Shown piece after piece: positions 1-64,000 of a stretch of DNA of 64,000 nucleotides. A model generated the notes under the pieces. That model saw nothing but the letters and a program-made list of their open reading frames with translations. It made no database searches and had not been told where the DNA came from. The translations under genes were made by a program, and so were the position numbers. This DNA comes from Cytobacillus oceanisediminis 2691 (GTDB lineage: Bacteria; Bacillota; Bacilli; Bacillales; Cytobacillaceae), in the NCBI RefSeq assembly GCF_007678455.1, contig NZ_VEEP01000002.1, positions 167,535 to 231,534 of the forward strand, written 5' to 3'. The first letter of the stretch is position 1. Each line of letters begins with the position of its first letter.

Positions 1-1797
1 GCTTCCTGTTAAAAGTGTATGCTGGGCTTCAATCTCACTCCCGTCATCGCCCTTGATCATGCCGAGCTGTTTGCTGACAATTTCCGCTGTAATGCCGCTC
101 TTTTTCAAAATCTCCATCACACCGGAAACTTCTGCTCCGTTAAATCCATGATCTGCAAGGATCGCAACCTTTCTGGTATTCGGGAGCTTCGCTGTATTCA
201 TTTGGCTTAATGCTGGAGAAGACATAGTCACTTCTGCTGGTTTGCTTTCTGGCTTTTTTGCCCCCAGACTTTCTGCTACCTGCTCAGCCAGTAAGGTATC
301 GATATTGCCGAGCATCTCGACCACCTGCTGCTGTACATCCTTGCTTTTTACCTTACCTAGCTCAAAGCTGAATGCCTGGATCATATGCTCCTTTTCAACA
401 TCGGACATGCTGTTCCAGAAAAGGATTGCCTGTGAATAGTGGTCCTTGAAGCTGTCGCTGCGTGCCTGGACTTTTCGGCCATCCACTTTTTCCTGATAAT
501 GTTGATATCCACCCTCGCTCGCGGATGAAGTTTTTGGATGATTGCTTTGGAGCGAGTTTTTATGGTAGGCTACCTGGCCGCGGTCAATCGTCATCCTGTG
601 CATTCCATCGCGCTGATTGTTATGGAACGGGCATACGGGCCTGTTTATCGGGATTTCATGGAAGTTCGGACCGCCGAGACGGGAAAGCTGCGTGTCGGTA
701 TAGGAGAACAAACGCCCTTGAAGAAGCGGGTCATTTGAAAAATCGATCCCTGGCACGACATGTCCCGGATGGAATGCGACCTGTTCTGTTTCCGCAAAGT
801 AATTGGTCACATTCTGATTCAGCGTCATTTTTCCGATGATCTTGACTGGCACCAGTTCCTCTGGCCAGATTTTAGTCGGGTCCAGAACATCGAAATCAAA
901 TTTGAATTCGTCTTCCTCATCAATCATCTGGACGCCAAGCTCGTATTCTGGATAATTCCCCATCTCGATCGCATCAAAAAGATCACGGCGATGGAAATCA
1001 GGGTCTTTGCCGGCAAGCTTCTGCGCTTCATCCCAAACCAGTGAATGGACTCCCAACACCGGTTTCCAGTGGAATTTTATAAAACGGGCCTTGCCCTGTT
1101 CATTGACAAACCTGAATGTATGGACACCAAAGCCCTCCATCATCCGGAAGCTGCGCGGAATTGCACGGTCTGAAATATGCCACATGATCATGTGTGCGGA
1201 CTCCGTATTATTCGCGATAAAATCCCAGAACGTGTCGTGCGCTGACTGAGCCTGCGGGATTTCATTATGCGGTTCCGGCTTGACTGCGTGAATCAAATCA
1301 GGGAACTTGATCGCATCCTGGATGAAAAATACAGGGATGTTGTTGCCGACAAGGTCGTAATTCCCCTCTTCCGTATAAAATTTAGTCGAAAAACCGCGGA
1401 CATCACGGACAGTATCGCCTGACCCGCGTGAACCGGCAACCGTCGAGAAGCGCACAAAGACCGGAGTCTTTTTTGACGGATCCTGCAGGAACCCTGCTTT
1501 CGTATATTCAGCCATTGGCTCGTACACCTGGAAGTACCCATGAGCCGCAAATCCCCTTGCATGGACAATACGCTCAGGAATGCGCTCATGGTCAAAATGA
1601 GTCATTTTCTCACGGAAATGGAAATCCTCCATCAAAGTCGGACCACGCTCGCCCGCCTTCAGGGAATGTTCATCTTCAGAAACACGCAGTCCCTGGTTCG
1701 TTGTCAATGCTTCTCCGTCATGACCGGATCTGAACTGTTCCAGCTGCTGATCCTTTGAATTCTCGTTCATAGATTGATGATTCTCATTTCTCTTCAC
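1..1797 (-). CDS. katE: Large-subunit catalase (clade 2, KatE/HPII type), 3' end beyond the window
   Basis: Haem catalase that breaks down hydrogen peroxide in the cytoplasm. About 599 residues are visible. The core shows [20 protein letters not shown], the [16 protein letters not shown] segment and the proximal haem-ligand motif RLFSYTDTQ. After about residue 530 comes [15 protein letters not shown], the start of the class I amidotransferase/DJ-1-like domain that marks large catalases, and the gene runs off the left edge inside it. The GTG start is chosen because GGAGG lies 9 bases upstream, and the only nearby ATG further upstream meets a stop after three codons. It stands alone with no operon partner visible. 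Confidence 0.95.
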
Positions 1798-1861
1798 TGA
1801 TTCATTCCTCCATTTACGATCTGGGAGCATATTATGTAATCGTTCACAAGATGAATGAACA

Positions 1862-1876
1862 GACCGTTTCACGGTC
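1862..1876. promoter_or_regulatory. Short perfect palindrome upstream of katE
   Basis: GACCGT-ttc-ACGGTC lies about 65 bases upstream of the catalase start. It could be an operator or a leader hairpin. I cannot match it to a PerR box, and no convincing sigma-B promoter is seen here. Confidence 0.3.
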
Positions 1877-1917
1877 CTTTCTGTCCATGCCCCTCTATGG
1901 ACGTATACCACAAGGAA

Positions 1918-1956
1918 ATGCCCGCTAAACGATTAGTTAGCGGGCTGCGTTTTTTA
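1918..1956 (-). terminator. Hairpin after the small lipoprotein gene
   Basis: GCCCGCTAA and TTAGCGGGC form a 9-bp stem immediately after the stop of the minus-strand lipoprotein gene. The T-run is better on the plus strand (TTTTTT) than on the minus strand (TTTCC), so it may work in both directions or only weakly for the gene. Confidence 0.5.
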
Positions 1957-2337
1957 TAGATTATTCTTCAAGTATTCTTTTGCATCCTCAGGAGAGGCGA
2001 ATGCTTTGATAAAAGTGATTTCCTTGCTGTCATTTGCAACCGCAAGGAATCCGTCAGCCACCTGGATGATATCTGCTGATACATTCTTTTGCCCCTCAAT
2101 CTTTACAGTATCGGAAATGGTCGCCTGGCCCTTATCAACCCATGTCTGAACCTCAACAGCATAAGCATCATAATCCATTCCTTCATAAAACCTCTCTTGC
2201 AGATAATCCGTGGTCACCGGATCCTCCTCAGTCTTAACCTCCGTTTCCGGCGGCCCCTCCTGCCCATTCTCACTGTCACCAGCACTACATCCAGCAAGGA
2301 TCCCAGCAGCTGTTAAAGATATAAGTAGTTTTTTCAT
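1954..2337 (-). CDS. Small lipoprotein of unknown function
   Basis: A 127-residue exported lipoprotein. The N-terminus MKKLLISLTAAGILAGCSAG has a lipobox (LAGC) for lipidation at about residue 16, followed by an acidic Gly/Glu/Pro linker (residues 20-40) and a compact domain ending in ASPEDAKEYLKNNL. The start is set by AAGGAGG 6 bases upstream; an in-frame ATG 13 codons earlier has no such site. I do not recognise the family. It is a single gene between catalase and a repeat array, with a hairpin directly behind its stop. Confidence 0.75.
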   Translation of the reverse strand: MKKLLISLTAAGILAGCSAGDSENGQEGPPETEVKTEEDPVTTDYLQERFYEGMDYDAYAVEVQTWVDKGQATISDTVKIEGQKNVSADIIQVADGFLAVANDSKEITFIKAFASPEDAKEYLKNNL

Positions 2338-2568
2338 AAGGTCCTCCTTGTCGTAAGTTTCTGTTATATAACTCATACCCCATTAAACAAGCGGAATAGT
2401 TTTTTTGAAAATTTGGATATAATTGGCAGATGGACTCCGTTTGACGAGGGAGCATGATTCAATCAGTATCAACGGTTATCACAGTCGCTGAACTTGGAAC
2501 AAATCTGTGCCAACCGGGAATAAAACTTCATAATCGGAATTATAAACAGCTGTCGAAGATAAAGCACA

Positions 2569-2703
2569 GCTAACCAGATAAAGTTCAACTAACTGGAGAT
2601 AAATTTCTATCAACTGGAGATAAAACTATGCCAACTGGAGATAAAGCTCAACCAACTGTAGATAAGGCTCAACCAACTGTAGATAAAGCTCAACCAACTG
2701 GGG
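2569..2703. repeat. Tandem array, 21-bp period, about 6 units
   Basis: This fills most of the 438-base gap between the lipoprotein start and the ferritin end. Units begin CAACTGGAGATAAAG or close variants (CAACTGTAGATAAAG) at 2590, 2611, 2632, 2653, 2674 and 2695, exactly 21 apart, with a decayed copy near 2571. Read on the minus strand the unit starts CTTTATCTCCAGTTG, which resembles the TTTATTGGCGA and TTTATAGCGA units of other arrays in this window. The flanking 2400-2568 looks unstructured. Confidence 0.85.
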
Positions 2704-2732
2704 GATTTTAAAGGGCAATTAGTCTTTTCTAT

Positions 2733-2770
2733 ATAAAAAAACAGGATTCCGGCTGGGAATCCTGTTTTTT
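2733..2770 (-). terminator. Rho-independent terminator of ferritin gene
   Basis: AAACAGGATTCC pairs with GGAATCCTGTTT around a short loop, with a T-run on the minus strand directly after the ferritin stop. Confidence 0.9.
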
Positions 2771-2775
2771 CGTAT

Positions 2776-3285
2776 TTATTTTGACTCTGGTGCTGTGAAT
2801 GAACGCTGTGCGAGTTCATTTTCAAGCATGAAGAAGGCGTTGCTGTCCTGGTCAATCCGGCGCAGCTTCTGGATGAGGCTGTCGAAGAGTGCCTCTTCTT
2901 CGACTTGTTCCTCGATGAACCATTTCAGGAATGTCATCGTTGCGTGCTCACGTTCGTCGAGGGCGATATCTGCCAGATTATAGATGCGGCGGGTTACTTC
3001 CTTCTCATGTGCAAGTCCTTTTTCGAACACATCAAGGACAGATTCGAAATCGTTCGATGGAGCATTAAAACCATCGAATGTCACACGTTCACCCATATCA
3101 TTGATGAAATTGTAAAACTTCATTGCATGGAAGCGTTCTTCCTCTGCTTGTACCATAAAGAAGTTCGCAAAACCATCCAAATTCTCCGCTGAGCAATATG
3201 CTGCCATTGCCATGTATGCATGCGCAGAATAAAATTCATAATTCATTTGTTCAACCAATCCATTTACTAGCTTGTCACTGATCAT
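2776..3285 (-). CDS. ftnA: Non-haem ferritin (FtnA-type)
   Basis: Iron-storage ferritin of 169 residues, the usual length for bacterial FtnA; 24 subunits form a cytoplasmic shell that oxidises Fe(II) and stores Fe(III). Ferroxidase-site residues are visible in NYEFYSAHAYMAMAAYC (helix A), EEERFHAMKFYNFI (the E..H pair, helix B), HEKEVTRRIYNLADIALDE and WFIEEQVEEEALF. The start has AGGAGGAATTAGT before the ATG. It is monocistronic: a sigma-B-like promoter lies upstream and a strong terminator follows the stop, so it is probably induced as part of the general stress response. Confidence 0.93.
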   Translation of the reverse strand: MISDKLVNGLVEQMNYEFYSAHAYMAMAAYCSAENLDGFANFFMVQAEEERFHAMKFYNFINDMGERVTFDGFNAPSNDFESVLDVFEKGLAHEKEVTRRIYNLADIALDEREHATMTFLKWFIEEQVEEEALFDSLIQKLRRIDQDSNAFFMLENELAQRSFTAPESK

Positions 3286-3358
3286 ACTAATTCCTCCTCA
3301 GTCCATGCAGCTCTGTCTTTTTACGCTAACATAGTTATTTTGCCTTCACAATTGAATT

Positions 3359-3382
3359 TTACCCTTTTGCGCTGCTTAAAAC
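3359..3382 (-). promoter_or_regulatory. Sigma-B-type promoter of ftnA
   Basis: On the minus strand GTTTTA is separated by 12 bases from GGGTAA, close to the sigma-B consensus GTTTAA-N12-14-GGGWAW. It lies about 75 bases upstream of the ferritin start. Confidence 0.65.
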
Positions 3383-3403
3383 CATGTTTATCCAACGGGC
3401 GGC

Positions 3404-3454
3404 AAAGAAAAAAGACAGTACGGAAGCAAAAGCTATGCCGCCAGACTGTCTTTC
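3404..3454 (-). terminator. Terminator of the MMPL/heptad-repeat operon
   Basis: AAAGACAGT and ACTGTCTTT form a long-looped stem followed on the minus strand by a T-run (TTTTTTC), just after the stop at 3460. Confidence 0.75.
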
Positions 3455-3459
3455 ATACA

Positions 3460-5253
3460 TTAAAACAATTCCATCAAAAGCTCCCAGAAGCCTTTCTTTT
3501 TCTCAGGCTTTGCTTTTTTCTCTGCTTGCTCTTCTTTTTCGATTGCATTTGTTTTGATGACGAATTGAACGGAGGCCACTTTTTCATTTTTAGCAGAAAC
3601 AAAGGAAACTGGTTCAAAATCGGATTTGTCGTATTCCTTGATCATCTCTTTGATTTTCTGCTGCATTTGCTCGGGCAGGTTCTTCGTTTCCTCATTCAAC
3701 TTGCTTGTTCCATCATGCAGTTCGCCGACTCCATTATTCAGTTCACCTGTGCCGGCAGCCAGACCTTCAATTCCTGAATGCAGTTCTTTATAGGAGGTGG
3801 CAAGCTTGCTTAATCCCCCAGTATAGCCCACTAATCCTGAATGGAACTGACCGTATTTCGCGGACAATTCGTTGAGCCCTTTTTGCAGCTGTTCCAGGCC
3901 GCTCATATCCGTGTCCTTTAAGGAGGCAGAAAGTTCTCCAGCTATCCCATTGAGAGCCGCGCTCATTTCTGACACCGATCCGCTGACCTGCTTCAATGTT
4001 GGGTCCACGGCTGCAAAAGCTTTCTGCACCTGTGAATACGTTCCTTTGACTCTCTGGGCAGCTGCATAGGATTCAACCAATTTCTTGACGACATTGGCGT
4101 CCGCGCCACTGCTGTATAATGCAGCTATTTCTTCCTCAGAAACCTGTTGTGCCGGAATTCCCTTAATCGCTCCATCCAGGGCACCATAAGCTGCTGCGTA
4201 ATTTTCCCGCAAAACTGTCAAACCATCGGCTGCCTGGTTCATCCCATCTGCCAATTTAGTCAGTCCTGCTGGCAATTCGCTCAGGCTCCTCATGTCCATT
4301 TGAGCAGAATCTCCTGATAGGGATGTACTGATTTTTTTCAGAGCATCGCCAATCGAATTCGATGCACCTACTATTTGTGAGGATGAGCTGTTCAACTCGC
4401 TGATGCCATTTTTATATTTTGCCGAACCATCACGGAGACTCGCTGCTCCGTCACTCAATTCCGAAACACCTTGGTTCAATTCGGCAACGCCTTGGTTCAA
4501 TTCGCTGATTGCATCGGACAATGTGGACATGTCTTCAGTCATGTTCTCCATCTCGGAAGTATCAATCGGCAAGGTTGATGGAACTGCGGCGATACTGATG
4601 CCGGTGAATTCAAGATCATCGACTTCTGCCTTGAGGCTGAGATTTTCCTCCTGGCCGGGCATTACCGTAAAAGTGATTTGCTTGTTTTTCCCAGCGTTTG
4701 CAACCATCCCGCCATTTGCTTCCAAATTTTGATAACTATTTGAAAGCTGCAGGGAAATTTGCAATAAGTAATTCTCAAAGTAGAGAGAATTTGCTTTTTC
4801 ATTGGCTGAAGTATGGATCCTGATTTCCAGCTGTCCGTTTTTACCGGCCAGCTCAGATGGGTCAATCTTACGACCATCAAGTAAATAAGAAACATCTATT
4901 GACCAGGGCAATTCCGTATTATCAGCCATGTTTCCCTGATAATAAAACTTTCCTTCGGGAGCATCGAATTGGACGGCCTGCCCATCCCGATCCAGTTTAG
5001 ATAGATTGGTCAGGTTCTTGACGCTGCTATATTCACCATAATCGACAATCTTGCCTGCTTCCGCAACATCCAGCGTATTGACGACATAAATATCATCAAG
5101 TTTTCCATTGGCTGTTAACGTGGCATAAACTACCTCATCCTTCGAGGTAATTTTACCTTCCGCTTCTGCCGCAGCTGCAGGATCAAGAAATGAAGGCAAG
5201 ATCAGCATCAGTGCGAGAGCAGCAGGTAGTAACTTTTTTGTCCTCATCATCAT
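3460..5253 (-). CDS. Secreted X-X-X-Leu-X-X-Gly heptad-repeat protein (YhgE/Pip-like)
   Basis: A 597-residue exported protein. It has a signal peptide (LLPAALALMLILPSFLDPAAA), a beta-rich N-terminal domain to about residue 225, then long stretches of Leu-x-x-Gly heptads (for example LNQGVAELNQGVSELSDGAA near 255 and LNNGVGELHDGTSKLNEETK near 520) typical of YhgE/Pip (phage-infection-protein) relatives. Unlike classic Pip proteins no C-terminal membrane block is present; it ends in a Lys/Glu-rich tail. The start overlaps the stop of the RND gene by ATGA, so the two are translationally coupled. Inferred role: extracytoplasmic partner of the exporter. The substrate is unknown. Confidence 0.8.
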   Translation of the reverse strand: MMMRTKKLLPAALALMLILPSFLDPAAAAEAEGKITSKDEVVYATLTANGKLDDIYVVNTLDVAEAGKIVDYGEYSSVKNLTNLSKLDRDGQAVQFDAPEGKFYYQGNMADNTELPWSIDVSYLLDGRKIDPSELAGKNGQLEIRIHTSANEKANSLYFENYLLQISLQLSNSYQNLEANGGMVANAGKNKQITFTVMPGQEENLSLKAEVDDLEFTGISIAAVPSTLPIDTSEMENMTEDMSTLSDAISELNQGVAELNQGVSELSDGAASLRDGSAKYKNGISELNSSSSQIVGASNSIGDALKKISTSLSGDSAQMDMRSLSELPAGLTKLADGMNQAADGLTVLRENYAAAYGALDGAIKGIPAQQVSEEEIAALYSSGADANVVKKLVESYAAAQRVKGTYSQVQKAFAAVDPTLKQVSGSVSEMSAALNGIAGELSASLKDTDMSGLEQLQKGLNELSAKYGQFHSGLVGYTGGLSKLATSYKELHSGIEGLAAGTGELNNGVGELHDGTSKLNEETKNLPEQMQQKIKEMIKEYDKSDFEPVSFVSAKNEKVASVQFVIKTNAIEKEEQAEKKAKPEKKKGFWELLMELF

Positions 5254-7307
5254 TTCTCCTCATAAAAATTTGCTTTGTAGGTCGTCTTTTTAATGAATCT
5301 ATCGAATACCAGCAGCATCGCTGGAAGGAGGAACAAGACCATCACGAATGCCAGCAATGCCCCCCTGCCCAACAGCAAGCCGATGGAGCCGACAATTGGG
5401 TTTGAAGATGTCATCCATAGAATGAAACCGACGCTCGATAAAATCGCCGCAGAAATCGAAATCGAAAATGTCTTTTCATCCAGGGTTTTTATGATTGCCT
5501 TCCTGGCCGACATATCCCGGCGGTTATGCTGGTAAGCTTCCGTCAAAAGGATCGCATAGTCCACGGTTGCCGCCAGCTGGACTGTACTGATGATCAGATA
5601 TCCGACAAAAACCAGCGAAGAACTGGTGAAATACGGAATCGACAGATTAATCCAGACCGAGGACTGGATCGTGATCAACAGCACGAGTGGTATCGAAATA
5701 GACTTAAAGGTCGCCAGCAGAACAATCGCAATCGTTACGACCGTCAACACATTCACGACGAAATTATCCTTGTTGACAACATTCTTGATATCATACAATG
5801 TCACGCTTTCCCCCAAACTCAGGGCTTTGTCACCATAATACTTTTCAGCGGCCTTTTCCACCTTCTGGACGATTGAAAAAGGGACATCTCCTTCTGTTCC
5901 CTGATTTGTATTGATGATCATCCGGCTGTAATTTTTCGAGTAAAACTCCCTGGTGATCGATTCATCCAAATATTCAGGAGGGATGACCGAACCTACCATA
6001 TTGACATAGGCAATCACACTTGTGACATAATCAAGGTTCTCCAGTTCCTTGACCAGTTCCGATTCCTTCGCGCGATCCCCTTTTGGAACCAGAAGGACAA
6101 TCGGCGTGGTTTCGCCAAAGGCTTCCTTAATCTCGGTAAAATCACTGCCCGCTCGTGTCGTTTCCGGCTGCACGCCAAGCCCGTAGGTGAAGGCCGTTTT
6201 GCTCTGGGCCAGGAAGCTTGGAACAATGATCGCCAACACCAGCAGCAAGCTTGGGATTTTCAATTTCATGACAAACTTCCCAATACCGGTAAAGCTCGGG
6301 ACAAAGCTTCTATGCTCTGTTTTATCCATCCATTTATAAAACAGCAGGGTAAGCGCTGGCAAAAACAACATGACACTGATGAAGCTCAGGATGATTCCTT
6401 TTACTAGATTGATCCCAAGATCCGAGCCGATTTCGAACTTCATGAAAGTCAGGGCAATGAATCCAAAAAAGGTTGTCGCTGCACTGGCAGTAATTGCCGG
6501 GAATGACTTTTTCATCGCCAGCTGCATTGCTTCCTCCGGATTACTCGTTGTCTTCCGGTAATCGGAGAAGCTGTGAAGCAAAAAGACAGCATAATCGAGA
6601 GAAACTGCCAGCTGCAGGATTGGTGCGACCGACTGGGTGACGAAGGAAACCTCTCCGATAAAGATGTTCGTTCCCAGGTTGATCACCACCGATACCCCGA
6701 TGGCTGTCAGAAAAAATAACGGCTCAATCCATGAGTTCGTCGAAATAACGAGAATGAAGATAATGATCGGGACAAGCAGCACCCCGGCATACATCGATTC
6801 CTTCCCGGCCATTTTTTGGGATGAAGCCGTATTGATAGCCTCGCCGGCAATTGCACCTTTTTCACCGATCAACTCATAAATTTCATCAGTAATCCTGACT
6901 TCATCACCGGAACGGACACTGATTGAGAAGAGCGCATTTCCATCTTTATAATAATTCTCTACCGTTTCTTCATCTGCCATTTCAATTGGGGTTTTCAAAT
7001 CGACCACATCATCGAGCCAAATCACTTCCCCCACACCATCGATGGCAGACATTTTTTCCTTGTAGGCTATGGCCTCCTGCAAGGTTATATCCTTGATCAT
7101 GACCCTTGTATCAGGGACATCGGCGGTAAATTCCTGCTCCATGATCTCCATCGCCTTTGTTGACTGGGCATCTTCAGGCAGATAATCTACCATATTATAA
7201 TTGACTGACACAAAAAATTGCGCCACTGTTGATAACAGCGCAAATAAAGCAAATGCGATGACAACAGCTTTTTTATGCTTAATGATTTTTTCTGCAATGC
7301 TGTTCAT
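5250..7307 (-). CDS. MMPL/RND-family exporter (YdfJ/YdgH type)
   Basis: A 685-residue proton-driven RND permease of the MMPL type, with about 12 membrane helices in two homologous halves: a first helix near residue 20, an extracytoplasmic domain to about 160, five helices to about 330, then the same plan repeated. The conserved intramembrane motif SLDYAVFLLHSFSDYR in half one is matched by TVDYAILLTEAYQHNRR in half two; the Asp-Tyr pairs are the likely proton relay. The ATG start is preferred over an in-frame GTG because TGAGGT sits just upstream of it. It forms a two-gene operon with the heptad-repeat protein and is divergent from a TetR gene, its probable repressor. Confidence 0.88.
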   Translation of the reverse strand: MNSIAEKIIKHKKAVVIAFALFALLSTVAQFFVSVNYNMVDYLPEDAQSTKAMEIMEQEFTADVPDTRVMIKDITLQEAIAYKEKMSAIDGVGEVIWLDDVVDLKTPIEMADEETVENYYKDGNALFSISVRSGDEVRITDEIYELIGEKGAIAGEAINTASSQKMAGKESMYAGVLLVPIIIFILVISTNSWIEPLFFLTAIGVSVVINLGTNIFIGEVSFVTQSVAPILQLAVSLDYAVFLLHSFSDYRKTTSNPEEAMQLAMKKSFPAITASAATTFFGFIALTFMKFEIGSDLGINLVKGIILSFISVMLFLPALTLLFYKWMDKTEHRSFVPSFTGIGKFVMKLKIPSLLLVLAIIVPSFLAQSKTAFTYGLGVQPETTRAGSDFTEIKEAFGETTPIVLLVPKGDRAKESELVKELENLDYVTSVIAYVNMVGSVIPPEYLDESITREFYSKNYSRMIINTNQGTEGDVPFSIVQKVEKAAEKYYGDKALSLGESVTLYDIKNVVNKDNFVVNVLTVVTIAIVLLATFKSISIPLVLLITIQSSVWINLSIPYFTSSSLVFVGYLIISTVQLAATVDYAILLTEAYQHNRRDMSARKAIIKTLDEKTFSISISAAILSSVGFILWMTSSNPIVGSIGLLLGRGALLAFVMVLFLLPAMLLVFDRFIKKTTYKANFYEEK

Positions 7308-7381
7308 TTTTAACCTCACTTGAGTCTTTTACATTTTCACCTTATCATTATATAAACACGGTGTTGGCTATTCAACAAACA

Positions 7382-7409
7382 GTTGCGTACATTACGTACA
7401 TTACACAAC
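7382..7409. promoter_or_regulatory. 28-bp palindromic operator between MMPL operon and tetR
   Basis: The sequence matches GTTGnGTAnnnTACGTAnnnTACnCAAC, symmetric about the central TACGTA, and also contains a direct repeat of GTACATTAC. It lies midway in the divergent intergenic region, as expected for a TetR-family dimer or double-dimer site controlling both directions. Confidence 0.75.
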
Positions 7410-7461
7410 AAATTATCGCTATCTGTTGGAAATAAGAGAAAAAGGACGTTGATTTTTAAAA

Positions 7462-8016
7462 ATGGACAGAAGAAAAAAATACACGAGGATGGTTTTAAAG
7501 GAAAGTCTTATGGCATTGCTCAAAGAAAAGCCCATTTCGAGCCTTACGATCAAGGAAATCTGTGAGCTGGCTGATCTCAATCGTTCCACTTTTTATGCCC
7601 ATTTTTCCAGTCAATATGATCTACTGAACGCAATAGAAGAGGAATTCATTGAAGATATGGTATCAACACTGAACCAATATAATTTTTCCAAAGAAGAAGA
7701 GGCTTTAAAAATGACCGACAAGATTCTAGAGTATATTGCCAGGAATAGCGATGTATGCCAAATGCTTCTTGGTGAAAACAGCGATATACACTTCCAGAAA
7801 AAAGGGATGAAAATCACCCAGGAATACATCTTCAAAAATTGGATTACCGACAGCCAGTTCGACCGGGAAACATTTGAATATATCAATATCTTTGTTGTCA
7901 GCGGCAGTATTTATGTGATAAAAAATTGGGTGGAAAATGGCATGGACAAGACACCAAAGGAAATGGCCGAAATCATTAACAACTTCATCAATCATGGATT
8001 GTCAAATATACGATAA
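7462..8016 (+). CDS. TetR/AcrR-family transcriptional regulator
   Basis: A 184-residue repressor. The N-terminal helix-turn-helix spans about residues 8-55, with ISSLTIKEICELADLNRSTFYAHFSS typical of the family; the rest is the ligand-binding domain, ending VKNWVENGMDKTPKEMAEIINNF, which resembles the C-terminal domain of the TetR_C_33 type. It is divergent from the MMPL operon with a 28-bp palindrome between them, so it most likely represses the exporter and itself. The effector is unknown. Confidence 0.88.
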   Translation: MDRRKKYTRMVLKESLMALLKEKPISSLTIKEICELADLNRSTFYAHFSSQYDLLNAIEEEFIEDMVSTLNQYNFSKEEEALKMTDKILEYIARNSDVCQMLLGENSDIHFQKKGMKITQEYIFKNWITDSQFDRETFEYINIFVVSGSIYVIKNWVENGMDKTPKEMAEIINNFINHGLSNIR

Positions 8017-8047
8017 AGCGCCAGCCCCAAACCGGGCCGGCGCTTTT
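8015..8047. terminator. Bidirectional terminator between tetR and rlmCD
   Basis: AAAGCGCC and GGCGCTTTT form a GC-rich stem shared by two convergent genes. Confidence 0.9.
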
Positions 8048-8048
8048 A

Positions 8049-9518
8049 TCATTTTAAAACCAGTCTCGTGACACTCTCAATCTGTGAGGTGTGCGGGAAC
8101 ATGTCCACTGGCTGGATATATTCTACTCTGTACTTGTCTCCTAGTGTCTGGATATCCTTTGCGAGCGTAGAAGGATTGCAGGAAACGTAAACAAAGGTTT
8201 TCGGCTTGATTTTCAGGACGGTTCTCAGGAATTCCTCGTCACAGCCTGTGCGCGGCGGATCGACGGCAATCACATCCGGGCGCCAGCCTTCCTCCAGCCA
8301 TTTTGGAAGCAGTTCTTCTGCTTTTCCAACATAGAATTTGGCATGGCTGACATCGTGCTTCAGCGCATTTTTCCTGGCATCTTCAATCGATTCCGGAATG
8401 ACATCCATCCCGCGAACCTCGCCTGCCTGATTTGCCATCCATAATCCGATTGTGCCGACACCGCAATACGCATCGACGAGTTTTTCCTTCCCTGTTAACA
8501 TGGCAGCAGCTTTGGCTTCATTGTAAAGCTTTACCGTCTGCTCAGGATTCAACTGGAAGAAGGTCCTTGCTGAAAGTTCGAATTGCAGGTCACCAAGTGT
8601 TTCCTGGATAAAATCATTCCCTTCCAAAGTGGCGGTTTCATCGCCGAATATGACAGAAGTCTTTTCGCCATTGATGTTCTGGACAATCGAGTTTACCTCT
8701 GGAAGACGCTTCTTGATTTCTGTGATGATCAAGTCTTTTTTCGGAAGTTCTTTTTTTGCCGTGATCAGGACAATTTGCAGTTCGCCAGTCTGGACGCCTG
8801 TCCTGGCAACGATTGTCCTTACGAGACCTTTATGTTTTTTCTCATTATAGATTGGTATTTTCAGATCCTGAAGAATGCCTTTTACAATCTCGGTAGCCTT
8901 TGTCGTAGCGGGATGCTGGACCGCACACTGCTCGATATTAATCAAATTATGAGAGTTGAGACCGTACAGGCCGGCAAGCACCCTTCCATCCTTTTCGCCA
9001 ACCTGGAACTGGCTCTTGTTCCGGTAACCCCACGGATTTTCCATGCCGATTGTTTGACGAATATCAAGGTGTTCGATTTTCAGCTTTGTATGGCGCTCCA
9101 AAGCCTGGATGACAATATCACGTTTTTCATTCAGCTGCTGATCATAGCGCAAATGCTGCAGCTGGCAGCCGCCGCACTGCTCGTATACCGGACAGAGCGG
9201 TTTGATCCGATGCTCGGAGTGTTTACGGATCTTCTTTATTTTAGCCTCAGCAAACTTTGGGTGGACCTTTGTGGCTTCTGCGACGATTTCCTCACCTGGG
9301 AGCGCACCGGGCACGAACACGACCTGGCGCTTAAAATAACCGACACCCTCGCCATTGATTCCCAGACGCTTGATGGTCAGCGGGAAGGTCTGCTTCAGCT
9401 GCAGCTTTGGTGATTGCTGGTCATTGTTCGATTGCCCTTTTGAAAATTTCCTGGCATGTTGACCATTATTCTTTGGTGATGATTTCTTAAATTGATTCCC
9501 TTGCTGCTCTTTTTTCAT
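8049..9518 (-). CDS. rlmD: 23S rRNA (uracil-C5)-methyltransferase, RlmCD/RlmD type
   Basis: SAM-dependent m5U methyltransferase of 489 residues. Order of parts: a basic Gln/Asn-rich N-terminal extension (1-40), a TRAM RNA-binding domain (about 41-105, [16 protein letters not shown]), iron-sulfur cysteines in [11 protein letters not shown] and a later IEQCAVQ, and the methyltransferase domain with [13 protein letters not shown] (SAM), [11 protein letters not shown] and the catalytic cysteine in YVSCNPST. In B. subtilis the homologous pair is yfjO-yfjP, and here too the glycosylase gene lies just upstream with a 15-base gap, so the two form an operon. The start has GGAGTG 6 bases ahead. Confidence 0.93.
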
Positions 9519-9533
9519 AAAACTTCACTCCAA

Positions 9534-10394
9534 TTATTCAATGCTTCTCCATAAATAGAGCGAAGCATAGCTTAAATAAGGATTCCACGGCTCCTTGTAT
9601 TTTTCCATCTGGGCAAGGTCTGGCTTGTCATCCAGCTCGAAGTATTTCTTCAAAGCATTCTGGATGCCGATGTCCCCCATCGGGAATAAATTCGGCCTGC
9701 CAAGCGCGAACATCAGGAAGTTTTCCACCGTCCAAGGACCGACACCGCGAATCTTGATTAACTCCTTAGACACTTCGGCATCAGGCATGCTTTTCATTTT
9801 TTCAAAATCAAGCTGGCCAGAAGCTGTCAACTCACCGATTCCGATCACATACTCCGCCTTGCGTCCGCTGAATTGAAACTCACGAAGCTGTTCAACCCTC
9901 AGCCGGGCGACTTTGTCAGGAGAGGGATAGAACCAGACTCCATCGTCCTCTTCACCGAAAGCTTTCACGAACCGTTCTGTCAGAGTAAAGGCAAACTTCA
10001 GATTCACCTGCTGGTGGATAATGCTCTTGATCAAGCTGGAAAACGGATCAAATTCCAGCACAAGCGGGGTTCCAAAATGATCATTGAAAAGATCTTTTAA
10101 CTCTGTCGTCTGAAAATGCTCATGGACTCGAAGCAATTCCACATCCCACTGAAAAATTTCCGTCAGACGATTTAGCGTTTTTTCTTTTTCATCACTGGCG
10201 CGGACAATGAATTCAGGCTTTTCCAGCGTGCCCGTCGCAATGACATCCGCAATGATTTTTTTATCATCAAAAGCAAGCGGCACCCTGACGAGCCGCTGCT
10301 CGATATCAACGGCGTTCAATGGATCAAGTGCAAGCCTGCTTAAGGCCAGGTCAAAATTATAAGGCCCGGTAATGGCCAGCTTTTCTTCCCACAT
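9534..10394 (-). CDS. yfjP: DNA-3-methyladenine glycosylase II (AlkA/YfjP type)
   Basis: Base-excision enzyme of 286 residues that removes alkylated purines. The N-terminal AlkA-like domain (to about 100) precedes the helix-hairpin-helix GPD region with IKIRGVGPWTVENFLMFALG and the catalytic Asp in LFPMGDIGIQ. A TTG two codons upstream is possible, but the ATG fits GAGGGCGG better as a start site. It is probably the first gene of a yfjP-rlmD operon. The position next to rlmD and pdaA follows the B. subtilis order. Confidence 0.9.
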   Translation of the reverse strand: MWEEKLAITGPYNFDLALSRLALDPLNAVDIEQRLVRVPLAFDDKKIIADVIATGTLEKPEFIVRASDEKEKTLNRLTEIFQWDVELLRVHEHFQTTELKDLFNDHFGTPLVLEFDPFSSLIKSIIHQQVNLKFAFTLTERFVKAFGEEDDGVWFYPSPDKVARLRVEQLREFQFSGRKAEYVIGIGELTASGQLDFEKMKSMPDAEVSKELIKIRGVGPWTVENFLMFALGRPNLFPMGDIGIQNALKKYFELDDKPDLAQMEKYKEPWNPYLSYASLYLWRSIE

Positions 10395-10681
10395 ATACAA
10401 ACCGCCCTCATGTATTTTCCCCGTATTATAGCATTTCCGTTCTGTTTTTACGAAAATAGTGCTGATTATCTGGGCGGTATTTGATTTTTATATGTAGGAA
10501 TTGCCATTTTTATTGCCTTGTGTTCAAATGGCGGAATTGTTTTTTTGAAATTAATCGATTGTCGGCTTTCTGGCTGAATTTTGCGTGGGAATTGCCAACT
10601 TATTGTTGAAATCCCCCTTTTATTAAGATGATTCCTGTCTTTCCGGCTGGGTCTAACATCTTTTAGCTGGCCCATTTCTGC

Positions 10682-10797
10682 TTTATTGGCGGAGTTCACA
10701 ACTTTATTGGCGATAATCACTGTTTATTGGCGATTTTTTAATTTTATTGGCGAAAATCACAGGTTTATTGGCGAAAATAAATTTTTATTGGCGAACT
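10682..10797. repeat. Tandem array TTTATTGGCGA, 20-21 bp period, 6 units
   Basis: TTTATTGGCG begins at 10682, 10703, 10723, 10743, 10764 and 10784. Weaker relatives (for example TTTATTGCC near 10509) extend left to about 10480, so the array and its decayed flank occupy most of the 468-base gap between yfjP and pdaA. The last unit runs into GCGAACTGG, which also closes the TATAGCGA array at 37.8 kb. An open frame across the array on the minus strand has no ribosome site and is not a gene. Confidence 0.88.
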
Positions 10798-10820
10798 GGT
10801 AAAAATGCGCCTTTTTTCCA

Positions 10821-10855
10821 ATCGAAAATCCCGGCAACTGTAAAATTGCCGGGAT
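10821..10855 (-). terminator. Terminator of pdaA
   Basis: ATCCCGGCAA pairs with TTGCCGGGAT, with TTTTC following on the minus strand. Confidence 0.85.
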
Positions 10856-10862
10856 CAAACAA

Positions 10863-11672
10863 TCAGTACAGCATCGGATCCTTCATGCCGCCTTTTCTGA
10901 GCATCAGCTCATCAAGATTTTTAAAGTGATAACCCTGTTCTTTCAAATCCCTGATTACCTTCCCAAGTGCATCCGCATTGTCTTTCGAAACTGTGTGCAG
11001 AAGCAGGACGGCACCTGGGTGGACCTGGGTCATGATTTTATCATAGGCATATTGCGCGCCTTTTTGCTGGTCGGTATTCCAGTCAACAAAAGCGAGCGAC
11101 CAGAACACATGAGTATAGCCGGCTTCTTTCGCGACCGCCATTGTCCTTTCGCTGAAAATCCCCCTTGGAGGACGCAGATAGTTCATATGCTTCCTGCCTG
11201 TGATCCTTTCGGTTTCAGCACGGACCATCTCAAGTTCCTTCTTGATTTTTTCATCGCTGATTTGAGTCATGTCAGGATGATGCCAGGAGTGATTGCCGAT
11301 AATATGGCCTTCATTTGCCATCCGGACAACAAGCTCGGGAGCACTTTCAAGATAATGGCCCGTAATGAAAAAAGCTGCAGGGACCTGTTCCTCTTTTAAT
11401 ACATCAAGAATTTTTGCAGTATAACCATTTTCATATCCATTATCAAAGGTCAGGTACAAATCCTTGCTGTTTTTGTCCCCTTTATAAACAGCTCCATGGT
11501 CTTCAAGAATGACCTCGAACATTCTTCCGGCATCAGCCTGCCTCCCATTCCGGCCTTTTTTGAATCCCCAGTGCAGTGGTGAGTTCGAATTTTCTTCCGC
11601 GCCTGTAACAGCCGGCAAAGCAATCAACAGCAGCATCGCGGAAGCAAGCAGTATCTTAACAAACGTTTTCAT
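10863..11672 (-). CDS. pdaA: Polysaccharide deacetylase PdaA (muramic-delta-lactam formation)
   Basis: A 269-residue exported de-N-acetylase. It has a signal peptide (LLASAMLLLIALPAVTGAEE) and a NodB fold from about residue 65. The first motif reads LTFDNGYENGYT, the characteristic PdaA variant of TFDDG, followed by the metal-binding GNHSWHHPDM and the RPPRGIFS and LLLHTVSKDN motifs. In B. subtilis PdaA (YfjS) acts in the developing spore cortex, removing the acetyl group so the muramic delta-lactam needed for germination can form. Its presence implies a spore former. No clear sigma-G promoter could be read upstream. Confidence 0.92.
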   Translation of the reverse strand: MKTFVKILLASAMLLLIALPAVTGAEENSNSPLHWGFKKGRNGRQADAGRMFEVILEDHGAVYKGDKNSKDLYLTFDNGYENGYTAKILDVLKEEQVPAAFFITGHYLESAPELVVRMANEGHIIGNHSWHHPDMTQISDEKIKKELEMVRAETERITGRKHMNYLRPPRGIFSERTMAVAKEAGYTHVFWSLAFVDWNTDQQKGAQYAYDKIMTQVHPGAVLLLHTVSKDNADALGKVIRDLKEQGYHFKNLDELMLRKGGMKDPMLY

Positions 11673-11794
11673 GATGTTCCTCCATTGATGTTTTTCCTTA
11701 TTGTTTGCCAGCAGGGAAAAAAAATTCTACAAATGCATCAACGGGAAACTTTTGCAGTGGTGATAAGGTAATGTGCCGTTACCAGCAATCGAAT

Positions 11795-11834
11795 AAAAAA
11801 GAAGTCTCGCAGCAAACCCAGCGAGACCCCTTTT
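11795..11834 (-). terminator. Terminator of fumarase gene
   Basis: GTCTCGC and GCGAGAC stem with a T-run (TTCTTTTTTATTC) on the minus strand. Confidence 0.88.
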
Positions 11835-11839
11835 AAGTT

Positions 11840-13393
11840 TTACTTATAAACTCGATCGGCGAATTGCGCCAATTTTTCGAGTGATGATTTTTCAACATCT
11901 TCGTGCAGGCTGTTTCCGTGCGAATCCATGGTTACGACTGCGGTAAAGCCTTCGACATTGAGGTGCCACATTGCTTCAGGAATACCGAAGTTCATCAGGT
12001 CAACGCCTTCGACAGACTTGATGCAGTCCGCATAATACTGTGCTGCGCCGCCGATGGCATTCAGGTAAACTCCGCCATGCTCTTGCAAAGCAGCAAGCGT
12101 CTTCTTACCCATTCCGCCTTTTCCGATGACTGCACGGATGCCGAACTTCTTCATGATATCACCCTGATAGGGCTCCTCACGAATACTTGTTGTCGGGCCT
12201 GCAGCCTTCACATGCCAGTTTCCTTCTTCATCCTTCAGCATGACCGGTCCGCAATGGTAAATGACCTGCCCATTCAAGTCGACAGGTGAATCGTGGTCTG
12301 ACAGGTACTTATGGATCGCGTCACGGCCTGTATACATCATGCCATTGATCTGGACGACATCTCCGACCTTGAGTTCACGGATTTGCTCTTCTGTGATAGG
12401 AGCAGTTAATGTGACGACATTCTGTTCTGCCGGTGCTTCGACTGCTGCTGCGATTTCCTGTGCAGCAGGCTGGGCGAAATCAATCTTCTCTCCTTCCTGG
12501 TACATCCATTCCTGAATTTCACCAGTTTCAGGGTTTACGGCTACACCAAGGCGGCGATATGCCCAGCAGTTATACGCAACAGATACGTAAAAGCTTGCCG
12601 GAATGCGGTTCATGACGCCGATTTTGCAGCCAAGAAGCGTCGTTTCACCGCCAAAGCCCATCGTCCCGATTCCAAGCTTGTTGGCATTTTCCATGACATA
12701 CTCTTCAAGGTCATGTAGTTCTGGATTTGGATTGACATCATCTACAGTACGGAATAATTGCTCCTTCGCAAGGTCATATCCAGAAGAACGGTCACCGCCA
12801 ATGCCGACCCCAATGAAGCCTGCGCTGCAGCCTTGTCCCTGGGCCTGATAAACCGAATGCATGATACATTTGCGTATTCCGTCAAGGTCGCGTCCAGCGC
12901 GGCCGAGTCCTTCCAATTCAGCAGGAAGGCTGTATTGGATATTTTTATTTTCACAGCCGCCGCCCTTTAAAATCAGACGTGCGTCAATATAGTCTTTTTC
13001 CCATTGCTCAAACTTGATGACAGGAGTGCCGCCGCCAAGATTGTCGCCGCTGTTCTCACCTGTCAATGAATCAACAGAGTTCGGGCGCAGCTTGCCATCC
13101 TTGGTAGCCTGGGCAATCGCATTGTAAATCGCCTTTTTCATCTCAAGCTGGTTTGCACTTACAGGAGTCTTGATTTTAAAGGTTGGAAGACCAGTATCCT
13201 GGCAAATCGGCGAAACATTATCATCCGCCATTTTGATGTTGTTGGTGATCGTATCCAGGCTCATCGCCGAGCGCGTCCCCGCGTTTTCACGCTCTGCCGC
13301 CGCTTTGATGGCCCGGCGGACATCCTTAGGAAGGTTCGTGGATGTTTCAACAACTAACTGGTACATGCTTTCCTGGAACTTTTCGATATTCAT
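11840..13393 (-). CDS. fumA: Class I (iron-sulfur) fumarate hydratase
   Basis: Interconverts fumarate and L-malate in the TCA cycle. The protein is 517 residues with the alpha and beta parts fused, as in FumA/FumB. The alpha part carries cysteine motifs SPICQDTGLPTF, KGGGCENKN and TTLLGCKIGV that can bind the oxygen-sensitive [4Fe-4S] cluster. A linker rich in Ala/Glu (about 305-325) joins it to the beta part with KAAGPTTSIREEPY and GKGGMGKKT. Most Bacillus use class II FumC, so a class I enzyme is notable and fits a bacterium with an anaerobic respiratory life. It is monocistronic. Confidence 0.93.
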   Translation of the reverse strand: MNIEKFQESMYQLVVETSTNLPKDVRRAIKAAAERENAGTRSAMSLDTITNNIKMADDNVSPICQDTGLPTFKIKTPVSANQLEMKKAIYNAIAQATKDGKLRPNSVDSLTGENSGDNLGGGTPVIKFEQWEKDYIDARLILKGGGCENKNIQYSLPAELEGLGRAGRDLDGIRKCIMHSVYQAQGQGCSAGFIGVGIGGDRSSGYDLAKEQLFRTVDDVNPNPELHDLEEYVMENANKLGIGTMGFGGETTLLGCKIGVMNRIPASFYVSVAYNCWAYRRLGVAVNPETGEIQEWMYQEGEKIDFAQPAAQEIAAAVEAPAEQNVVTLTAPITEEQIRELKVGDVVQINGMMYTGRDAIHKYLSDHDSPVDLNGQVIYHCGPVMLKDEEGNWHVKAAGPTTSIREEPYQGDIMKKFGIRAVIGKGGMGKKTLAALQEHGGVYLNAIGGAAQYYADCIKSVEGVDLMNFGIPEAMWHLNVEGFTAVVTMDSHGNSLHEDVEKSSLEKLAQFADRVYK

Positions 13394-13519
13394 CTGTCTA
13401 CCCCTCTCCCCATGTTTGCTGTCTCTTTATATGTGAAAGCTTTATAACAATTTCTCCGATATCATTATACTCCTATCAACCATCTATTTAAAGATGAAAG
13501 TGGAATCGGTTACAAACAG

Positions 13520-13735
13520 AAAAGCGGAAGCGCCTTGGTCAGCCCCGACAAGCGTTGGAGGGCCGACCACTGAAGTCGCTCTTTGACTTCATTGGGCGGA
13601 CCGAAACGCTCGAGGGGCTAGGTGCTGAAGCTGGACACAGAAAAGCGCAAGCGCCTTGGACAGCCTCGACAAGCATTGGTCGCTGGAGCTGGACAGAGAA
13701 AAGCCATGCTCGTTGGTCAGCTCCGAAAAGACGCT
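13520..13735. repeat. Dispersed structured repeat, one full and two partial copies
   Basis: A roughly 120-bp element starts AAAGCGGAAGCGCCTTGGTC, contains the inner inverted repeat GAAGTCGCTCTTTGACTTC and ends near CTGAAGCTGGACA (13520-13640). A shortened copy (13641-13697) and a fragment (to 13735) follow. A second full copy lies at 30004-30121. The arms can fold into one long imperfect hairpin. Elements of this look are common between genes in Bacillus and Geobacillus; I know no assigned function. It accounts for the gap between the fumarase and SE1561 genes. Confidence 0.85.
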
Positions 13736-13738
13736 AAC

Positions 13739-13770
13739 ATAAAAAAGAGACCTCATAAAAAGGTCTCTTA
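13739..13770 (-). terminator. Terminator of SE1561-family gene
   Basis: GAGACCT and AAGGTCTC stem with TTTTTT on the minus strand; the stem overlaps the stop codon. Confidence 0.85.
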
Positions 13771-13953
13771 CAAATCGCGGTTTTTGAATTCGCGGCATTT
13801 GGCATCCATTTCTTCGACGATTTGGATCATGCGGTCGATATCCTCGAGATCCGTTTCTTCCGGATCAATCGCTTCAAGCAATTCAGCGAACATATCCAAA
13901 CGCTGCTTAAGGAATACAACCTGAGTATTTTTATCATTTATCTGGCTTCCCAC
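13768..13953 (-). CDS. SE1561-family small protein
   Basis: A 61-residue helical acidic protein of the SE1561 family found across Bacilli; function unknown. The conserved stretch is LKQRLDMFAELLEAIDPEET followed by EDIDRMIQIVEEMDAKCREF. The GTG start is chosen because AAAGGAGCG lies 7 bases upstream and the family begins with (M)GSQIxDK. It is a single gene with its own terminator. Confidence 0.8.
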   Translation of the reverse strand: MGSQINDKNTQVVFLKQRLDMFAELLEAIDPEETDLEDIDRMIQIVEEMDAKCREFKNRDL

Positions 13954-14137
13954 TATTCTCGCTCCTTTCACTACCGTTAACATCCTACCGAAAAATGGGC
14001 GATTGTGCAATATTTATCAGAATGCATGCTGTCCATTTGGGCTTTTGCAAAACCCTTTTATTATTGGATAGTATTCCCCCCTATCGCAATATGTTTGCGC
14101 AGGCTTTTTCAGGAAAAAACATATATGAGGTGATAAA

Positions 14138-14641
14138 ATGATATTTAATTCTTGGGATGCCGTCTGGCGTACCCTTGTTGTCGGTGTCCTTGCTTACGGG
14201 GCCCTTGTTTTATTGTTGCGTGTTTCTGGTAAACGTACGCTGTCCAAGATGAATGCTTTCGATTTGATTGTCACGGTCGCACTGGGGTCTACCCTGGCGA
14301 CAATCCTTTTGAATAAAAAAGTGGCCCTTATTGAGGGAGTTTCAGCATTCTTTATTTTAATTGGTCTGCAATATGTTGTGGCATGGCTGTCGATACGTTC
14401 AGACGGTTTCAAAAAGCTGATTAAATCGGATCCCCAATTGTTATTTTACCGCGGGAATTACTTAAAGAAAAAAATCACCAAAGAACGTGTTTTGGATGTG
14501 GAAATCCTTCAGGCAGCACGTTCCAGCGGCATCAATTCAATGGACCAGGTGGAAGCTGTCGTCCTTGAAACAGACGGCAGCATTTCTGTAATCAAAAAAT
14601 CGGATTCAGAAACGGACACGCTTTCCAGTGTGGATAAATAA
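14138..14641 (+). CDS. DUF421 membrane protein (YetF/YrbG-like, short form)
   Basis: A 167-residue protein with three N-terminal membrane helices (about 10-30, 38-58, 62-80), including the conserved GKRTLSKMNAFDLIVTVALG of DUF421 proteins, then a small cytoplasmic domain with DPQLLFYRGNYLKKKITKERV and GSISVIKK. B. subtilis has several paralogues, some exported under sporulation control; the molecular function is uncertain. The start follows TGAGGTGATAAA. It converges on the gamma-glutamyltransferase gene and shares a terminator with it. Confidence 0.85.
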   Translation: MIFNSWDAVWRTLVVGVLAYGALVLLLRVSGKRTLSKMNAFDLIVTVALGSTLATILLNKKVALIEGVSAFFILIGLQYVVAWLSIRSDGFKKLIKSDPQLLFYRGNYLKKKITKERVLDVEILQAARSSGINSMDQVEAVVLETDGSISVIKKSDSETDTLSSVDK

Positions 14642-14643
14642 GA

Positions 14644-14677
14644 GAAGCAGGCTGAAAAAATTCCAGCCTGCTTTTTG
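14644..14677. terminator. Bidirectional terminator
   Basis: AGCAGGCTG and CAGCCTGCT form a 9-bp stem with A- and T-runs on either side, between convergent genes. Confidence 0.9.
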
Positions 14678-14681
14678 GTTC

Positions 14682-16367
14682 TTATTCATCCAGTCCGGTT
14701 GCTTTCCCTTCCCTGCTGGAATCGGCAGCTCCATAGAGGATACCTTTTTCACGATCGAATTTGATGGCCTGGACATTTCCAAGCGGGAATGGACCATCGG
14801 CAAATTCGAAGCCCTTTGATTCCATCTCACCTTTTGCTTCCATGCTGATGCCCGACTCCCAGCCAATCAGCGGGCCGGTACTATTGAAGATTCTCGGCTC
14901 CTCGATGGCCTCTTTCAGGTCCATGCCAAAATCAAGAACATTGACAATCGTCTGGAATACGGAGCCTACGATTGTTGGCCCGCCAGGTGATCCCAATGTC
15001 AAAACAGGCTCATCTTCCTTGAAGACAATGGTTGGCGTCTTGCAGCTCACAGGCCTCTTTCCTGGCTGGATTTCATTCAGGCCGCCAGGAATAGCATCAA
15101 AGTCAGTCATTTCATTGTTTAAAACGAAGCCATGATCCTTGACCATGATTCCAGAACCGAACGGGTGCTCAACGGTAGAAGTGCAGGCAACGATATTGCC
15201 CCACTTGTCCGTTACCGTGAAATGAGTCGTTTCGCTTCTTTCTCTTTCAGGCTCGAAAGGCTGGCGGACAATATTAATTTCCTTACCCTCCCCGTAAACC
15301 CATGGATTACCAAAATCAATTGCATCGTTCCTGCGTTCCCAATTAATCAATTTTCGCCGCTCAGCAAGGTATTCCTCACTCAGCAACCCTTTTAACGGAA
15401 TATCACCAAACTCCGGATCACCTGAAAAGGCGATTTTATCGGAAAAAGCAATCCTCATGGCTTCTGTAAATAAGTAATACTTTTCCCATGATTTCACATC
15501 ATACTTGCTGAGATCAAAACCTTCGAGGATTTTCAAAATCTGCAGCATCGTTGTCCCGCCTGCACTCGGCATATTGGAAGAAGCAATTTTATAATCCCGA
15601 TAAGTTCCCCAAACAGGTTCATCAATGGAGATTTCATAATCCTTTAAATCTGACATCTCCATGATTCCGCCAAGCTCTTTTAGTGTAGAAATAATGGCTT
15701 CTCCAATTTCCCCTTCATAGAACGCTTCGATGCCATCACGCTGAAGGATTCGGAATGTTTTCGCCAGGTGTTCCTTCTGGTAGACATCCCCTTCCTTAAG
15801 CGACTTCCCGCCCGGCATAAATAATTCCTTCGCATGATCACCGAGCCGATAGTCGAAAGTATTAAGACTTTCTTCCATAATCCAGTTGACCTCTACTCCT
15901 TTTTCTGCAGCCTGGGCAGCTGGTTCGATCAATTCGGCAAGCGGTTTTGTGCCATACTCCTTCCTTGCCGCTTCCATTGCTTTCAATATACCTGGAACCC
16001 CGACACCTGTAGCATGCGTAGACCTCTTTTTAAACGGAATGACTTCACCTTTTTCATCTAAAAAAAGTTCTGGGTGTGCGGCTTTCGGTGCTCTTGTATG
16101 ACCATCAAAAATTTTCGTGGTTTTGCTTTCCGCATGATAAACCATGAAAAATCCGCTGCCGCCAATTCCTGTCATCATCGGTTCTCCGACATTCAGGCCG
16201 AATTGGATGGCGATCGCTGCATCGATGGCGTTGCCGCCGTCACGCAGTATTTTTTCCGCTGCATTCGTTGCAATTGGGTGCGCTGAAGCAGCCATTGCAA
16301 TTTTCCCCGTTGCAGTTTCTCTATCATAATCACACCTGTTAGAGCGTGGTTTAAATTCCTTTTCCAT
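14682..16367 (-). CDS. ywrD: Gamma-glutamyltransferase, cytoplasmic type (YwrD-like)
   Basis: N-terminal nucleophile hydrolase of 561 residues. It should self-cleave before the Thr in SETTHFTVTDKWGN (near residue 385); the glycine motifs GIGGSGFFMVY and GSPGGPTIVGSVFQT are also present. No signal peptide is seen, unlike secreted Ggt, matching B. subtilis YwrD. Substrates would be gamma-glutamyl compounds such as glutathione-like thiols. The start is decided by AGGAGG, which is 8 bases from the chosen ATG but only 2 bases from an ATG two codons upstream. Confidence 0.88.
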   Translation of the reverse strand: MEKEFKPRSNRCDYDRETATGKIAMAASAHPIATNAAEKILRDGGNAIDAAIAIQFGLNVGEPMMTGIGGSGFFMVYHAESKTTKIFDGHTRAPKAAHPELFLDEKGEVIPFKKRSTHATGVGVPGILKAMEAARKEYGTKPLAELIEPAAQAAEKGVEVNWIMEESLNTFDYRLGDHAKELFMPGGKSLKEGDVYQKEHLAKTFRILQRDGIEAFYEGEIGEAIISTLKELGGIMEMSDLKDYEISIDEPVWGTYRDYKIASSNMPSAGGTTMLQILKILEGFDLSKYDVKSWEKYYLFTEAMRIAFSDKIAFSGDPEFGDIPLKGLLSEEYLAERRKLINWERRNDAIDFGNPWVYGEGKEINIVRQPFEPERERSETTHFTVTDKWGNIVACTSTVEHPFGSGIMVKDHGFVLNNEMTDFDAIPGGLNEIQPGKRPVSCKTPTIVFKEDEPVLTLGSPGGPTIVGSVFQTIVNVLDFGMDLKEAIEEPRIFNSTGPLIGWESGISMEAKGEMESKGFEFADGPFPLGNVQAIKFDREKGILYGAADSSREGKATGLDE

Positions 16368-16383
16368 TGACATAGCCTCCTAA

Positions 16384-16406
16384 ATTAACTGACTGTACTA
16401 GTTAAT
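16384..16406. promoter_or_regulatory. Inverted repeat upstream of gamma-glutamyltransferase
   Basis: ATTAACT-N9-AGTTAAT, perfect 7-bp arms, lies just upstream of the ribosome site. It could be an operator; the regulator is unknown. Confidence 0.4.
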
Positions 16407-16456
16407 ACCCTCGTAGCTAAATAAAGAAACAAGCAAATATATGGGATGGTTGACAG

Positions 16457-16486
16457 CAAAAAACCAGTCCTTGTCCAGGACTGGCT
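16457..16486 (-). terminator. Terminator of YtxH-domain gene
   Basis: CCAGTCC-ttgtcca-GGACTGG with TTTTTTG on the minus strand. Confidence 0.88.
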
Positions 16487-16502
16487 TTAGTATTCGCATT
16501 AA

Positions 16503-17297
16503 TTAGCGGTTATTATCATTTTTTTGGTTTTCTGGCGATACTGTGAAGGCATTTGAGGTATTTCCTAGCCCTGTTGTATCAGACGGTTGGCTTTCCATAC
16601 CAGTAGCATACGCATCAGCAGCATGGCTTGATCCAGTGTTTGAAGAGTCAGATTCAGTAGCAGAATTGACCACCGGGTTGTCCATTGCGGTTGCTCCTGC
16701 TTCCTTCACTTTTGATCCAACATCCTTAAGCTCTTCCTTTGCGTTCATGACGGTTTGCACAGCATCAGAGGAATTGGACTTTGCTTCATTCATCTTGCTG
16801 AATACATCATCATTCAGGCGCTGGTAAAGGTTTTGAGCATCACTGATCGCTTCTTTTAAAATGCTGGAAGCTTCCCTGAAGCTGCTCATCATCTGCTCCT
16901 TCACATCAGAAGGATTGTTCTTCACTTCGCTGATGACATTCATTGATGTGTCTTTTGCATTGACCGCCTTGTCCTTTACCTTTGTGCGCGTATTGGAGTC
17001 AAGCATCGCCATTGCTCCGCCGATTGCAGCTCCAATCAGCACACCCTTCATCAGCTTACTGTTCGAAGACTTAGAGCTGCTGGAGTCATCATATGAATAG
17101 CTGCTGGAGTAGCCGCCCATTGATGAATTGTTTGAATACGAATTACCGGAATTGGTGCTTGCGTAAGTTGTTGTTCCAGTTGTTGGATCATATGATGCAT
17201 TCTCCGTTGATGAAGTGTACATGTTGTTGTTCATATTGTAAGAGTTTGAATTGTTGCCCATTGGATTTTGGTTGTTAGAAAGAATATTGTCAGACAT
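16503..17297 (-). CDS. YtxH-domain general stress protein, Ser/Asn-rich
   Basis: A 264-residue protein. Residues 1-78 are low-complexity Asn/Ser/Tyr. A glycine-zipper hydrophobic segment, LMKGVLIGAAIGGAMAMLD (about 82-100), is typical of YtxH proteins, and then a long amphipathic helical region with DVKEQMMSSFREASSILKEA follows. The tail is again Ser/Asn-rich. YtxH homologues in B. subtilis belong to the general stress regulon, and here a near-perfect sigma-B promoter lies upstream. The molecular role is unknown. A second YtxH gene lies at 27.1 kb. Confidence 0.8.
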   Translation of the reverse strand: MSDNILSNNQNPMGNNSNSYNMNNNMYTSSTENASYDPTTGTTTYASTNSGNSYSNNSSMGGYSSSYSYDDSSSSKSSNSKLMKGVLIGAAIGGAMAMLDSNTRTKVKDKAVNAKDTSMNVISEVKNNPSDVKEQMMSSFREASSILKEAISDAQNLYQRLNDDVFSKMNEAKSNSSDAVQTVMNAKEELKDVGSKVKEAGATAMDNPVVNSATESDSSNTGSSHAADAYATGMESQPSDTTGLGNTSNAFTVSPENQKNDNNR

Positions 17298-17346
17298 AAT
17301 CTATTTCCTCCTTAATTTTGTTGAGTTAATTTGTTATGTCTATCTA

Positions 17347-17372
17347 ATTCCCGGCATGTACAGGCGTTAAAC
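17347..17372 (-). promoter_or_regulatory. Sigma-B promoter of the YtxH gene
   Basis: GTTTAA-N14-GGGAAT on the minus strand, an exact match to the sigma-B consensus, about 50 bases upstream of the start codon. Confidence 0.85.
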
Positions 17373-17420
17373 AGGATATATCTACCTTTTGTCAAGAGGA
17401 AAAAATTACTAACAGGCATT

Positions 17421-17490
17421 AAAAAAAGCCTGGTTTCTTTTCAGAAATACCAGGCTCACTCATTACCTGGTTCGTTTTTGATACCAGGCT
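17421..17490 (-). terminator. Two tandem hairpins after yfkD
   Basis: The distal hairpin (17421-17456, AGCCTGGTATTTC with GAAACCAGGCT) is followed by TTTTTTT on the minus strand. A proximal related hairpin (17465-17490, CCTGGT arms) lacks a T-run. The two look like duplicated versions of one terminator. Confidence 0.8.
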
Positions 17491-17509
17491 TATCTATTAT
17501 ATCGAAGAC

Positions 17510-18343
17510 TTATCTCGGCCGTTCACTGGAAACGAAGCCAAAGCTGACATGGTCCTGAACCGGAATCCATGCTCCAATCCCTTGTGATACAACATTTTTG
17601 ACAACAATGAATTTCTTGCTGCCTTTTAGCATCAGGTAAACCTCGCCATATGTGACCTTGCCTTTTTCATTGATGGCTGGTGCGTAGGCATAAAGATACC
17701 CGAGACGCTTCGGCTGGATATTGTAGATATGGTCTTTTTTCGTACCGGCACCTACAATCGTTTCAAATGCAAGCGGCAGACCTGATTTCTTTGCTGCTTG
17801 CAACAGCATCATTTTCTGCACATCTTCCGCATTCTTGATTTTCGCCGTCAAACCGCCCTTCACTACCTTTTGCTGCTCCTGAACATAATGGATTTGATAA
17901 ATAGCATTCCCGCCGCGATTGTCGAAATAATTGGTATTGATTTTCTGGAATTCCCAGTTCGGTGAGGTTTCTTGCGACTCATAATTCAATGGCCACTCAC
18001 CAAGGTAAACAATCGCCCGGTAGCCGATGGCGAATGGAGTGCTGTTGATGGATGTTTCATTCAGCATCCGAATCAAATCAGGATTCTCGATCTTCACCTT
18101 CGACGTTTTAATCAAATTCTTGGTAAGCTCACTTGGCTGAAGGAAAGGCAAGTCTTCAGTCGGGTTCGGATACGTATTATCCTTCGTGATATTCATTACT
18201 GAATTCGGGATCACATACTTCGCATTTTCCGCCTGCTTTGGCTGGGGCGCTTTTTTCGCCTTCCCTTCCTCAGCAAAACCAACTGCTAAAATAGACATCA
18301 TGAAAACCATCGTCATAACAAGGATAGCTGCTGCTTTTTTCAT
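17510..18343 (-). CDS. yfkD: YfkD-family exported protein
   Basis: A 277-residue protein with a signal peptide (AAILVMTMVFMMSILAVGFA) and the YfkD domain through the rest (YVIPNSVMNITKDNTYPNP, IGYRAIVYLGEWPLNYES, SFGFVSSERP). The function is unknown. The order yfkD-chaA-yfkF follows B. subtilis, though a YczE-like gene is inserted here. It has its own promoter gap and terminator. Confidence 0.85.
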   Translation of the reverse strand: MKKAAAILVMTMVFMMSILAVGFAEEGKAKKAPQPKQAENAKYVIPNSVMNITKDNTYPNPTEDLPFLQPSELTKNLIKTSKVKIENPDLIRMLNETSINSTPFAIGYRAIVYLGEWPLNYESQETSPNWEFQKINTNYFDNRGGNAIYQIHYVQEQQKVVKGGLTAKIKNAEDVQKMMLLQAAKKSGLPLAFETIVGAGTKKDHIYNIQPKRLGYLYAYAPAINEKGKVTYGEVYLMLKGSKKFIVVKNVVSQGIGAWIPVQDHVSFGFVSSERPR

Positions 18344-18428
18344 CGGTGTATACTCCTTTCACTACAGGAAACTTTTAAGTTTGTTCATAGTGTTTTCGGA
18401 GTTCCGCCACTTTATCCAAAGTTTGTTG

Positions 18429-18463
18429 AAAAAAAGAGGTTCTGCCAGATGAGCAGAACCTCA
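18429..18463 (-). terminator. Terminator of yczE-like gene
   Basis: GAGGTTCTGC and GCAGAACCTC stem, then TTTTTTT on the minus strand. Confidence 0.9.
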
Positions 18464-18483
18464 GGAATTAAATTATGAAATAA

Positions 18484-19101
18484 CTATCGAGCCGATGTAA
18501 GCAGCTTATTATACAATTTTTCACAGTAAGGGAAGAACAATTGAATCAACGGACCGATAGCAAACGTCACAATCAATGTCCCAATCCCAATCGGTCCCTT
18601 GAAGATGAACGCCGCCGACAGAGCAATCACTTCACCAAGCGTCTTCGCTGCCATTAAATTCAGATTAAATCGTTCCCTTAATGCCATCATGAAATTATCG
18701 ATAGGAATCAAGGGGAATCTCGGCTGCAGATAGACGGCCAGGCCGAAGCTCAACGCCACCATCCCGAGAAGGAATACTCCAAACTGCTTCCCATATCCAG
18801 CGACCAACATGTCATCGAACACGCGCAATAACCAGAAATCGATCAGCACCCCTGTGATAAGCAGCGTAATGATTGCAGCAATATCCGGGCGTCTTTTTAC
18901 CAGGGAGGCATTAAGGAAAATCATGATGATCCCGACAAAGACAACCCAGCTGCCCGGCGTCAGCCCCACCGTTTTCGAAAGGCCCACATTGAGAGCATCC
19001 CAGGCGCCTGTCCCCAAATTTGCTTTAATGGTCATCGAAACCCCAAAAGATAGAATCGTTAACCCGATGATAAAAAATAAAGTGCGATAAACAAAAGCCA
19101 T
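18484..19101 (-). CDS. YczE/YyaS/YitT-family membrane protein
   Basis: A 205-residue integral membrane protein with about five helices. The conserved segment SFGVSMTIKANLGTGAWDAL near residue 20 and the FPLIPIDNFM motif are shared with YczE/YyaS proteins. B. subtilis YczE is needed for surfactin production in some strains by an unknown mechanism. AAGGAG lies 10 bases before the chosen ATG; an in-frame ATG 13 codons earlier overlaps the edge of the repeat array and lacks a ribosome site. Confidence 0.75.
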   Translation of the reverse strand: MAFVYRTLFFIIGLTILSFGVSMTIKANLGTGAWDALNVGLSKTVGLTPGSWVVFVGIIMIFLNASLVKRRPDIAAIITLLITGVLIDFWLLRVFDDMLVAGYGKQFGVFLLGMVALSFGLAVYLQPRFPLIPIDNFMMALRERFNLNLMAAKTLGEVIALSAAFIFKGPIGIGTLIVTFAIGPLIQLFFPYCEKLYNKLLTSAR

Positions 19102-19134
19102 GATCCCTATTCTCCTTCTGTTGAACCTTCTATT

Positions 19135-19484
19135 GGACATTTTGACTGCTCATTTTGGTCTGAAATGTCCATTGAATTGTTTTTCTTGGACATTTTGACG
19201 GCTCCAACGCTTCGAATTGTCCTTTAAACCGCTTTTCTTGGACATTTTGGCTGTCCCAACGCTTGGAAATGTCCTTTAAACTGCTTTTTTTGGACATTTT
19301 GACTGCTTTAACGCTCTGAAATGTCCTTTAAACTGCTTTTTTTGGACATTTTGACTGCCCCAACGCTCGGAAATGTCCTTTAAACCGCTTTTCTTGGACA
19401 TTTTGGCTGTCCCAACGCTTGGAAATGTCCTTTAAACTGCTTTTCTTGGACATTTTGGCGGCTATAACGCTCTGAAATGTCCTT
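19135..19484. repeat. Tandem array of hairpin units, exact 52-bp period, 7 units
   Basis: GGACATTTTG starts at 19135, 19188, 19240, 19292, 19344, 19396 and 19448. Each unit reads GGACATTTTG, a variable middle (often CCAACGCT), GAAATGTCC, then TTTAAACYGCTTTT. GGACATTT and AAATGTCC are inverted, so each unit can form a hairpin. The spacing is 52 throughout except 53 once. Base changes between copies cluster in the loop. It fills the 491-base gap between the yczE-like gene and chaA, apart from a terminator. Confidence 0.92.
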
Positions 19485-19542
19485 TAACTATCTCTATGTT
19501 GATAAATCGAGATGCGCGAGGTAAAGCATGTTCATTTTTACA

Positions 19543-19578
19543 GCAAAAAAGAACCCTGTCCTCCCGGAACAGAGTTCA
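19543..19578 (-). terminator. Terminator of chaA
   Basis: GAACCCTGTC and GAACAGAGTTC imperfect stem with TTCTTTTTT on the minus strand. Confidence 0.75.
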
Positions 19579-19592
19579 TTAATCCTAGTATA

Positions 19593-20654
19593 TTAAAGCA
19601 GGTAAAATCCAATTCCCATTATAACATAGGCGCCTAAAAGTGTAAGCCCCTCAAACCAGTTTGTTTCACCGTCGTTTGCAATGCTGATGGAGAGGAGCAC
19701 GGCAACTGCCATTGAAACCATTTCAGGCATCGAGAATACTAGAGGCATACTCTTTTCAAACAGCAAAGAAACTAACACGAGAACAGGCGCAACAAACATG
19801 GCAACCTGCAGGGTCGAGCCTACGGCGATTTCAACAGCGACGTCCATTTTATTTTTATAGGCCATGATGACGGCTGAGGCATGTTCGGCTGCATTGCCGA
19901 CAATCGCTACTATGATGATCCCTATGAACAATTCGGACCAGCCGAAGGATTCGCCCACTTCCTCAAAAGTATGGACAAGGTTTTCTGCAACATAAGCGAC
20001 AGCAACTGTTGCCGCCAGGAGGATAGTGATTGCTTTGGCTTTCCCCCATTCCGGTTCTTCTTCATGGTGCCCGGCGCCGCTTTGAACCTTAGGCTGGTAA
20101 ACACCTCTGTGGGTGACAAGCTTGAAAAACAGTGCAGCAAGATAGAGCGCAATCAGGATAATCGAGATTCCGACACTAAGGCTGAGCGTCCTGCTTTCAT
20201 TCATATCCATCGCAAATACTTCCGGAATAACGAACGCCACAATCACCGCAAAAATTAAAAGAGCTGAATTATGTCTTGCATCATGAACATTAAAGTGCTG
20301 CCGTTTGAACTTCAGTCCTCCTACAAAAAAGGATAACCCAGCTACAAGCAGGAGGTTGCCTAACACGGAACCTGTCAATGAAGCAAGAACAACTCCAATC
20401 AACCCCGCTTTTAACGCAAAAATGGAAATGATCAGCTCCACCGCATTGCCGAAGGTCGCATTCAGTAATCCGCCAATCCGCGGCCCTGTTACTATTGCCA
20501 GACTTTCTGTTGCCCGGCCCATATAGCTGGCCAGAGCTACGATCGTCAAACAATAGATGATAAATAACATTGTACTCGACCAATGCATCAGCGTTCCGAT
20601 GACAGACAGCGGAACACCGACGAAAGTTAAAATCATGAAAATCTTGTTTGCCAT
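19593..20654 (-). CDS. chaA: Calcium/proton exchanger (ChaA/YfkE)
   Basis: A 353-residue CaCA-family antiporter exporting Ca2+ in exchange for protons. It has about 11 membrane helices and the two inverted alpha repeats: FGNAVELIISIFALKAG near residue 68 and VGNAAEHASAVIMAYKNK near 252, each with the metal-binding Glu. A short His/Glu-rich loop (GAGHHEEEPEWG) separates the halves. It is the orthologue of B. subtilis YfkE, whose structure defines the bacterial family, and keeps the same neighbours. Confidence 0.93.
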   Translation of the reverse strand: MANKIFMILTFVGVPLSVIGTLMHWSSTMLFIIYCLTIVALASYMGRATESLAIVTGPRIGGLLNATFGNAVELIISIFALKAGLIGVVLASLTGSVLGNLLLVAGLSFFVGGLKFKRQHFNVHDARHNSALLIFAVIVAFVIPEVFAMDMNESRTLSLSVGISIILIALYLAALFFKLVTHRGVYQPKVQSGAGHHEEEPEWGKAKAITILLAATVAVAYVAENLVHTFEEVGESFGWSELFIGIIIVAIVGNAAEHASAVIMAYKNKMDVAVEIAVGSTLQVAMFVAPVLVLVSLLFEKSMPLVFSMPEMVSMAVAVLLSISIANDGETNWFEGLTLLGAYVIMGIGFYLL

Positions 20655-20785
20655 AGTATGATTCCTCTCTGTTAACTCTTATTGTTTTTTCAATATCTGT
20701 ACCCCTTAACCAACATTCTTAGTCACTTTATCAGTTCTTCCAAAGGAGATAAAAAAAACAAAATGTTATGAAAGGAAATCATGTA

Positions 20786-21169
20786 TTAGACGATTTCAAA
20801 TGTCTCTTCGACCTCAATGCTTCCGACCACAGATTGCACCATCGAACAGTTCTTCCTTGTCAGCACCATTGCCTTCTCGATTTTCTTTTCATCGAGATTG
20901 CTTCCGGCAATGCGGAAATGGACGATGATTTTGCTGACACGGTTTGCTTCTTCCTCAACTCGTTCAGCATCCGCTTGGATGTGGATATCCTCGATTTCCA
21001 TCCTCATTTTCTCCAGGACCTTGCGCAGGACTCCGCCGCTGCAGATCGCAACTGAAGAAACGAGCAATTGGTATGGCCTGAATCCATATTCATCGTCCCC
21101 AGCAATGTCCAATCTTCCAAAACCTGTTTCTGTATAAAAGCCAACCTCTGGCTTCATTTTAAATTCCAT
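20786..21169 (-). CDS. OsmC-family protein
   Basis: A 127-residue thiol-dependent peroxide-handling protein of the OsmC/Ohr superfamily (YhfA-like branch). The two conserved cysteines are in SSVAICSGGVLRKVL and LTRKNCSMVQSV, where the first reduces organic peroxides and the second resolves it. AAGGAGAGATTCT precedes the ATG. A sigma-B-like promoter lies upstream. Confidence 0.85.
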   Translation of the reverse strand: MEFKMKPEVGFYTETGFGRLDIAGDDEYGFRPYQLLVSSVAICSGGVLRKVLEKMRMEIEDIHIQADAERVEEEANRVSKIIVHFRIAGSNLDEKKIEKAMVLTRKNCSMVQSVVGSIEVEETFEIV

Positions 21170-21197
21170 TAGAATCTCTCCTTTTTAACTAGGAATA

Positions 21198-21223
21198 TTT
21201 CCCTGACACAAAGAAGATTACAC
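21198..21223 (-). promoter_or_regulatory. Possible sigma-B promoter of osmC gene
   Basis: GTGTAA-N14-GGGAAA on the minus strand: one mismatch in the -35 element and a full match in the -10, with optimal spacing, about 30 bases before the coding start. Confidence 0.5.
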
Positions 21224-21288
21224 TATTTTACCTGTATTTAAAAATAAAAAAACATTGCACATAAAAATTTATATCGTTAACATCAAAA

Positions 21289-21302
21289 GAGTATTAATAC
21301 TC
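21289..21302. promoter_or_regulatory. Perfect 14-bp palindrome before yfkF-like gene
   Basis: GAGTATTAATACTC directly abuts the ribosome site AGGGAGA of the MFS gene; a probable operator where a repressor would block initiation. The regulator was not identified. Confidence 0.5.
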
Positions 21303-21318
21303 AGGGAGATTATGAATC

Positions 21319-22497
21319 ATGAATATAAACATAAAACTTCGTTTCTGGATCCTCGTCAGTATCGTTGCCATTTCGGGATTTTCCCAGGGAATGCTGCTGC
21401 CTTTGATTGCGATCATCTTTGAACAGGATGGCGTGTCATCCTCGATGAATGGATTTCATGCAACAGGATTATATATCGGTATCTTGATAGCTTCGCCATT
21501 GATGGAAGCGCCGTTGCGCAGATTTGGCTACAAGCCGATCATTCTTATCGGCGGCTTTCTCGTCGCGGTTTCGCTGGCATTTTTTCCGTTATGGAAATCG
21601 TTCTGGTTCTGGTTTATCTTAAGGCTCGCCATCGGAATTGGCGACCATATGCTCCATTTTGCCACCCAGACATGGATTACATCCTTTTCGGCAAAAGATC
21701 GGATTGGAAGGAATATTTCAATCTATGGATTATTTTTCGGGCTGGGATTCGCAGCTGGACCGTTGATGATCGGGCTTGTAAAAATAAATACCGCTCTGCC
21801 ATTCATCCTTTCCTCTGCCATCAGCCTCGCTGCCTGGCTGACGGTATGGCTGCTGAAAAACGAGCGGCCTGAACATGACACTGACAGTACTTCTTTCTTC
21901 GGTACGATGAAAAGGTTCGGGAAGGTGTTTAAATATGCCTGGGTCGCCTTCCTGCCTCCCTTTGGCTACGGATTTTTGGAAGCAAGCCTTAACGGGAACT
22001 TTCCGGTGTACGCGATGAGATCAGGGATCGGTGTCGATGCAGTCGCACTCCTGCTTCCGGCCTTTGCCATCGGCGGCATTCTCTCACAGCTTCCACTCGG
22101 GATCTTAAGCGATAAGCTCGGGCGGCGGAATGTATTGATTGCCGTTACCTTGTCCGGCTTCATCTCTTTTACTGCAGCCGGTTTGCTGGAGAATTCGACT
22201 ATCGGTCTGCTGATCTGTTTCTTTTTAGCCGGCATGCTTGTAGGATCGACTTTTTCCCTTGGAATCAGCTATATGGCCGACCTGCTGCCAAAGCCGCTTC
22301 TTCCGGCAGGCAACCTGATGTGCGGTATTTTCTTCAGTTTCGGCAGCATCAGCGGGCCGTTCATTGGGGGACTGGCCATCCAATGGCTGAAAGGCATCAG
22401 CTTCTTTTATGTCATCAGCACGATGCTGCTGTTGATTTTCATCGCACTGGTCGCCGTCCGAAATGACGCGTCTGAGCAGCAGGCAAAATCTGCATAA
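21319..22497 (+). CDS. yfkF: MFS transporter (YfkF-like)
   Basis: A 392-residue major facilitator with 12 predicted helices. Signature motifs: GDHMLHFATQTWITSFSAKD after helix 4 and LGILSDKLGRRNVLIAV, the helix 8-9 loop motif. Its position beside chaA/yfkE fits B. subtilis YfkF, a putative drug/solute exporter of unknown substrate. The start is fixed by AGGGAGA 9 bases ahead. A 14-bp palindrome upstream suggests dedicated repression. Confidence 0.82.
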   Translation: MNINIKLRFWILVSIVAISGFSQGMLLPLIAIIFEQDGVSSSMNGFHATGLYIGILIASPLMEAPLRRFGYKPIILIGGFLVAVSLAFFPLWKSFWFWFILRLAIGIGDHMLHFATQTWITSFSAKDRIGRNISIYGLFFGLGFAAGPLMIGLVKINTALPFILSSAISLAAWLTVWLLKNERPEHDTDSTSFFGTMKRFGKVFKYAWVAFLPPFGYGFLEASLNGNFPVYAMRSGIGVDAVALLLPAFAIGGILSQLPLGILSDKLGRRNVLIAVTLSGFISFTAAGLLENSTIGLLICFFLAGMLVGSTFSLGISYMADLLPKPLLPAGNLMCGIFFSFGSISGPFIGGLAIQWLKGISFFYVISTMLLLIFIALVAVRNDASEQQAKSA

Positions 22498-22502
22498 CGA
22501 GA

Positions 22503-22541
22503 AACAGCCTCCCCTATTTGGCAGGGAGGCTGTTTTTTTTA
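22503..22541. terminator. Terminator between convergent transporters
   Basis: ACAGCCTCCC and GGGAGGCTGT stem with eight T on the plus strand. The stop codon of the EamA gene lies inside it, so the two genes overlap in their 3' control region. Confidence 0.9.
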
Positions 22542-23452
22542 CGGGAAGGCCGGTTCACGAGAACGATTCCGGCCACAACCAGGACTAATCCGGCTATGAC
22601 AAAATAATGGAGCGCTTCACCAAGAAGCAGCGATGATAAAAGGACGCCGAATACCGGCACCAGGAACAGGTACAGCGACACTTTTCCAACCTGATTGTAC
22701 TTCATGACATTGTTCCATAAAATGAATCCAGTTGCAGAGAGGAAAGCCAGATAGATGAGCATCAGTCCGGACTTGAGGTCAAAATCGAAAGGAACCAGTC
22801 CGACAGTGAAGGCACCAATCGCAATCAATCCCAAAGAACCAAGGATCATCTGGTAGGCCGTCAAATAAATGACCTCCATTTTCGCACTTCCCTGTTTTGC
22901 CAGGATATTGCCGTACGCACCAGCAAGCATCGCGCCCATGAGCAGGATTTCCCCGATGCCAAAGTGGATTTCATATTCACCATTTGGCCAGTTCGCAAAA
23001 ATGACCCCAGTAAAGCCAACCATCAGACCGGCGACCTTCAAACGGCTCATCCTGTCGTCAGGATACAGAAAATGAGCCAGCAGGATCTGGAAGAAGGACG
23101 TCGTGCCGGCGATGATGGATCCCTGGATGCCCGTTGAGTAGCTAAGTCCGATGTAAAACAGGACATATTGAAGGAATGTCTGAAACAGACCTATTTTTAA
23201 AAGAGGCTTGGTCGTCTCCGTCCTGAATTTCATATTCCTTTTTAAAAGGAGGAACAAAATCAGGATCAGAAGCCCCGCAAGCAGAAACCGGTATCCCGCA
23301 AACAGCATTTGCTCGCCGATTTCATCCGGCTTGATGTCCAGGCTTGCGTAGCTCAATTTTATAAAAGGGAACGCACTTCCCCAGAGGAAGGTTGCCCCTG
23401 CTGCCGACACAACAATGCCAAGCGGGTGGGTAAAAAAGTCTTTAGTTGTCAT
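22514..23452 (-). CDS. EamA/DMT-family transporter
   Basis: A 312-residue protein with ten membrane helices in two EamA repeats (about 15-145 and 160-300). Conserved features include GATFLWGSAFPFIKLSY at the start and SATGFILWNNVMKYNQVG plus VPVFGVLLSSLLLGEAL in the second half. These are drug/metabolite exporters; the substrate is unknown. It converges on the MFS gene and overlaps its terminator. Confidence 0.87.
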   Translation of the reverse strand: MTTKDFFTHPLGIVVSAAGATFLWGSAFPFIKLSYASLDIKPDEIGEQMLFAGYRFLLAGLLILILFLLLKRNMKFRTETTKPLLKIGLFQTFLQYVLFYIGLSYSTGIQGSIIAGTTSFFQILLAHFLYPDDRMSRLKVAGLMVGFTGVIFANWPNGEYEIHFGIGEILLMGAMLAGAYGNILAKQGSAKMEVIYLTAYQMILGSLGLIAIGAFTVGLVPFDFDLKSGLMLIYLAFLSATGFILWNNVMKYNQVGKVSLYLFLVPVFGVLLSSLLLGEALHYFVIAGLVLVVAGIVLVNRPSRKKNSLPAK

Positions 23453-23551
23453 CTATCTTTCTCCTTAGACTATTGCATTATTCTTTCAAAAGCATATAGT
23501 GTATGGTAACATAATAATAAACACAATATGTATCTTTTGCTCTGGCTTTTC

Positions 23552-23590
23552 GCTGTCACCGTTCCGGTGGCAGCTTTCGTATTTTTTAAG
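23552..23590 (+). promoter_or_regulatory. Terminator-like hairpin in the leader of the metal ATPase gene
   Basis: GCTGTCACC-gttcc-GGTGGCAGC (9-bp stem with one G-U pair) is followed by TTTCGTATTTTTT, about 55 bases before the ATPase start codon. No upstream plus-strand gene needs a terminator here, so it may be an attenuator or a regulatory hairpin. Confidence 0.5.
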
Positions 23591-23644
23591 GGTAGTGATG
23601 GTGATTATTAGTATCAATTAGAGATGTCAAAGGAGGAGAAAAGG

Positions 23645-25564
23645 ATGGCACAGGGAGCTAATGCAATTGCAAAACCAAACTCGGTTCCAGAAGGGAATCT
23701 TTTTGGAAAAATCAAGCCACACGCTGAACTGATTGCCGCCGCCATCAGTGGAATCCTGATAGCGGCAGGCTGGATCTTAAGCAAAGGAGATTCACAAACA
23801 GCGTCGGTCATCGCTTTTATCCTGGCTTATGTAATCGGCGGTTTCGCCAAAGCGAAGGAAGGCATTGAAGCGACAATCGAAGAAAAAGAATTGAATGTTG
23901 AAATGCTGATGATTTTTGCAGCGATCGGCTCAGCCATTATCGGCTATTGGACAGAAGGCGCAATTTTGATTTTCATTTTTGCGATGAGCGGAGCGCTTGA
24001 AACGTACACCATGAATAAAAGCCATAAGGAAATTTCCTCATTGATGGAGCTGCAGCCAGAGGAAGCATTGAGAATCACAAATGGTGTTGAAAGGAAAGTC
24101 CATGTATCCGAACTGGAAATCGGCGATTTAATTTTGGTCAAACCGGGCGAAAGGATTCCCTCTGACGGCAAAATAGCCAAGGGCCAGACAACGATAGACC
24201 AGGCAGCGATCACCGGGGAATCCATACCAGTATCAAAGGATACCGGAGATGATGTTTTCGCAGGCACTGTAAACCTGACAGGTTCCCTGACAGTTGAAAT
24301 AACTAAGCCAAACAATGAAACATTGTTCCAGAAGATCATCCAGCTTGTCCAGAATGCACAGAGCGAAAAATCCCCGTCACAGCTGTTCATCGAACGATTT
24401 GAAGGGACATATGTAAAAGTCGTGCTCATCGTTGTAGTGCTGATGATGTTCGTTCCCCACTACCTGCTGGGCTGGAGCTGGACAGAAACGTTTTACAGGG
24501 CGATGATCCTGCTTGTAGTTGCCTCCCCATGTGCCCTAGTGGCATCAATCATGCCGGCTACGTTGTCAGCGATTTCTAATGGGGCAAAACACGGGATACT
24601 GTTCAAAGGCGGCGTCCACCTGGAGAATCTTAGCCATCTTAAAGCCATTGCCTTCGATAAAACGGGTACACTCACAAAGGGTAAACCGGAAGTGACGGAT
24701 GTGATCGCAGCTGACGGGTTGGACCGTGATGAAGTTTTGCTTAAAGCCGCATCGATCGAGAGCCACTCCAACCACCCACTGGCAAATGCAATCGTGAATT
24801 ATGCAAAGGATGTTCTCGGCAGGGAGCTTGTGCATCCTGAAAGCATCGAGGATGTTTCCGGGTGGGGCGTTAAAGCTCATTTCGAAAACGAGGATTGGAA
24901 AATCGGGAAAGCGGACTTTGTCGGCAGGCCTGTCGCAGAAGCATTCTCTGATGGCGCAGCAGTGGCACTTGCATCCCAAGGCAAGACGATTGTTTTCATC
25001 GAACGGAATGGCCAGCTTGCCGGCCTGATCGCCTTAAAGGATGTCGTCCGCGAAGAAACAAAAAAAGCCATCGATCTGTTGAAATCAGAAGGCATCTACA
25101 CAGTCATGCTGACAGGCGACAGCAAAAATACCGCAAAAGCCATTGCCGCTGAAAGCCATGTTGACAGCTATATCGCAGAATGCCTTCCAGAAACAAAGGT
25201 TCAGCAATTGAAGAAGCTCAAAGAGGACCACGGCCAGGTCGCCATGGTCGGCGACGGTATCAATGACGCTCCGGCGCTCGCAACCGCCAATGTCGGGATC
25301 GCCATGGGAGAAGGCTCAGATGTCGCCCTTGAAACAGCAGACGTCGTATTGATGAAAAACGACCTGCCAAAGATCGCCGAAGCCATCAACCTGTCACGCC
25401 GGATGAACCGTATCGTCAAACAAAATATTGTATTTTCGATTTTAGTGATCATGGTCCTGATCGCATCGAACTTCCTGCAGTTCCTCGACCTGCCATACGG
25501 CGTCATCGGGCACGAAGGAAGCACCATCCTTGTCATACTGAATAGCTTAAGATTGTTGAAATAA
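23645..25564 (+). CDS. P1B-4-type heavy-metal-transporting ATPase
   Basis: A 639-residue metal pump with six to eight membrane helices and no N-terminal metal-binding domain. Motifs: ITGESIPVS (actuator), VASPCALVAS (SPC in the membrane), FDKTGTLTKG (phosphorylated Asp), ESHSNHPLA (ATP-binding HP), GDGINDAPALA, and HEGSTILVILNSLRL in the last helix. SPC together with HEG(G/S)T places it in the P1B-4 group with B. subtilis PfeT (Fe2+ export) and ZosA; Fe2+, Co2+ or Zn2+ are candidates. The start is set by AAAGGAGG 8 bases ahead, rather than an ATG seven codons earlier. It is monocistronic. Confidence 0.92.
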   Translation: MAQGANAIAKPNSVPEGNLFGKIKPHAELIAAAISGILIAAGWILSKGDSQTASVIAFILAYVIGGFAKAKEGIEATIEEKELNVEMLMIFAAIGSAIIGYWTEGAILIFIFAMSGALETYTMNKSHKEISSLMELQPEEALRITNGVERKVHVSELEIGDLILVKPGERIPSDGKIAKGQTTIDQAAITGESIPVSKDTGDDVFAGTVNLTGSLTVEITKPNNETLFQKIIQLVQNAQSEKSPSQLFIERFEGTYVKVVLIVVVLMMFVPHYLLGWSWTETFYRAMILLVVASPCALVASIMPATLSAISNGAKHGILFKGGVHLENLSHLKAIAFDKTGTLTKGKPEVTDVIAADGLDRDEVLLKAASIESHSNHPLANAIVNYAKDVLGRELVHPESIEDVSGWGVKAHFENEDWKIGKADFVGRPVAEAFSDGAAVALASQGKTIVFIERNGQLAGLIALKDVVREETKKAIDLLKSEGIYTVMLTGDSKNTAKAIAAESHVDSYIAECLPETKVQQLKKLKEDHGQVAMVGDGINDAPALATANVGIAMGEGSDVALETADVVLMKNDLPKIAEAINLSRRMNRIVKQNIVFSILVIMVLIASNFLQFLDLPYGVIGHEGSTILVILNSLRLLK

Positions 25565-25570
25565 AGTAGT

Positions 25571-25606
25571 CTCCCGCCCGGACTTCGGATCCAGCGGGAG
25601 TTTTTT
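25571..25606 (+). terminator. Terminator of metal ATPase gene
   Basis: CTCCCGC and GCGGGAG arms, then TTTTTT. Confidence 0.9.
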
Positions 25607-25644
25607 ATTATGATGAACACTATTCGTGGGATTTCTATGATTTC

Positions 25645-25915
25645 TGTCCATCATCACCTTCATGACGGACACTTTTTGTTTGGTTTCATCAATTTCTGTC
25701 CGTCATCGCCATCATGATGGACAGATTACCTTGCATTTCACAGATTTTTGTCCGTCATCCACCTCATGAAGGACACTTTTTCTTGGATTTCACCGATTTC
25801 TGTCCATCATCATCCTTATGATGGACACTTTCCCTTGCATTTCCCCGATTTCTGTCCGTCATCGCCATCATGACGGACACTTTCTCCTGGATTGCCTCAA
25901 TTTCTGTCCATCCTT
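25645..25915. repeat. Tandem array of hairpin units, exact 52-bp period, 6 units
   Basis: TGTCCRTCAT starts at 25645, 25697, 25749, 25801, 25853 and 25905, always 52 apart. A unit reads TGTCCATCAT, a 6-7-base loop, ATGATGGACA, then CTTT and a T/C-rich linker ending GATTTC. The arms change in a compensatory way between copies (TGTCCGTCAT with ATGACGGACA), which keeps pairing. This explains most of the 436-base gap between the ATPase and the 34-residue gene. Confidence 0.92.
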
Positions 25916-25964
25916 TTTCCTCTTAAAGGGCATTATCCCGGCTGCCTTCTGTCATCTTTCACTC

Positions 25965-25998
25965 AAAAGTAAAGCGCCCTCCGAGTGGGGGCGCTTGT
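25965..25998 (-). terminator. Terminator of the 34-residue protein gene
   Basis: AAGCGCCC and GGGGCGCTT stem immediately downstream of the minus-strand stop. Confidence 0.8.
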
Positions 25999-26000
25999 TG

Positions 26001-26105
26001 TTAGTGATATCCGTTGGATCCGTTTGCTGAGCCTGATGTTTTCTGGCTGTGGTTGCTTTTGCCTTTTTGCTTGGTGCTTCCGTCTTTTTTCGTTTTCTTT
26101 GCCAT
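26001..26105 (-). CDS. Small basic Lys/Ser/Asn-rich protein, 34 residues
   Basis: Too short for routine detection but well supported: ATG with AGGGGGAA ahead, a 34-residue frame beginning MAKKTKKDGSTKQKGKSN and ending GSANGSNGYH, and a strong terminator 3 bases after the stop. The composition (Lys, Ser, Asn, Gly, no hydrophobic core) resembles minor small acid-soluble spore proteins, but I cannot assign it to a known family. A terminator hairpin also separates it from yihY upstream. Confidence 0.65.
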   Translation of the reverse strand: MAKKTKKDGSTKQKGKSNHSQKTSGSANGSNGYH

Positions 26106-26121
26106 CCTGAATTCCCCCTGT

Positions 26122-26148
26122 CATAAAAAGTGAGGAGCATTCCTCCCC
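26122..26148 (-). terminator. Terminator of yihY gene
   Basis: GAGGA-atgc-TCCTC followed by ACTTTTT on the minus strand, between yihY and the small basic gene. Confidence 0.65.
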
Positions 26149-26204
26149 TTTATCATTTGCTAAAACAGCGTACCTTACAGAGGTAATTTCAGGAGTCAAT
26201 GACA

Positions 26205-27020
26205 TCAGCAGCCGGCTTTCTTTTCACTGAAATAGGCATTGATTTCCCCGCCAATGATTATAATATACGCTGACAAATAGAGCCAGATCATCAGTACGAT
26301 AATCGCGCCGATGCTTCCGTACGTTGCGGTGTAGGAAGCAAAGTTGCTGACATAGTAGGAGAATCCGAGTGATACCAGCACCCATCCTCCAGTCGCAAAA
26401 ACGGATCCAGGCAACCCGCTTATGCAAGTCAGCTTTTTATTTGGTGCGATCCAGTATAACCCGAGAAAAACAATAAAAAGAATCAAGATACTGGTCAGCC
26501 AGCGCAGCATGTTCCAGACATAGATGAACTCTTCCCTCAGTCCAAAGTTCGCGAACAGCCAGCTGCCTATTTCTTTGCCGAATACCGGCAAAATCAAAGC
26601 GACGAGGAAGACAAATATCATCCCGAACGTTAAAAAAATGGCCATTAACCGGCTTACGATAAACGATCTTGTTTCCTCTACCCGGTAGGCTCGGTTAAAT
26701 GCCCTTACAATCGCATTGATTCCATTCGAAGCAGACCAAATGGTCGCCAGCAATCCGAAAGACAACAACTTTCCATCTTTTTTCATGATATCCTCCAGGC
26801 TGTTTTTGATTAGATCCATCGATTCTCCTGGAGCATAATCATCAAAAAATCCAAGGATATCCATTTCTGAAATTGGCAAATATGGAACCAATGTGACCAG
26901 AAAGATCAAAAGCGGAAACAAGGAAAGCAACAAGAAGTATGCAAGCTGGGCAGCAAGTGCCGGAACATCGTCTTCCTGTATCCTGTGCCACATTTGCCTG
27001 AAAAATGACATATCAATCAT
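26205..27020 (-). CDS. yfkH: YihY/BrkB-family membrane protein (YfkH)
   Basis: A 271-residue protein with six membrane helices. The conserved N-terminus DDVPALAAQLAYFLLLSLFP and the C-terminal TYGSIGAIIVLMIWLYLSAY followed by GGEINAYF are hallmarks of the YihY (formerly RNase BN) family, which has no proven enzymatic role. It is the orthologue of B. subtilis YfkH by position. A 52-base gap separates it from a YtxH gene upstream, so the two are likely co-transcribed. Confidence 0.87.
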   Translation of the reverse strand: MIDMSFFRQMWHRIQEDDVPALAAQLAYFLLLSLFPLLIFLVTLVPYLPISEMDILGFFDDYAPGESMDLIKNSLEDIMKKDGKLLSFGLLATIWSASNGINAIVRAFNRAYRVEETRSFIVSRLMAIFLTFGMIFVFLVALILPVFGKEIGSWLFANFGLREEFIYVWNMLRWLTSILILFIVFLGLYWIAPNKKLTCISGLPGSVFATGGWVLVSLGFSYYVSNFASYTATYGSIGAIIVLMIWLYLSAYIIIIGGEINAYFSEKKAGC

Positions 27021-27072
27021 TGATTCACCTCTTTTTTAGCTTCCATGCTCCTGCCAGTGATCAGCCTATCCA

Positions 27073-27435
27073 TCATTCTTGTCCATCTATATGCTGCTTT
27101 GTATCTCCTGATGCTGCTAATTTCCTCAATGACTCTTTTGTCCCTTTCACCAATTCGGTAATCTGGGGCGGCACATCTTTGATCTCTTCAACTTTTTCCG
27201 TGATGAACGCAACATCCTCTGTTACTTGTTCCACTGTAGTACGGACTTTATTCGCTGTTTCTTTAATGTCATCGATGAATGCATTCGGATTTTTAACAAC
27301 ATACGCAACTCCGCACGATACCTTGCTGAAATCCTCTTTTACCGCCTGGCGCGTCGATTTTTCCAGAAGGCTTACTGCACCCCCGGCCATTGCACCTAAA
27401 AACATCCCCATCCAAAACCTTTTTGAACTGCCCAT
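27073..27435 (-). CDS. YtxH-domain protein
   Basis: A 120-residue relative of the 16.5 kb YtxH protein: a hydrophobic glycine-zipper FWMGMFLGAMAGGAVSLLEKS near residue 5-25, then a helical region with VRTTVEQVTEDVAFITEKV and a polar C-terminus. The start is chosen because TAGGAGGAGAAAA precedes it. It probably forms a stress-related operon with yfkH; no sigma-B promoter could be confirmed. Confidence 0.72.
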   Translation of the reverse strand: MGSSKRFWMGMFLGAMAGGAVSLLEKSTRQAVKEDFSKVSCGVAYVVKNPNAFIDDIKETANKVRTTVEQVTEDVAFITEKVEEIKDVPPQITELVKGTKESLRKLAASGDTKQHIDGQE

Positions 27436-27644
27436 TTTTCTCCTCCTAATATCTTGCTTCTCATTTCGCAGACAAGACTTGCCTGTCACCTACCTAACAT
27501 TTTCCACGATAGACATCACTTCATGCAAGCGCGCAGAAAAAAATTTCAAATAATCCAGAAAAAGAATAACTTTTTAAACATCGTCAAACGTCTTGGGAAC
27601 AGTGAATACAGTGGAAATTCAAAGATTTACCTGATTGATATTGC

Positions 27645-27673
27645 TTGACTCAGAATAATTATCAGAATATTCT
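27645..27673 (+). promoter_or_regulatory. Sigma-A promoter of the Na+/amino-acid symporter gene
   Basis: TTGACT-N17-TATTCT, about 45 bases upstream of the start codon. Confidence 0.6.
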
Positions 27674-27719
27674 TGTTAGAGAACATTTTATGAAGATAAT
27701 TTTATAAGGGGGGCACACT

Positions 27720-29075
27720 ATGACATTTGAGGAATGGATTGGAAAAATTAGCGGCTGGGTTTGGGGACCCCCTCTCTTGATTTTACTTGTCGGGACTGGA
27801 ATCTACCTGACCATCCGCATTGGCTTTCTGCAGATTAGGCTGCTGCCTTACTCGCTTAAGCTGGCTTTTTCGAAAAAACAGGATAAACGGTCTGACGGTG
27901 ATATTTCTCATTTTCAGGCTTTGATGACGGCACTTGCTGCGACAGTTGGCACTGGTAATATCGCCGGCGTGGCGACAGCAATTTTCACTGGGGGACCTGG
28001 CGCGGTGTTCTGGATGTGGATTACAGCCTTTTTTGGAATGGCCACGAAATATGCAGAAGCTGTCCTGGCTGTAAAATACCGGGTTGAAGACAAGGATGGC
28101 GAGATGTCCGGCGGCCCAATGTATTATCTTGAACGCGGGCTAGGCCAAAAATGGCTTGGGGTCTTATTCGCGCTATTTGGCGCAGTCGCGGCTTTTGGAA
28201 TCGGCAATCTTGTTCAGTCGAATTCAGTAGCCAGTGTCGTACAGTCGACCTTTTCAGTGCCGGCATGGGTTACAGGTCTAGTCTTGACGATTTTTACTGC
28301 TCTTGTCCTAATTGGCGGGATCAAGAGCATCGGGAAGGTGACCGCCCTGTTTGTACCAGTGATGGCCGGATTCTACCTCATCGCGGGTCTTGTCGTCATG
28401 ATTATGAACTTTGATCTTGTACCAGCCGCTATTGGACTTATTTTTACAGATGCATTCACAGGGGAAGCCGTGGCTGGCGGTGCACTTGGAACTGTCATTC
28501 GGATGGGTGTTGCCCGCGGTGTATTCTCGAATGAAGCCGGTCTTGGTTCCGCACCGATCGCTGCTGCTGCAGCCAAGACAGATTTGCCTGGGCGCCAGGC
28601 ACTTGTATCGATGACCCAGGTGTTCATCGATACAATCGTCATCTGCTCAATCACCGGAATCACCATCGTCATGGGCGGTTTGTATACGGGCGATACGACG
28701 GCAGCTGACCTGACCTCAGCGACCTTTGACAAGTTCCTTGGCCAGTCAGGTTCAGTAATTGTGGCGATTGGGCTGTTGTTCTTCGCTTCATCAACGATCA
28801 TCGGCTGGTCTTATTACGGGGAAAAATGCTTCTCCTATCTCTTCAGCAAAAATGTGATTTTATACTACCGCATCGCATTTGTCGCTGCTGTGTTCGTCGG
28901 TGCGATTTCCCAGCTTGAAATCGTTTGGGGTGTCGCCGATGTGATGAATGGCCTGATGGCATTCCCGAACCTGATTGGACTTCTCGGATTGTCCGGCGTT
29001 GTTGTAGTGGAAACAAGGAAAATTTTGAACACGATCAAGGAAGAGAAAAAAGAGGAAAAATCGTTAAGTGCATAA
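27720..29075 (+). CDS. Sodium/alanine (glycine) symporter, AGCS family (YflA/AlsT-like)
   Basis: A 451-residue Na+-coupled amino-acid carrier with about 11 helices. Family motifs: FQALMTALAATVGTGNIAGV near residue 65, GPGAVFWMWITAFFGMATKY near 100, and NEAGLGSAPIAAAAAKTD near 275. Alanine or glycine (glutamine in some paralogues) is the probable substrate. AAGGGGGGCACACT is the ribosome site. It has its own promoter and a strong terminator. Confidence 0.92.
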   Translation: MTFEEWIGKISGWVWGPPLLILLVGTGIYLTIRIGFLQIRLLPYSLKLAFSKKQDKRSDGDISHFQALMTALAATVGTGNIAGVATAIFTGGPGAVFWMWITAFFGMATKYAEAVLAVKYRVEDKDGEMSGGPMYYLERGLGQKWLGVLFALFGAVAAFGIGNLVQSNSVASVVQSTFSVPAWVTGLVLTIFTALVLIGGIKSIGKVTALFVPVMAGFYLIAGLVVMIMNFDLVPAAIGLIFTDAFTGEAVAGGALGTVIRMGVARGVFSNEAGLGSAPIAAAAAKTDLPGRQALVSMTQVFIDTIVICSITGITIVMGGLYTGDTTAADLTSATFDKFLGQSGSVIVAIGLLFFASSTIIGWSYYGEKCFSYLFSKNVILYYRIAFVAAVFVGAISQLEIVWGVADVMNGLMAFPNLIGLLGLSGVVVVETRKILNTIKEEKKEEKSLSA

Positions 29076-29077
29076 TG

Positions 29078-29122
29078 ACAAATCCGGCGTCAACTGGCGC
29101 CGGATTTGTAATTGACTTTTTT
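29078..29122 (+). terminator. Terminator of the AGCS symporter gene
   Basis: ACAAATCCGGCG and CGCCGGATTTGT, a 12-bp perfect stem, then a T-run. Confidence 0.93.
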
Positions 29123-29138
29123 TGACGGACATGGAAAG

Positions 29139-29154
29139 ATGGTTGTACAACCAT
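29139..29154. promoter_or_regulatory. 16-bp perfect palindrome before yfkK
   Basis: ATGGTTGTACAACCAT ends just ahead of the AAAGG ribosome site of yfkK. It is either an operator or a leader hairpin limiting translation. Confidence 0.5.
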
Positions 29155-29170
29155 TGAAAGGATGAACGGC

Positions 29171-29395
29171 GTGGACTTAACTAAAAATTCCCCTGAAAAC
29201 GTTGACTACATGATTGAAAAAATCAAGGAAAAATTGAATGTCATGAACCTCGGCGCAATCAAGTCGACACATTTTGACGGCGAGATGTATGAAGAACTCA
29301 AGGAAATCTTTGATATGATCATGCGAAAAAACACCTTCAGCCCGAATGAAATGCAGGCAATCGCTGAAGAGCTAGGAAACTTGAGAAAGCAATAA
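29171..29395 (+). CDS. yfkK: DUF1128/UPF0435 family protein YfkK
   Basis: A 74-residue all-alpha protein of unknown function, orthologue of B. subtilis YfkK: SPENVDYMIEKIKEKLNVMN, then YEELKEIFDMIMRKNTFSP and AIAEELGNLRK. The GTG start is preferred because AAAGG is 9 bases upstream; the ATG three codons earlier directly abuts that site. It is a single gene with a terminator following. Confidence 0.85.
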   Translation: MDLTKNSPENVDYMIEKIKEKLNVMNLGAIKSTHFDGEMYEELKEIFDMIMRKNTFSPNEMQAIAEELGNLRKQ

Positions 29396-29401
29396 TTGGA
29401 G

Positions 29402-29436
29402 CAGGCACTGGCTATGATACGGTGCCTGTTTTTTTA
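29402..29436 (+). terminator. Terminator of yfkK
   Basis: CAGGCAC and GTGCCTG arms, then TTTTTTT. Confidence 0.88.
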
Positions 29437-29525
29437 TTCTGAGAAAAATGTCAAAACTTTTTTGTTTCCACTACGCATATATTGTTATACGATAGTGTTA
29501 TTACTTTTCAAGGGGAGTGAGAACC

Positions 29526-29840
29526 GTGAAAAAGCTGACTATGTCCGCGCTCAGCCTGTTTATCCTGTTTTTACTTGCTCACGGAACCCTTCCAGCACAA
29601 AAAAACCTAGCAGTAGACGCCAAATCAAAAGTCATTCTTCCCATGGAACAAGTCCATGAACAACTGCCAGGTCCTGATTTGGATGATAAGAAAATTCTTT
29701 TCATCCTGAATGTATTCGTTCTTACTATTTCAACTATCACTTTCACACAAATTAATCACAGGGTAATAAAATTTGGAAGCCAATTTTCATTCTTGACGGC
29801 AGTCTTTTTTCAATCGAATTATGTGATTAAGTCTCCTTGA
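29526..29840 (+). CDS. Hypothetical membrane/exported protein, 104 residues
   Basis: The GTG start has AAGGGGAGTG well placed upstream. The protein has a signal-like helix (LSLFILFLLAHGTLPA), a short hydrophilic stretch to about residue 55, and a second hydrophobic helix (FILNVFVLTISTITF). I do not recognise a family. The stop lies in the 5' arm of a hairpin that covers the ribosome site of the next gene, so the two appear translationally coupled. Confidence 0.6.
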   Translation: MKKLTMSALSLFILFLLAHGTLPAQKNLAVDAKSKVILPMEQVHEQLPGPDLDDKKILFILNVFVLTISTITFTQINHRVIKFGSQFSFLTAVFFQSNYVIKSP

Positions 29841-29864
29841 TGATCAGAATAAAAAATCAAGGAG
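29833..29864 (+). promoter_or_regulatory. Hairpin hiding the ribosome site of the 38-residue gene
   Basis: CTCCTTGAT (29833-29841) pairs perfectly with ATCAAGGAG (29856-29864). The second arm contains the Shine-Dalgarno sequence of the following gene, and the first arm contains the stop codon of the preceding one. Confidence 0.6.
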
Positions 29865-29872
29865 GAATGGAT

Positions 29873-29989
29873 ATGTGGTTTCGATTCTTAATGATTGGGT
29901 TCTTTTCCCTGACAGCGTTCAGCTTTATGTTTTATCAGGGTGTAGAGTTTTATCAAGCGTTCATCGATTTCTTCAAACAGAATAAGTAA
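29873..29989 (+). CDS. Small single-pass membrane protein, 38 residues
   Basis: ATG with AAGGAGG 7 bases ahead opens a 38-codon frame: MWFRFLMIGFFSLTAFSFMF, then YQGVEFYQAFIDFFKQNK. One N-terminal membrane helix and a short amphipathic aromatic tail are seen. Function unknown. Its expression probably depends on translation of the upstream 104-residue gene through the hairpin. Confidence 0.6.
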   Translation: MWFRFLMIGFFSLTAFSFMFYQGVEFYQAFIDFFKQNK

Positions 29990-30003
29990 ATGTTCGATAG
30001 AAC

Positions 30004-30121
30004 AAAAAGCGCAAGCGCCTTGTTCAGCCCCGACAAGCGCTGGAGGGCCTGACAGTGAAGTCGTTCTTTGACTTCATTGGCAGGACCGAAGCGTCTCGAG
30101 GGGCTAGGCGCTGGAGCTGGA
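30004..30121. repeat. Dispersed structured repeat, full copy
   Basis: Second copy of the element at 13520: starts AAAAGCGCAAGCGCCTTGTT, inner hairpin GAAGTCGTTCTTTGACTTC, ends GGGGCTAGGCGCTGGAGC. The two full copies agree over most of their length, and changes tend to fall in paired positions, so the fold seems to be conserved. Confidence 0.85.
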
Positions 30122-30175
30122 TTAAGACTCCCATATGTAGTTATCCACACAAAAATACTTTTATAATTTCTAAAC

Positions 30176-30212
30176 AACAAGGAAACGGTCCCCCACTTGG
30201 AGGACTGTTTCT
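30176..30212. terminator. Terminator of the reductase operon
   Basis: AAACGGTCCCCC and GGAGGACTGTTT form an imperfect stem just after the torD stop; the minus-strand tail is GTTTCC. Confidence 0.65.
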
Positions 30213-30217
30213 TCATT

Positions 30218-30799
30218 TTAGGCTGCCTCCATCCAGTCTTCACTCATCACTTCTGCATAAAAGCTGAGAAACTCCTTAAAGAATGGAAGGGTAATTTTCG
30301 TTTCTGCATTATCGAGCATCGGCTTCAAGACCGGCTTGATGAACCGGGCCAGCATCTCTGCTTCTATTTCTTCAAGCTGCTTTAGGTAATCCTGATTACC
30401 TTCTTGCTCTGCCTTGATTTCCCCCTGTAAAATCGAACTCATGAACGCGGTCATACTGCCGAAGTGATCTGGCAGCCGATCCTGCTCGAGCGGGAAGTAA
30501 AAAGCAGTTTTTTCATAAAGGCCGATCAAGCACAGCAGCTCATGCCTGCGGGCTTCTTCATCTTCATTTTTCTTCGAATAGGATGAAAAGTAAGGGGAGA
30601 CAAAGTGTTCTCCAGGTATGAAAAAGTGATTGTCATACCAGAGCTGCACCTCATCCCGATTATATAAGGAATGAAATGTAAGCTCCCTCCGCATTCCCTC
30701 AGGGATTTCGTTCATGAATGCTTCATAGGTGTCCCAGTCCCCAAGCCAGATGCTTGTCATGATATTCGCAATCGCCAGCTTTCCATATCGTTCTTCCAT
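30218..30799 (-). CDS. TorD/DmsD-family chaperone for the molybdoenzyme
   Basis: A 193-residue all-helical chaperone expected to bind the Tat signal of the catalytic subunit and hold it until the molybdopterin cofactor is inserted. Family features include the FIPGEHFVSPYFSSYSKKNE region and the late LARFIKPVLKPMLDNAET segment. It is the last gene of the reductase operon, 53 bases after subunit A. The ATG start has GGTGGAG 6 bases ahead. Confidence 0.85.
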   Translation of the reverse strand: MEERYGKLAIANIMTSIWLGDWDTYEAFMNEIPEGMRRELTFHSLYNRDEVQLWYDNHFFIPGEHFVSPYFSSYSKKNEDEEARRHELLCLIGLYEKTAFYFPLEQDRLPDHFGSMTAFMSSILQGEIKAEQEGNQDYLKQLEEIEAEMLARFIKPVLKPMLDNAETKITLPFFKEFLSFYAEVMSEDWMEAA

Positions 30800-30852
30800 T
30801 ATTGTCTCCACCTTTACTTTAAAGAAATTTCAGGGCTTCCACCCCAATGATA

Positions 30853-33800
30853 TTAAGCCTTTTCAACATCCACGAATACGTCCTGCTGTGCCGGGCCGCC
30901 AATCAGCAAGTCTGCGAGATAGCCTTCAAAGTAGCTGCCATCTCGATCAGACAAGGCGTTAACAGAGAATCCCTGCCCACGAGGCTTAGCATATCCTGAT
31001 TCCTCATGGAGCGGCTTATTGAATTCATAGCCAGTATGGCCGTATTTGCCGGCTGGCTCGATTGTTTTGCCGTCCACTTTGACTGCTTTTGAGCCATATG
31101 CATCATGACCGAAGCTGAAGTTCGCTCCAACGACACCTGGCTTGATTCCCGGTGTCACGAGTGCACGCCCTTTAACTTTTGAGTTATTAGATGAAATGTA
31201 GATTTCATCATCAGTCTGGATGCCTTTTTTCTTCGCGTCGATCGGATTGATCCACAGATAGTTTTCCGGCTTCACTTCACGCAGCCATGTATTACCTTCC
31301 GTACGGTGCGTTGCCATATTCCTTGATTTCCAGTTAATGAATTGCAGCGGTTTGTTTGGCTTGTAGACTTCGCCATCGTATGTCTTTATTTCCTCAGCTA
31401 CCGGCACGCCTTCAAAGAATTTGCCTGTGTAAGCACTCTTGAAGCCTGCTGCCTTTTCGTCGTAAAAATAAACCTGTTTAGCCCATTGATACTTAAGTTT
31501 GTTTCCGATATATTCATCTCCTGCTGCCTCAAAGCGTCCACCGCGGTTCAGTACGTAGACGACTTTCTTCCATTCTTCCGGTTTGACAGCATTTTTTAGC
31601 TTCTGGATGTCAAAATATTTGCCGAGTGCCTTCTGCCTTGCTTTTTCGAAAATCGCCAGCTCTTCCGCATTTGCATCCTTGACAGGTTTCTGGCCGTCAA
31701 ATGCGATGTTCACAACCCGTTTAAGGTAGTAGTCTTCTGGGTTGTGTATTGCTGAACCATCAGCCAGCGCATTGTCTCCGACACCTGGCAATCCCATTCC
31801 TTTTAAAAGATCGATATAGACCTGTTCCGTTGGACGCGCGTCAGGAACCACTCTAGTCACCGGCTGGATGATACCAGCAAATTTATGCTTGAGGATTGGG
31901 AAAATGTCTTCCGCATTCCAACTTTCAAGATAAGCAAGATCCGGTAAGATGAAATCTGCATACTTTGAAGTCTCACCAATAATCACATCAGATGCTACAA
32001 CCAGTTCAACAACCTTAGGATCCCTGATGAATTTAGCCTGCATCTCGGATCTTGGCGCAGCCATTACCGGGGAAGTCCTGTTGATCAGCAAAGCCCTGAT
32101 TTTATACGGATAGCCTTCCGCAGAGCTTGGGAGCACGTCGTGGATCAGTTTATTGCCAAACGGGTACCATGGACGTTTTGCAGGATAGCCATCCTTTTCG
32201 AATAAGGATGTTTTTTCATATGGAATCTTATGCCTTGTTACCGGGATACCCCAGCCTTTGTTAGCATTCGGTACAGACGCAAGATCATAGCGTCCTTCAG
32301 TTGCTTTGTATTTGGCGCCGAGAACGGTGTCGCCGCCCTTCCAGTCGTGGTTGCCGACAAGGTGGTTCAGCATATTGATGGCACGGACACTGTAATAGCC
32401 ATTTGTGTGCATTGCCGGACCGCGGTATGCATGGATTCCAACCTTTTTACCGTGAGATGTGAATTCGCGTGCAATCTGGACAATCTGCTCCACCGGTACA
32501 TCTGCCTGTTTCGCGTATTCTTCGATTGATTTTTCCATGACCCTGTCTTTAAAAATCCTGAAGACGGATTTCACCTGGATGCCGTTGATCGTTGTATCAA
32601 TATCCAGGTCGCCATTGCGAGCTTTCGTATGCAGCACAGGTTTGCCATTTTCGATGACAACAAACTCCTCGCCCCCGATGCCCAGATCCTTGGCACGGAC
32701 GAACGGGCGCTTCTTATCCCCGGCATTGACAAGGAAGGATGCATCACTCCAGGTTGTTTCGCCATCTACATTCGCTGCTTCTTGGTTCGGGTTTCGCAGG
32801 TAAATATCGTCATAGCGATTGTTTTCAATGATCCAGCGGCACATCGCCATTGCCAGCGCCCCATCACCGCCCGGTTTTACCGGAACCCATACATGCGCTT
32901 TCTCAGCTGTCTTGCTGAAACGCGGATCGATGACAACCATCTTCATGCCGCGATCGATGGCATTAGTGATCTGCGGTGCGAAAGTTGTCGGTCCCCGGTT
33001 AGCGACCATCGGATTTGTTCCCCAGACGATGACCATCTCAGCGTTGTCATAATCGGGAATCATCCGTTTCTTTGGCTTTTCGGCATCATGCGAGCGGGCA
33101 TTGCCCATTACACTGGTGATTCCGCAATATCCGCCGTGATCGTAAAAGTTGGCTGTACCAAGACTGTTGACAGCCAGACGCTCGATGAATTCGCGTCTGT
33201 GTCCGGCCATAACGGCAATTTGGTTGGCCTTTGGCCCAAGGTCAGGATGGTTTGTATCAATCAGGATATCTTTGTATTTTTTATCGAATTCAGCTTTGGT
33301 CATTTCTCCTGCTTTCAGTTTATCCCAGTCTCCCATGACCGCTTCTTCGGGTGCAAACTTCCACATTTCTTTTAGCCCTGGAGTGCGAAGATCCTTGCTG
33401 CCCTCAAGGATTTCCTTATAAGCCTGTTCCCAAGTGACCGTTTTCCAGACACCGCTGCCTCGCTCCCCGACACGCTTGAGCGGCTTTTGGATCCGGAAGG
33501 CATCATAGTTGCTCTGGATGCCGGCCTGGCCTTTAAGACAGGTGCGTCCGCCGCGGAGACCGCGTCCCATTTTAGCGACATTGCCGGTTCCTTTTACAGC
33601 CTGGGATACTGGAGTATCGTAGTTGATATGGCCGATTTGAACCATGTTGATTGGGCTGTACTGGTTGCCGGCAATCTTGCGGACGATGGATGAGTAAGCT
33701 CCGCCTGCCGCCCCGGCTGTAATATAAGTCTTAATCGTACATGTCGCATTACATTGCTGGCATGATGTGAAGATGACATTTTCTGCTGTATAATCCTGAT

Positions 33801-33951
33801 AATCGGTGCCGGTTCCATGTGGTTCATCCGTCCAGACACCGCCCATGACCTGCTTGATTGGCCCGACGAAAGCCGGACCGACAAACGCGACCGCACTCAG
33901 CGTACCGAGCGCTTTTAAAAACCCACGCCGTTTCATTGGTTTATTTTCCAT
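30853..33951 (-). CDS. Molybdopterin oxidoreductase catalytic subunit, SrdA/TtrA-like (selenate or tetrathionate reductase)
   Basis: A 1032-residue exported catalytic subunit of the DMSO-reductase superfamily. The Tat signal is KRRGFLKALGTLSAVAFVG. The N-terminal [4Fe-4S] site is CQQCNATC plus GGRTCLKG. The predicted Mo ligand is the Cys in DHGGYCGITSVMGNARSHD. The mid region has VVIDPRFSKTAEKAHVWVPVKPG, and a C-terminal molybdopterin dinucleotide-binding domain starts near residue 900. The B-C-A gene order, the length and the NrfD partner fit the SrdBCA and TtrBCA complexes; the substrate cannot be told from sequence (selenate, tetrathionate or another oxyanion). It overlaps subunit C by 11 bases. 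Confidence 0.85.
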   Translation of the reverse strand: MENKPMKRRGFLKALGTLSAVAFVGPAFVGPIKQVMGGVWTDEPHGTGTDYQDYTAENVIFTSCQQCNATCTIKTYITAGAAGGAYSSIVRKIAGNQYSPINMVQIGHINYDTPVSQAVKGTGNVAKMGRGLRGGRTCLKGQAGIQSNYDAFRIQKPLKRVGERGSGVWKTVTWEQAYKEILEGSKDLRTPGLKEMWKFAPEEAVMGDWDKLKAGEMTKAEFDKKYKDILIDTNHPDLGPKANQIAVMAGHRREFIERLAVNSLGTANFYDHGGYCGITSVMGNARSHDAEKPKKRMIPDYDNAEMVIVWGTNPMVANRGPTTFAPQITNAIDRGMKMVVIDPRFSKTAEKAHVWVPVKPGGDGALAMAMCRWIIENNRYDDIYLRNPNQEAANVDGETTWSDASFLVNAGDKKRPFVRAKDLGIGGEEFVVIENGKPVLHTKARNGDLDIDTTINGIQVKSVFRIFKDRVMEKSIEEYAKQADVPVEQIVQIAREFTSHGKKVGIHAYRGPAMHTNGYYSVRAINMLNHLVGNHDWKGGDTVLGAKYKATEGRYDLASVPNANKGWGIPVTRHKIPYEKTSLFEKDGYPAKRPWYPFGNKLIHDVLPSSAEGYPYKIRALLINRTSPVMAAPRSEMQAKFIRDPKVVELVVASDVIIGETSKYADFILPDLAYLESWNAEDIFPILKHKFAGIIQPVTRVVPDARPTEQVYIDLLKGMGLPGVGDNALADGSAIHNPEDYYLKRVVNIAFDGQKPVKDANAEELAIFEKARQKALGKYFDIQKLKNAVKPEEWKKVVYVLNRGGRFEAAGDEYIGNKLKYQWAKQVYFYDEKAAGFKSAYTGKFFEGVPVAEEIKTYDGEVYKPNKPLQFINWKSRNMATHRTEGNTWLREVKPENYLWINPIDAKKKGIQTDDEIYISSNNSKVKGRALVTPGIKPGVVGANFSFGHDAYGSKAVKVDGKTIEPAGKYGHTGYEFNKPLHEESGYAKPRGQGFSVNALSDRDGSYFEGYLADLLIGGPAQQDVFVDVEKA

Positions 33952-35233
33952 TATGGCTCACCTCGTCAGAAGTTTCTTCGATTGGCAGCAGCAGCTCGCC
34001 GAATGAATAGATTAAGAGTCCCATTGCCACGACACCGACACTGACCATCCATTCCCGAATCGTTGGTGCGTAATTGCCCCAGGGCAGTTCGTGGAAAACT
34101 GGCACGACAAGCGGCGGAACAACAATGTTGAAGCGGACGCCGATGATCCCGATGACGATAAGGACAGCTGCTGCAAGCAGTGCATTGACGTTTTGGCTTG
34201 TTTTTTTCCAGAAAACGATTGTAATCGGAATGACTGCTCCAAGGAACATTTGCACGAACCAGAACGACCATGCTTTTTCACTGGCCATCATTGTCGCAAG
34301 CGTATCAAGGTGTTCTGCCTCAAGTCCGTACCAGCCAATCAGATATTCATAGAATTGAAGGCCAAGGTCAATGATCAGAAACCCGACCATCAATTTTGCA
34401 AGCGATACAACCATGTTTTTATCTATTTCCTGCTTCTGGACTTTTTTCTTGATGATATACATCGCTAAAAGAAGAGCCGTTCCAGAAACCATTGCCGATA
34501 CGACGAAAATGATCGGGAAAAGTGCTGTATTCCAGGCCGGACGTGCTTTTACAACAGCGAAAATCGTTCCTGTTCCGCCGTGCACCCCAAGGATCGCCAG
34601 CGGGATCCCGATTGTACCAAGGATTTTCATCCACATATGGTCACGCTTTTTCGTCGCTGCATTGATAGTCGCATTTTTGAAGGTGATGAATCTTGCGATA
34701 AAGCCTTTCAATGAGTTTGTTTTTGCCGCGCGGACGAGATCTTCCCTCATCGCGATATAAAGCTCAACTGTTAACAGCCCAATATACACCAGGTAAAAGT
34801 GGACTTCCCAGGCAAGCGGTGATGTGACATTCCAGTAGATGATCGCGTTGAGCATTCGCTCCGGACGGCCAAGGTCCATCAGCACGAAGGTCAGCGCGAC
34901 GATCATACAGACAATCGCGGTGAAAAGTGCCGCCTTTCCGACCCGTTCGTATTCTTCCATCCCGAAAACGTAGATCAGGGTCGACAGCAGGAATGAACCC
35001 GCGCTGAGGCCGACGAAGAAGATGTAAAAAGCGATCCAGGCTCCCCAAGGGGTAATGCTTGATAGATTCGTAGCCGCAAGCCCCGTGAAGAAGCGTTCTA
35101 TGATGAAATACCCGCCGATCAAAAAGGCTACAGTCAGGGCAGAAATCCATATTTTAAAAGCTTTTGACACAGTGACATTGATTTTCGATTTTGATGTGCT
35201 TTTCTCTTTTAAATCAACAGCAAGATTGGCCAT
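33941..35233 (-). CDS. NrfD-type quinol-oxidising membrane subunit (SrdC/TtrC-like)
   Basis: A 430-residue membrane anchor, PsrC/NrfD family, with eight to ten helices. It would oxidise menaquinol and pass electrons to the iron-sulfur subunit. Visible features: a first helix ISALTVAFLIGGYFIIERF, the conserved AWIAFYIFFVGLSAGSFLLS, and LMDLGRPERMLNAIIYWN between helices 3 and 4. An insertion of charged residues (about 165-195) separates the halves. The start lies 13 bases after the subunit B stop, and the end overlaps subunit A, which gives tight coupling. Confidence 0.9.
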   Translation of the reverse strand: MANLAVDLKEKSTSKSKINVTVSKAFKIWISALTVAFLIGGYFIIERFFTGLAATNLSSITPWGAWIAFYIFFVGLSAGSFLLSTLIYVFGMEEYERVGKAALFTAIVCMIVALTFVLMDLGRPERMLNAIIYWNVTSPLAWEVHFYLVYIGLLTVELYIAMREDLVRAAKTNSLKGFIARFITFKNATINAATKKRDHMWMKILGTIGIPLAILGVHGGTGTIFAVVKARPAWNTALFPIIFVVSAMVSGTALLLAMYIIKKKVQKQEIDKNMVVSLAKLMVGFLIIDLGLQFYEYLIGWYGLEAEHLDTLATMMASEKAWSFWFVQMFLGAVIPITIVFWKKTSQNVNALLAAAVLIVIGIIGVRFNIVVPPLVVPVFHELPWGNYAPTIREWMVSVGVVAMGLLIYSFGELLLPIEETSDEVSHNGK

Positions 35234-35245
35234 CGCCAGTCCCTC

Positions 35246-36133
35246 CTATCTTAGATAAATGACATTCGGATGTGTTCCAAGCTCTTCCTTCAGGCGGAAA
35301 GCTCTTGGACTTGCAGCAAGCTTTGATACCACGCTGTTCGGATCGCTGATGTCTCCGAAGAAGCGGGCATCGCCAATGCACGTTTCCACGCATGCTGGCT
35401 CTTCGCCCCTTTGCAGTCGGTGGAAGCAGAAGCTGCATTTACGGACCGTGCCTATTGGTGTCTTGCCTTTTTCGCGGTTGCCGCGCTCGACGCCATATTC
35501 AGGGCTTGTTACATCATTTGCGCCTTGCACTTCCTGCTCATAGCTTTCGCCAAAATCGAATGAACGGGCGCCATACGGGCAGGCAACGATGCAATAACGG
35601 CAGCCAATGCAGCGGTCATTATCAATCGCGACAATGCCGTTTTCCATTTTATAAGTCGCCCTTGTCGGACAAACCTGGGCACAAGCTGGTTTGTCACATT
35701 GCATGCATGGCCTTGGCAGGTTGACTGCCTTGATATTCGGGAACTCACCTTCAAGCGATTCCATGACGACGTTGTAGGAGATGCCCGGCGGCGTCCTGTT
35801 CTCTGCCTTGCAGCTGACGGTACACGTATCACAGCCAACGCATTTTTTCAGGTCGATGACCATCGCCCATTTCGGGCCGTCACCCTTCCTAATGTCTGGT
35901 CCATCACCAGATGCATAATAGTTGCCAAATTCCTTTGTCAGCGATGAAGAGTAGATTTTATGGAAGTCTTCGATTTTCAGTTTGCCGCTGATGACCTTTC
36001 TGGCATCGCGCGCCATGTTCAGGCCAAGCTCTGTGTCATACTGTGATTCATCCATTTCCTTCTGTGCGTCCGGCAGCATCTTGTCGACGATTTTGTCGTA
36101 ATCTACCTTTTTCTCATTTGAAAAAAGACCCAT
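35246..36133 (-). CDS. Four-cluster iron-sulfur subunit (SrdB/TtrB/DmsB-like)
   Basis: A 295-residue electron-transfer subunit. Four [4Fe-4S] cysteine groups: CVGCDTCTVSC, CMQCDKPACAQVC, CIGCRYCIVAC, and CSFCFHRLQRG with CVETC. A non-cluster N-terminal segment of about 90 residues is longer than in DmsB. There is no signal peptide, so it probably crosses the membrane as a complex with the Tat-signal-bearing subunit A. It is the first reductase gene of the operon, directly after tatA. Confidence 0.92.
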   Translation of the reverse strand: MGLFSNEKKVDYDKIVDKMLPDAQKEMDESQYDTELGLNMARDARKVISGKLKIEDFHKIYSSSLTKEFGNYYASGDGPDIRKGDGPKWAMVIDLKKCVGCDTCTVSCKAENRTPPGISYNVVMESLEGEFPNIKAVNLPRPCMQCDKPACAQVCPTRATYKMENGIVAIDNDRCIGCRYCIVACPYGARSFDFGESYEQEVQGANDVTSPEYGVERGNREKGKTPIGTVRKCSFCFHRLQRGEEPACVETCIGDARFFGDISDPNSVVSKLAASPRAFRLKEELGTHPNVIYLR

Positions 36134-36157
36134 TTTACGTCACCTCTTTTTATGCGT

Positions 36158-36358
36158 TTAGATTTCTCTCTTGATTTCCTTGATGTCATCCACAATGTCG
36201 TCAGTAATATCACTAGTCAGCTCACGCGTCGATTTCTTGAATTCCTTCAGCGTCTGGCCGAACGCCCTGCCGATTTCAGGCAGCTTTTTCGGGCCGAAGA
36301 TGATCAACGCTAAAGTAAGGATCAAAATCAAACCAGGAATACCAATATTGGATAGCAT
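36158..36358 (-). CDS. tatA: Twin-arginine translocase subunit TatA
   Basis: A 66-residue pore-forming Tat component: a short N-terminal membrane helix ([20 protein letters not shown]) with the [14 protein letters not shown] hinge, an amphipathic helix and a charged tail. It is co-transcribed with the reductase genes, 24 bases ahead of subunit B, apparently a dedicated translocase copy for the folded subunit A. It is the first gene after the sigma-54 promoter, giving a leader of about 30 bases. Confidence 0.93.
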
Positions 36359-36396
36359 GTTGCCACTTCCTTTTTTATTTTTTCTTGCCTATTTAT

Positions 36397-36415
36397 ATTG
36401 CAAGCTGCGTGCCAA
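36397..36415 (-). promoter_or_regulatory. Sigma-54 promoter of the tatA-reductase operon
   Basis: On the minus strand TTGGCACGCAGCTTGCAAT matches TGGCAC-N5-TTGCW exactly, with GG and GC ten bases apart. The start site would fall near 36388, about 30 bases before tatA. Confidence 0.92.
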
Positions 36416-36502
36416 CTTTTTTGGCATGGAGTGTTTTCGGATGAATGGGTATTGCGATTCCTTGGGGCAGTAAGGCTCGCGGATTCGTGACACTTCTGTG
36501 AA

Positions 36503-36549
36503 CAAGAAAAAGCATCTGAAACCGATTTTAATCGCCTGTTTCAGACGCT
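36503..36549 (-). terminator. Terminator of the NERD gene
   Basis: AGCATCTGAAAC and GTTTCAGACGCT stem with GCTTTTTC on the minus strand. It insulates the sigma-54 promoter from read-through. Confidence 0.85.
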
Positions 36550-36556
36550 GTTTGTG

Positions 36557-36603
36557 TGCCATTTTGTCATGATGCTGCAATTTTGGCATGTGACATTTTG
36601 GCA
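36557..36603. promoter_or_regulatory. Three upstream activator sites (TGCCA-N3-TGGCA)
   Basis: Plus-strand copies TGCCATTTTGTCA (36557), TGCAATTTTGGCA (36576) and TGACATTTTGGCA (36591) are each one base away from the perfect palindrome TGCCA-N3-TGGCA. They lie about 170-215 bases upstream of the predicted transcription start, as expected for enhancer sites of an NtrC-type activator. A related CATGCCAAAA overlaps the promoter at 36415-36426. Confidence 0.75.
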
Positions 36604-36640
36604 TGGTGTGCAGGAATGACATACGCTTTGGTGAGTTTGA

Positions 36641-37624
36641 TTAATCCCATAAGGGGAAGTTCTTTCCCGGGGTATAGATTCTTCCTTTGGTGGAACCGCT
36701 GCTATCTAGGTCTAACGCCGAAAGCAGCCTTTTTGACTGGTGGATGGATGAGATTTGGAGGAAATCGCTGAATTGTCTGCTCGTAATAGCAGGACCAAAT
36801 ATGATGAAGAAATCTCTAAGTGCTTCTATCTGAGCATCTCTTGATAAATGGCCGCATTTTTCACAAATCCAGTTGCCATAAATTTTTTTCATGCCGATCT
36901 GCTGGCACTCCGGACATTGGACTCCTTTCTTTACTTGATCCATAGGCAAATTCATTGAAGGAATATCAGGAATATATGGTTCATGGCTTTTCAATAGCAG
37001 CTTGGTGATTTTTCTTATTTCCTTTATTGATAAAACCTCATTTTTATATTTGTCATTAAAGGACTGAATCTTATAGGCAACAGCGGGAGTTTTACAAACT
37101 CTTACTCTTACATCATGGTGGTTTCCAGGATTCCTGATAATTGCCTGTGAGTTGCTAATAGAAACAAGGAATTCAATAGGAGGTGGGGAAAAATGATTTT
37201 TAATTAGGAAGGATTTTAATTGCGCAGCTTGGGTTCTTGTTTGCAGTATGGGATCAGGGTAGACCTTTTCAATTCCATTCAAAGTTTGAAGCAAATAGTT
37301 GAATTCCGGATGAAAGTCCAAAGTGCCAGCGAAATTTTTTGAGTCAATGACAAGCATGAAGGTTTCTGATATCAAGAGGGAATCAATCTGGAAGTGGGTA
37401 TTATTATGGGGAATTCTTAAATCGTGTAAAATATAGAATCTTGTGTGGTCAAATTGCGATAAATGATAGTCTAGTTCTTTTTCACCTTTGTAGCCTGCTG
37501 ATTTTCTTGATAATTTGCTCTCAAGATCCGTTTGCAGCTGCGGATTTAAGGTAAATCTCCTTAAAATCGCCTTCAAAACAGTAATTTCTCTTGGAAAATC
37601 CCGTTTTTTTTCAATCAAGCACAT
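36641..37624 (-). CDS. NERD-domain protein with C-terminal zinc ribbon
   Basis: A 327-residue protein. The NERD (nuclease-related) domain spans about 45-165 with KGEKELDYHLSQ, IPHNNTHFQIDSLLIS and the core FMLVIDSKNFAGTL (Asp/Lys of a PD-(D/E)xK-like site). A zinc ribbon follows near 240-265 (CPECQQIG and CEKCGHLS). The function is unknown; a DNA-related role is inferred from the fold. It sits between the two-component regulator and the operon it should control, and has its own terminator. The exact start is uncertain (ATG, or TTG two codons later). Confidence 0.75.
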   Translation of the reverse strand: MCLIEKKRDFPREITVLKAILRRFTLNPQLQTDLESKLSRKSAGYKGEKELDYHLSQFDHTRFYILHDLRIPHNNTHFQIDSLLISETFMLVIDSKNFAGTLDFHPEFNYLLQTLNGIEKVYPDPILQTRTQAAQLKSFLIKNHFSPPPIEFLVSISNSQAIIRNPGNHHDVRVRVCKTPAVAYKIQSFNDKYKNEVLSIKEIRKITKLLLKSHEPYIPDIPSMNLPMDQVKKGVQCPECQQIGMKKIYGNWICEKCGHLSRDAQIEALRDFFIIFGPAITSRQFSDFLQISSIHQSKRLLSALDLDSSGSTKGRIYTPGKNFPLWD

Positions 37625-37700
37625 CACTCCCTCTTATTTTTCTTCTATAATAATTCTCTTTTCACATTTTAAATTCCTTTTCTCTGTTCCATAAAATTTT

Positions 37701-37830
37701 TATAGCGAGTTTTTGGATTATATAGCGAGTTTCTATGTTTTATAGCGAGTTTTCATTTTTTATAGCGACTTTTTCGCTTTTATAGCGAGTTTTCATTTTT
37801 TATAGCGACTTTTTCTTTTATATAGCGAAC
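37701..37830. repeat. Tandem array TATAGCGA, exact 20-bp period, 7 units
   Basis: TATAGCGA starts at 37701, 37721, 37741, 37761, 37781, 37801 and 37821, without a single deviation. The linker is T-rich (for example GTTTTCATTTTT or CTTTTTCTTTTA). The last unit ends GCGAACTGG. The array lies beyond the 3' end of the sigma-54 activator gene and upstream of the NERD gene. Confidence 0.93.
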
Positions 37831-37875
37831 TGGAAATTCCACGCGTTTTTTTCCAGTTCGCCGCCCACATACAAA

Positions 37876-39216
37876 CTACTCTTTCAAATCATATTGGTCA
37901 ATCTTCCGGTAGAGATTCCGCACACTGATGCCGAGCACATCTGCTGCTTTTGTTTTGTTCCAGTTCATCTGCTTCAAGGCGTTATCGATGTGTATTTTTT
38001 CGACTTCTTCAAGTGAGCAGAGTCTTGATTCCCCACCAGCGGGAGCAGCACCAACCGCAGCCTGTTTTGGCAAAAGCAAATCGTCGGTTTTAATCAGGCT
38101 GCCCTTCGACAAGAGCACGCCGCGTTCGATCAGGTGGCTGAGCTCGCGGACATTTCCCGGAAAATCATATTGCTCCATCGCAGCAAATGCTTCTGCCGAC
38201 AACTGCTTCGACGGGTCTTTCGTCCTCACGATAAAATGCTCGATCAGTGCAGGCAAATCGCCTTTCCGTTCGCGCAGCGGCGGGATCGTCAGCTTGACGA
38301 CATTTAACCGGTAATATAGGTCTTCACGGAATCGCCCCTCGGCAACTTCTTTTTCCATGTCCCGGTTGGTGGCGGCGACGACGCGGACGGTCACATGGCG
38401 CTCGCGGACATCGCCGACACGCCGGAATTCACCTGTTTCGAGGAACCGCAGCAATTTTACCTGAAGCGCCAGCGGCATTTCACCCAACTCATCCAAAAAC
38501 AGTGTTCCGCCTTTTGCCGCTTCGACGAGGCCTTTCTTATCCTGGCTCGCTCCGGTAAAAGCGCCACGGGCGTGGCCGAACAATTCACTCTCCAACAAGT
38601 GCTCAGGCAGCGCACCGGAGTTCACGGGCACAAATGGCTCATCAGCGCGGCAGCTCCAGTAATGGAGAGCCTTCGCGAACAGCTCCTTCCCAGTGCCGCT
38701 TTCGCCCTCAATCAGGACAGGCACGTCGCTGTCGGCAATCCGTCTCGTCATCTCGATCACTTCTTTAAAATTGGCACTGTCACCAATTATCCTGAATTCA
38801 TTATGCTGTGCGATGATTTTCTTCATTGAGTCGTTTTTCTCTTTGAGTGCCTTATTTTCAGCAGCCTTCCCTATCGTCAATTCCAACTCTGACAGATTAT
38901 ATGGCTTGGTGATATAATCAAAGGCGCCCATCTTCATCGCTTCAATGGCGGTATCAATCGTCCCGTGCCCGGTCAAGATCAACACTTCGATATCGGGCTG
39001 AATCTTCTTCGTTTCTTTTAACAGCTCGATGCCATCCATGCCTGGAAGTCTGATATCATAAACGCCGATGTCGTATTCATTCTTTTTCACAAGCTCGAGT
39101 GCATCCTCAGCCGTACCCGCGCTGTCCACATCGAACCCCTTACGCCTCAGCCGCCTTACCAATAGCTCCAGCAAATCCTGTTCATCATCAACGACCAATA
39201 ATCTTGTTGCTGACAT
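37876..39216 (-). CDS. Sigma-54-dependent response regulator (NtrC family)
   Basis: A 446-residue regulator: receiver domain 1-120 (VVDDEQDLLELLV, phospho-acceptor Asp in IGVYDIRLPGMDG), AAA+ domain about 140-375 with Walker A GESGTGKELF, the sigma-54-contact loop GAFTGA, and Walker B GGTLFLDELGEM, then a Fis-type helix-turn-helix (NWNKTKAADVLGISVRNLYR). Expected to activate the sigma-54 promoter at 36.4 kb when phosphorylated by the neighbouring kinase. The ATG has GGAGGTG 6 bases ahead and overlaps the kinase gene by 29 bases. Confidence 0.95.
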   Translation of the reverse strand: MSATRLLVVDDEQDLLELLVRRLRRKGFDVDSAGTAEDALELVKKNEYDIGVYDIRLPGMDGIELLKETKKIQPDIEVLILTGHGTIDTAIEAMKMGAFDYITKPYNLSELELTIGKAAENKALKEKNDSMKKIIAQHNEFRIIGDSANFKEVIEMTRRIADSDVPVLIEGESGTGKELFAKALHYWSCRADEPFVPVNSGALPEHLLESELFGHARGAFTGASQDKKGLVEAAKGGTLFLDELGEMPLALQVKLLRFLETGEFRRVGDVRERHVTVRVVAATNRDMEKEVAEGRFREDLYYRLNVVKLTIPPLRERKGDLPALIEHFIVRTKDPSKQLSAEAFAAMEQYDFPGNVRELSHLIERGVLLSKGSLIKTDDLLLPKQAAVGAAPAGGESRLCSLEEVEKIHIDNALKQMNWNKTKAADVLGISVRNLYRKIDQYDLKE

Positions 39217-41392
39217 CGTAGCCCACCTCCATTGTTTCTAGTCCAGAATACAGGTTAGCGTCTATTTGCTGTCTGGAAAAACCTCGTCCGCCTTCCTCTG
39301 ACTGATCTTCGCCTTTTATTCCCGCTCGCAGTTCTGCCGGCAGCTGAATTTCCACCGTTGTTCCTTCCTCTGGTTTGCTGTCAATCGTGATTGTCCCGCC
39401 AAATTGCTGGATGATGCCATAGCAGACGGACAGTCCAAGTCCGGTTCCTTTGCCGATTGGCTTCGTTGTGAAGAATGGATCGAACAATTTATCCATCGCT
39501 TCGGCCGGGATTCCATGGCCGCTGTCGGTCACTTTGATGGAAACCTGCCCCTCATCATCTGCCGAAGCGGAGACGAGCAGTCTTCCTTCGCTCTCCATCG
39601 CATCGACTGCGTTGTTAATCAGGTTGACGATGACTTGCATCAGTTTTAGTCCATCACCGGTAACCATTGGCAGCGAATCAGGGACTCGAAGCTCAAGCTG
39701 AATCCGCTGCTTTTTCAGCTGGTGTTCGACAAGGCTGATGCTGCTTTCAATGATTTCCCTGATGTGGATGTGTTCTTGTGTCCAATCGTTTTTCCTTGAA
39801 AAATTAAGCAGATTCCCGGTGATCTTTTTGCAGCGCTCAGTGTTCTCCTTGATTTTACGAAGATAGTGCTCCATCTCATCCTCATCCAAATCTTCGTCGC
39901 CTGCCTGGATTCGGTCAATCAAGTCCTCCGCATACACATTGATTGTTGCCAGCGGATTGTTAACTTCGTGCGCGAAGCTCGATGCCATGATGCCAAGCGC
40001 GCTCAGTTTATCAGTTTGGATCATCGTTTCTTCCATTTGTTTTTGCTCGGTGATATCCTCGAGCACGACGAGGAATTCGCCTTCTTCCTCAATCGCGTGA
40101 TTCAGCGGGAACACCCTGTGCCTGAATATCCGCTCGCCATTAGGCCCATCCTTGAACTTCATGACTTCATCGGCAATTTTATCAAGGTCTGGACAAGTAA
40201 TCGGACAGTTCAGGCATGGCGTATTCTCCCCGCCAATCAAGGCATAACAAGGGAGCGTAAGCCGGTCTTCTTTTAACCAGCCTTTTAAAATCGGGTTCAT
40301 CCAGGTGATCCGGTACTCTTTCGTCACGAGCGCCAGTCCCGCGCCAATCCCGTTCACCACGACATTGAGCCTTTCCTTCTCCTGCTCAAGCAATCTTGAT
40401 TTTTCGAGCAGCTCCTTGCTCATGTCGTTGAAGGAATCTGCGAGTTTCCCGAGTTCATCGGTGCGCCTCATTTTCACAGGACTGATTTTACGTCCCTGCT
40501 TCAAATTGTTCATTTCCCGGTCAATCGAAACGATCGGCCTTGTAAAATAAAGGCCCGCCCATACACTGATCAGGCTCACCGTCAAGATCAGGAGGGCGAC
40601 AGCACCTATGCCGCTTTGCAATATCCTGTTGATGGGAGCAAACGCAGTCGTTTTCGGCTGCTCCATCACGAGAATCCAGTTCAAGTCTTCAATTTTCGCT
40701 GTCACGCCAATTTCATCATGGCCTCCAGAAGGTTGTTTATGCCAGATTTTGCTGTAATCCTGATGGGCGATGACACGGTCTTCATCATCAACCAGATAGA
40801 TATAGGAAGAATGATCCTGGCGCATTGAAGATATTTTCCCGATGATTTTTTGGAGCTGGACTACTACCCCAATCGCTTTCTTTGTGCCATTTTCATAAAA
40901 TGGGATTGCCAGTTTCATGACCGGCTGGCCATACTGGTTGAAGTCTACCTGGCCATATACCTTATCGCGGGTCTGCAGCTGGAACCACATATCATCCGTG
41001 AACCAGCGCTCCATGCTTCCAGCGATATTGAGATCATATCGGGACACCCGTTGCTCCACAAAACCTTTATCATCCGCGATCACAACCTCCTCGACAGATT
41101 CGCTTTGCTGCAAAAGCTCATATAAAGCACTTTGCTTTTTATCTAATAGATTGAGAGATACAAGGACCTGAATCCGCTGAAATGTCTGGCTGAATTCAAA
41201 TTCAATCTCACGGGACAAATTCTCAAGCACAAGATCCTGTTTTTCCATGATCCGCGTTTCCAAATCCGCTTTTACAAAAGAATAATAAAATAAGCTGATG
41301 AGCAGCAGCGGAATGGTCGACATGGCCACTCCAAACACAAGGACCTTATTCCGGATTGTCTGCGATTGCATAAAATCAGTCATTGCTTTCAT
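39188..41392 (-). CDS. Membrane sensor histidine kinase with extracellular, HAMP and PAS domains
   Basis: A 734-residue kinase. TM1 lies at about 17-37, then an extracytoplasmic Cache-like domain to about 260, TM2 (GAVALLILTVSLISVWAGLYF), HAMP, and a PAS domain (about 345-460). The PAS domain carries a cysteine group with LPCYALIGG and TPCLNCPITCPD. The phospho-acceptor is in FAHEVNNPLATIN, and the ATPase has NLINNAVDAME, DSGHGIPAEAMDKLFDPFF and GTGLGLSVCYGI. The cysteines could bind a metal or sense redox state. It overlaps the upstream binding-protein gene by ATGA, forming a three-gene sensory operon. Confidence 0.93.
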   Translation of the reverse strand: MKAMTDFMQSQTIRNKVLVFGVAMSTIPLLLISLFYYSFVKADLETRIMEKQDLVLENLSREIEFEFSQTFQRIQVLVSLNLLDKKQSALYELLQQSESVEEVVIADDKGFVEQRVSRYDLNIAGSMERWFTDDMWFQLQTRDKVYGQVDFNQYGQPVMKLAIPFYENGTKKAIGVVVQLQKIIGKISSMRQDHSSYIYLVDDEDRVIAHQDYSKIWHKQPSGGHDEIGVTAKIEDLNWILVMEQPKTTAFAPINRILQSGIGAVALLILTVSLISVWAGLYFTRPIVSIDREMNNLKQGRKISPVKMRRTDELGKLADSFNDMSKELLEKSRLLEQEKERLNVVVNGIGAGLALVTKEYRITWMNPILKGWLKEDRLTLPCYALIGGENTPCLNCPITCPDLDKIADEVMKFKDGPNGERIFRHRVFPLNHAIEEEGEFLVVLEDITEQKQMEETMIQTDKLSALGIMASSFAHEVNNPLATINVYAEDLIDRIQAGDEDLDEDEMEHYLRKIKENTERCKKITGNLLNFSRKNDWTQEHIHIREIIESSISLVEHQLKKQRIQLELRVPDSLPMVTGDGLKLMQVIVNLINNAVDAMESEGRLLVSASADDEGQVSIKVTDSGHGIPAEAMDKLFDPFFTTKPIGKGTGLGLSVCYGIIQQFGGTITIDSKPEEGTTVEIQLPAELRAGIKGEDQSEEGGRGFSRQQIDANLYSGLETMEVGYDVSNKIIGR

Positions 41393-42396
41393 TGACTTCG
41401 GCCTCCTTGCACTTCGGGATGGATCAGCTCTGCCAACTTCAGCAAATCGTCATTATATTTGACGCCAAGTGCGTCCTTTGTCTGCTGGTTGATGACAAAA
41501 CGGATGCCATCCGGCAGTTCGACCGGAAGTTCTCCCGGCTTGTTTCCCTGAAGGATCAAGCTGACAAATCTTGCCGCCTGGTAGCCTTGTGAATGAAAGC
41601 TGGATCCGTAGCTTGCCAGGAGCCCCTTTTCCGCTTCAAAATCATATAATCCCATAGCAGGAATTTTTTTCTCTTCGGTCAGCCTGACAATGTCATCTGT
41701 CAGCGACTCGATCCTGAAACTGGGGAGGATCAGGATCGCCTCCTCATCTTTAACCGTTTTCCACAATGTATCCAGGCATTCCTTCGAACTTGCATCACAT
41801 GGGGATATCTCCACACCAAGTGCCTGGGCAGCAATCCTTGTTTCTTTAAGGCTTAAGTTGCTGACGTCAATCTTGCTGTCATATATGACATGCACCCTTT
41901 CAGTTTTCGGAACCAGTGATGTCAGCATTTCAAGTCGTTTTCCAGAAATACTGGCATGATAGTTATTGATTCCGGTAAAAATCCCGCCAGGTGACTTGTA
42001 ATCCTTTATCAAGCACAATTCCTTCGGTGCAGCAATACCTGCAAAAACAACAGGAATTTTGATTTTCTCCTTATCCAACTTTTCCTTTAGACGCAGGGAT
42101 TCGATCCCTCCAAGCGTAACAATTAAATCTGGCTCATTTTTTAGTAGATCATCGATTTGCTTATCAAGCAGCTTTTCATCATCATCTGCATTCTTCACTG
42201 TAAAATGGATCTCCTTGCCGCTGTAACCGAGATCCTTAAGCCCTTTTTCCAGGCCAGTGAACTTTTCATGGCGATTTTCCCCGATCATCAGGACCCCAAT
42301 TTCCTCAGGACCATCGCCCTTGAATCCAAGAAAAGCATATATAATAGCCGAAACGGCAACTGTCGTCAGGAAAAAGAAATACCACTTTGTTTTCAC
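41389..42396 (-). CDS. Membrane-anchored ABC-type substrate-binding protein (sensor accessory)
   Basis: A 335-residue protein of the ABC_sub_bind family (PF04392). An uncleaved N-terminal membrane helix (WYFFFLTTVAVSAIIYAFLG) replaces a lipobox. The two-lobed binding domain shows LIVTLGGIESLRLKEKL, IPVVFAGIAAPKEL and PGGIFTGINNYHAS. No transporter genes adjoin; instead it is coupled to the histidine kinase, so it probably presents the ligand to the sensor, as the PhnD-like domain does in TtrS. The GTG start is chosen because GGAGG lies 8 bases ahead; an in-frame ATG five codons earlier is too close to it. Confidence 0.8.
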   Translation of the reverse strand: MKTKWYFFFLTTVAVSAIIYAFLGFKGDGPEEIGVLMIGENRHEKFTGLEKGLKDLGYSGKEIHFTVKNADDDEKLLDKQIDDLLKNEPDLIVTLGGIESLRLKEKLDKEKIKIPVVFAGIAAPKELCLIKDYKSPGGIFTGINNYHASISGKRLEMLTSLVPKTERVHVIYDSKIDVSNLSLKETRIAAQALGVEISPCDASSKECLDTLWKTVKDEEAILILPSFRIESLTDDIVRLTEEKKIPAMGLYDFEAEKGLLASYGSSFHSQGYQAARFVSLILQGNKPGELPVELPDGIRFVINQQTKDALGVKYNDDLLKLAELIHPEVQGGRSQ

Positions 42397-42485
42397 GTTT
42401 CGCGCCTCCATTTTCCGTATTCACTTTCACTATAACGGAAAAAGCAATGTAGCCATCTTGCAAAATAGGATAATTTTATGAACAA

Positions 42486-42518
42486 CAAAAAAGGTCCCCC
42501 TCTATTAGAGGAGAACCT
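42486..42518 (-). terminator. Terminator of gnd
   Basis: AGGTCCCCCTCT and AGAGGAGAACCT stem, then TTTTTTG on the minus strand. Confidence 0.88.
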
Positions 42519-42530
42519 GATTTCAAGCTT

Positions 42531-43427
42531 TTACTTTTTTTCGACAGCATGTCCGCCGAATTCGTTCCTTAATGCAGCAACAACCTTGCCTGTGAAGGTA
42601 TCATCTTCAAGTGAACGGTAGCGCATCATCAGTGACAGCGCGATGACTGGAGCTGCTGTTTGCAGGTCTAGTGCGGTTTCGACTGTCCATTTTCCTTCGC
42701 CTGATGAATGCATGACGCCTTTTATGCTTTCAAGCTTTGGCTCTTTTGAGAATGCGTTTTCCATCAGTTCCATCAGCCAGCTGCGGATGACAGAGCCGTG
42801 GTTCCAGACGCGTGAAACTTCTTTGTAATCGTAATCGAACTGGCTCTTCTCAAGGATTTCGAAGCCCTCTGCGATTGCCTGCATCATTCCGTATTCGATA
42901 CCATTGTGAACCATCTTCAGGAAGTGGCCGCTTCCAACCTTACCTGTGTAAAGATAACCTTTTTCGATGGAAATGTCCTTGAAGATTGGCTCAACATGGG
43001 CAAAAACCTCTGCGTCGCCTCCAATCATTGTGCAAGCTCCATTGCGTGCGCCTTCCATTCCGCCGCTTGTTCCCACGTCCATAAAGTGGATGCCGGCAGC
43101 AGAAAGCTTTTCTGCACGTCTTAACGTATCTTTATAGTTGGAGTTTCCGCCATCAATCAGGATGTCACCTTCTTCAAGGTATGGTGTGAACTTCTCGATT
43201 ACCTGGTCGATCAAATCACCAGCAGGAATCATCAGCCAGATGACGCGCGGCTTTGGCAGCATATCCGCCATTGCCTGATAGTCTGCTGCGATTTCAGCGC
43301 CTTCTGCTTTGATTTTCTGCATTGCTTCTTCATTTATATCATTCGCCACAACCTCATGGCCGTTTTCCATCAGATTCAATACCAAGTTATAGCCCATTTT
43401 ACCAAGGCCAACCATTCCTAGTTTCAC
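42531..43427 (-). CDS. gnd: 6-phosphogluconate dehydrogenase, short NAD-type (YqeC-like)
   Basis: Oxidative decarboxylation of 6-phosphogluconate to ribulose 5-phosphate. At 298 residues it is the short form, as in B. subtilis YqeC, rather than the 470-residue GntZ/GndA. Rossmann motif GLGKMGYNLVLNLMENG, then the substrate loop DGGNSNYKDT, GTSGGMEGARNG and the catalytic Lys/Asn in GHFLKMVHNGIEYGMMQA. An RpiR regulator follows upstream on the same strand and may control it. Confidence 0.92.
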   Translation of the reverse strand: MKLGMVGLGKMGYNLVLNLMENGHEVVANDINEEAMQKIKAEGAEIAADYQAMADMLPKPRVIWLMIPAGDLIDQVIEKFTPYLEEGDILIDGGNSNYKDTLRRAEKLSAAGIHFMDVGTSGGMEGARNGACTMIGGDAEVFAHVEPIFKDISIEKGYLYTGKVGSGHFLKMVHNGIEYGMMQAIAEGFEILEKSQFDYDYKEVSRVWNHGSVIRSWLMELMENAFSKEPKLESIKGVMHSSGEGKWTVETALDLQTAAPVIALSLMMRYRSLEDDTFTGKVVAALRNEFGGHAVEKK

Positions 43428-43556
43428 TTCGATGCACTCCTTTTTATGTAACTCTTTTCGTGCAGATTCTGCATAAGAAGAGAGCTTGAATATAATATGA
43501 TAGTATCAAATATTTTTTCATATGTATATAAAATAGAAGAAAATAATTTTCACGCG

Positions 43557-44417
43557 TTAATATCTTTTAATGGAAATCGCTTCCCTGATTTTCTGCAGAT
43601 TTCCTAAAGTCTGGTCTTGCCTGCGCACGGATACTGCCACATGGAGCACATCAATCAGGCTCAACTGGACGAGTCTGGATGCCAGTGCTTCAGACCGGAA
43701 AAGCGTCTCGCGGGATGTGGTATAGAGAACATAATCCGCTTCCTTTGACAGTGGGGACTTATAATGTCCGGTGATTGCGATGGTCGCTGCCCCATTAGCT
43801 TTTGCTATTTTTAACGCTTCTATGACATCTTTATTGCTGCCGCTATGCGAAATGCCGATCGCAGCCTGCCCGGGTCCAAGCAGCGCGGCAGAAATGATTT
43901 GCTGGTGTCCATCACTATGGGCATTGCAATGGATGCCTGTCCGCAGGAATTTATGATAGGCATCAAGCGCAATGGCTGATGAACCGCCTGATCCGTAAAA
44001 ATCAATTTTCGAAGCTTGGACAAGAACATCGATAATCTTCTCAAGAACTTTGGCATCCAAAAGGTTTAGCGTTTCCTTCATGGCCTCGATATGCCCGGCG
44101 AACACTTTTTCCGCAAGCGTTACGACCTCATCCTCTTCTTTTATTTCTTCATGGATATTTTTGATCGGTTCCACGAGTTCACTAGCCAGGGCAATCTTGA
44201 AGGCTTGATATCCTCTGAACCCAAGCCGTTTGCAAAAGCGGAAAATGGTTGCTTCGGCAACAGAGGCATACTCCGCAAACTCCGTGATCGAGAGGTGGAT
44301 GATATCCTGGGTGTTCTTCAATATATAATCTGCGACCGCCTTCTCCTTTGATGAAAGCGATGAGTAGATCGCTTTAATTTTAACGATGACATTTTGTCCA
44401 TTCAGTTCACTGGCCAT
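43557..44417 (-). CDS. RpiR/MurR-family sugar-phosphate regulator
   Basis: A 286-residue regulator: N-terminal HTH_6 domain (SSKEKAVADYILKNTQDIIH, EATIFRFCKRLGFRGYQAFK) and a C-terminal SIS sugar-phosphate-binding domain from about 120 (FYGSGGSSAIALDAYHKFL, GISHSGSNKDVIEALKIAK). It lies directly upstream of gnd with 129 bases between, so it probably controls pentose-phosphate or gluconate genes. AAGGGGGC 6 bases ahead fixes the start eight codons into the open frame. Confidence 0.88.
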   Translation of the reverse strand: MASELNGQNVIVKIKAIYSSLSSKEKAVADYILKNTQDIIHLSITEFAEYASVAEATIFRFCKRLGFRGYQAFKIALASELVEPIKNIHEEIKEEDEVVTLAEKVFAGHIEAMKETLNLLDAKVLEKIIDVLVQASKIDFYGSGGSSAIALDAYHKFLRTGIHCNAHSDGHQQIISAALLGPGQAAIGISHSGSNKDVIEALKIAKANGAATIAITGHYKSPLSKEADYVLYTTSRETLFRSEALASRLVQLSLIDVLHVAVSVRRQDQTLGNLQKIREAISIKRY

Positions 44418-44502
44418 TTTTTTGCCCCCTTTTTTAACCACTTTATTTTACCAAAAGATTTTCATCATTATTTAAGCAGGATGAAAATTTTTTTCACACT
44501 TC

Positions 44503-44533
44503 GCAAAAAGAAAGGACCGAATTTTGGTTCAGC
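44503..44533 (-). terminator. Possible terminator of map
   Basis: GGACC-gaatttt-GGTTC imperfect stem followed by CCTTTCTTTTTG on the minus strand; weak. Confidence 0.4.
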
Positions 44534-44545
44534 CCCATACATTTT

Positions 44546-45295
44546 TTAATCCTGATCCGTTAAGATAATCGGACCCTCCTTTGTGATTGCGATTGTGTGT
44601 TCATACTGGGCAGATAGGGTTCCATCAACCGTTCTTGCTGTCCATCCGTTTGAGTCCATTTTCGTCGGCCATTCTCCGACATTGACCATCGGTTCGATGG
44701 TGAACACCATGCCTTCCTTGAGTCTTGGCCCCTTGCCTGGGAAGCCATAATGAGGGATTTCCGGCTTTTCGTGAATGACCGAGCCGATCCCGTGGCCGAT
44801 GAACTCGCGGACAACTGAAAATCCTTCTGCTTCAACATATGATTGGATCACATGGCCAATATCGCCAACCCGATTACCCTGTACGGAAGCAGCAATCCCG
44901 CGGTATAAGGCCTCTTTCGTCACATCCAACAGCTTTTGCGACTGTTCACTGATTTCTCCTACAGCATAGCTCCAGGCCGAATCAGCAAGGGCACCGTTCA
45001 GGTTGACGACCATGTCGATCGTCACAATGTCGCCCTCTTTCAAAGCCTCTTTCCGCGGAAAACCGTGGCAAACCTCATCATTGATGCTTGCGCATGTTGC
45101 ATATTGATAATTCCGGTAGCCTTTTTGCTCTGGTGTGGCTCCATGCTTTTTCAGATAATCCTCAACAAATTGGTCAATTTCCCAGGTCGTCACCCCTGGC
45201 TTGATGATCTTGCGAAGCTCTTTATGCACAGAAGCAAGCAATTTTCCAGCTTCCTTCATGTTCTCAATCTCTCGAGCCGATTTCAAAACAATCAT
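44546..45295 (-). CDS. mapB: Methionine aminopeptidase type I (MapB/YflG)
   Basis: Removes the initiator methionine from nascent proteins. The protein is 249 residues, the length of B. subtilis YflG (MapB). The metal ligands are in VTIDMVVNLNGALADSAW (two Asp), EFIGHGIGSVIHE (His), MVFTIEPMV (Glu) and AQYEHTIAI (Glu). The start is taken at the ATG with GGGAG about 8 bases ahead; the frame stays open seven codons further but without a ribosome site. It is monocistronic. Confidence 0.93.
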   Translation of the reverse strand: MIVLKSAREIENMKEAGKLLASVHKELRKIIKPGVTTWEIDQFVEDYLKKHGATPEQKGYRNYQYATCASINDEVCHGFPRKEALKEGDIVTIDMVVNLNGALADSAWSYAVGEISEQSQKLLDVTKEALYRGIAASVQGNRVGDIGHVIQSYVEAEGFSVVREFIGHGIGSVIHEKPEIPHYGFPGKGPRLKEGMVFTIEPMVNVGEWPTKMDSNGWTARTVDGTLSAQYEHTIAITKEGPIILTDQD

Positions 45296-45461
45296 TCCGT
45301 CATCTCCCTGATTCATTTCACCCTCTATATTATCTTATACGTAAAATTTCGCAAAATGAACCAGTTCCTCACAAGGTAAAAGCAAATAGGCTTAGTTTAC
45401 TTGATTACTATCACAGAAAATCCACTTTTAACGGTTTTAACAAATCTCTGCAATCATTTTT

Positions 45462-45612
45462 TATAGCGAGAATCTTATTTTATAGCGACTTTCTCGTAAA
45501 TATAGCGATTTTTTCTTTTATATAGCGAGTTTCACCTTTTTATAGCGACTTTTTCTTTTATATAGCGAGTTTCCTCTTTTTATAGCGACTTTTTCTTTTA
45601 TATAGCGACTTT
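45462..45612. repeat. Tandem array TATAGCGA, 20-bp period, 8 units
   Basis: TATAGCGA starts at 45462, 45481, 45501, 45521, 45541, 45561, 45581 and 45601. Units alternate between TATAGCGACTTTTTCTTTTA and TATAGCGAGTTTC forms. This is the same family and orientation as the array at 37.7 kb. It explains the 382-base gap between mapB and yfkM; the rest of the gap holds a terminator and a short promoter region. Confidence 0.93.
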
Positions 45613-45636
45613 TATGTTTCTCCAGTTTGCACACAC

Positions 45637-45672
45637 AATAAAAAAACCCTTCTGCCTCAGCAAAAGGGTTCT
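45637..45672 (-). terminator. Terminator of yfkM
   Basis: AACCCTT and AAGGGTT arms, then TTTTTTT on the minus strand. Confidence 0.85.
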
Positions 45673-45677
45673 CAACA

Positions 45678-46193
45678 TTATTCCAGCACTTTAAGTGCTT
45701 CGCGATTGAACGCTGGAATATCCTTCGGTTCTCTGCTTGTCACCAGCTGGTTGCAGCAGACGACGACTTCCTTGTCCTGGTATTTCGCACCGGCGTATTC
45801 CATGTCGACACGAATGGATTTATAGCCTGTCGCACTTCTGCCTTCAAGTGTCTTGGCTGTCAATAACAGCTGCGGACCATGACATATTGCGAATACGGGT
45901 TTTTTCTCATCCATAAAGTACTTGGCGAATTGGACGAATCGTTCATCCTCGCGCAGCTGGTCTGGAGAAAAGCCGCCCGGTATGAATAATGCATCAAAAT
46001 CTTCCGGCTTGACGTTGTCAATGCTTTCATCAATCTTGACTTCGGCTTTTCCCTGCTTGCCTTTTACCGTCTTCCCCTTTTCTTTTTCGATCGTCATAAC
46101 CTCATGTCCGGCTTCTGTAAATGCACGAGAAGGCTCAAGATATTCTGCGTCTTCAAATAAGTCTGTTATTAAACAGGCAATTTTCTTACCCAT
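45678..46193 (-). CDS. yfkM: DJ-1/PfpI-family general stress protein 18 (YfkM)
   Basis: A 171-residue cytoplasmic DJ-1/PfpI protein, close in length and sequence to B. subtilis YfkM (GSP18). The nucleophile elbow is AICHGPQLL, with the catalytic Cys near residue 104, and the acid residue is in DLFEDAEYLEP. Related proteins act as glyoxalases, deglycases or peptidases; the substrate is unproven. A sigma-B-like promoter lies upstream, in keeping with the sigma-B control known in B. subtilis. Confidence 0.9.
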   Translation of the reverse strand: MGKKIACLITDLFEDAEYLEPSRAFTEAGHEVMTIEKEKGKTVKGKQGKAEVKIDESIDNVKPEDFDALFIPGGFSPDQLREDERFVQFAKYFMDEKKPVFAICHGPQLLLTAKTLEGRSATGYKSIRVDMEYAGAKYQDKEVVVCCNQLVTSREPKDIPAFNREALKVLE

Positions 46194-46233
46194 GGATTCA
46201 ACATCTCCTTTAATAAATTCTCCACTATTAAAT

Positions 46234-46258
46234 CTTCCCTGTCTGGAGAGGACAAAAC
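46234..46258 (-). promoter_or_regulatory. Sigma-B-like promoter of yfkM
   Basis: GTTTTG-N13-GGGAAG on the minus strand, one mismatch to the -10 consensus GGGWAW, about 40 bases before the start. Confidence 0.6.
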
Positions 46259-46395
46259 ATCAATAAACACTTCCACTTTTTACAATAAAATTATGTAAAT
46301 AGACCTATCTTAAGTTGAAAGCAAAAAAAAGATTTTATATTTGCGTAATTCGTCTATAATTTATTTAGGACATCTTTAGGGAGAGAAGGAGCACC

Positions 46396-46671
46396 ATGAA
46401 ATTTGGTTATATCAATGTAATGGAGGAAGTGGTTTCGACTCTTGTCAATGTGTTGATGATGAGCCCCGATTACCAGACTTTCTGCAATTGCCAGAAGTGC
46501 CGTAATGATATCATCGCCATCAGCCTGAACACTCTTCCAAGCCACTATGTCACTACGGAAGATGGCCGAAAGATGGTTTATGAACAGCTAAACACTCAGG
46601 AGAACAGGGCCTGGATCAATAAACGGATCATCAGTGCCATTCATCTAGTCGGAAAATATCCGAAACATTAA
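46396..46671 (+). CDS. ComFB-family protein
   Basis: A 91-residue protein with the late-competence ComFB domain: NVMEEVVSTLVNVLMMSPDY, then a cysteine group CNCQKCRNDIIAISLNTLPS. In B. subtilis comFB lies within the comF operon but is dispensable for transformation; stand-alone copies such as this one have an unknown role. TATAAT at 46355 is a plausible -10, and GGAGAGAAGGAG precedes the ATG. Confidence 0.82.
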   Translation: MKFGYINVMEEVVSTLVNVLMMSPDYQTFCNCQKCRNDIIAISLNTLPSHYVTTEDGRKMVYEQLNTQENRAWINKRIISAIHLVGKYPKH

Positions 46672-46729
46672 TAAAAGCTGCCTAATGACAGCCTGGTCGC
46701 CCAGGCCTGTCAACGGCAGCTCTTTTTTA
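46672..46729. terminator. Bidirectional terminator between comFB and treR
   Basis: Outer arms AGCTGCC and GGCAGCT with an inner CCTGG/CCAGG hairpin and TTTTTT on the plus side. Confidence 0.85.
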
Positions 46730-47452
46730 TATATTCTGTGTATCCATACGTCTGGCGAAATCCACGAACCGGAACTTGTCGGGACGATGCCTTGACTCGG
46801 TATACTGGAAAAGTGTCGCATCATCGAAATAAATATAGTTTTTCACGATGACAATCGCATGGAATCCTTCCATATCCAGAAGCTCCCGATCCTCTTCACT
46901 CGGTTCCTCAACCGTGAATTCCTTTTTGGCAAAACTGATTTTTTTATCCAGTTCCTGCTCAATATATTCAAAAATCGAATTCTCGCATTTTTGGCGTGAC
47001 AGGCCTGGCACATGCCTTTCGACGATAAAATCCTTATCGAGGATGACCCGTTCTTCATCAATATGCCTGACTCTCTTCACCTTCCAGACCATCTCATCAT
47101 TGTCAACATTCAGTTCCCTCGCGATATCCGCTCCTGCCTGTTCGAGATCAAACCCATCCACAGTCGTCTTTGCTTTTCCGCCCATATTTTTCGCGAGTTC
47201 TTTAAAACTGATTAGCCCGGAAATCGGAAACTGGTGCCTTTTCAAATCGAGCACGAGTGAGCCTTTGCCGCGGATTTTTTGGATAAAGCCATTTTGTGCG
47301 AGAAGATTCAGGGCTTTGCGAATTGTTTCGCGTGATGTCTGATACATTTCGGCAAATTCATTTTCAGATGGCAAAATTGTTTTGGCGTGGTAATGCCCCT
47401 CCTGGATTTGTTTGGCGATTTCTTCATAGATCAATAAATACTTTTTCTGCAT
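46727..47452 (-). CDS. treR: Trehalose operon repressor TreR (GntR family), orphan
   Basis: A 241-residue GntR/HutC-type repressor closely resembling B. subtilis TreR. The winged helix shows ILPSENEFAEMYQTSRETIR and NGFIQKIRGKGSLVLDL, and the effector domain FPISGLISFKELAKNMGG, NSIFEYIEQEL and the C-terminus TESRHRPDKFRFVDFARR. TreR senses trehalose 6-phosphate and represses treP-treA. Those genes are not next to it here: its neighbours are comFB and sinR. The start is placed at the ATG after GGGTGATGAT. Confidence 0.9.
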   Translation of the reverse strand: MQKKYLLIYEEIAKQIQEGHYHAKTILPSENEFAEMYQTSRETIRKALNLLAQNGFIQKIRGKGSLVLDLKRHQFPISGLISFKELAKNMGGKAKTTVDGFDLEQAGADIARELNVDNDEMVWKVKRVRHIDEERVILDKDFIVERHVPGLSRQKCENSIFEYIEQELDKKISFAKKEFTVEEPSEEDRELLDMEGFHAIVIVKNYIYFDDATLFQYTESRHRPDKFRFVDFARRMDTQNI

Positions 47453-47721
47453 ATCATCACCCGTACCTTGTCTGATTGCTACCATTTTACCTTTTTTTCG
47501 AATAAAAGAATATTATAGACTATCCTGTTTACTTTTTATAAAAATTCACCGTTAACCGCCGATAACTATAGAGACTATTTTTTTCCCAACCTTTTATTAA
47601 AAAAAACACCACAAAAATTGAGAAGATTGTTTATAATTGTTCTGTAAGGTGTTCTTAATATGGAACTATTTTATCAGATTTGTTATGATATAACTATAAA
47701 TTGACAAGGTGTGTGGATACT

Positions 47722-48042
47722 GTGATTGGTGAACGCGTCAAAAAACTTCGACAAGAGAAAAGAATGTCCCTATCCGAGTTGGCTGAGCAAGCTGGCGTCG
47801 CAAAGTCCTATTTAAGCTCTTTGGAACGGAATCTGCAAACGAATCCTTCCATTCAATTTCTTGAGAAGATCGCTGGAGTCCTGAATGTCCCGGTTGATCA
47901 ATTGATCCATGAACAAGTCGATAAAGAAAATATTGATTCTGACTGGGTTAATCTTGTGAAAGAAGCAATGGATTCCGGAATCAGCAAAGACCAGTTCCGT
48001 GAATTTCTCGAGTTCAACAAATGGAAACTCAATAATAAATAA
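47722..48042 (+). CDS. sinR: SinR-like biofilm master regulator
   Basis: A 106-residue repressor almost parallel to B. subtilis SinR: an N-terminal XRE-type helix-turn-helix (KKLRQEKRMSLSELAEQAGV, AKSYLSSLERNLQTNPSIQF) and a C-terminal SinR/SinI helical hairpin (DSDWVNLVKEAMDSGIS, then QFREFLEFNKWK). The GTG start has AAGGTG upstream. SinR represses matrix genes and is neutralised by SinI. Unlike B. subtilis, sinI is not upstream in one operon but convergent downstream. GTTCT motifs at 47639-47657 ahead of the gene could be its own sites. Confidence 0.92.
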   Translation: MIGERVKKLRQEKRMSLSELAEQAGVAKSYLSSLERNLQTNPSIQFLEKIAGVLNVPVDQLIHEQVDKENIDSDWVNLVKEAMDSGISKDQFREFLEFNKWKLNNK

Positions 48043-48046
48043 TCAC

Positions 48047-48076
48047 AAGGGACAGCCATTTCGCTGTCCCTTTTTT
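48047..48076 (+). terminator. Terminator of sinR
   Basis: GGGACAGC and GCTGTCCC arms, then TTTTTT. Confidence 0.92.
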
Positions 48077-48080
48077 GTAA

Positions 48081-48108
48081 AATAAAAAGCACCTCTGTAA
48101 GGAGCTGC
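48081..48108 (-). terminator. Terminator of sinI
   Basis: AGCTCCT and AGAGGTGCT imperfect stem followed by TTTTT on the minus strand. Confidence 0.6.
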
Positions 48109-48140
48109 CCGAGTATATAACGATTATCTTTATGTATCCT

Positions 48141-48269
48141 TTACTCCTGCCTATTGGTCATTAAAAATTTCCTGATTTCTTCTTTATTTATTCCCATCTC
48201 CAATGCTTCCATGATCAGCTGCATCCATTCTGTATCCAATTCTTCGAAAATTACCTGTTCTTTAATCAA
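48141..48269 (-). CDS. sinI: SinI-like antirepressor, TTG start
   Basis: A 42-residue protein. The TTG start has GGGGGG 6 bases ahead. The core ELDTEWMQLIMEALEMGINK followed by EEIRKFLMTN aligns with the SinR-binding helical hairpin of B. subtilis SinI (ELDQEWVALMVEAKEANISP, EEIRKYLLLN). SinI binds SinR one to one and releases it from DNA, switching on matrix genes. The gene converges on sinR and has a cyclic-di-GMP-I riboswitch in its leader, an arrangement I have not seen described. Confidence 0.85.
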   Translation of the reverse strand: MIKEQVIFEELDTEWMQLIMEALEMGINKEEIRKFLMTNRQE

Positions 48270-48285
48270 GTTCTTCCCCCCAAAA

Positions 48286-48386
48286 TACAGTTAGTATCCC
48301 AGGCGGCCCGGCCATCATAGTACTTTTGCACCTTAGATCCGTGACTTTGCGTCCTGGTTTTTCAACCAGTTTGCCTTTATCTGTAC
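48286..48386 (-). promoter_or_regulatory. Cyclic-di-GMP-I (GEMM) riboswitch upstream of sinI
   Basis: Read on the minus strand, the aptamer core is GGCAAAC, then the helix CTGGTT-GAAA-AACCAG with its GAAA tetraloop. Next come GACGCAAAGTC, CGGATCTAAGG and CTATGATGGCCGGGC: the tetraloop receptor (UCUAAG/UAUGA) and the second ligand-binding arm. GTACAG and CTGTA can close the outer stem. The ribosome site GGGGGG of sinI follows within about 10 bases and no clear terminator intervenes, so translational control is likely. The 215 bases further upstream (48387-48601) are AT-rich, with a possible promoter near TACAAT; nothing else is seen there. Confidence 0.9.
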
Positions 48387-48601
48387 CTTTTTGCTTAATC
48401 GTTTACTCCCAATGTCATTGTACCTTGTTCTATATATTTAACATGTAAATATTTGTCGGCGAATTTCTGGAACTATCCTTCTTTTTCTTCCAAACAATTA
48501 CAAATTTATAGATTAAAACATTATTTTTCTGAAAATTTAAATCTTTTTACTAGTATTTTTTGTCGCATCCTATCCTTAAATGTTGAACTCTTTTTTTACA
48601 T

Positions 48602-48817
48602 TCACCCCCATAAATCTGAAGATAAGCCTTTGGACTGTGAAGTTTTTGGATAGGTTTGCCTTTTCCGGCGATGCTTTAGGACTACTTTTTCAAGGTTGAT
48701 GGCATTGAAAAACGGGTACCTTGTTAAATCATTGCCACACACCGGACATAGCCATTCACCCTGTTCACTGCTGCTAAACGAGGGACGATTGCATCGATCG
48801 CAGTTTTTTCTGTACAT
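48602..48817 (-). CDS. Small zinc-ribbon protein, 71 residues
   Basis: Two CxxC pairs, NCDRCNRPSF and WLCPVCGNDLTR, form a treble-clef or zinc-ribbon knuckle in the first 35 residues, followed by a basic segment (KVVLKHRRKRQTYPKTS). AAGGAGG lies 9 bases ahead of the chosen ATG; another ATG two codons earlier is only 3 bases away. I do not recognise the family. It is divergent from the second SinR-like gene, with a large palindrome between them. Confidence 0.6.
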   Translation of the reverse strand: MYRKNCDRCNRPSFSSSEQGEWLCPVCGNDLTRYPFFNAINLEKVVLKHRRKRQTYPKTSQSKGLSSDLWG

Positions 48818-48911
48818 TGCCATTTGCCTCCTTAACTCGGTACTACTACACTCCATTCGAGTATAGTTCAGAGGAACCATTTTTGAAAAAGTCCATAATA
48901 AGGCAAATTTT

Positions 48912-48944
48912 CTTAAAAAAGAACAATAATCGTTCTTTTTTAAG
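48912..48944. promoter_or_regulatory. Probable SinR/SlrR operator (13-bp perfect inverted repeat)
   Basis: CTTAAAAAAGAAC-aataatc-GTTCTTTTTTAAG. Each arm contains GTTCTTT, the known SinR recognition heptamer GTTCTYT, in inverted orientation. It lies between the divergent zinc-ribbon gene and the second sinR-like gene, upstream of a TATAAT -10 at 49000. Confidence 0.75.
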
Positions 48945-49036
48945 AAATCCCTTCCATTCTCATACTATTTCGTATTTTTTAAAGAATCCATTTGTTCGTT
49001 ATAATGAATATAGTTGAATTTTAAGGAGATAACTAG

Positions 49037-49378
49037 ATGAAGGTTGGAGAGAAGATTAAAAGATTAAGATTGGAAAGAAACTATTCTATTACTGAACTTT
49101 CTCAAAAAGCGAATGTTTCCAAGTCATACCTCAGTTATATCGAAAGAGGCATTCAAGAAAATCCTTCGCTCCAGGTTTTATCACGACTTGCCCACAATCT
49201 GGATACGTCTGTGGAGAACCTGATGGGCCAGCAAACAAAAAGGATTGATTCGATCCCCGTTGATGAGGAATGGATCGGACTTGTTGACGAAGCAATAAAA
49301 AATGGGATCAGCAAAGAAGATTTTTCTTATTACCTTGATTTCATGAAATTCAAGAACCGTATTGATAAAGAAAAGTAG
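49037..49378 (+). CDS. SinR paralogue (SlrR-like regulator)
   Basis: A 113-residue relative of SinR: helix-turn-helix KIKRLRLERNYSITELSQKA and NVSKSYLSYIERGIQENPSL, with the C-terminal oligomerisation hairpin DEEWIGLVDEAIKNGISKED and FSYYLDFMKFKN. In B. subtilis the analogous partner SlrR is repressed by SinR and then titrates it, giving an epigenetic switch. A palindromic GTTCTTT operator upstream fits SinR control here too. TATAAT at 49000-49005 and AAGGAGATAACTAG support the start. Confidence 0.85.
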   Translation: MKVGEKIKRLRLERNYSITELSQKANVSKSYLSYIERGIQENPSLQVLSRLAHNLDTSVENLMGQQTKRIDSIPVDEEWIGLVDEAIKNGISKEDFSYYLDFMKFKNRIDKEK

Positions 49379-49425
49379 CGAGTATTATAAAATACAAATT
49401 AAGAATGCATCTTAGACCAAAATAC

Positions 49426-49452
49426 CAAAAAAAAACAGCCTTAATGGCTGAT
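49426..49452 (-). terminator. Terminator of psuK-psuG
   Basis: CAGCC-ttaat-GGCTG with TTTTTTTTT on the minus strand; the psuG stop codon is in the loop. Confidence 0.8.
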
Positions 49453-50367
49453 TCTCTGTTTGGAAAGGCTGGCGGCAATCTTCGCTCCCACCCTGGCGTT
49501 ATTTTTGACAAGCGCGATATTAGCAACAAGGCTCTTTCCCTCGGTCAGTTCTTTAACCTTACCCAGCAGGAATGGGGTCAAATGCTTGCCGTCTATATGC
49601 TTTTTCTTCGCTTCTGCCAGTGCTTTTTCGATCACGTCAGCTATGAAACTTTCTTCCATTGCATCACCTTCAGGGATCGGATTGGCAACGACGATTCCAC
49701 CATTGAGCCCAAGATCCCATTTAGTTTTGATCATATCCGCGACAGCCTCGGGAGTATCGAGGCGGAAGTTTACATTATACGGGCTCGTCCGTGTATAGAA
49801 CGCTGGCAATGAATCGGTACCATAGCCTACAACAGGTACACCATGGGTTTCAAGATACTCTAGAGTCAATCCCAGGTCCAGAATCGACTTGGCGCCTGCA
49901 CATACTACTGCTACATTTGTTTTTGCCAGTTCTTGCAGGTCGGCAGAAATATCCATCGTTGTTCCCGCTTCACGATGTACACCGCCAATTCCTCCTGTCA
50001 CAAATACCTCTAGATTTGCCAGTTCTGCGCAGATCATTGTGGCTGCCACTGTTGTTGCTCCATTTTTACCGGTTGATAACAGATACGCGAGGTCCCGTCT
50101 GCTGGTTTTTTCTACATTCTTGCTTTTGCCCAGGTACTTCAGTTCTTCATCCGAGAGCCCGATCTTAATTTTACCATCAAGAATGGCAATGGTTGCAGGA
50201 ACCGCCCCATTATCACGGATGATCTGCTCTACCTCCCTTGCTGTCTGGACATTCTGTGGATAAGGCATCCCATGTGATATAATCGTAGATTCCAGAGCAA
50301 CGATCGGTCTGCCCGCGTTCTTCGCTTCTATTACTTCCTGTGAAAAATCAAGCCACTTCTCCAGCAT
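49441..50367 (-). CDS. psuG: Pseudouridine-5'-phosphate glycosidase
   Basis: Splits pseudouridine 5'-phosphate into uracil and ribose 5-phosphate. The protein is 308 residues, full length for the family. Conserved stretches: [17 protein letters not shown] near 23, [40 protein letters not shown], and [19 protein letters not shown] with the catalytic Lys. It follows psuK with a 12-base gap, forming an operon for salvage of pseudouridine from RNA breakdown. Confidence 0.95.
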
Positions 50368-50379
50368 GTTGTACCTCGC

Positions 50380-51477
50380 TTATTTAAAGTTTTGTTTGAA
50401 AGTTTCGAGTAACTGTTTATTATTCAAGATGGGGTTCACTGTTTCGATCGACTGCAAGGTAATAATCGAACAGGCCATCCCGATCTTACAGGCATCCTCA
50501 GTCGGGATTCCATTAAGATGGGCATAGATGATCCCGGCGACGAGCGAATCACCCGCTCCAGTCACATCGATGACAGAGATCGCTGGGGGAATCAGGACTC
50601 CAGCTTCACCTTTTCTTGTAAAATAGATCAATCCTTTATCTCCGCGGCTGATGACAACCTTTTCGACACCTTTATGTATGATGATCTCTGCAGCCCTGAA
50701 AAAGTCGCCTTCGTTTTCAATTGTGATGCCCGAAATCGCTTCCGCTTCCTCCTTATTGGCAATCAGCCAGGTAACCCCCAGCAGGTTGTCAGGCAATTTC
50801 CTCGCTTTCGGCGATGAAACAGGTGTGATACAAAGCTCGATGTTTTCCTTGCGGCATCGCTCGATAATCCGCTCCAGCACATCTGCCGGAAAATTGGTGT
50901 CCAGCATGATGAAATCCGCTGAAGCAAAATAACCCCATTTGGGATCGATGAATGCTGGAGTGATAGAATCATAGACTGACATCTCGGCTAAAGCGACAGT
51001 CATTTCCCCATCATGGTCCAGGACTGCCGTATAGGTCCCAGTAGACTGACCATTGAGGAACTCGGACGGAGTGACATCGACGAACGCCCTTGTGTATTCC
51101 ATCAGCCAGTGTCCTTCATGGTCATCGCCCACAACTGTCAGCACACTGACATTATTCCCGAGCCTCCCCAGATTCTCCGCAATATTCCTGGCAACCCCGC
51201 CGCAAGACTTTGAGCTCTCAGCCGGATTCGAAGTGCCCAGTTCCAGCACACCTTTCGCCCATATCTTTCGGTCTATATTTGCACCGCCTACACATAACAC
51301 TTGGCGTCTCTCTGGCAACATATAGGCTCTCCCCAAAATTTTCCCTTGCTTTGTTAAGGAGGAGATATAGCCGGCAACTGCATCTTTCGGCACATCCGTC
51401 TTAGCGGCAAGATCATTCAGTGAAATGTACGGATCCTCTATTATCAATTTTAAAATAAGAGCCTCTACATCGTTCAT
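50380..51477 (-). CDS. psuK: Pseudouridine kinase with N-terminal winged helix (PfkB family)
   Basis: Phosphorylates pseudouridine to feed PsuG. The protein is 365 residues: an N-terminal MarR-like helix-turn-helix (about 1-55, YISLNDLAAKTDVPKDAVAG), then a PfkB ribokinase domain with VLCVGGANIDRKIWAKG and KSCGGVARNIAENLGRLG and the C-terminal anion-hole motif DVTGAGDSLVAGIIY. The added DNA-binding domain suggests it may also sense its substrate or regulate. The ATG has GAGGTGC ahead. It is the first gene of the psuK-psuG operon. Confidence 0.9.
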   Translation of the reverse strand: MNDVEALILKLIIEDPYISLNDLAAKTDVPKDAVAGYISSLTKQGKILGRAYMLPERRQVLCVGGANIDRKIWAKGVLELGTSNPAESSKSCGGVARNIAENLGRLGNNVSVLTVVGDDHEGHWLMEYTRAFVDVTPSEFLNGQSTGTYTAVLDHDGEMTVALAEMSVYDSITPAFIDPKWGYFASADFIMLDTNFPADVLERIIERCRKENIELCITPVSSPKARKLPDNLLGVTWLIANKEEAEAISGITIENEGDFFRAAEIIIHKGVEKVVISRGDKGLIYFTRKGEAGVLIPPAISVIDVTGAGDSLVAGIIYAHLNGIPTEDACKIGMACSIITLQSIETVNPILNNKQLLETFKQNFK

Positions 51478-51727
51478 GTCGAGCACCTCGCTATTTCCAA
51501 AATATAGCTATCATTTAAATCTTATACTTTTGTCCAAATATACTCAAGACTATTAAAATTCAGTTAAATTATCACAAAGACATGAATAGTGATATTCCCG
51601 CACTTTTTGAATTCCTGTCATAAAATCGTCAAAAAAAACCGGTGTATCTCACTTTTTCCCCACGTTTTTTTCGCATTTTAATCACAACTCCCTGATAGGA
51701 TTATATTCGATCAAAGGAGGAGATTGT

Positions 51728-52396
51728 ATGAAGAAATTCCTTGCTGTCATGATGGCAATAATGTTGATGACAATCGTTTCAGCCTGCGGTAATGACTCTG
51801 CCAAAAACGAGCCAAAAGATGACCAGGATACCGCAGCTAAAGAAATGAAACATGAAGAGAATGAAGCAGATGATCACGCAGACGGCCCACATGAGCCAGG
51901 CGCTGACGATGTCTGTGCTTTCTGCAATATGAAGGTATATCCTGAAAAAGATCCGATGGGCGTTTTCACGGCACAGGCGAAAACCAAAGACGGTGACTAT
52001 GTGTTCTTTGATGATTCTGGATGTCTGTTGAATACACCCAGACGCGATGAAGTTGAATTCGAGGAAAAATGGGTGCGTGACTACCTGACATCAGAATGGA
52101 TTGATGCAGATGCCGCCATACCTGTTAAAGCCGAGATTAAAACACCGATGAAATACGGATATGCTTTCTTCAAAGATCAGGGAAGCGCCGAAAAATTCAT
52201 CGCAGAAAACAGCGATAAAAACGCAATGATGGCTTCATGGGAGCAAATCGACCAGATGGCAAATGAAAGATATATGAAGAAAATGAAGATGAATTCGGGC
52301 AGCATGAATAAAGATAATGAAAACGATATGGAAGACATGAATAAAGATAGCGAAAACAATATGGAAGACAGCAGCAAAAAAGAAAGCGGTCATTGA
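51728..52396 (+). CDS. NosL-family copper-binding lipoprotein with Met/Asn/Glu-rich tail
   Basis: A 222-residue lipoprotein. The signal ends TIVSACGND (lipobox, Cys about 20), followed by an acidic His-containing linker (HEENEADDHADGPHEPGADD). The NosL domain starts with the Cu(I)-binding motif CAFCNMKVYP and contains VFFDDSGCLL. The C-terminal tail after 190 has two 11-residue Met/Asn/Asp repeats (MNKDNENDMED and MNKDSENNMED), possibly extra copper or metal contacts. An inverted repeat TATCAC-N13-GTGATA lies at 51570-51594. The gene converges on the nos operon, which has a second NosL. Confidence 0.85.
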   Translation: MKKFLAVMMAIMLMTIVSACGNDSAKNEPKDDQDTAAKEMKHEENEADDHADGPHEPGADDVCAFCNMKVYPEKDPMGVFTAQAKTKDGDYVFFDDSGCLLNTPRRDEVEFEEKWVRDYLTSEWIDADAAIPVKAEIKTPMKYGYAFFKDQGSAEKFIAENSDKNAMMASWEQIDQMANERYMKKMKMNSGSMNKDNENDMEDMNKDSENNMEDSSKKESGH

Positions 52397-52464
52397 TAAG
52401 TTTTTTCCGATGCTTCAAAAAGGAATAACAGCTCACGTTTCGAAAAGAAAGCTTTGATAAAACG

Positions 52465-52499
52465 AAAAAACTCCCGGTACCATTTTACCGGGAGTTTTC
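52465..52499. terminator. Bidirectional terminator between nosL-like gene and nosF
   Basis: CTCCCGGTA and TACCGGGAG stem with A- and T-runs. Confidence 0.92.
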
Positions 52500-52534
52500 T
52501 TATTCACCAGTGCCGCTAGTGGAACGGAGGAATG

Positions 52535-53242
52535 CTAATTGAAAAATACTTTTTCCAATGGAAGGTAGCTGCCGTTCTGATGGATAAGTGAATCGACGGC
52601 ATCACAGACCTTCATCTTCCCTTCTTCCATGAAGGCAGCCCGGTCAGCCAATTCCTCTACAAGACTGAGAATATGGGTAGTGAAAAAAATCGTTTTTCCC
52701 TGCCGCTTCTCTTCCTGAATAATTTCCTTGAAGCGTAACACCCAGAGTGGATCAAGCCCATTAGTCGGTTCGTCGAGAATCCTTAATGGAACATCAGGGA
52801 GCAGTGCCTGCGCCAGGGAAAGCCGCTGCTGCATGCCTTTTGAATATTGTTTGATCTGCATATGACGCACTTCAAATAAACCGACCTGCTGAAGTGCTTC
52901 ATTCACTCTTTCATCACTGATGCCTCTTAATCTCGCAAAAAATGTCAACACTTCAAGAGCAGTCAATTGGCGCGGGAATAACATTTCATCTGGCATATAC
53001 GAAAACAGTTCTTTAAAATCATGGTTTCGCGGGTCGATTTCACTCCCTTCGAGAAAAACCTTCCCACTGGTCGGCTTCATGATGCCTGTCAGCATTTTAA
53101 TCAACGTACTTTTTCCCGCACCGTTTCCGCCGCAAAGAGCGAAGATTTCCGGCTTGTTGATAGAAAAACTGATATCTTTAACCTTTTTTGTCTCACTGTA
53201 ATGCTTGGCCAGTGCTTCAATCCTGATCCATTCCTCATTCAT
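52535..53242 (-). CDS. nosF: ABC transporter ATPase NosF-like
   Basis: A 235-residue ATPase: Walker A GGNGAGKSTLIK, Q-loop region, signature YSKGMQQRLSLAQ, Walker B PLRILDEPTNGLD and switch His in FFTTHILS. With NosY and NosD it would form the NosDFY machine that prepares copper-sulfur centres. The ATG overlaps the nosY stop by 8 bases and has AAGGGG 8 bases ahead. It is the last gene of the nosD-L-Y-F operon. Confidence 0.87.
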   Translation of the reverse strand: MNEEWIRIEALAKHYSETKKVKDISFSINKPEIFALCGGNGAGKSTLIKMLTGIMKPTSGKVFLEGSEIDPRNHDFKELFSYMPDEMLFPRQLTALEVLTFFARLRGISDERVNEALQQVGLFEVRHMQIKQYSKGMQQRLSLAQALLPDVPLRILDEPTNGLDPLWVLRFKEIIQEEKRQGKTIFFTTHILSLVEELADRAAFMEEGKMKVCDAVDSLIHQNGSYLPLEKVFFN

Positions 53243-54053
53243 CTGCAACACCCCTTTTCAGCCTGCGCACCGAAAAAACCACCGGCAAAACCATCCAGAG
53301 CAAGACAGCAAGAATAAACAGCATTTTTCCCATCATGCCATCCGCCCAGATCGTCAAATCATATAATCGCGGGCCAAATACCGATGCGCCATCAAGCGAT
53401 AGGATCGACTGGACCCGGATCAGTTCTATCGGGTTCAGGAAAATCGACACTGTCAACATAGGCAGCAGCCATTGCTTCATTAGGAGCATGCTTAAACCCA
53501 TAATGATAAATTCATAGAACAGGACCAGGAATGCCCAGACAATCAAACTGATGCCAAGCGCCTGGAATCGCGATTTGGCAATGGTCCCAATCACCATCGC
53601 CAGTGACAGACAAATCGCCGCAAGCAATATGGAGTAGAGATAAAATAATAACAGCAGTGATATAGAAACACCCGCGCCTAAAAAGAAAATCACCAGCAGC
53701 GCTGCTCCATATCCAAATGTCAGCACAGACCAGATGGCGACAAACAAACCTGTATATTTTCCGAGGATCACACTCCAGGGCGAAACAGGATACGTCAGAA
53801 GCAGCATCAGCCCCCGATCCTCCTTTTCACCAGACAGGAACAGGCTCCCAATTAAAAGTGAAAGCAGGGGGATCAGCAATAAATTGATATTCAGGAGGCT
53901 CGCTGTCATCCGGTTAAATCCATCGAAGCCTGAGCCCCCGGTGTTCCCGAGGAATGCAACCATGACGGCAAGAGATGAGAACAGCAAGCCAAAGCCTGCC
54001 AGCCAGTGGCTTCTCATCAACAGGGTCATCTGCTGCCTGGCAATATGCATCAT
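53235..54053 (-). CDS. nosY: ABC permease NosY-like
   Basis: A 272-residue permease with six membrane helices. LFLSGEKEDRGLMLLLTYPV followed by SPWSVILGKY after helix 2 is characteristic of the ABC-2/NosY permease family. The start overlaps the nosL stop by ATGA and the end overlaps nosF, so the four genes are tightly coupled. Other ABC-2 exporters look similar; the context supports NosY. Confidence 0.83.
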   Translation of the reverse strand: MMHIARQQMTLLMRSHWLAGFGLLFSSLAVMVAFLGNTGGSGFDGFNRMTASLLNINLLLIPLLSLLIGSLFLSGEKEDRGLMLLLTYPVSPWSVILGKYTGLFVAIWSVLTFGYGAALLVIFFLGAGVSISLLLLFYLYSILLAAICLSLAMVIGTIAKSRFQALGISLIVWAFLVLFYEFIIMGLSMLLMKQWLLPMLTVSIFLNPIELIRVQSILSLDGASVFGPRLYDLTIWADGMMGKMLFILAVLLWMVLPVVFSVRRLKRGVADE

Positions 54054-54511
54054 TGCTCCCAGCTCCACTCATGTTTTTTTAACTCTTTATAATTCAGCAC
54101 TTCTCCCATGCCCTGTTTTTTCACATATTGTTCAGCACTCTCCTTGTCCTTGAAGCTTACCACTCCATTTGCCATCGGTGTCCAGAAATCAGGATGGTAG
54201 GCATGGAAAGCGTTTTGCAGTTCCACCCATTCACCTGTATCCACATCACGCACATATTTTTTGGCTGCCTTTTCATCCTGAAGATCTGCTTCCCTCTCAA
54301 GGAACTCATCCATACAGCCAATATCATCAAACTTATATACTTCCCCATCAGCGGCAACGACCTCAGTGGCATAGTGCTCATGGGCAAGACCCATATTACA
54401 GACTTCGCAAACATCAATCTCCGGGTTGATTTCCTCCGGCCCCATCACATTGTTGCTGCAGCCAGCAGCTGTCGCTGAAAGGAGCAGTAATATACCAAGC
54501 TTCTTGATCAT
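54050..54511 (-). CDS. nosL: NosL copper chaperone lipoprotein
   Basis: A 153-residue lipoprotein: signal LLLLSATAAGCSNN with lipobox AAGC, Cu(I)-binding motif CEVCNMGLAHEHYA near 35, KFDDIGCMDEFLER and DPDFWTPMANGVVSFKD-like C-terminal segment (HPDFWTPMANGVVSFK). NosL hands Cu(I) to NosZ maturation. AAGGAA precedes the ATG, which overlaps the nosD stop (ATGA). Confidence 0.9.
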   Translation of the reverse strand: MIKKLGILLLLSATAAGCSNNVMGPEEINPEIDVCEVCNMGLAHEHYATEVVAADGEVYKFDDIGCMDEFLEREADLQDEKAAKKYVRDVDTGEWVELQNAFHAYHPDFWTPMANGVVSFKDKESAEQYVKKQGMGEVLNYKELKKHEWSWEQ

Positions 54512-55854
54512 CTGAATTTCCTTCCTTTCACAATGACTAATAACGATATCGCAATAAATACCATTCCAATTACTCCGTACCTCCACTGGTCCCCATTCTG
54601 CTGTGCAGCAGAGAGTTGGATTTCTGCCGGTTCTATCAGCGGACGCGCATCATAGACCTCTGCCGATCCAAAGCTTGGAAATAAGGATTCCGCCTTTGTC
54701 CACAGCTTGACAGACGGGCTTTCGAAAAAGAATTGCCAGTACGGTTGTTTACGAAGAATACGGTCATATAAAGAGCCAGCCTTATAGGCCTCTTCGCCAA
54801 TGCCATCGCCCGAAAGGTCAAAACTGCTGTAATCATCCCAGTAGTTTCCCTTCAATCCATCATCCAGCCTCATGTCTTCCCCCGAAATCCTGGACTGGAC
54901 CACATTGCCGATAAAATTGTTTTCAGCCAAAAGATTGTTTTTATTTTTTCCCACGAATTCAAGCCCAACCTGGTTTGCCGCAATCAGGTTCCTGTTGATT
55001 GATAGATTCATTCCGTTTTCCAAGGACAATCCTGTGCTGTTCCGTAACATTTCATTGCGCTCAACCAGGACATTCTTCGTTTCATAAATGATTATGCCAA
55101 AACCCCGGAAATGAAAGTGATCGGTTACCCTGTTTTCAATGAATATGATGTCTGCCGAATCCATCACCATGAACCCGGTCACATTCTTTTCGATATGGTT
55201 CCCCTCTGCAGAAATGTCTTCACTGAACATGAAATGCATTCCATATCGTGAATCACTGACATGATTTCCTGTTACTTTGACATGTTCCGTAAAGTCATAG
55301 TAAATACCATCCTGGACAGCAGCGATTTCATTCTCCTTTAGCAAATGGCCGCCGCCCTTGAACATGTGGATCCCGTTTCCCCGCTTCGAAAAATGGGATT
55401 CATAACTTGTTATGCTATTTTTCAGCACCCGATTATCCATGCTGTTCGCTATATAAATTCCATTATGGACATCTTTCAATGTATTGTTTTCAATAATATT
55501 CCCATCAGCTTTCTTAATGAAAATCCCGCTGTCCTCCTGCCCTGAACCGCTGTTTTGTATCGTCAGTCCTTTAACGGTGACATCAGGTGCGGTGATTTCG
55601 ATGACATTGCCTTTTCCCCCGCCATCAATTTTTGCCCCTGGTTCTCCTTTCAGTGTCATTCGCTTATTGATCACAATATTTTCCCTATAGGTCCCTGGAA
55701 AGATTGTGAGGATGTCTCCTGCTTCCGCCTGGTCAAGCATCCTTTGGATCGATTGGCCTTCCTCCACCTTAAGATCTTCGGCGCTGGCATCAACAGGCAC
55801 AAGCCAAAGAAGCAAAAGTATGATAAACCAAAATGGCCCTTGCAGCCTGTGCAT
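54508..55854 (-). CDS. nosD: NosD-like periplasmic beta-helix protein
   Basis: A 448-residue exported protein: signal peptide (FWFIILLLLWLVPVDASA), a right-handed beta-helix made of repeated N-x-I/V-x-x-N turns (for example NVLVERNEMLRNSTGLSLEN) through about residue 330, a NYWDDYSSFDLSGDGIGEEA motif typical of NosD, and a C-terminal membrane helix (GVIGMVFIAISLLVIVKG). NosD works with NosF and NosY in copper-site assembly of nitrous oxide reductase. It is the first gene of the operon; no nosZ adjoins. Confidence 0.9.
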   Translation of the reverse strand: MHRLQGPFWFIILLLLWLVPVDASAEDLKVEEGQSIQRMLDQAEAGDILTIFPGTYRENIVINKRMTLKGEPGAKIDGGGKGNVIEITAPDVTVKGLTIQNSGSGQEDSGIFIKKADGNIIENNTLKDVHNGIYIANSMDNRVLKNSITSYESHFSKRGNGIHMFKGGGHLLKENEIAAVQDGIYYDFTEHVKVTGNHVSDSRYGMHFMFSEDISAEGNHIEKNVTGFMVMDSADIIFIENRVTDHFHFRGFGIIIYETKNVLVERNEMLRNSTGLSLENGMNLSINRNLIAANQVGLEFVGKNKNNLLAENNFIGNVVQSRISGEDMRLDDGLKGNYWDDYSSFDLSGDGIGEEAYKAGSLYDRILRKQPYWQFFFESPSVKLWTKAESLFPSFGSAEVYDARPLIEPAEIQLSAAQQNGDQWRYGVIGMVFIAISLLVIVKGRKFR

Positions 55855-56095
55855 ACTGCCGCCCCCTCCCGGAAAGTTTCTCTTTTAAAACTAGCAAATA
55901 AATGTGATGAAATCTTGAAATATTTGTTGGGAAACGTTGAAGTCCATACGGAGTCTTAAGAGAGGATATATAACGCAATTACAGATTCGGACTTTAAGTT
56001 TCAGAATAATCAAAAATCAAATGTGTCTATTTTGTGACAAATGCAATATAATGTAAGTAATATGTATATCTAATTAATTCGAGGAGGTAATGGGC

Positions 56096-56209
56096 ATGAC
56101 GATTGTTCATATACTGAACTTCTCCATTCCGATTGTCATGATGCTAGTGATTGGCGTCGCCGTTGATAAAATGTGCCAGCCTGACCCACCGGGCAAGGAA
56201 GCCGAGTAA
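56096..56209 (+). CDS. Small membrane protein, 37 residues
   Basis: ATG with GAGGAGGT ahead opens a 37-codon frame, MTIVHILNFSIPIVMMLVIG then VAVDKMCQPDPPGKEAE. It has one membrane helix and a short tail with a single Cys. A -10-like TATAAT lies at 56049. It is divergent from nosD. Function unknown; it could belong to an oxidase or nos-related membrane complex, but nothing proves this. Confidence 0.6.
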   Translation: MTIVHILNFSIPIVMMLVIGVAVDKMCQPDPPGKEAE

Positions 56210-56250
56210 TGAATTGACCGGCTTCTTTTTTTCGCCAGTTTTTTCCAAAT

Positions 56251-56360
56251 CTCTATAAGAATGAAATTCTCGTTATATAAAAATGTTGTTCGCTATATAA
56301 ATTATTTTCCCACTATATATTTAGGATTTCCGCTAGATAAATTATTTTTTCGCTATATAA
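56251..56360. repeat. Tandem array CGCTATATAA (reverse of TATAGCG), 20-bp period, 5-6 units
   Basis: CGTTATATAA at 56271, CGCTATATAA at 56291, CACTATATAT at 56311, CGCTAGATAA at 56331 and CGCTATATAA at 56351, all 20 apart, with a weak copy at 56251. This is the TATAGCGA family in the opposite orientation, more decayed than at 37.7 and 45.5 kb. Confidence 0.85.
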
Positions 56361-56394
56361 CATTCTGTTCGGATGATCCCTTTCCTAAAAAAAC

Positions 56395-56434
56395 GCAAAA
56401 AGAGCAAGATTCTCGATCGAATCTTGCTCTTTTT
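56395..56434 (-). terminator. Terminator of MFS transporter gene
   Basis: AAAAAGAGCAAGATTC and GAATCTTGCTCTTTTT form a long perfect stem, likely bidirectional. Confidence 0.93.
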
Positions 56435-56435
56435 G

Positions 56436-57653
56436 CTAGTTTTCAATAGCAGGGGGTATTTTTTTTACAAAAATTCTGTTGCCCTGGACGAAAAACAGGA
56501 TACTGCCAAGCACAGCCAGGGATATGAACATAAATAATATGGTTCCGCCTGCTTCCTTCAATAAATATCCGCCCGCAATCGGTCCGAGGAAATGGCCGAT
56601 TCTCCGAAATTGTGCCGCTCCGAAATAGGTGCCCCTCAGTTCATCCGTTGCAAGCTGATCGACCAGATAACTGCTTGATGGGAAGATGAGTATCTCTCCA
56701 ATTGTAATAAAAACAATTGCCGTAATGCCTGTGACCCAGCCAGTTACAAAGCTAAACGTCAGCATTCCCAATGACAGGAAGACCGCACCTGCCATCATCA
56801 CCTGCATCGTTTTGAACCTTTCCGCAAAGTGGCTGATTGGCATTTGCAGCAGGACGACCAGAATTGCATTGATGGACAGCATCACGGAATAGACAAATAC
56901 CCCGTTTGCAATCGACGATTCAAGATATTGCGGCACAGTGGATTCCATTTGTGAATACCCAAAATTAATGATGATCGTTCCCAATATCAAATATCTCAAT
57001 GCCTTATCTTTGCTGATGATTTTTAAGGAACTGGCAATCGTTACTTTGCTTGCCCCTCCACCTGCCGGGTTGCCCAGATCATATTTCTTCATCATCAGTG
57101 CCAGGATCAAAACATAGACGAAATACATAATCCCCGTCACCATGAAAGCTGATTTGGCAGAAACCACTGCCAGATAGGCACCAAGCAATGGACCGACTGA
57201 TGCTCCGATATTGATGGCCGTATATCTGAGTGAAAAGGCCCTCATCCGCTTGCTTTTTTCCGTCAAATCGGCAATCAGTGCCTGGCTGGTCGGTTCGAAG
57301 AATGATCCGCTCAAGCCATTCAATGCATTTAAAATAATGAACCAGCCCGGTGTCTCAGCGATCATGAAGCCAAAATAGACAAGCGACATCGCGAACAACG
57401 AACCGATCATGACTGGCTTACGGCCATATCTGTCTGACAAATGGCCGCCCAGAAAGCCGCCGATCACACCAGACAATGGGCTGATTCCAATCGTCAATCC
57501 AATCAATACAGGATGCAAATCCAGATTCCTAGAAAGGTAGATGGCCAGGAACGGCAATGTTGCGAACGCGGATCCCCTCGCAAGGACAGTACCGCTCAGC
57601 AGCACCCAGACAATCGGATGGAATTGGCGATAATAGTTTTTTAGTTTATTCAT
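56436..57653 (-). CDS. MFS transporter (DHA1/MdtH-like)
   Basis: A 405-residue major facilitator with 12 helices. Motif GGHLSDRYGRKPVMIGS lies in the helix 2-3 loop, and GSFFEPTSQALIADLTEKSK and LRYTAINIGASVGPLLGAYL in helices 4-5 are typical of the drug-efflux MdtH/DHA1 group. Substrate unknown. GAGGT about 8 bases before the ATG. It is monocistronic. Confidence 0.87.
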   Translation of the reverse strand: MNKLKNYYRQFHPIVWVLLSGTVLARGSAFATLPFLAIYLSRNLDLHPVLIGLTIGISPLSGVIGGFLGGHLSDRYGRKPVMIGSLFAMSLVYFGFMIAETPGWFIILNALNGLSGSFFEPTSQALIADLTEKSKRMRAFSLRYTAINIGASVGPLLGAYLAVVSAKSAFMVTGIMYFVYVLILALMMKKYDLGNPAGGGASKVTIASSLKIISKDKALRYLILGTIIINFGYSQMESTVPQYLESSIANGVFVYSVMLSINAILVVLLQMPISHFAERFKTMQVMMAGAVFLSLGMLTFSFVTGWVTGITAIVFITIGEILIFPSSSYLVDQLATDELRGTYFGAAQFRRIGHFLGPIAGGYLLKEAGGTILFMFISLAVLGSILFFVQGNRIFVKKIPPAIEN

Positions 57654-57722
57654 TTCTTTTTACCTCGGAAAGTTAGATTCCTAAATCATAGCAAATATCC
57701 AATATTATGAAAATACCCAAAT

Positions 57723-57756
57723 TAAAAAACCGCCGCCATTTCGTCTGGCAGCGGTA
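57723..57756 (-). terminator. Terminator of motA-motB
   Basis: ACCGCCGCC and GGCAGCGGT stem with TTTTTTAAT on the minus strand. Confidence 0.85.
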
Positions 57757-57763
57757 TTGTCTA

Positions 57764-58534
57764 TTAACTTGGATTATTGCTTGTACGCGGAAGGATTAGG
57801 ATCTCTACCCGGCGGTTCCTTGCCTTGCCTTCTGCTGTGTCATTCGTTGCGACTGGCTGGAACTCTCCAAATCCTTTTGCGCTGAACCAGCGAGGGTCGA
57901 GCTGTTCATTTTTCAAAATGATTTTCATGAATTCAACGGCTCTCATGACGCTCAGTTCCCAGTTCGATTCGTATCTCGCAGTCCTGATTGGCACATTATC
58001 TGTATGTCCGCTGATGATGATATTCCGTGGAGGCTCCATGATCAGCAGGTCCGCGATTTCATTTGCGATGTTGATATCTGATGAACGAACTTCTGCCCTG
58101 CCCGACTCAAACAGGACATTGTCACGGATTGTCAGCAGCAGTCCTTCATCCGTCAGCTTTGTATTCAGCTTGTCTGTCAGCTTTTTCTCAGCTATATAAG
58201 CGTTGACCTTCTCTTGGAGGGCCATAAGCTCCCTCTGGTCTTTGGCGGCATCAGCCTTGTCTTCATCATTCTTTTCGACGTCTTCCTTGCGTTCATCAGG
58301 CGATTCCATCTGGCCTTCGGGCATCGGGCTCTGGAATTCAAATACCCCTGTCCCTCCGGAGAAAACATCATTGAACGCTTTCGACATCTGCTGGAACTTG
58401 ACGGCATCGACCGAACTCATGGCGAACAGGACGATGAACAATGCAAGCAGGAGCGTAAGCAGGTCCGCATACGGGATCAGCCAGGACTCATCCATGTGTT
58501 CCTCATGATGCTTCTTTTTCCTTTTCTTACTCAT
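57764..58534 (-). CDS. motB: Flagellar stator protein MotB
   Basis: A 256-residue stator subunit. The single membrane helix has the proton-carrying Asp in PYADLLTLLLALFIVLFAMS; a plug/linker region rich in Glu/Lys/Asp follows (about 75-105), then an OmpA-like peptidoglycan-binding domain with ISGHTDNVPIRTARYESNWE. Overlaps motA by 8 bases. With MotA it powers flagellar rotation by proton flow. Confidence 0.95.
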   Translation of the reverse strand: MSKKRKKKHHEEHMDESWLIPYADLLTLLLALFIVLFAMSSVDAVKFQQMSKAFNDVFSGGTGVFEFQSPMPEGQMESPDERKEDVEKNDEDKADAAKDQRELMALQEKVNAYIAEKKLTDKLNTKLTDEGLLLTIRDNVLFESGRAEVRSSDINIANEIADLLIMEPPRNIIISGHTDNVPIRTARYESNWELSVMRAVEFMKIILKNEQLDPRWFSAKGFGEFQPVATNDTAEGKARNRRVEILILPRTSNNPS

Positions 58535-59321
58535 CCTGAGTCACGACGCTTTCTTCAAGTATCAGCTTCCGTTCACCAGCTGGCAGGTAGGAAGCAAGCT
58601 TCTGCTCGATTACTCGCGGCGCTTCCCCTTCAAGGATTGAAAGAATGCCTTCAATCATCATGTATTTCACTTGTGCTTCCTGCTTTGATTTGCGCTTCAA
58701 TTTATTGGCGAATGGGTGCCATAACACATACCCAGTGAAAATCCCCAACAACGTCGCAACGAACGCAGCACTGATTGCCCTGCCAAGCTCATCGGTATTA
58801 TCCATATGGCTCAGTGCAGCAATCAGACCAACTACTGCTCCAAGAACCCCGAGAGTCGGCGCATAAGTACCTGCCTGGGTGAAAATGGCCGCACCTGACA
58901 AATGGCGTTCTTCCATCGCTTCAACCTCTTCCGTTAACACGTCCCTGATGTAATCGGCACTCTGTCCATCCACAGCAAGCGATAAGCCATTTTTCAAAAA
59001 TTCATCTTCAATCTCACTTGTTTTTGCTTCGAGCGCAAGCAGGCCTTCCTTTCTGGCAAGCTGGGCCCATTCAGAAAACAGGCGGATCAATGACGGTAAA
59101 TCAGTACTTTCCTGTTCCTTGAAGAGGATTTTAAACAGCTTGGGCACTTTCTTCAGTTCTTTCGCCGGAAAAGCGATTGACACCGCCGCAACAGTACCCA
59201 CAATTATGATTAAGAACGCCGCCGGATTCACGAGCGCATTGACGCTTACACCCTTCAATACCATCCCGACTCCGACTGCAATGATCGCTAATATGACACC
59301 AATGATCGACGACTTATCCAT
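58527..59321 (-). CDS. motA: Flagellar stator protein MotA
   Basis: A 264-residue protein with four membrane helices: SIIGVILAIIAVGVGMVLKG first, then the pair near 150-200 with GTYAPTLGVLGAVVGLIAAL and LGIFTGYVLWHPFANKLK. The cytoplasmic loop carries charged residues that contact FliG (ARKEGLLALEAKTSEIEDEF). The ATG with GGGGAG ahead is preferred over a longer frame. A weak sigma-D-like pattern (TTAA-N15-GTCGAAAT) is present upstream. Confidence 0.95.
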   Translation of the reverse strand: MDKSSIIGVILAIIAVGVGMVLKGVSVNALVNPAAFLIIIVGTVAAVSIAFPAKELKKVPKLFKILFKEQESTDLPSLIRLFSEWAQLARKEGLLALEAKTSEIEDEFLKNGLSLAVDGQSADYIRDVLTEEVEAMEERHLSGAAIFTQAGTYAPTLGVLGAVVGLIAALSHMDNTDELGRAISAAFVATLLGIFTGYVLWHPFANKLKRKSKQEAQVKYMMIEGILSILEGEAPRVIEQKLASYLPAGERKLILEESVVTQDE

Positions 59322-59455
59322 GTACGACTCCCCTGTCTGCTTTACTTCTATTTCTGTCTCTAGCTCTAAACTGTCATAGTATCTCTTTTTATTTCGACAC
59401 ATTTTTATAAATCTTAAGTGATTTAGCGATCAAAAATAATTTTTAGCCAAGCGTT

Positions 59456-59482
59456 TAAAATTGAAGATTTCTATGCCGATAT
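59456..59482 (+). promoter_or_regulatory. Sigma-D promoter of the chemoreceptor gene
   Basis: TAAA-N15-GCCGATAT, an exact match to the motility sigma factor consensus, about 40 bases before the start codon. Confidence 0.93.
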
Positions 59483-59523
59483 AACATAAGCAAAGACAAT
59501 TGATTAGTTGAGGAGGATTTTAC

Positions 59524-61005
59524 GTGGAGGCTATTGAAAATCTCCGCAGGCAGGATACAAGAAAAAAGAACGTTTTGATGCTAAGTACCTATTCGGTATC
59601 CTTGATTGCGACTTCTGCCTATACACTGATTGAAAAAGAACCATTCATTAAAACGATGGTTTATGTAAGTGAATTATCATTTTTCATCCTGTTTTTCCTG
59701 ATTTTGCAGCTATGGCTTAAGAAAGAGGCTCTCTTCCCTTATGCCGCATTTGCGGCTATTTTCACCCACCATTTCATCTATATCGGAATGTTTGGCGGCA
59801 ATGGGGCATTCTTGCTGGTACTGATATTCCTTGCTGTCTTCTCAGCCATCCATTTCAACCTGAAAATCTTCATTACCGGTTACAGCCTCGGCTTGGTTGC
59901 GGTCATCATGAACAATTTGCTGGCCAAAGAAAACCAGGACTTTTTAAGCAGCACCTTCGCCGCCATCGTGCTCTGCTATGTGTTGATGGGTGCAGTATTG
60001 TTTGTGCTGATCCGCCTGAACAGGAATTCCTTTCATTCCCTGGAATCCTTCCTGGCTGAATCCGAAAATGAAAAAGTACGGAAAGAGCAGCACAGTGCCT
60101 TGCTGCATAGCGAACTGCTCGTCGTGACAGAGAGTCTTGGTAAAATAAATGAACAAATCCAGACCCATCTGTCTTCCCAAACAGAAATGAAAATCGCCGT
60201 CAATGAAATTTCTGCCGGAAGCCAGGTTCAGACTGAACAAATCAATCAGATTTCTGAGAATGCAGAGCTGACAAAGCAAAGAATGGATGAAATGTCGGAA
60301 ATGTCTGTTCTGCTCTCAGATAATACTCTACAGGCTGCCAAAGCGACAGAAAGCGGTTCTGGAAAAATAAGCGAGCTTCAGGGTGATATGAAAGAGCTTG
60401 CTGCTTCAATTTCCGAATTGAGCCAGACATTCTCGATGCTGACAAAGAAAATCGAAGAAACGAATGGCTTCATCGTCAACATCCGCAACATCACTGAGCA
60501 AACAAATTTGCTTGCCCTGAATGCTTCGATTGAAGCGGCGCGTGCTGGTGAGGCTGGCAAAGGCTTCTCCGTCGTGGCCAATGAAATTCGCAAGCTCGCG
60601 GAAATGACGAAGGAAACCGCCATCCAGATTACCGAAAACCTTTCTTCTGTAAATGAAACAAACTCAGCTGCACTGGAAAAAATGAATGACAGCAGTGAAA
60701 AACTGGCGGATAGCCGCACCGCTGTAGAGGAGGTTTCTGGTTTCTTTGCAGATGTCAGTTGTACCTTGCAAGTGCTGACAAATCAATTCAGCCAATTCGA
60801 ATTGATGGTTGGCGATGTCCAGAATCAGACAGGCGATGTCGAAGCTTCAACACGTGAGCTGGCTGCAATCATCGAGCAGGCAACTGCCGGCCTTGAAGAG
60901 ATGAACGCCACGATCGAAACATTGAACGATGATAACCAGACAATTGCCGTTTACGTCAGCCAGACAGCCGCTGCAGCTGAAAAAATCGAGAAGCTTGGTG
61001 CGTAA
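59524..61005 (+). CDS. Methyl-accepting chemotaxis protein with six-helix membrane sensor
   Basis: A 493-residue chemoreceptor. Instead of a periplasmic domain it has about six N-terminal membrane helices (residues 20-165) and no HAMP domain, followed by the coiled-coil signalling domain; the hairpin tip [20 protein letters not shown] and [20 protein letters not shown] bind CheA/CheW. The GTG start has GAGGAGG ahead. Its location next to motAB and the sigma-D promoter confirm a motility role. It may sense a membrane-soluble ligand or energy state; the ligand is unknown. Confidence 0.92.
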
Positions 61006-61049
61006 GATACCTTACGGGCATCTTATCCTGCTGAAAAATTATCTCTAAT

Positions 61050-61092
61050 AATAAGATGGCCAGGTTGGATTTCTCCACCTGGCCATTTCTTT
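61050..61092. terminator. Bidirectional terminator
   Basis: ATGGCCAGGT and ACCTGGCCAT stem between convergent genes. Confidence 0.9.
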
Positions 61093-61465
61093 ATAATAGT
61101 TTCTTTTCAATTTTCCGTTCATAATTTTTAAAAATAGAGGAATTTGTCCTGGCACCCCTGCTGGACATGATTTTATTGTACTTAAGCAACTTGGCGCTGA
61201 GTTCCTGGTTCAGCCTGTTTTTCTCTTCGGGATTTTCACAAGTTCGGATCAAGTCCTCGATTGACATCACTTCCTGCCTGAGCCTCTGTTCTTCTAGTGA
61301 AAAACCAGCGTTTTTCAGCATCTTGTACGCCATTCTAAGGTGTTCCGGCACAGCTGACAAATCTTCCAGAATCAGCGGTTTTCCGTAGCTTGGCAGATTT
61401 TCAAACTCTCCATCTTTATAAGCACGCTTGATACGATCCTCAGAAACCACCATTGAAAAATCCAT
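61091..61465 (-). CDS. DUF1992/DnaJ-like small protein
   Basis: A 124-residue protein of the DnaJ-homologue DUF1992 family. The conserved N-terminal box SEDRIKRAYKDGEFENLPSY, then GKPLILEDLSAVPEHLRMAY, is followed by a helical region with LNQELSAKLLKYNKIM. No HPD motif, so not a true J protein. GGAGTG 6 bases before the ATG sets the start. Function unknown. Confidence 0.82.
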   Translation of the reverse strand: MDFSMVVSEDRIKRAYKDGEFENLPSYGKPLILEDLSAVPEHLRMAYKMLKNAGFSLEEQRLRQEVMSIEDLIRTCENPEEKNRLNQELSAKLLKYNKIMSSRGARTNSSIFKNYERKIEKKLL

Positions 61466-61637
61466 CCGAACCACTCCAGTCCATTAAATTCATCATAACT
61501 ACCATTAGTATATAACTTTCATCCATTTTTTTCTAATTTAAATATTCGGAAATAATATTTTATCGCGTTAAAGGTTTAAAGATACAGCAAGCAGGCTATT
61601 AAATAGTAAAAAATTACACATCAAGGGGTGTCATTGA

Positions 61638-63449
61638 ATGAATGTTGGGGGAATTGGATTCACTCTGGTTTCGGCTGCCTTTTTCATGGGTCTGGTAGCC
61701 TGGTATTCTTATATAAAAACGAAAGGGGAGGTCAGTGATTCCGCAGGTTACTTCCTCGCTGGGCGCGGCCTGACAGGCGGTTTCATTGCCGGTTCCCTGC
61801 TGCTTACCAACCTGTCAGCTGAACAACTGGTCGGCTTGAATGGCCAGGCTTACCGCACCAATATGTCAAACATGGCCTGGGAAGTTACAGCTGCCTTCGC
61901 GATCATTATCATGGCCACCTACCTTCTGCCGAAATACCTCAGGGGCAACTTCACTACCCTTCCCGAGTTTTTGAGCAAGCGGTTTGATGAAGGCGTAAGA
62001 CAATACACTGTCCTCCTGTTCATGCTCGGATACATACTCGTGACTGCACCTTCCATGCTTTATTCTGGTGCCATGGCTGTGCTGCAGCTTTTCAACGTTC
62101 CTGAACTATTTGGCATTTCTTATGAAGCATCGGTTTGGATTGTCATCTGGATCATTGGCATCATCGGTGCCATCTATGCAATTTTCGGCGGACTCAAAGC
62201 AGTCGCAATTTCGGATACTTTAAATGGTATCGGCTTAATCATCATCGGGCTGCTTGTTCCGATCCTTGGTCTGATCGCATTGGGAGACGGCAGTATCGGC
62301 GATGGCATTAAGCAAATCGCCACGACCGACACTGAAAAAATGAACTCCATCGGGACAAAGCAGGATTCCGTGCCTTTTGGGACCATTTTTACCGGTATGG
62401 TTTTTGCCAATCTATTCTACTGGGCTTCAAACCAGTATGTCATCCAGAGAACCCTTGGCACAAAGAACCTTGCTGAGGGACAGAAAGGTGTATTAATCTC
62501 CGGGTTTTATAAGCTGCTTGTGCCACTTACAATGATGATTCCCGGTGTTATCGCTTTCCATATGTATGGAGGCGGCTTGAAATCGGTGGATCTCGCCTAT
62601 CCGGCATTGATTTCCGATGTCCTTCCGAAATGGATGTCCGGCTTTTTCCTGGCCGTCCTCCTCGGAGCAGTCCTGAGCTCGTTCAACTCGTTACTGAACA
62701 GTGCTGCAACAATGTTCGCGCTCGATATCTATAAAGCGCGCTTTAATCGAGAAGCTGATGATGCAAAATTGATTTCCGTAAGCAAAATTTCCGGCACGCT
62801 TCTGGCAGTCATTTCATTATGTATTGCACCATTGTTGATGAACGCGCCTGAGGGCTTATGGGACCTGATCAGGAGATTCACAGGCTTTTTCAATATCCCG
62901 ATCATCGCCATCCTGCTTGTCGGCATATTCTCAAAACGAATACCAGCACTGGCAGCAAAAGTTGTGATCATCTTCCATGTCATCACATACTATATGCTTG
63001 TCTGGGGAACCCAGCATCTGTTCGATTATGCAGTGCCAATCCACTTCATTCATATATACGCAATCCTGTTCGTGACTGAAGTCGCCATCATGGTCGGGAT
63101 TGGAATCTGGAGGCCAAGAGTGACACCATATACCTTCCGATCAGAAGCAGCTGTTGACATGGTTCCGTGGAAATACACATTGCCAGTATCCATAATCTTG
63201 CTTGCATTCGTTGCCATCACCTATGTTGTGTTTTCTCCGGTCGGATTAGCCTACGACGGCGGTTATGTATCGACAGCATTTTGGCCAGTCATCGCAGGTA
63301 TCGTCATAGTCACAGCGATTCTATCCTATGCTGCCATAAAAAAATGGAACAGATCCTACTCCAGATACCTGAAAAAAGAAAATACGGTTATTGAAAGAAA
63401 TATCAGCACCAATGCAAATTTAAAAAGTACGGTTACGGACTTAACATAG
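61638..63449 (+). CDS. Sodium/solute symporter (SSS family, vSGLT-like)
   Basis: A 603-residue carrier with about 14 helices. Family motifs: SLLLTNLSAEQLVGLNGQAY in helix 1-2 region, KYLRGNFTTLPEFLSKRFDE, the core IYAIFGGLKAVAISDTLNGI (helix 5-6) and LLGAVLSSFNSLLNSAATMF (helix 8). The extended C-terminus and AEQLVG resemble the sugar-type (SGLT) branch, so a hexose or inositol is a likely substrate. AAGGGGTG precedes the ATG. It stands alone, with a strong terminator. Confidence 0.9.
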   Translation: MNVGGIGFTLVSAAFFMGLVAWYSYIKTKGEVSDSAGYFLAGRGLTGGFIAGSLLLTNLSAEQLVGLNGQAYRTNMSNMAWEVTAAFAIIIMATYLLPKYLRGNFTTLPEFLSKRFDEGVRQYTVLLFMLGYILVTAPSMLYSGAMAVLQLFNVPELFGISYEASVWIVIWIIGIIGAIYAIFGGLKAVAISDTLNGIGLIIIGLLVPILGLIALGDGSIGDGIKQIATTDTEKMNSIGTKQDSVPFGTIFTGMVFANLFYWASNQYVIQRTLGTKNLAEGQKGVLISGFYKLLVPLTMMIPGVIAFHMYGGGLKSVDLAYPALISDVLPKWMSGFFLAVLLGAVLSSFNSLLNSAATMFALDIYKARFNREADDAKLISVSKISGTLLAVISLCIAPLLMNAPEGLWDLIRRFTGFFNIPIIAILLVGIFSKRIPALAAKVVIIFHVITYYMLVWGTQHLFDYAVPIHFIHIYAILFVTEVAIMVGIGIWRPRVTPYTFRSEAAVDMVPWKYTLPVSIILLAFVAITYVVFSPVGLAYDGGYVSTAFWPVIAGIVIVTAILSYAAIKKWNRSYSRYLKKENTVIERNISTNANLKSTVTDLT

Positions 63450-63455
63450 AAATGT

Positions 63456-63490
63456 GACCTATTAGAGTGAATCTAATAGGTCTTATTTTT
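63456..63490 (+). terminator. Terminator of SSS symporter gene
   Basis: GACCTATTAGA and TCTAATAGGTC perfect stem, then TTATTTTT. Confidence 0.92.
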
Positions 63491-63525
63491 GCTGTATTGA
63501 ACGCTCTGTTCATGTATATTTCATT

Positions 63526-63733
63526 GGATATTTTGAGGTGAGTCTTTCTCTGAAATATTCAGGAAACCCCTTTTATTAGACATTTTGGAACGGAGCTTTG
63601 TTTGAAATGCCTAAGAAACTGCTTTTATTAGACATTTCGGAACGGAACTTGGTCTGAAATGTCCAGGAAACTGCTTTTCTTAGTCATTTTGGAACGGAAC
63701 TTTGTTTGAACTGTCCAGGAAACTCTTTAACCC
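63526..63733. repeat. Tandem array, exact 52-bp period, 4 units
   Basis: AGACATTTTG-type starts at 63526 (GGATATTTTG), 63578, 63630 and 63682, each 52 apart. A unit reads AGACATTTYGGAACGGA, then TCTGAAATGTCC and AGGAAACTGCTTTT. The flanks GACATTTTG, GAAATGTCC and AAACYGCTTTT are shared with the 19.1 kb array 44 kb away, while the loop differs. It fills the gap between the symporter and cydB apart from two terminators. Confidence 0.9.
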
Positions 63734-63768
63734 GAATGCCCAAAGAATCCCTGCTTAAATCACTCCTT

Positions 63769-63805
63769 CAAAAAGAAGGCGTCTGGCAACCCAGACGCCT
63801 TTTCT
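63769..63805 (-). terminator. Terminator of cydB
   Basis: AAGGCGTCTGG and CCAGACGCCTT stem with CTTCTTTTTG on the minus strand. Confidence 0.9.
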
Positions 63806-64000
63806 TATTGGTATCCTTTCGCATTCTCTTTTAAGATTTTGTCTTTGAACAATGTGTAGCTCCATGATTGGTAGGCAAGGATGATTGGCACGAAGATGAT
63901 TGCGACAATGAACATGATCGTCAGGTTGAGTTTGCTTCCGGCTGCGTCGAATAGACTGACACTGTAGGTGCTGTTTATTCTTGATGGCAGCATGTTCGGG
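63805..64000 (-). CDS. cydB: Cytochrome bd quinol oxidase subunit II (CydB), C-terminal part only
   Basis: The last 64 codons of a gene that enters from the right edge. PNMLPSRINSTYSVSLFDAA followed by the final membrane helix TIMFIVAIIFVPIILAYQSW and SYTLFKDKIL match the C-terminus of CydB/AppB. Subunit II pairs with CydA in the high-affinity bd oxidase used at low oxygen. A terminator follows the stop, so no cydC/D lies directly downstream here. Confidence 0.85.
   Translation of the reverse strand, partial: PNMLPSRINSTYSVSLFDAAGSKLNLTIMFIVAIIFVPIILAYQSWSYTLFKDKILKENAKGYQ

Follow-up and report, generated by a model that had tools for sequence, protein, structure and literature searches.

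The window, by which is meant the whole stretch of 64,000 nucleotides that was analysed, carries a convergent pair of genes, sinI and sinR, and a leader before sinI that holds a riboswitch aptamer, a predicted expression platform and a promoter-like region, as follows.

48452 to 48458, minus strand: CGACAAA, a Spo0A-box-like element (reverse complement TTTGTCG), with conserved box and spaced -10
48417 to 48449, minus strand: putative promoter, TTTACA (48449-48444), 21 nt, then the TACAAT -10 (48422-48417), TACAAT being conserved
48299 to 48385, minus strand: c-di-GMP-I (GEMM-I) aptamer, RF01051 at 80.7 bits
48279 to 48303, minus strand: predicted platform hairpin, CCUGGGAUAC (48303-48294) with GUAUUUUGGG (48288-48279), its base being the CC of the aptamer and Gs of the Shine-Dalgarno sequence (SD)
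48276 to 48281, minus strand: SD GGGGGG, ending 6 nt before the TTG, with G-rich sites likewise in relatives
48141 to 48269, minus strand: sinI, 42 aa, TTG start, Pfam SinI at 50.6 bits and a profile match to 1b0n_B
48047 to 48072, both strands: terminator-like hairpin between sinR and sinI, a 10-pair stem with the T-tract clearer on the plus strand
47701 to 48042, plus strand: sinR, convergent with sinI, HTH_3 and a SinI-type C-terminal domain, matching 1b0n_A

Over the full length of the Rfam c-di-GMP-I model RF01051 (positions 1-87 of 87) the aptamer scores 80.7 bits (cut-off 35; E 2.8e-14, cmscan), and this was the sole Rfam match above the gathering score in the whole 64-kb window. An earlier, sequence-only reading had placed a GEMM core in a minus-strand leader directly before a TTG-start, 42-codon sinI gene, within 48141-48386; these coordinates are correct to within one base, the covariance score it had named as a check lies well above the cut-off, and the GAAA tetraloop and its receptor are visible in the aptamer alignment. 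The assignment of the gene was likewise upheld. It is the next gene after the aptamer, and its product reaches 50.6 bits with Pfam SinI (PF08671, cut-off 31.4), while the 42-aa protein scores 43.4 bits, under the cut-off of 80, with the NCBIfam SinI equivalog NF046031, a model of 58 positions. A profile of 16 SinI-like proteins, the window's included, matches chain B of 1b0n (E 5e-11), the solved SinI-SinR complex in which chain B is SinI and chain A is SinR, and the sinR product matches chain A over query residues 9-112 (130.4 bits, E 3e-37). The SinI of the window would be expected to bind this convergently encoded SinR. By the 1b0n matches the pair consists of the same SinI antagonist and SinR repressor as sinI-sinR of B. 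subtilis, where both genes presumably lie in one operon without a riboswitch, whereas in the window the two are convergent and sinI is preceded by a GEMM-I leader. RF01051 was found in 0 of 14 control genomes, among which we take B. subtilis to be. The c-di-GMP-I class of the aptamer, the identity of sinI and the coupling of the two are strongly supported by the covariance scores and by conservation across many genera.

Numbered by analogy with G20 and C92 of the Vc2 aptamer, the ligand-contact equivalents in the window are G12 (48374) and C83 (48303), and neither varies in any of the 34 leaders aligned, which were hand-picked for diversity. A G at the equivalent of Vc2 G20 is the rule for c-di-GMP rather than 3',3'-cGAMP, so its presence in all 34 fits c-di-GMP as the ligand. 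The available text of PMC4744006 and PMC11218506 gives G20 and C92 as ligand contacts of Vc2. In the 34 leaders, 13 of 28 consensus aptamer pairs hold their pairing despite changes on both sides, which shows that selection on the aptamer continues. The strain's own genome contains six GEMM-I in 4.9 Mb.

Within the family, GEMM-I is present somewhere in 189 of 193 genomes and a SinI-protein match, SinR C-termini included, in 188 of 193. The pairing of the two was followed at 170 SinI-like loci from 165 of these genomes, a non-random sample made up of best-listed or sinR-adjacent matches, the remaining 28 genomes, five of them with no SinI match, lying outside it. Searches with R1, a covariance model built from 30 family GEMM-I including the window's own, used limits of E up to 0.1 in two cases and up to 0.01 in another, and gave a match that was kept at 153 of the 170 loci; a second weak match of L106 (19.7 bits) was left out of the tables, and L111 was counted as negative since its only match (15.5 bits, E 0.078) was dropped. 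An intact SinI ORF lies directly downstream at 152 of the 153 loci (151 by script and L191 by eye), and all 152 ORFs, some of them members of the profile itself, reach E<=1e-3 with the SinI profile A2; at the 153rd locus, L184, a weak aptamer of 21.4 bits precedes a sinI cut by an early stop. Counted by genome, GEMM-I stands immediately before sinI in 150 of 165, which argues that the pairing is not due to chance, and the distance from aptamer end to start codon has a median of 29 nt (151 loci). The pair is present in 21 of the 23 genera sampled from a family of 25, with none in g3 or g13. There was no GEMM-I at the sinI-like gene examined in 15 of the 165 genomes (G003-G007, G016, G040, G041, G050, G058, G064, G067, G122, G170 and G173), in several of which one such gene was looked at. 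A convergent SinR motif occurs within 1200 nt at 138 of 151 loci, and Rfam, run on 20 loci, returned RF01051 for 15, its clan member RF03167 (c-di-GMP-I-GGC) for four and nothing for L184.

Scores with R1 exceed 62 bits in 147 of the 153 kept matches, the lower ones being L064, L070, L075, L089, L184 and L202. Departures from the common form were of several kinds. At L070, L077 and L084 the GEMM-I match extends over 163-165 nt instead of 87 through a lengthened P3 arm. L064, L075 and L089 are of similar build, though their own R1 match covers the 5' part only and regex output had presented them as degenerate aptamers; given the matches of L070, L077 and L084, the entire set is read as GEMM-I in which the P3 arm is long. 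The aptamer match of L202 ends 227 nt before the start codon rather than at about 29, and the insert in its leader resembles, by eye, an intergenic repeat. Aptamers that appear decayed by eye precede sinI at L184, L111, L171, L095 and L104, with the leader hairpin partly kept, which suggests loss of the riboswitch in some lineages.

Beyond the family, the leader-hairpin pattern GCCTGGAATACN{2,9}GTATTTTRGGGGG, which occurs once in the strain's own genome, was searched in 84,980 species genomes and gave 34 matches, all of them with an R1 match upstream and a SinI-like ORF downstream (lowest score 44.8 bits with A2); many of these are species also in the family set, and the two sets are therefore not independent. 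The aptamer abuts the hairpin in 32 of the 34, while L127 and L145 have gaps of 63 and 57 nt between the two, resembling leaders with a long P3 arm. Of 397 genomes of the order, a looser pattern matched 31, of which 12 belong to the family and 19 to other families (f11, f14, f20, f28, f34 and f39). The 18 matches from the five families other than f34 were followed up, and all have an R1 match and a SinI-like ORF, the weakest SinI being that of L241, which scores 31.1 bits with A2 and, against the Pfam SinI cut-off of 31.4, reaches 27.2 bits. In 15 of these 18 the aptamer abuts the hairpin, and the gap is about 70, 78 and 116 nt at L248, L249 and L244. Among 398 genomes drawn from the class the looser pattern gave four matches, all within the order and none outside it, and a reversed control pattern gave none in either the order or the class set. 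Because every one of the 34 pattern matches, and of the 18 from the other families, carries both GEMM-I and sinI, a chance neighbourhood of the two is rejected. The records of L129 and L154 (Chryseobacterium sp. ISL-80 and Pseudomonas sp. ISL-84) contain a Bacillus-type sinI leader and are probably mislabelled.

Upstream of the leader, TACAAT is invariant and GACA is kept before it in 23 upstream regions of g1, g15 and g24. A YGACAWA box with a spaced -10 was found in 86 of 148 upstream regions (of the 151 loci), against 23 of 2960 shuffles, which ignore kinship. TTTACA-TACAAT is absent from a sigma-70 consensus scan, which allows spacings of 16-18 nt only, and is accepted as a promoter because it is conserved across relatives. 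We take TTTGTCR to resemble the Spo0A box, and the 21-nt spacing presumably resembles that of the Spo0A-dependent spoIIG. These features point to a putative Spo0A-activated promoter before the sinI leader, so that transcription probably still answers to Spo0A. Control of sinI by Spo0A in B. subtilis is described in the available part of PMC8876208, and the sequence-only reading had set it against control by c-di-GMP here; the GEMM-I leader fits the latter half, but the either/or contrast is probably wrong, a Spo0A-like box being present as well.

At the end of the aptamer, CCUGGRAUAC can form a stem with GUAUUUURGG, whose final bases begin the SD. In the 34 leaders hand-picked for diversity, 95.5% of 333 cells of this hairpin are standard pairs, against 23-59% when the strands are slid, and 3 of 500 shuffles pair as well as the real hairpin. 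Covariation is weak (a single pair, with two cells changed on both sides, and shuffles as good in 411 and 234 of 500) because the sequence is kept so well: there is hardly any variation in the C-G pairs at either end or in most AUAC/GUAU pairs. The sequence is kept beyond what pairing needs, G-U pairs included, as if the stability of the hairpin were tuned or a protein bound it. In some lineages the stem is kept with changed sequence, such as CUGAAAUUCG/CGAAUUUUAG in L117 and CCAAAAUAC/GUAUUUUUGG in L114. In 92 of 95 unique platforms the aptamer CC forms the base of the minimum-free-energy hairpin, and the hairpins average -10.1 kcal/mol against -6.2 for shuffles, of which 205 of 1900 are as stable. 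The 10-pair hairpin covers the SD in part, about three Gs, and its base and the closed aptamer share C83/C84. Since the first C of the hairpin base is the equivalent of Vc2 C92, ligand and hairpin would compete for one base.

This sharing of bases forms the core of the mechanism that we propose. When c-di-GMP is lacking, C83, C84 and U85 at the 3' end of the aptamer would pair with the SD, forming the base of a hairpin rich in G-U pairs, and the masked SD would allow little SinI to be made. When c-di-GMP is bound, C83 would pair with the ligand and its neighbours would join the closed aptamer, and the hairpin, having lost its base, would free the SD for translation of SinI. To represent the bound state, GCCU was blocked from pairing, in place of folding a ligand complex. 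The model covered 134 of the 151 leaders; in the rest the aptamer-start distance was below 16 or above 45 nt, or the script found no SD. Under the block the mean unpaired probability of the SD rises from 0.41 to 0.76, with gains of more than 0.1 in 118 of the 134 leaders and corresponding losses in five. Across 95 unique leaders, shuffled interiors gain +0.22 against +0.36 for the real ones, and a rise as large as the real one is seen in 547 of 1900 shuffles; part of the gain thus comes from removal of the Cs, and the accessibility figure by itself is modest evidence. For the whole leader of the window, the six SD bases go from 0.00-0.08 (one at 0.98) to 0.27-0.80 unpaired. The g22 leaders L117 and L119 do not gain (from 0.80 to 0.70 and 0.73), and in L107, a leader like that of Bacillus methanolicus MGA3, accessibility falls from 0.59 to 0.26.

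The opposite direction of control, in which the ligand-closed aptamer stacks a 7-bp hairpin beside the SD, or another bound fold masks the SD, and c-di-GMP lowers SinI, is an unlikely alternative. The inner hairpin GGAAUAC/GUAUUUU does often persist beside the SD in the bound-state model, and the five leaders that lose accessibility would suit it, but the 118 that gain do not, and the hairpin base uses the very C that a bound ligand would occupy. Acting on an anti-repressor, such a switch would moreover make c-di-GMP oppose matrix formation, contrary to its usual role of favouring matrix. Slightly less likely again is control of transcription or RNA stability rather than translation, with the hairpin as a processing or pause site or a protein site. 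This would explain why its C-G ends and AUAC/GUAU pairs are conserved beyond pairing, and the available text of PMC11218506 describes mixed transcription-translation control for Bc1 of B. thuringiensis; against it, the hairpin is followed by no U-tract and contains the SD, 6 nt from the start codon, and an intrinsic terminator between aptamer and sinI was sought and rejected, no terminator-like site being listed there on the minus strand. A relic aptamer that has lost ligand binding, leaving sinI under Spo0A alone as in B. subtilis, is very improbable, for although a few aptamers before sinI have decayed, that of the window and 147 of the 153 kept matches score highly and 13 of 28 consensus pairs are maintained through changes on both sides.

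The element is, judged by its sequence and conservation, a real c-di-GMP-I riboswitch for sinI that has hardly been described as a circuit, and its action is most likely that of a translational ON switch with Spo0A as a second input. In the circuit that we consider probable, transcription of sinI starts at a promoter that probably needs Spo0A~P, and c-di-GMP would then permit translation of SinI, which would bind SinR and release its targets, in this strain probably the tasA matrix operon, such that high c-di-GMP and Spo0A~P together would favour matrix. The strain's genome has 13 GGDEF matches, 12 of them above the cut-off, and a TasA-family gene (PF12389, 298 bits) that lies behind a signal-peptidase-like gene (PF10502) and a 287-aa ORF with no Pfam match. 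By position we take these to be tasA, sipW and, in the tapA place, the 287-aa ORF. Three GTTCTYT sites, which we assume to be SinR boxes, occur in 8 kb here, two of them between the 287-aa ORF and its upstream gene. Beside the TasA-family gene there is a second, weaker PF12389 match (L272, 1944-2597, minus strand) that ends in an LPXTG anchor.

A broader form of the proposal, held tentatively, is that in the whole order a single ancestral RNA wires SinI/SinR to c-di-GMP, as an AND of Spo0A~P at transcription and c-di-GMP at translation, and that the riboswitch-free sinIR of B. subtilis is the exception. Many soil bacteria related to this strain share the arrangement, which is thus probably a usual means by which they switch on biofilm formation. 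Biofilm is promoted by c-di-GMP in many bacteria, but in the Gram-positive model B. subtilis its link to matrix control is weak. A c-di-GMP sensor in the sinI mRNA, present in no fewer than six families of a single order, would couple the second messenger directly to SinR, would be a compact example of a riboswitch whose ligand-binding base itself masks the ribosome site, and would mean, if true, that the textbook sinIR picture from B. subtilis has been drawn from the exception.

The sequence-only reading had known of no description of a GEMM-sinI link; this does not hold, as Table 4 of PMC4342826 (2015) includes, under '(c-di-GMP)-sinI', a putative c-di-GMP riboswitch upstream of the B. methanolicus sinI gene BMMGA3_08510. 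The entry, for the same GEMM-I before sinI in strain MGA3, is a row in a table of predicted riboswitches, and mechanism, conservation and pathway are not treated in the available text of that paper. The MGA3-like leader L107 has RF01051 at 82.2 bits, a hairpin of the same kind and a convergent sinR. Among the literature matches listed, supplements and most subscription papers aside, no further description was found, and the available parts of PMC10240345, PMC7793685, PMC8876208 and PMC11218506 contain no GEMM-sinI link. The pair itself has hence been listed once before, and no earlier description was found of its breadth, its expression platform or the two-input model. In B. thuringiensis, high c-di-GMP raises sinI and spo0A according to the available text of PMC7793685, a direction that agrees with the ON model; that text names no riboswitch for sinI.

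Bc1 and Bc2 of the B. cereus group and Vc1 and Vc2 of V. cholerae belong to the same aptamer class, with equivalent ligand-contact bases, and Bc1 shares the GAAA tetraloop and receptor of the window aptamer (available text of PMC11218506 and PMC4744006). The platforms differ: that of Bc1, as described there, is long with two terminators, whereas the window has a short SD-masking hairpin directly on the aptamer end, and Vc1, unlike the window leader, has no apparent terminator or anti-SD. Mutation of the C92 equivalent in Vc1 was without effect on a reporter in the available text of PMC4744006, which counts against an ON model based on the ligand-contact C.

Further features lie upstream of the sinI leader. 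A second SinR-like gene occupies 49037-49378, and the two SinR-like proteins of the window score 64.9 and 66.6 bits with the SlrR model, far under its cut-off of 250. At 48602-48817 on the minus strand there is a gene for a 71-aa zinc-ribbon-like protein (CxxC...CPxC) with a weak Auto_anti-p27 match under the cut-off, and 22 of 23 loci have, by motif, a protein of this kind encoded upstream of their sinI leader. Between this small gene and the divergent second SinR-like gene is a perfect inverted pair, AAAGAAC-N7-GTTCTTT (48918-48938), which is SinR-box-like. Single GTTCTYT sites in the window are near chance expectation (26 against 20.2); the inverted pair occurs once in the window and in none of 100 shuffles, and 21 of 23 related loci have it too.
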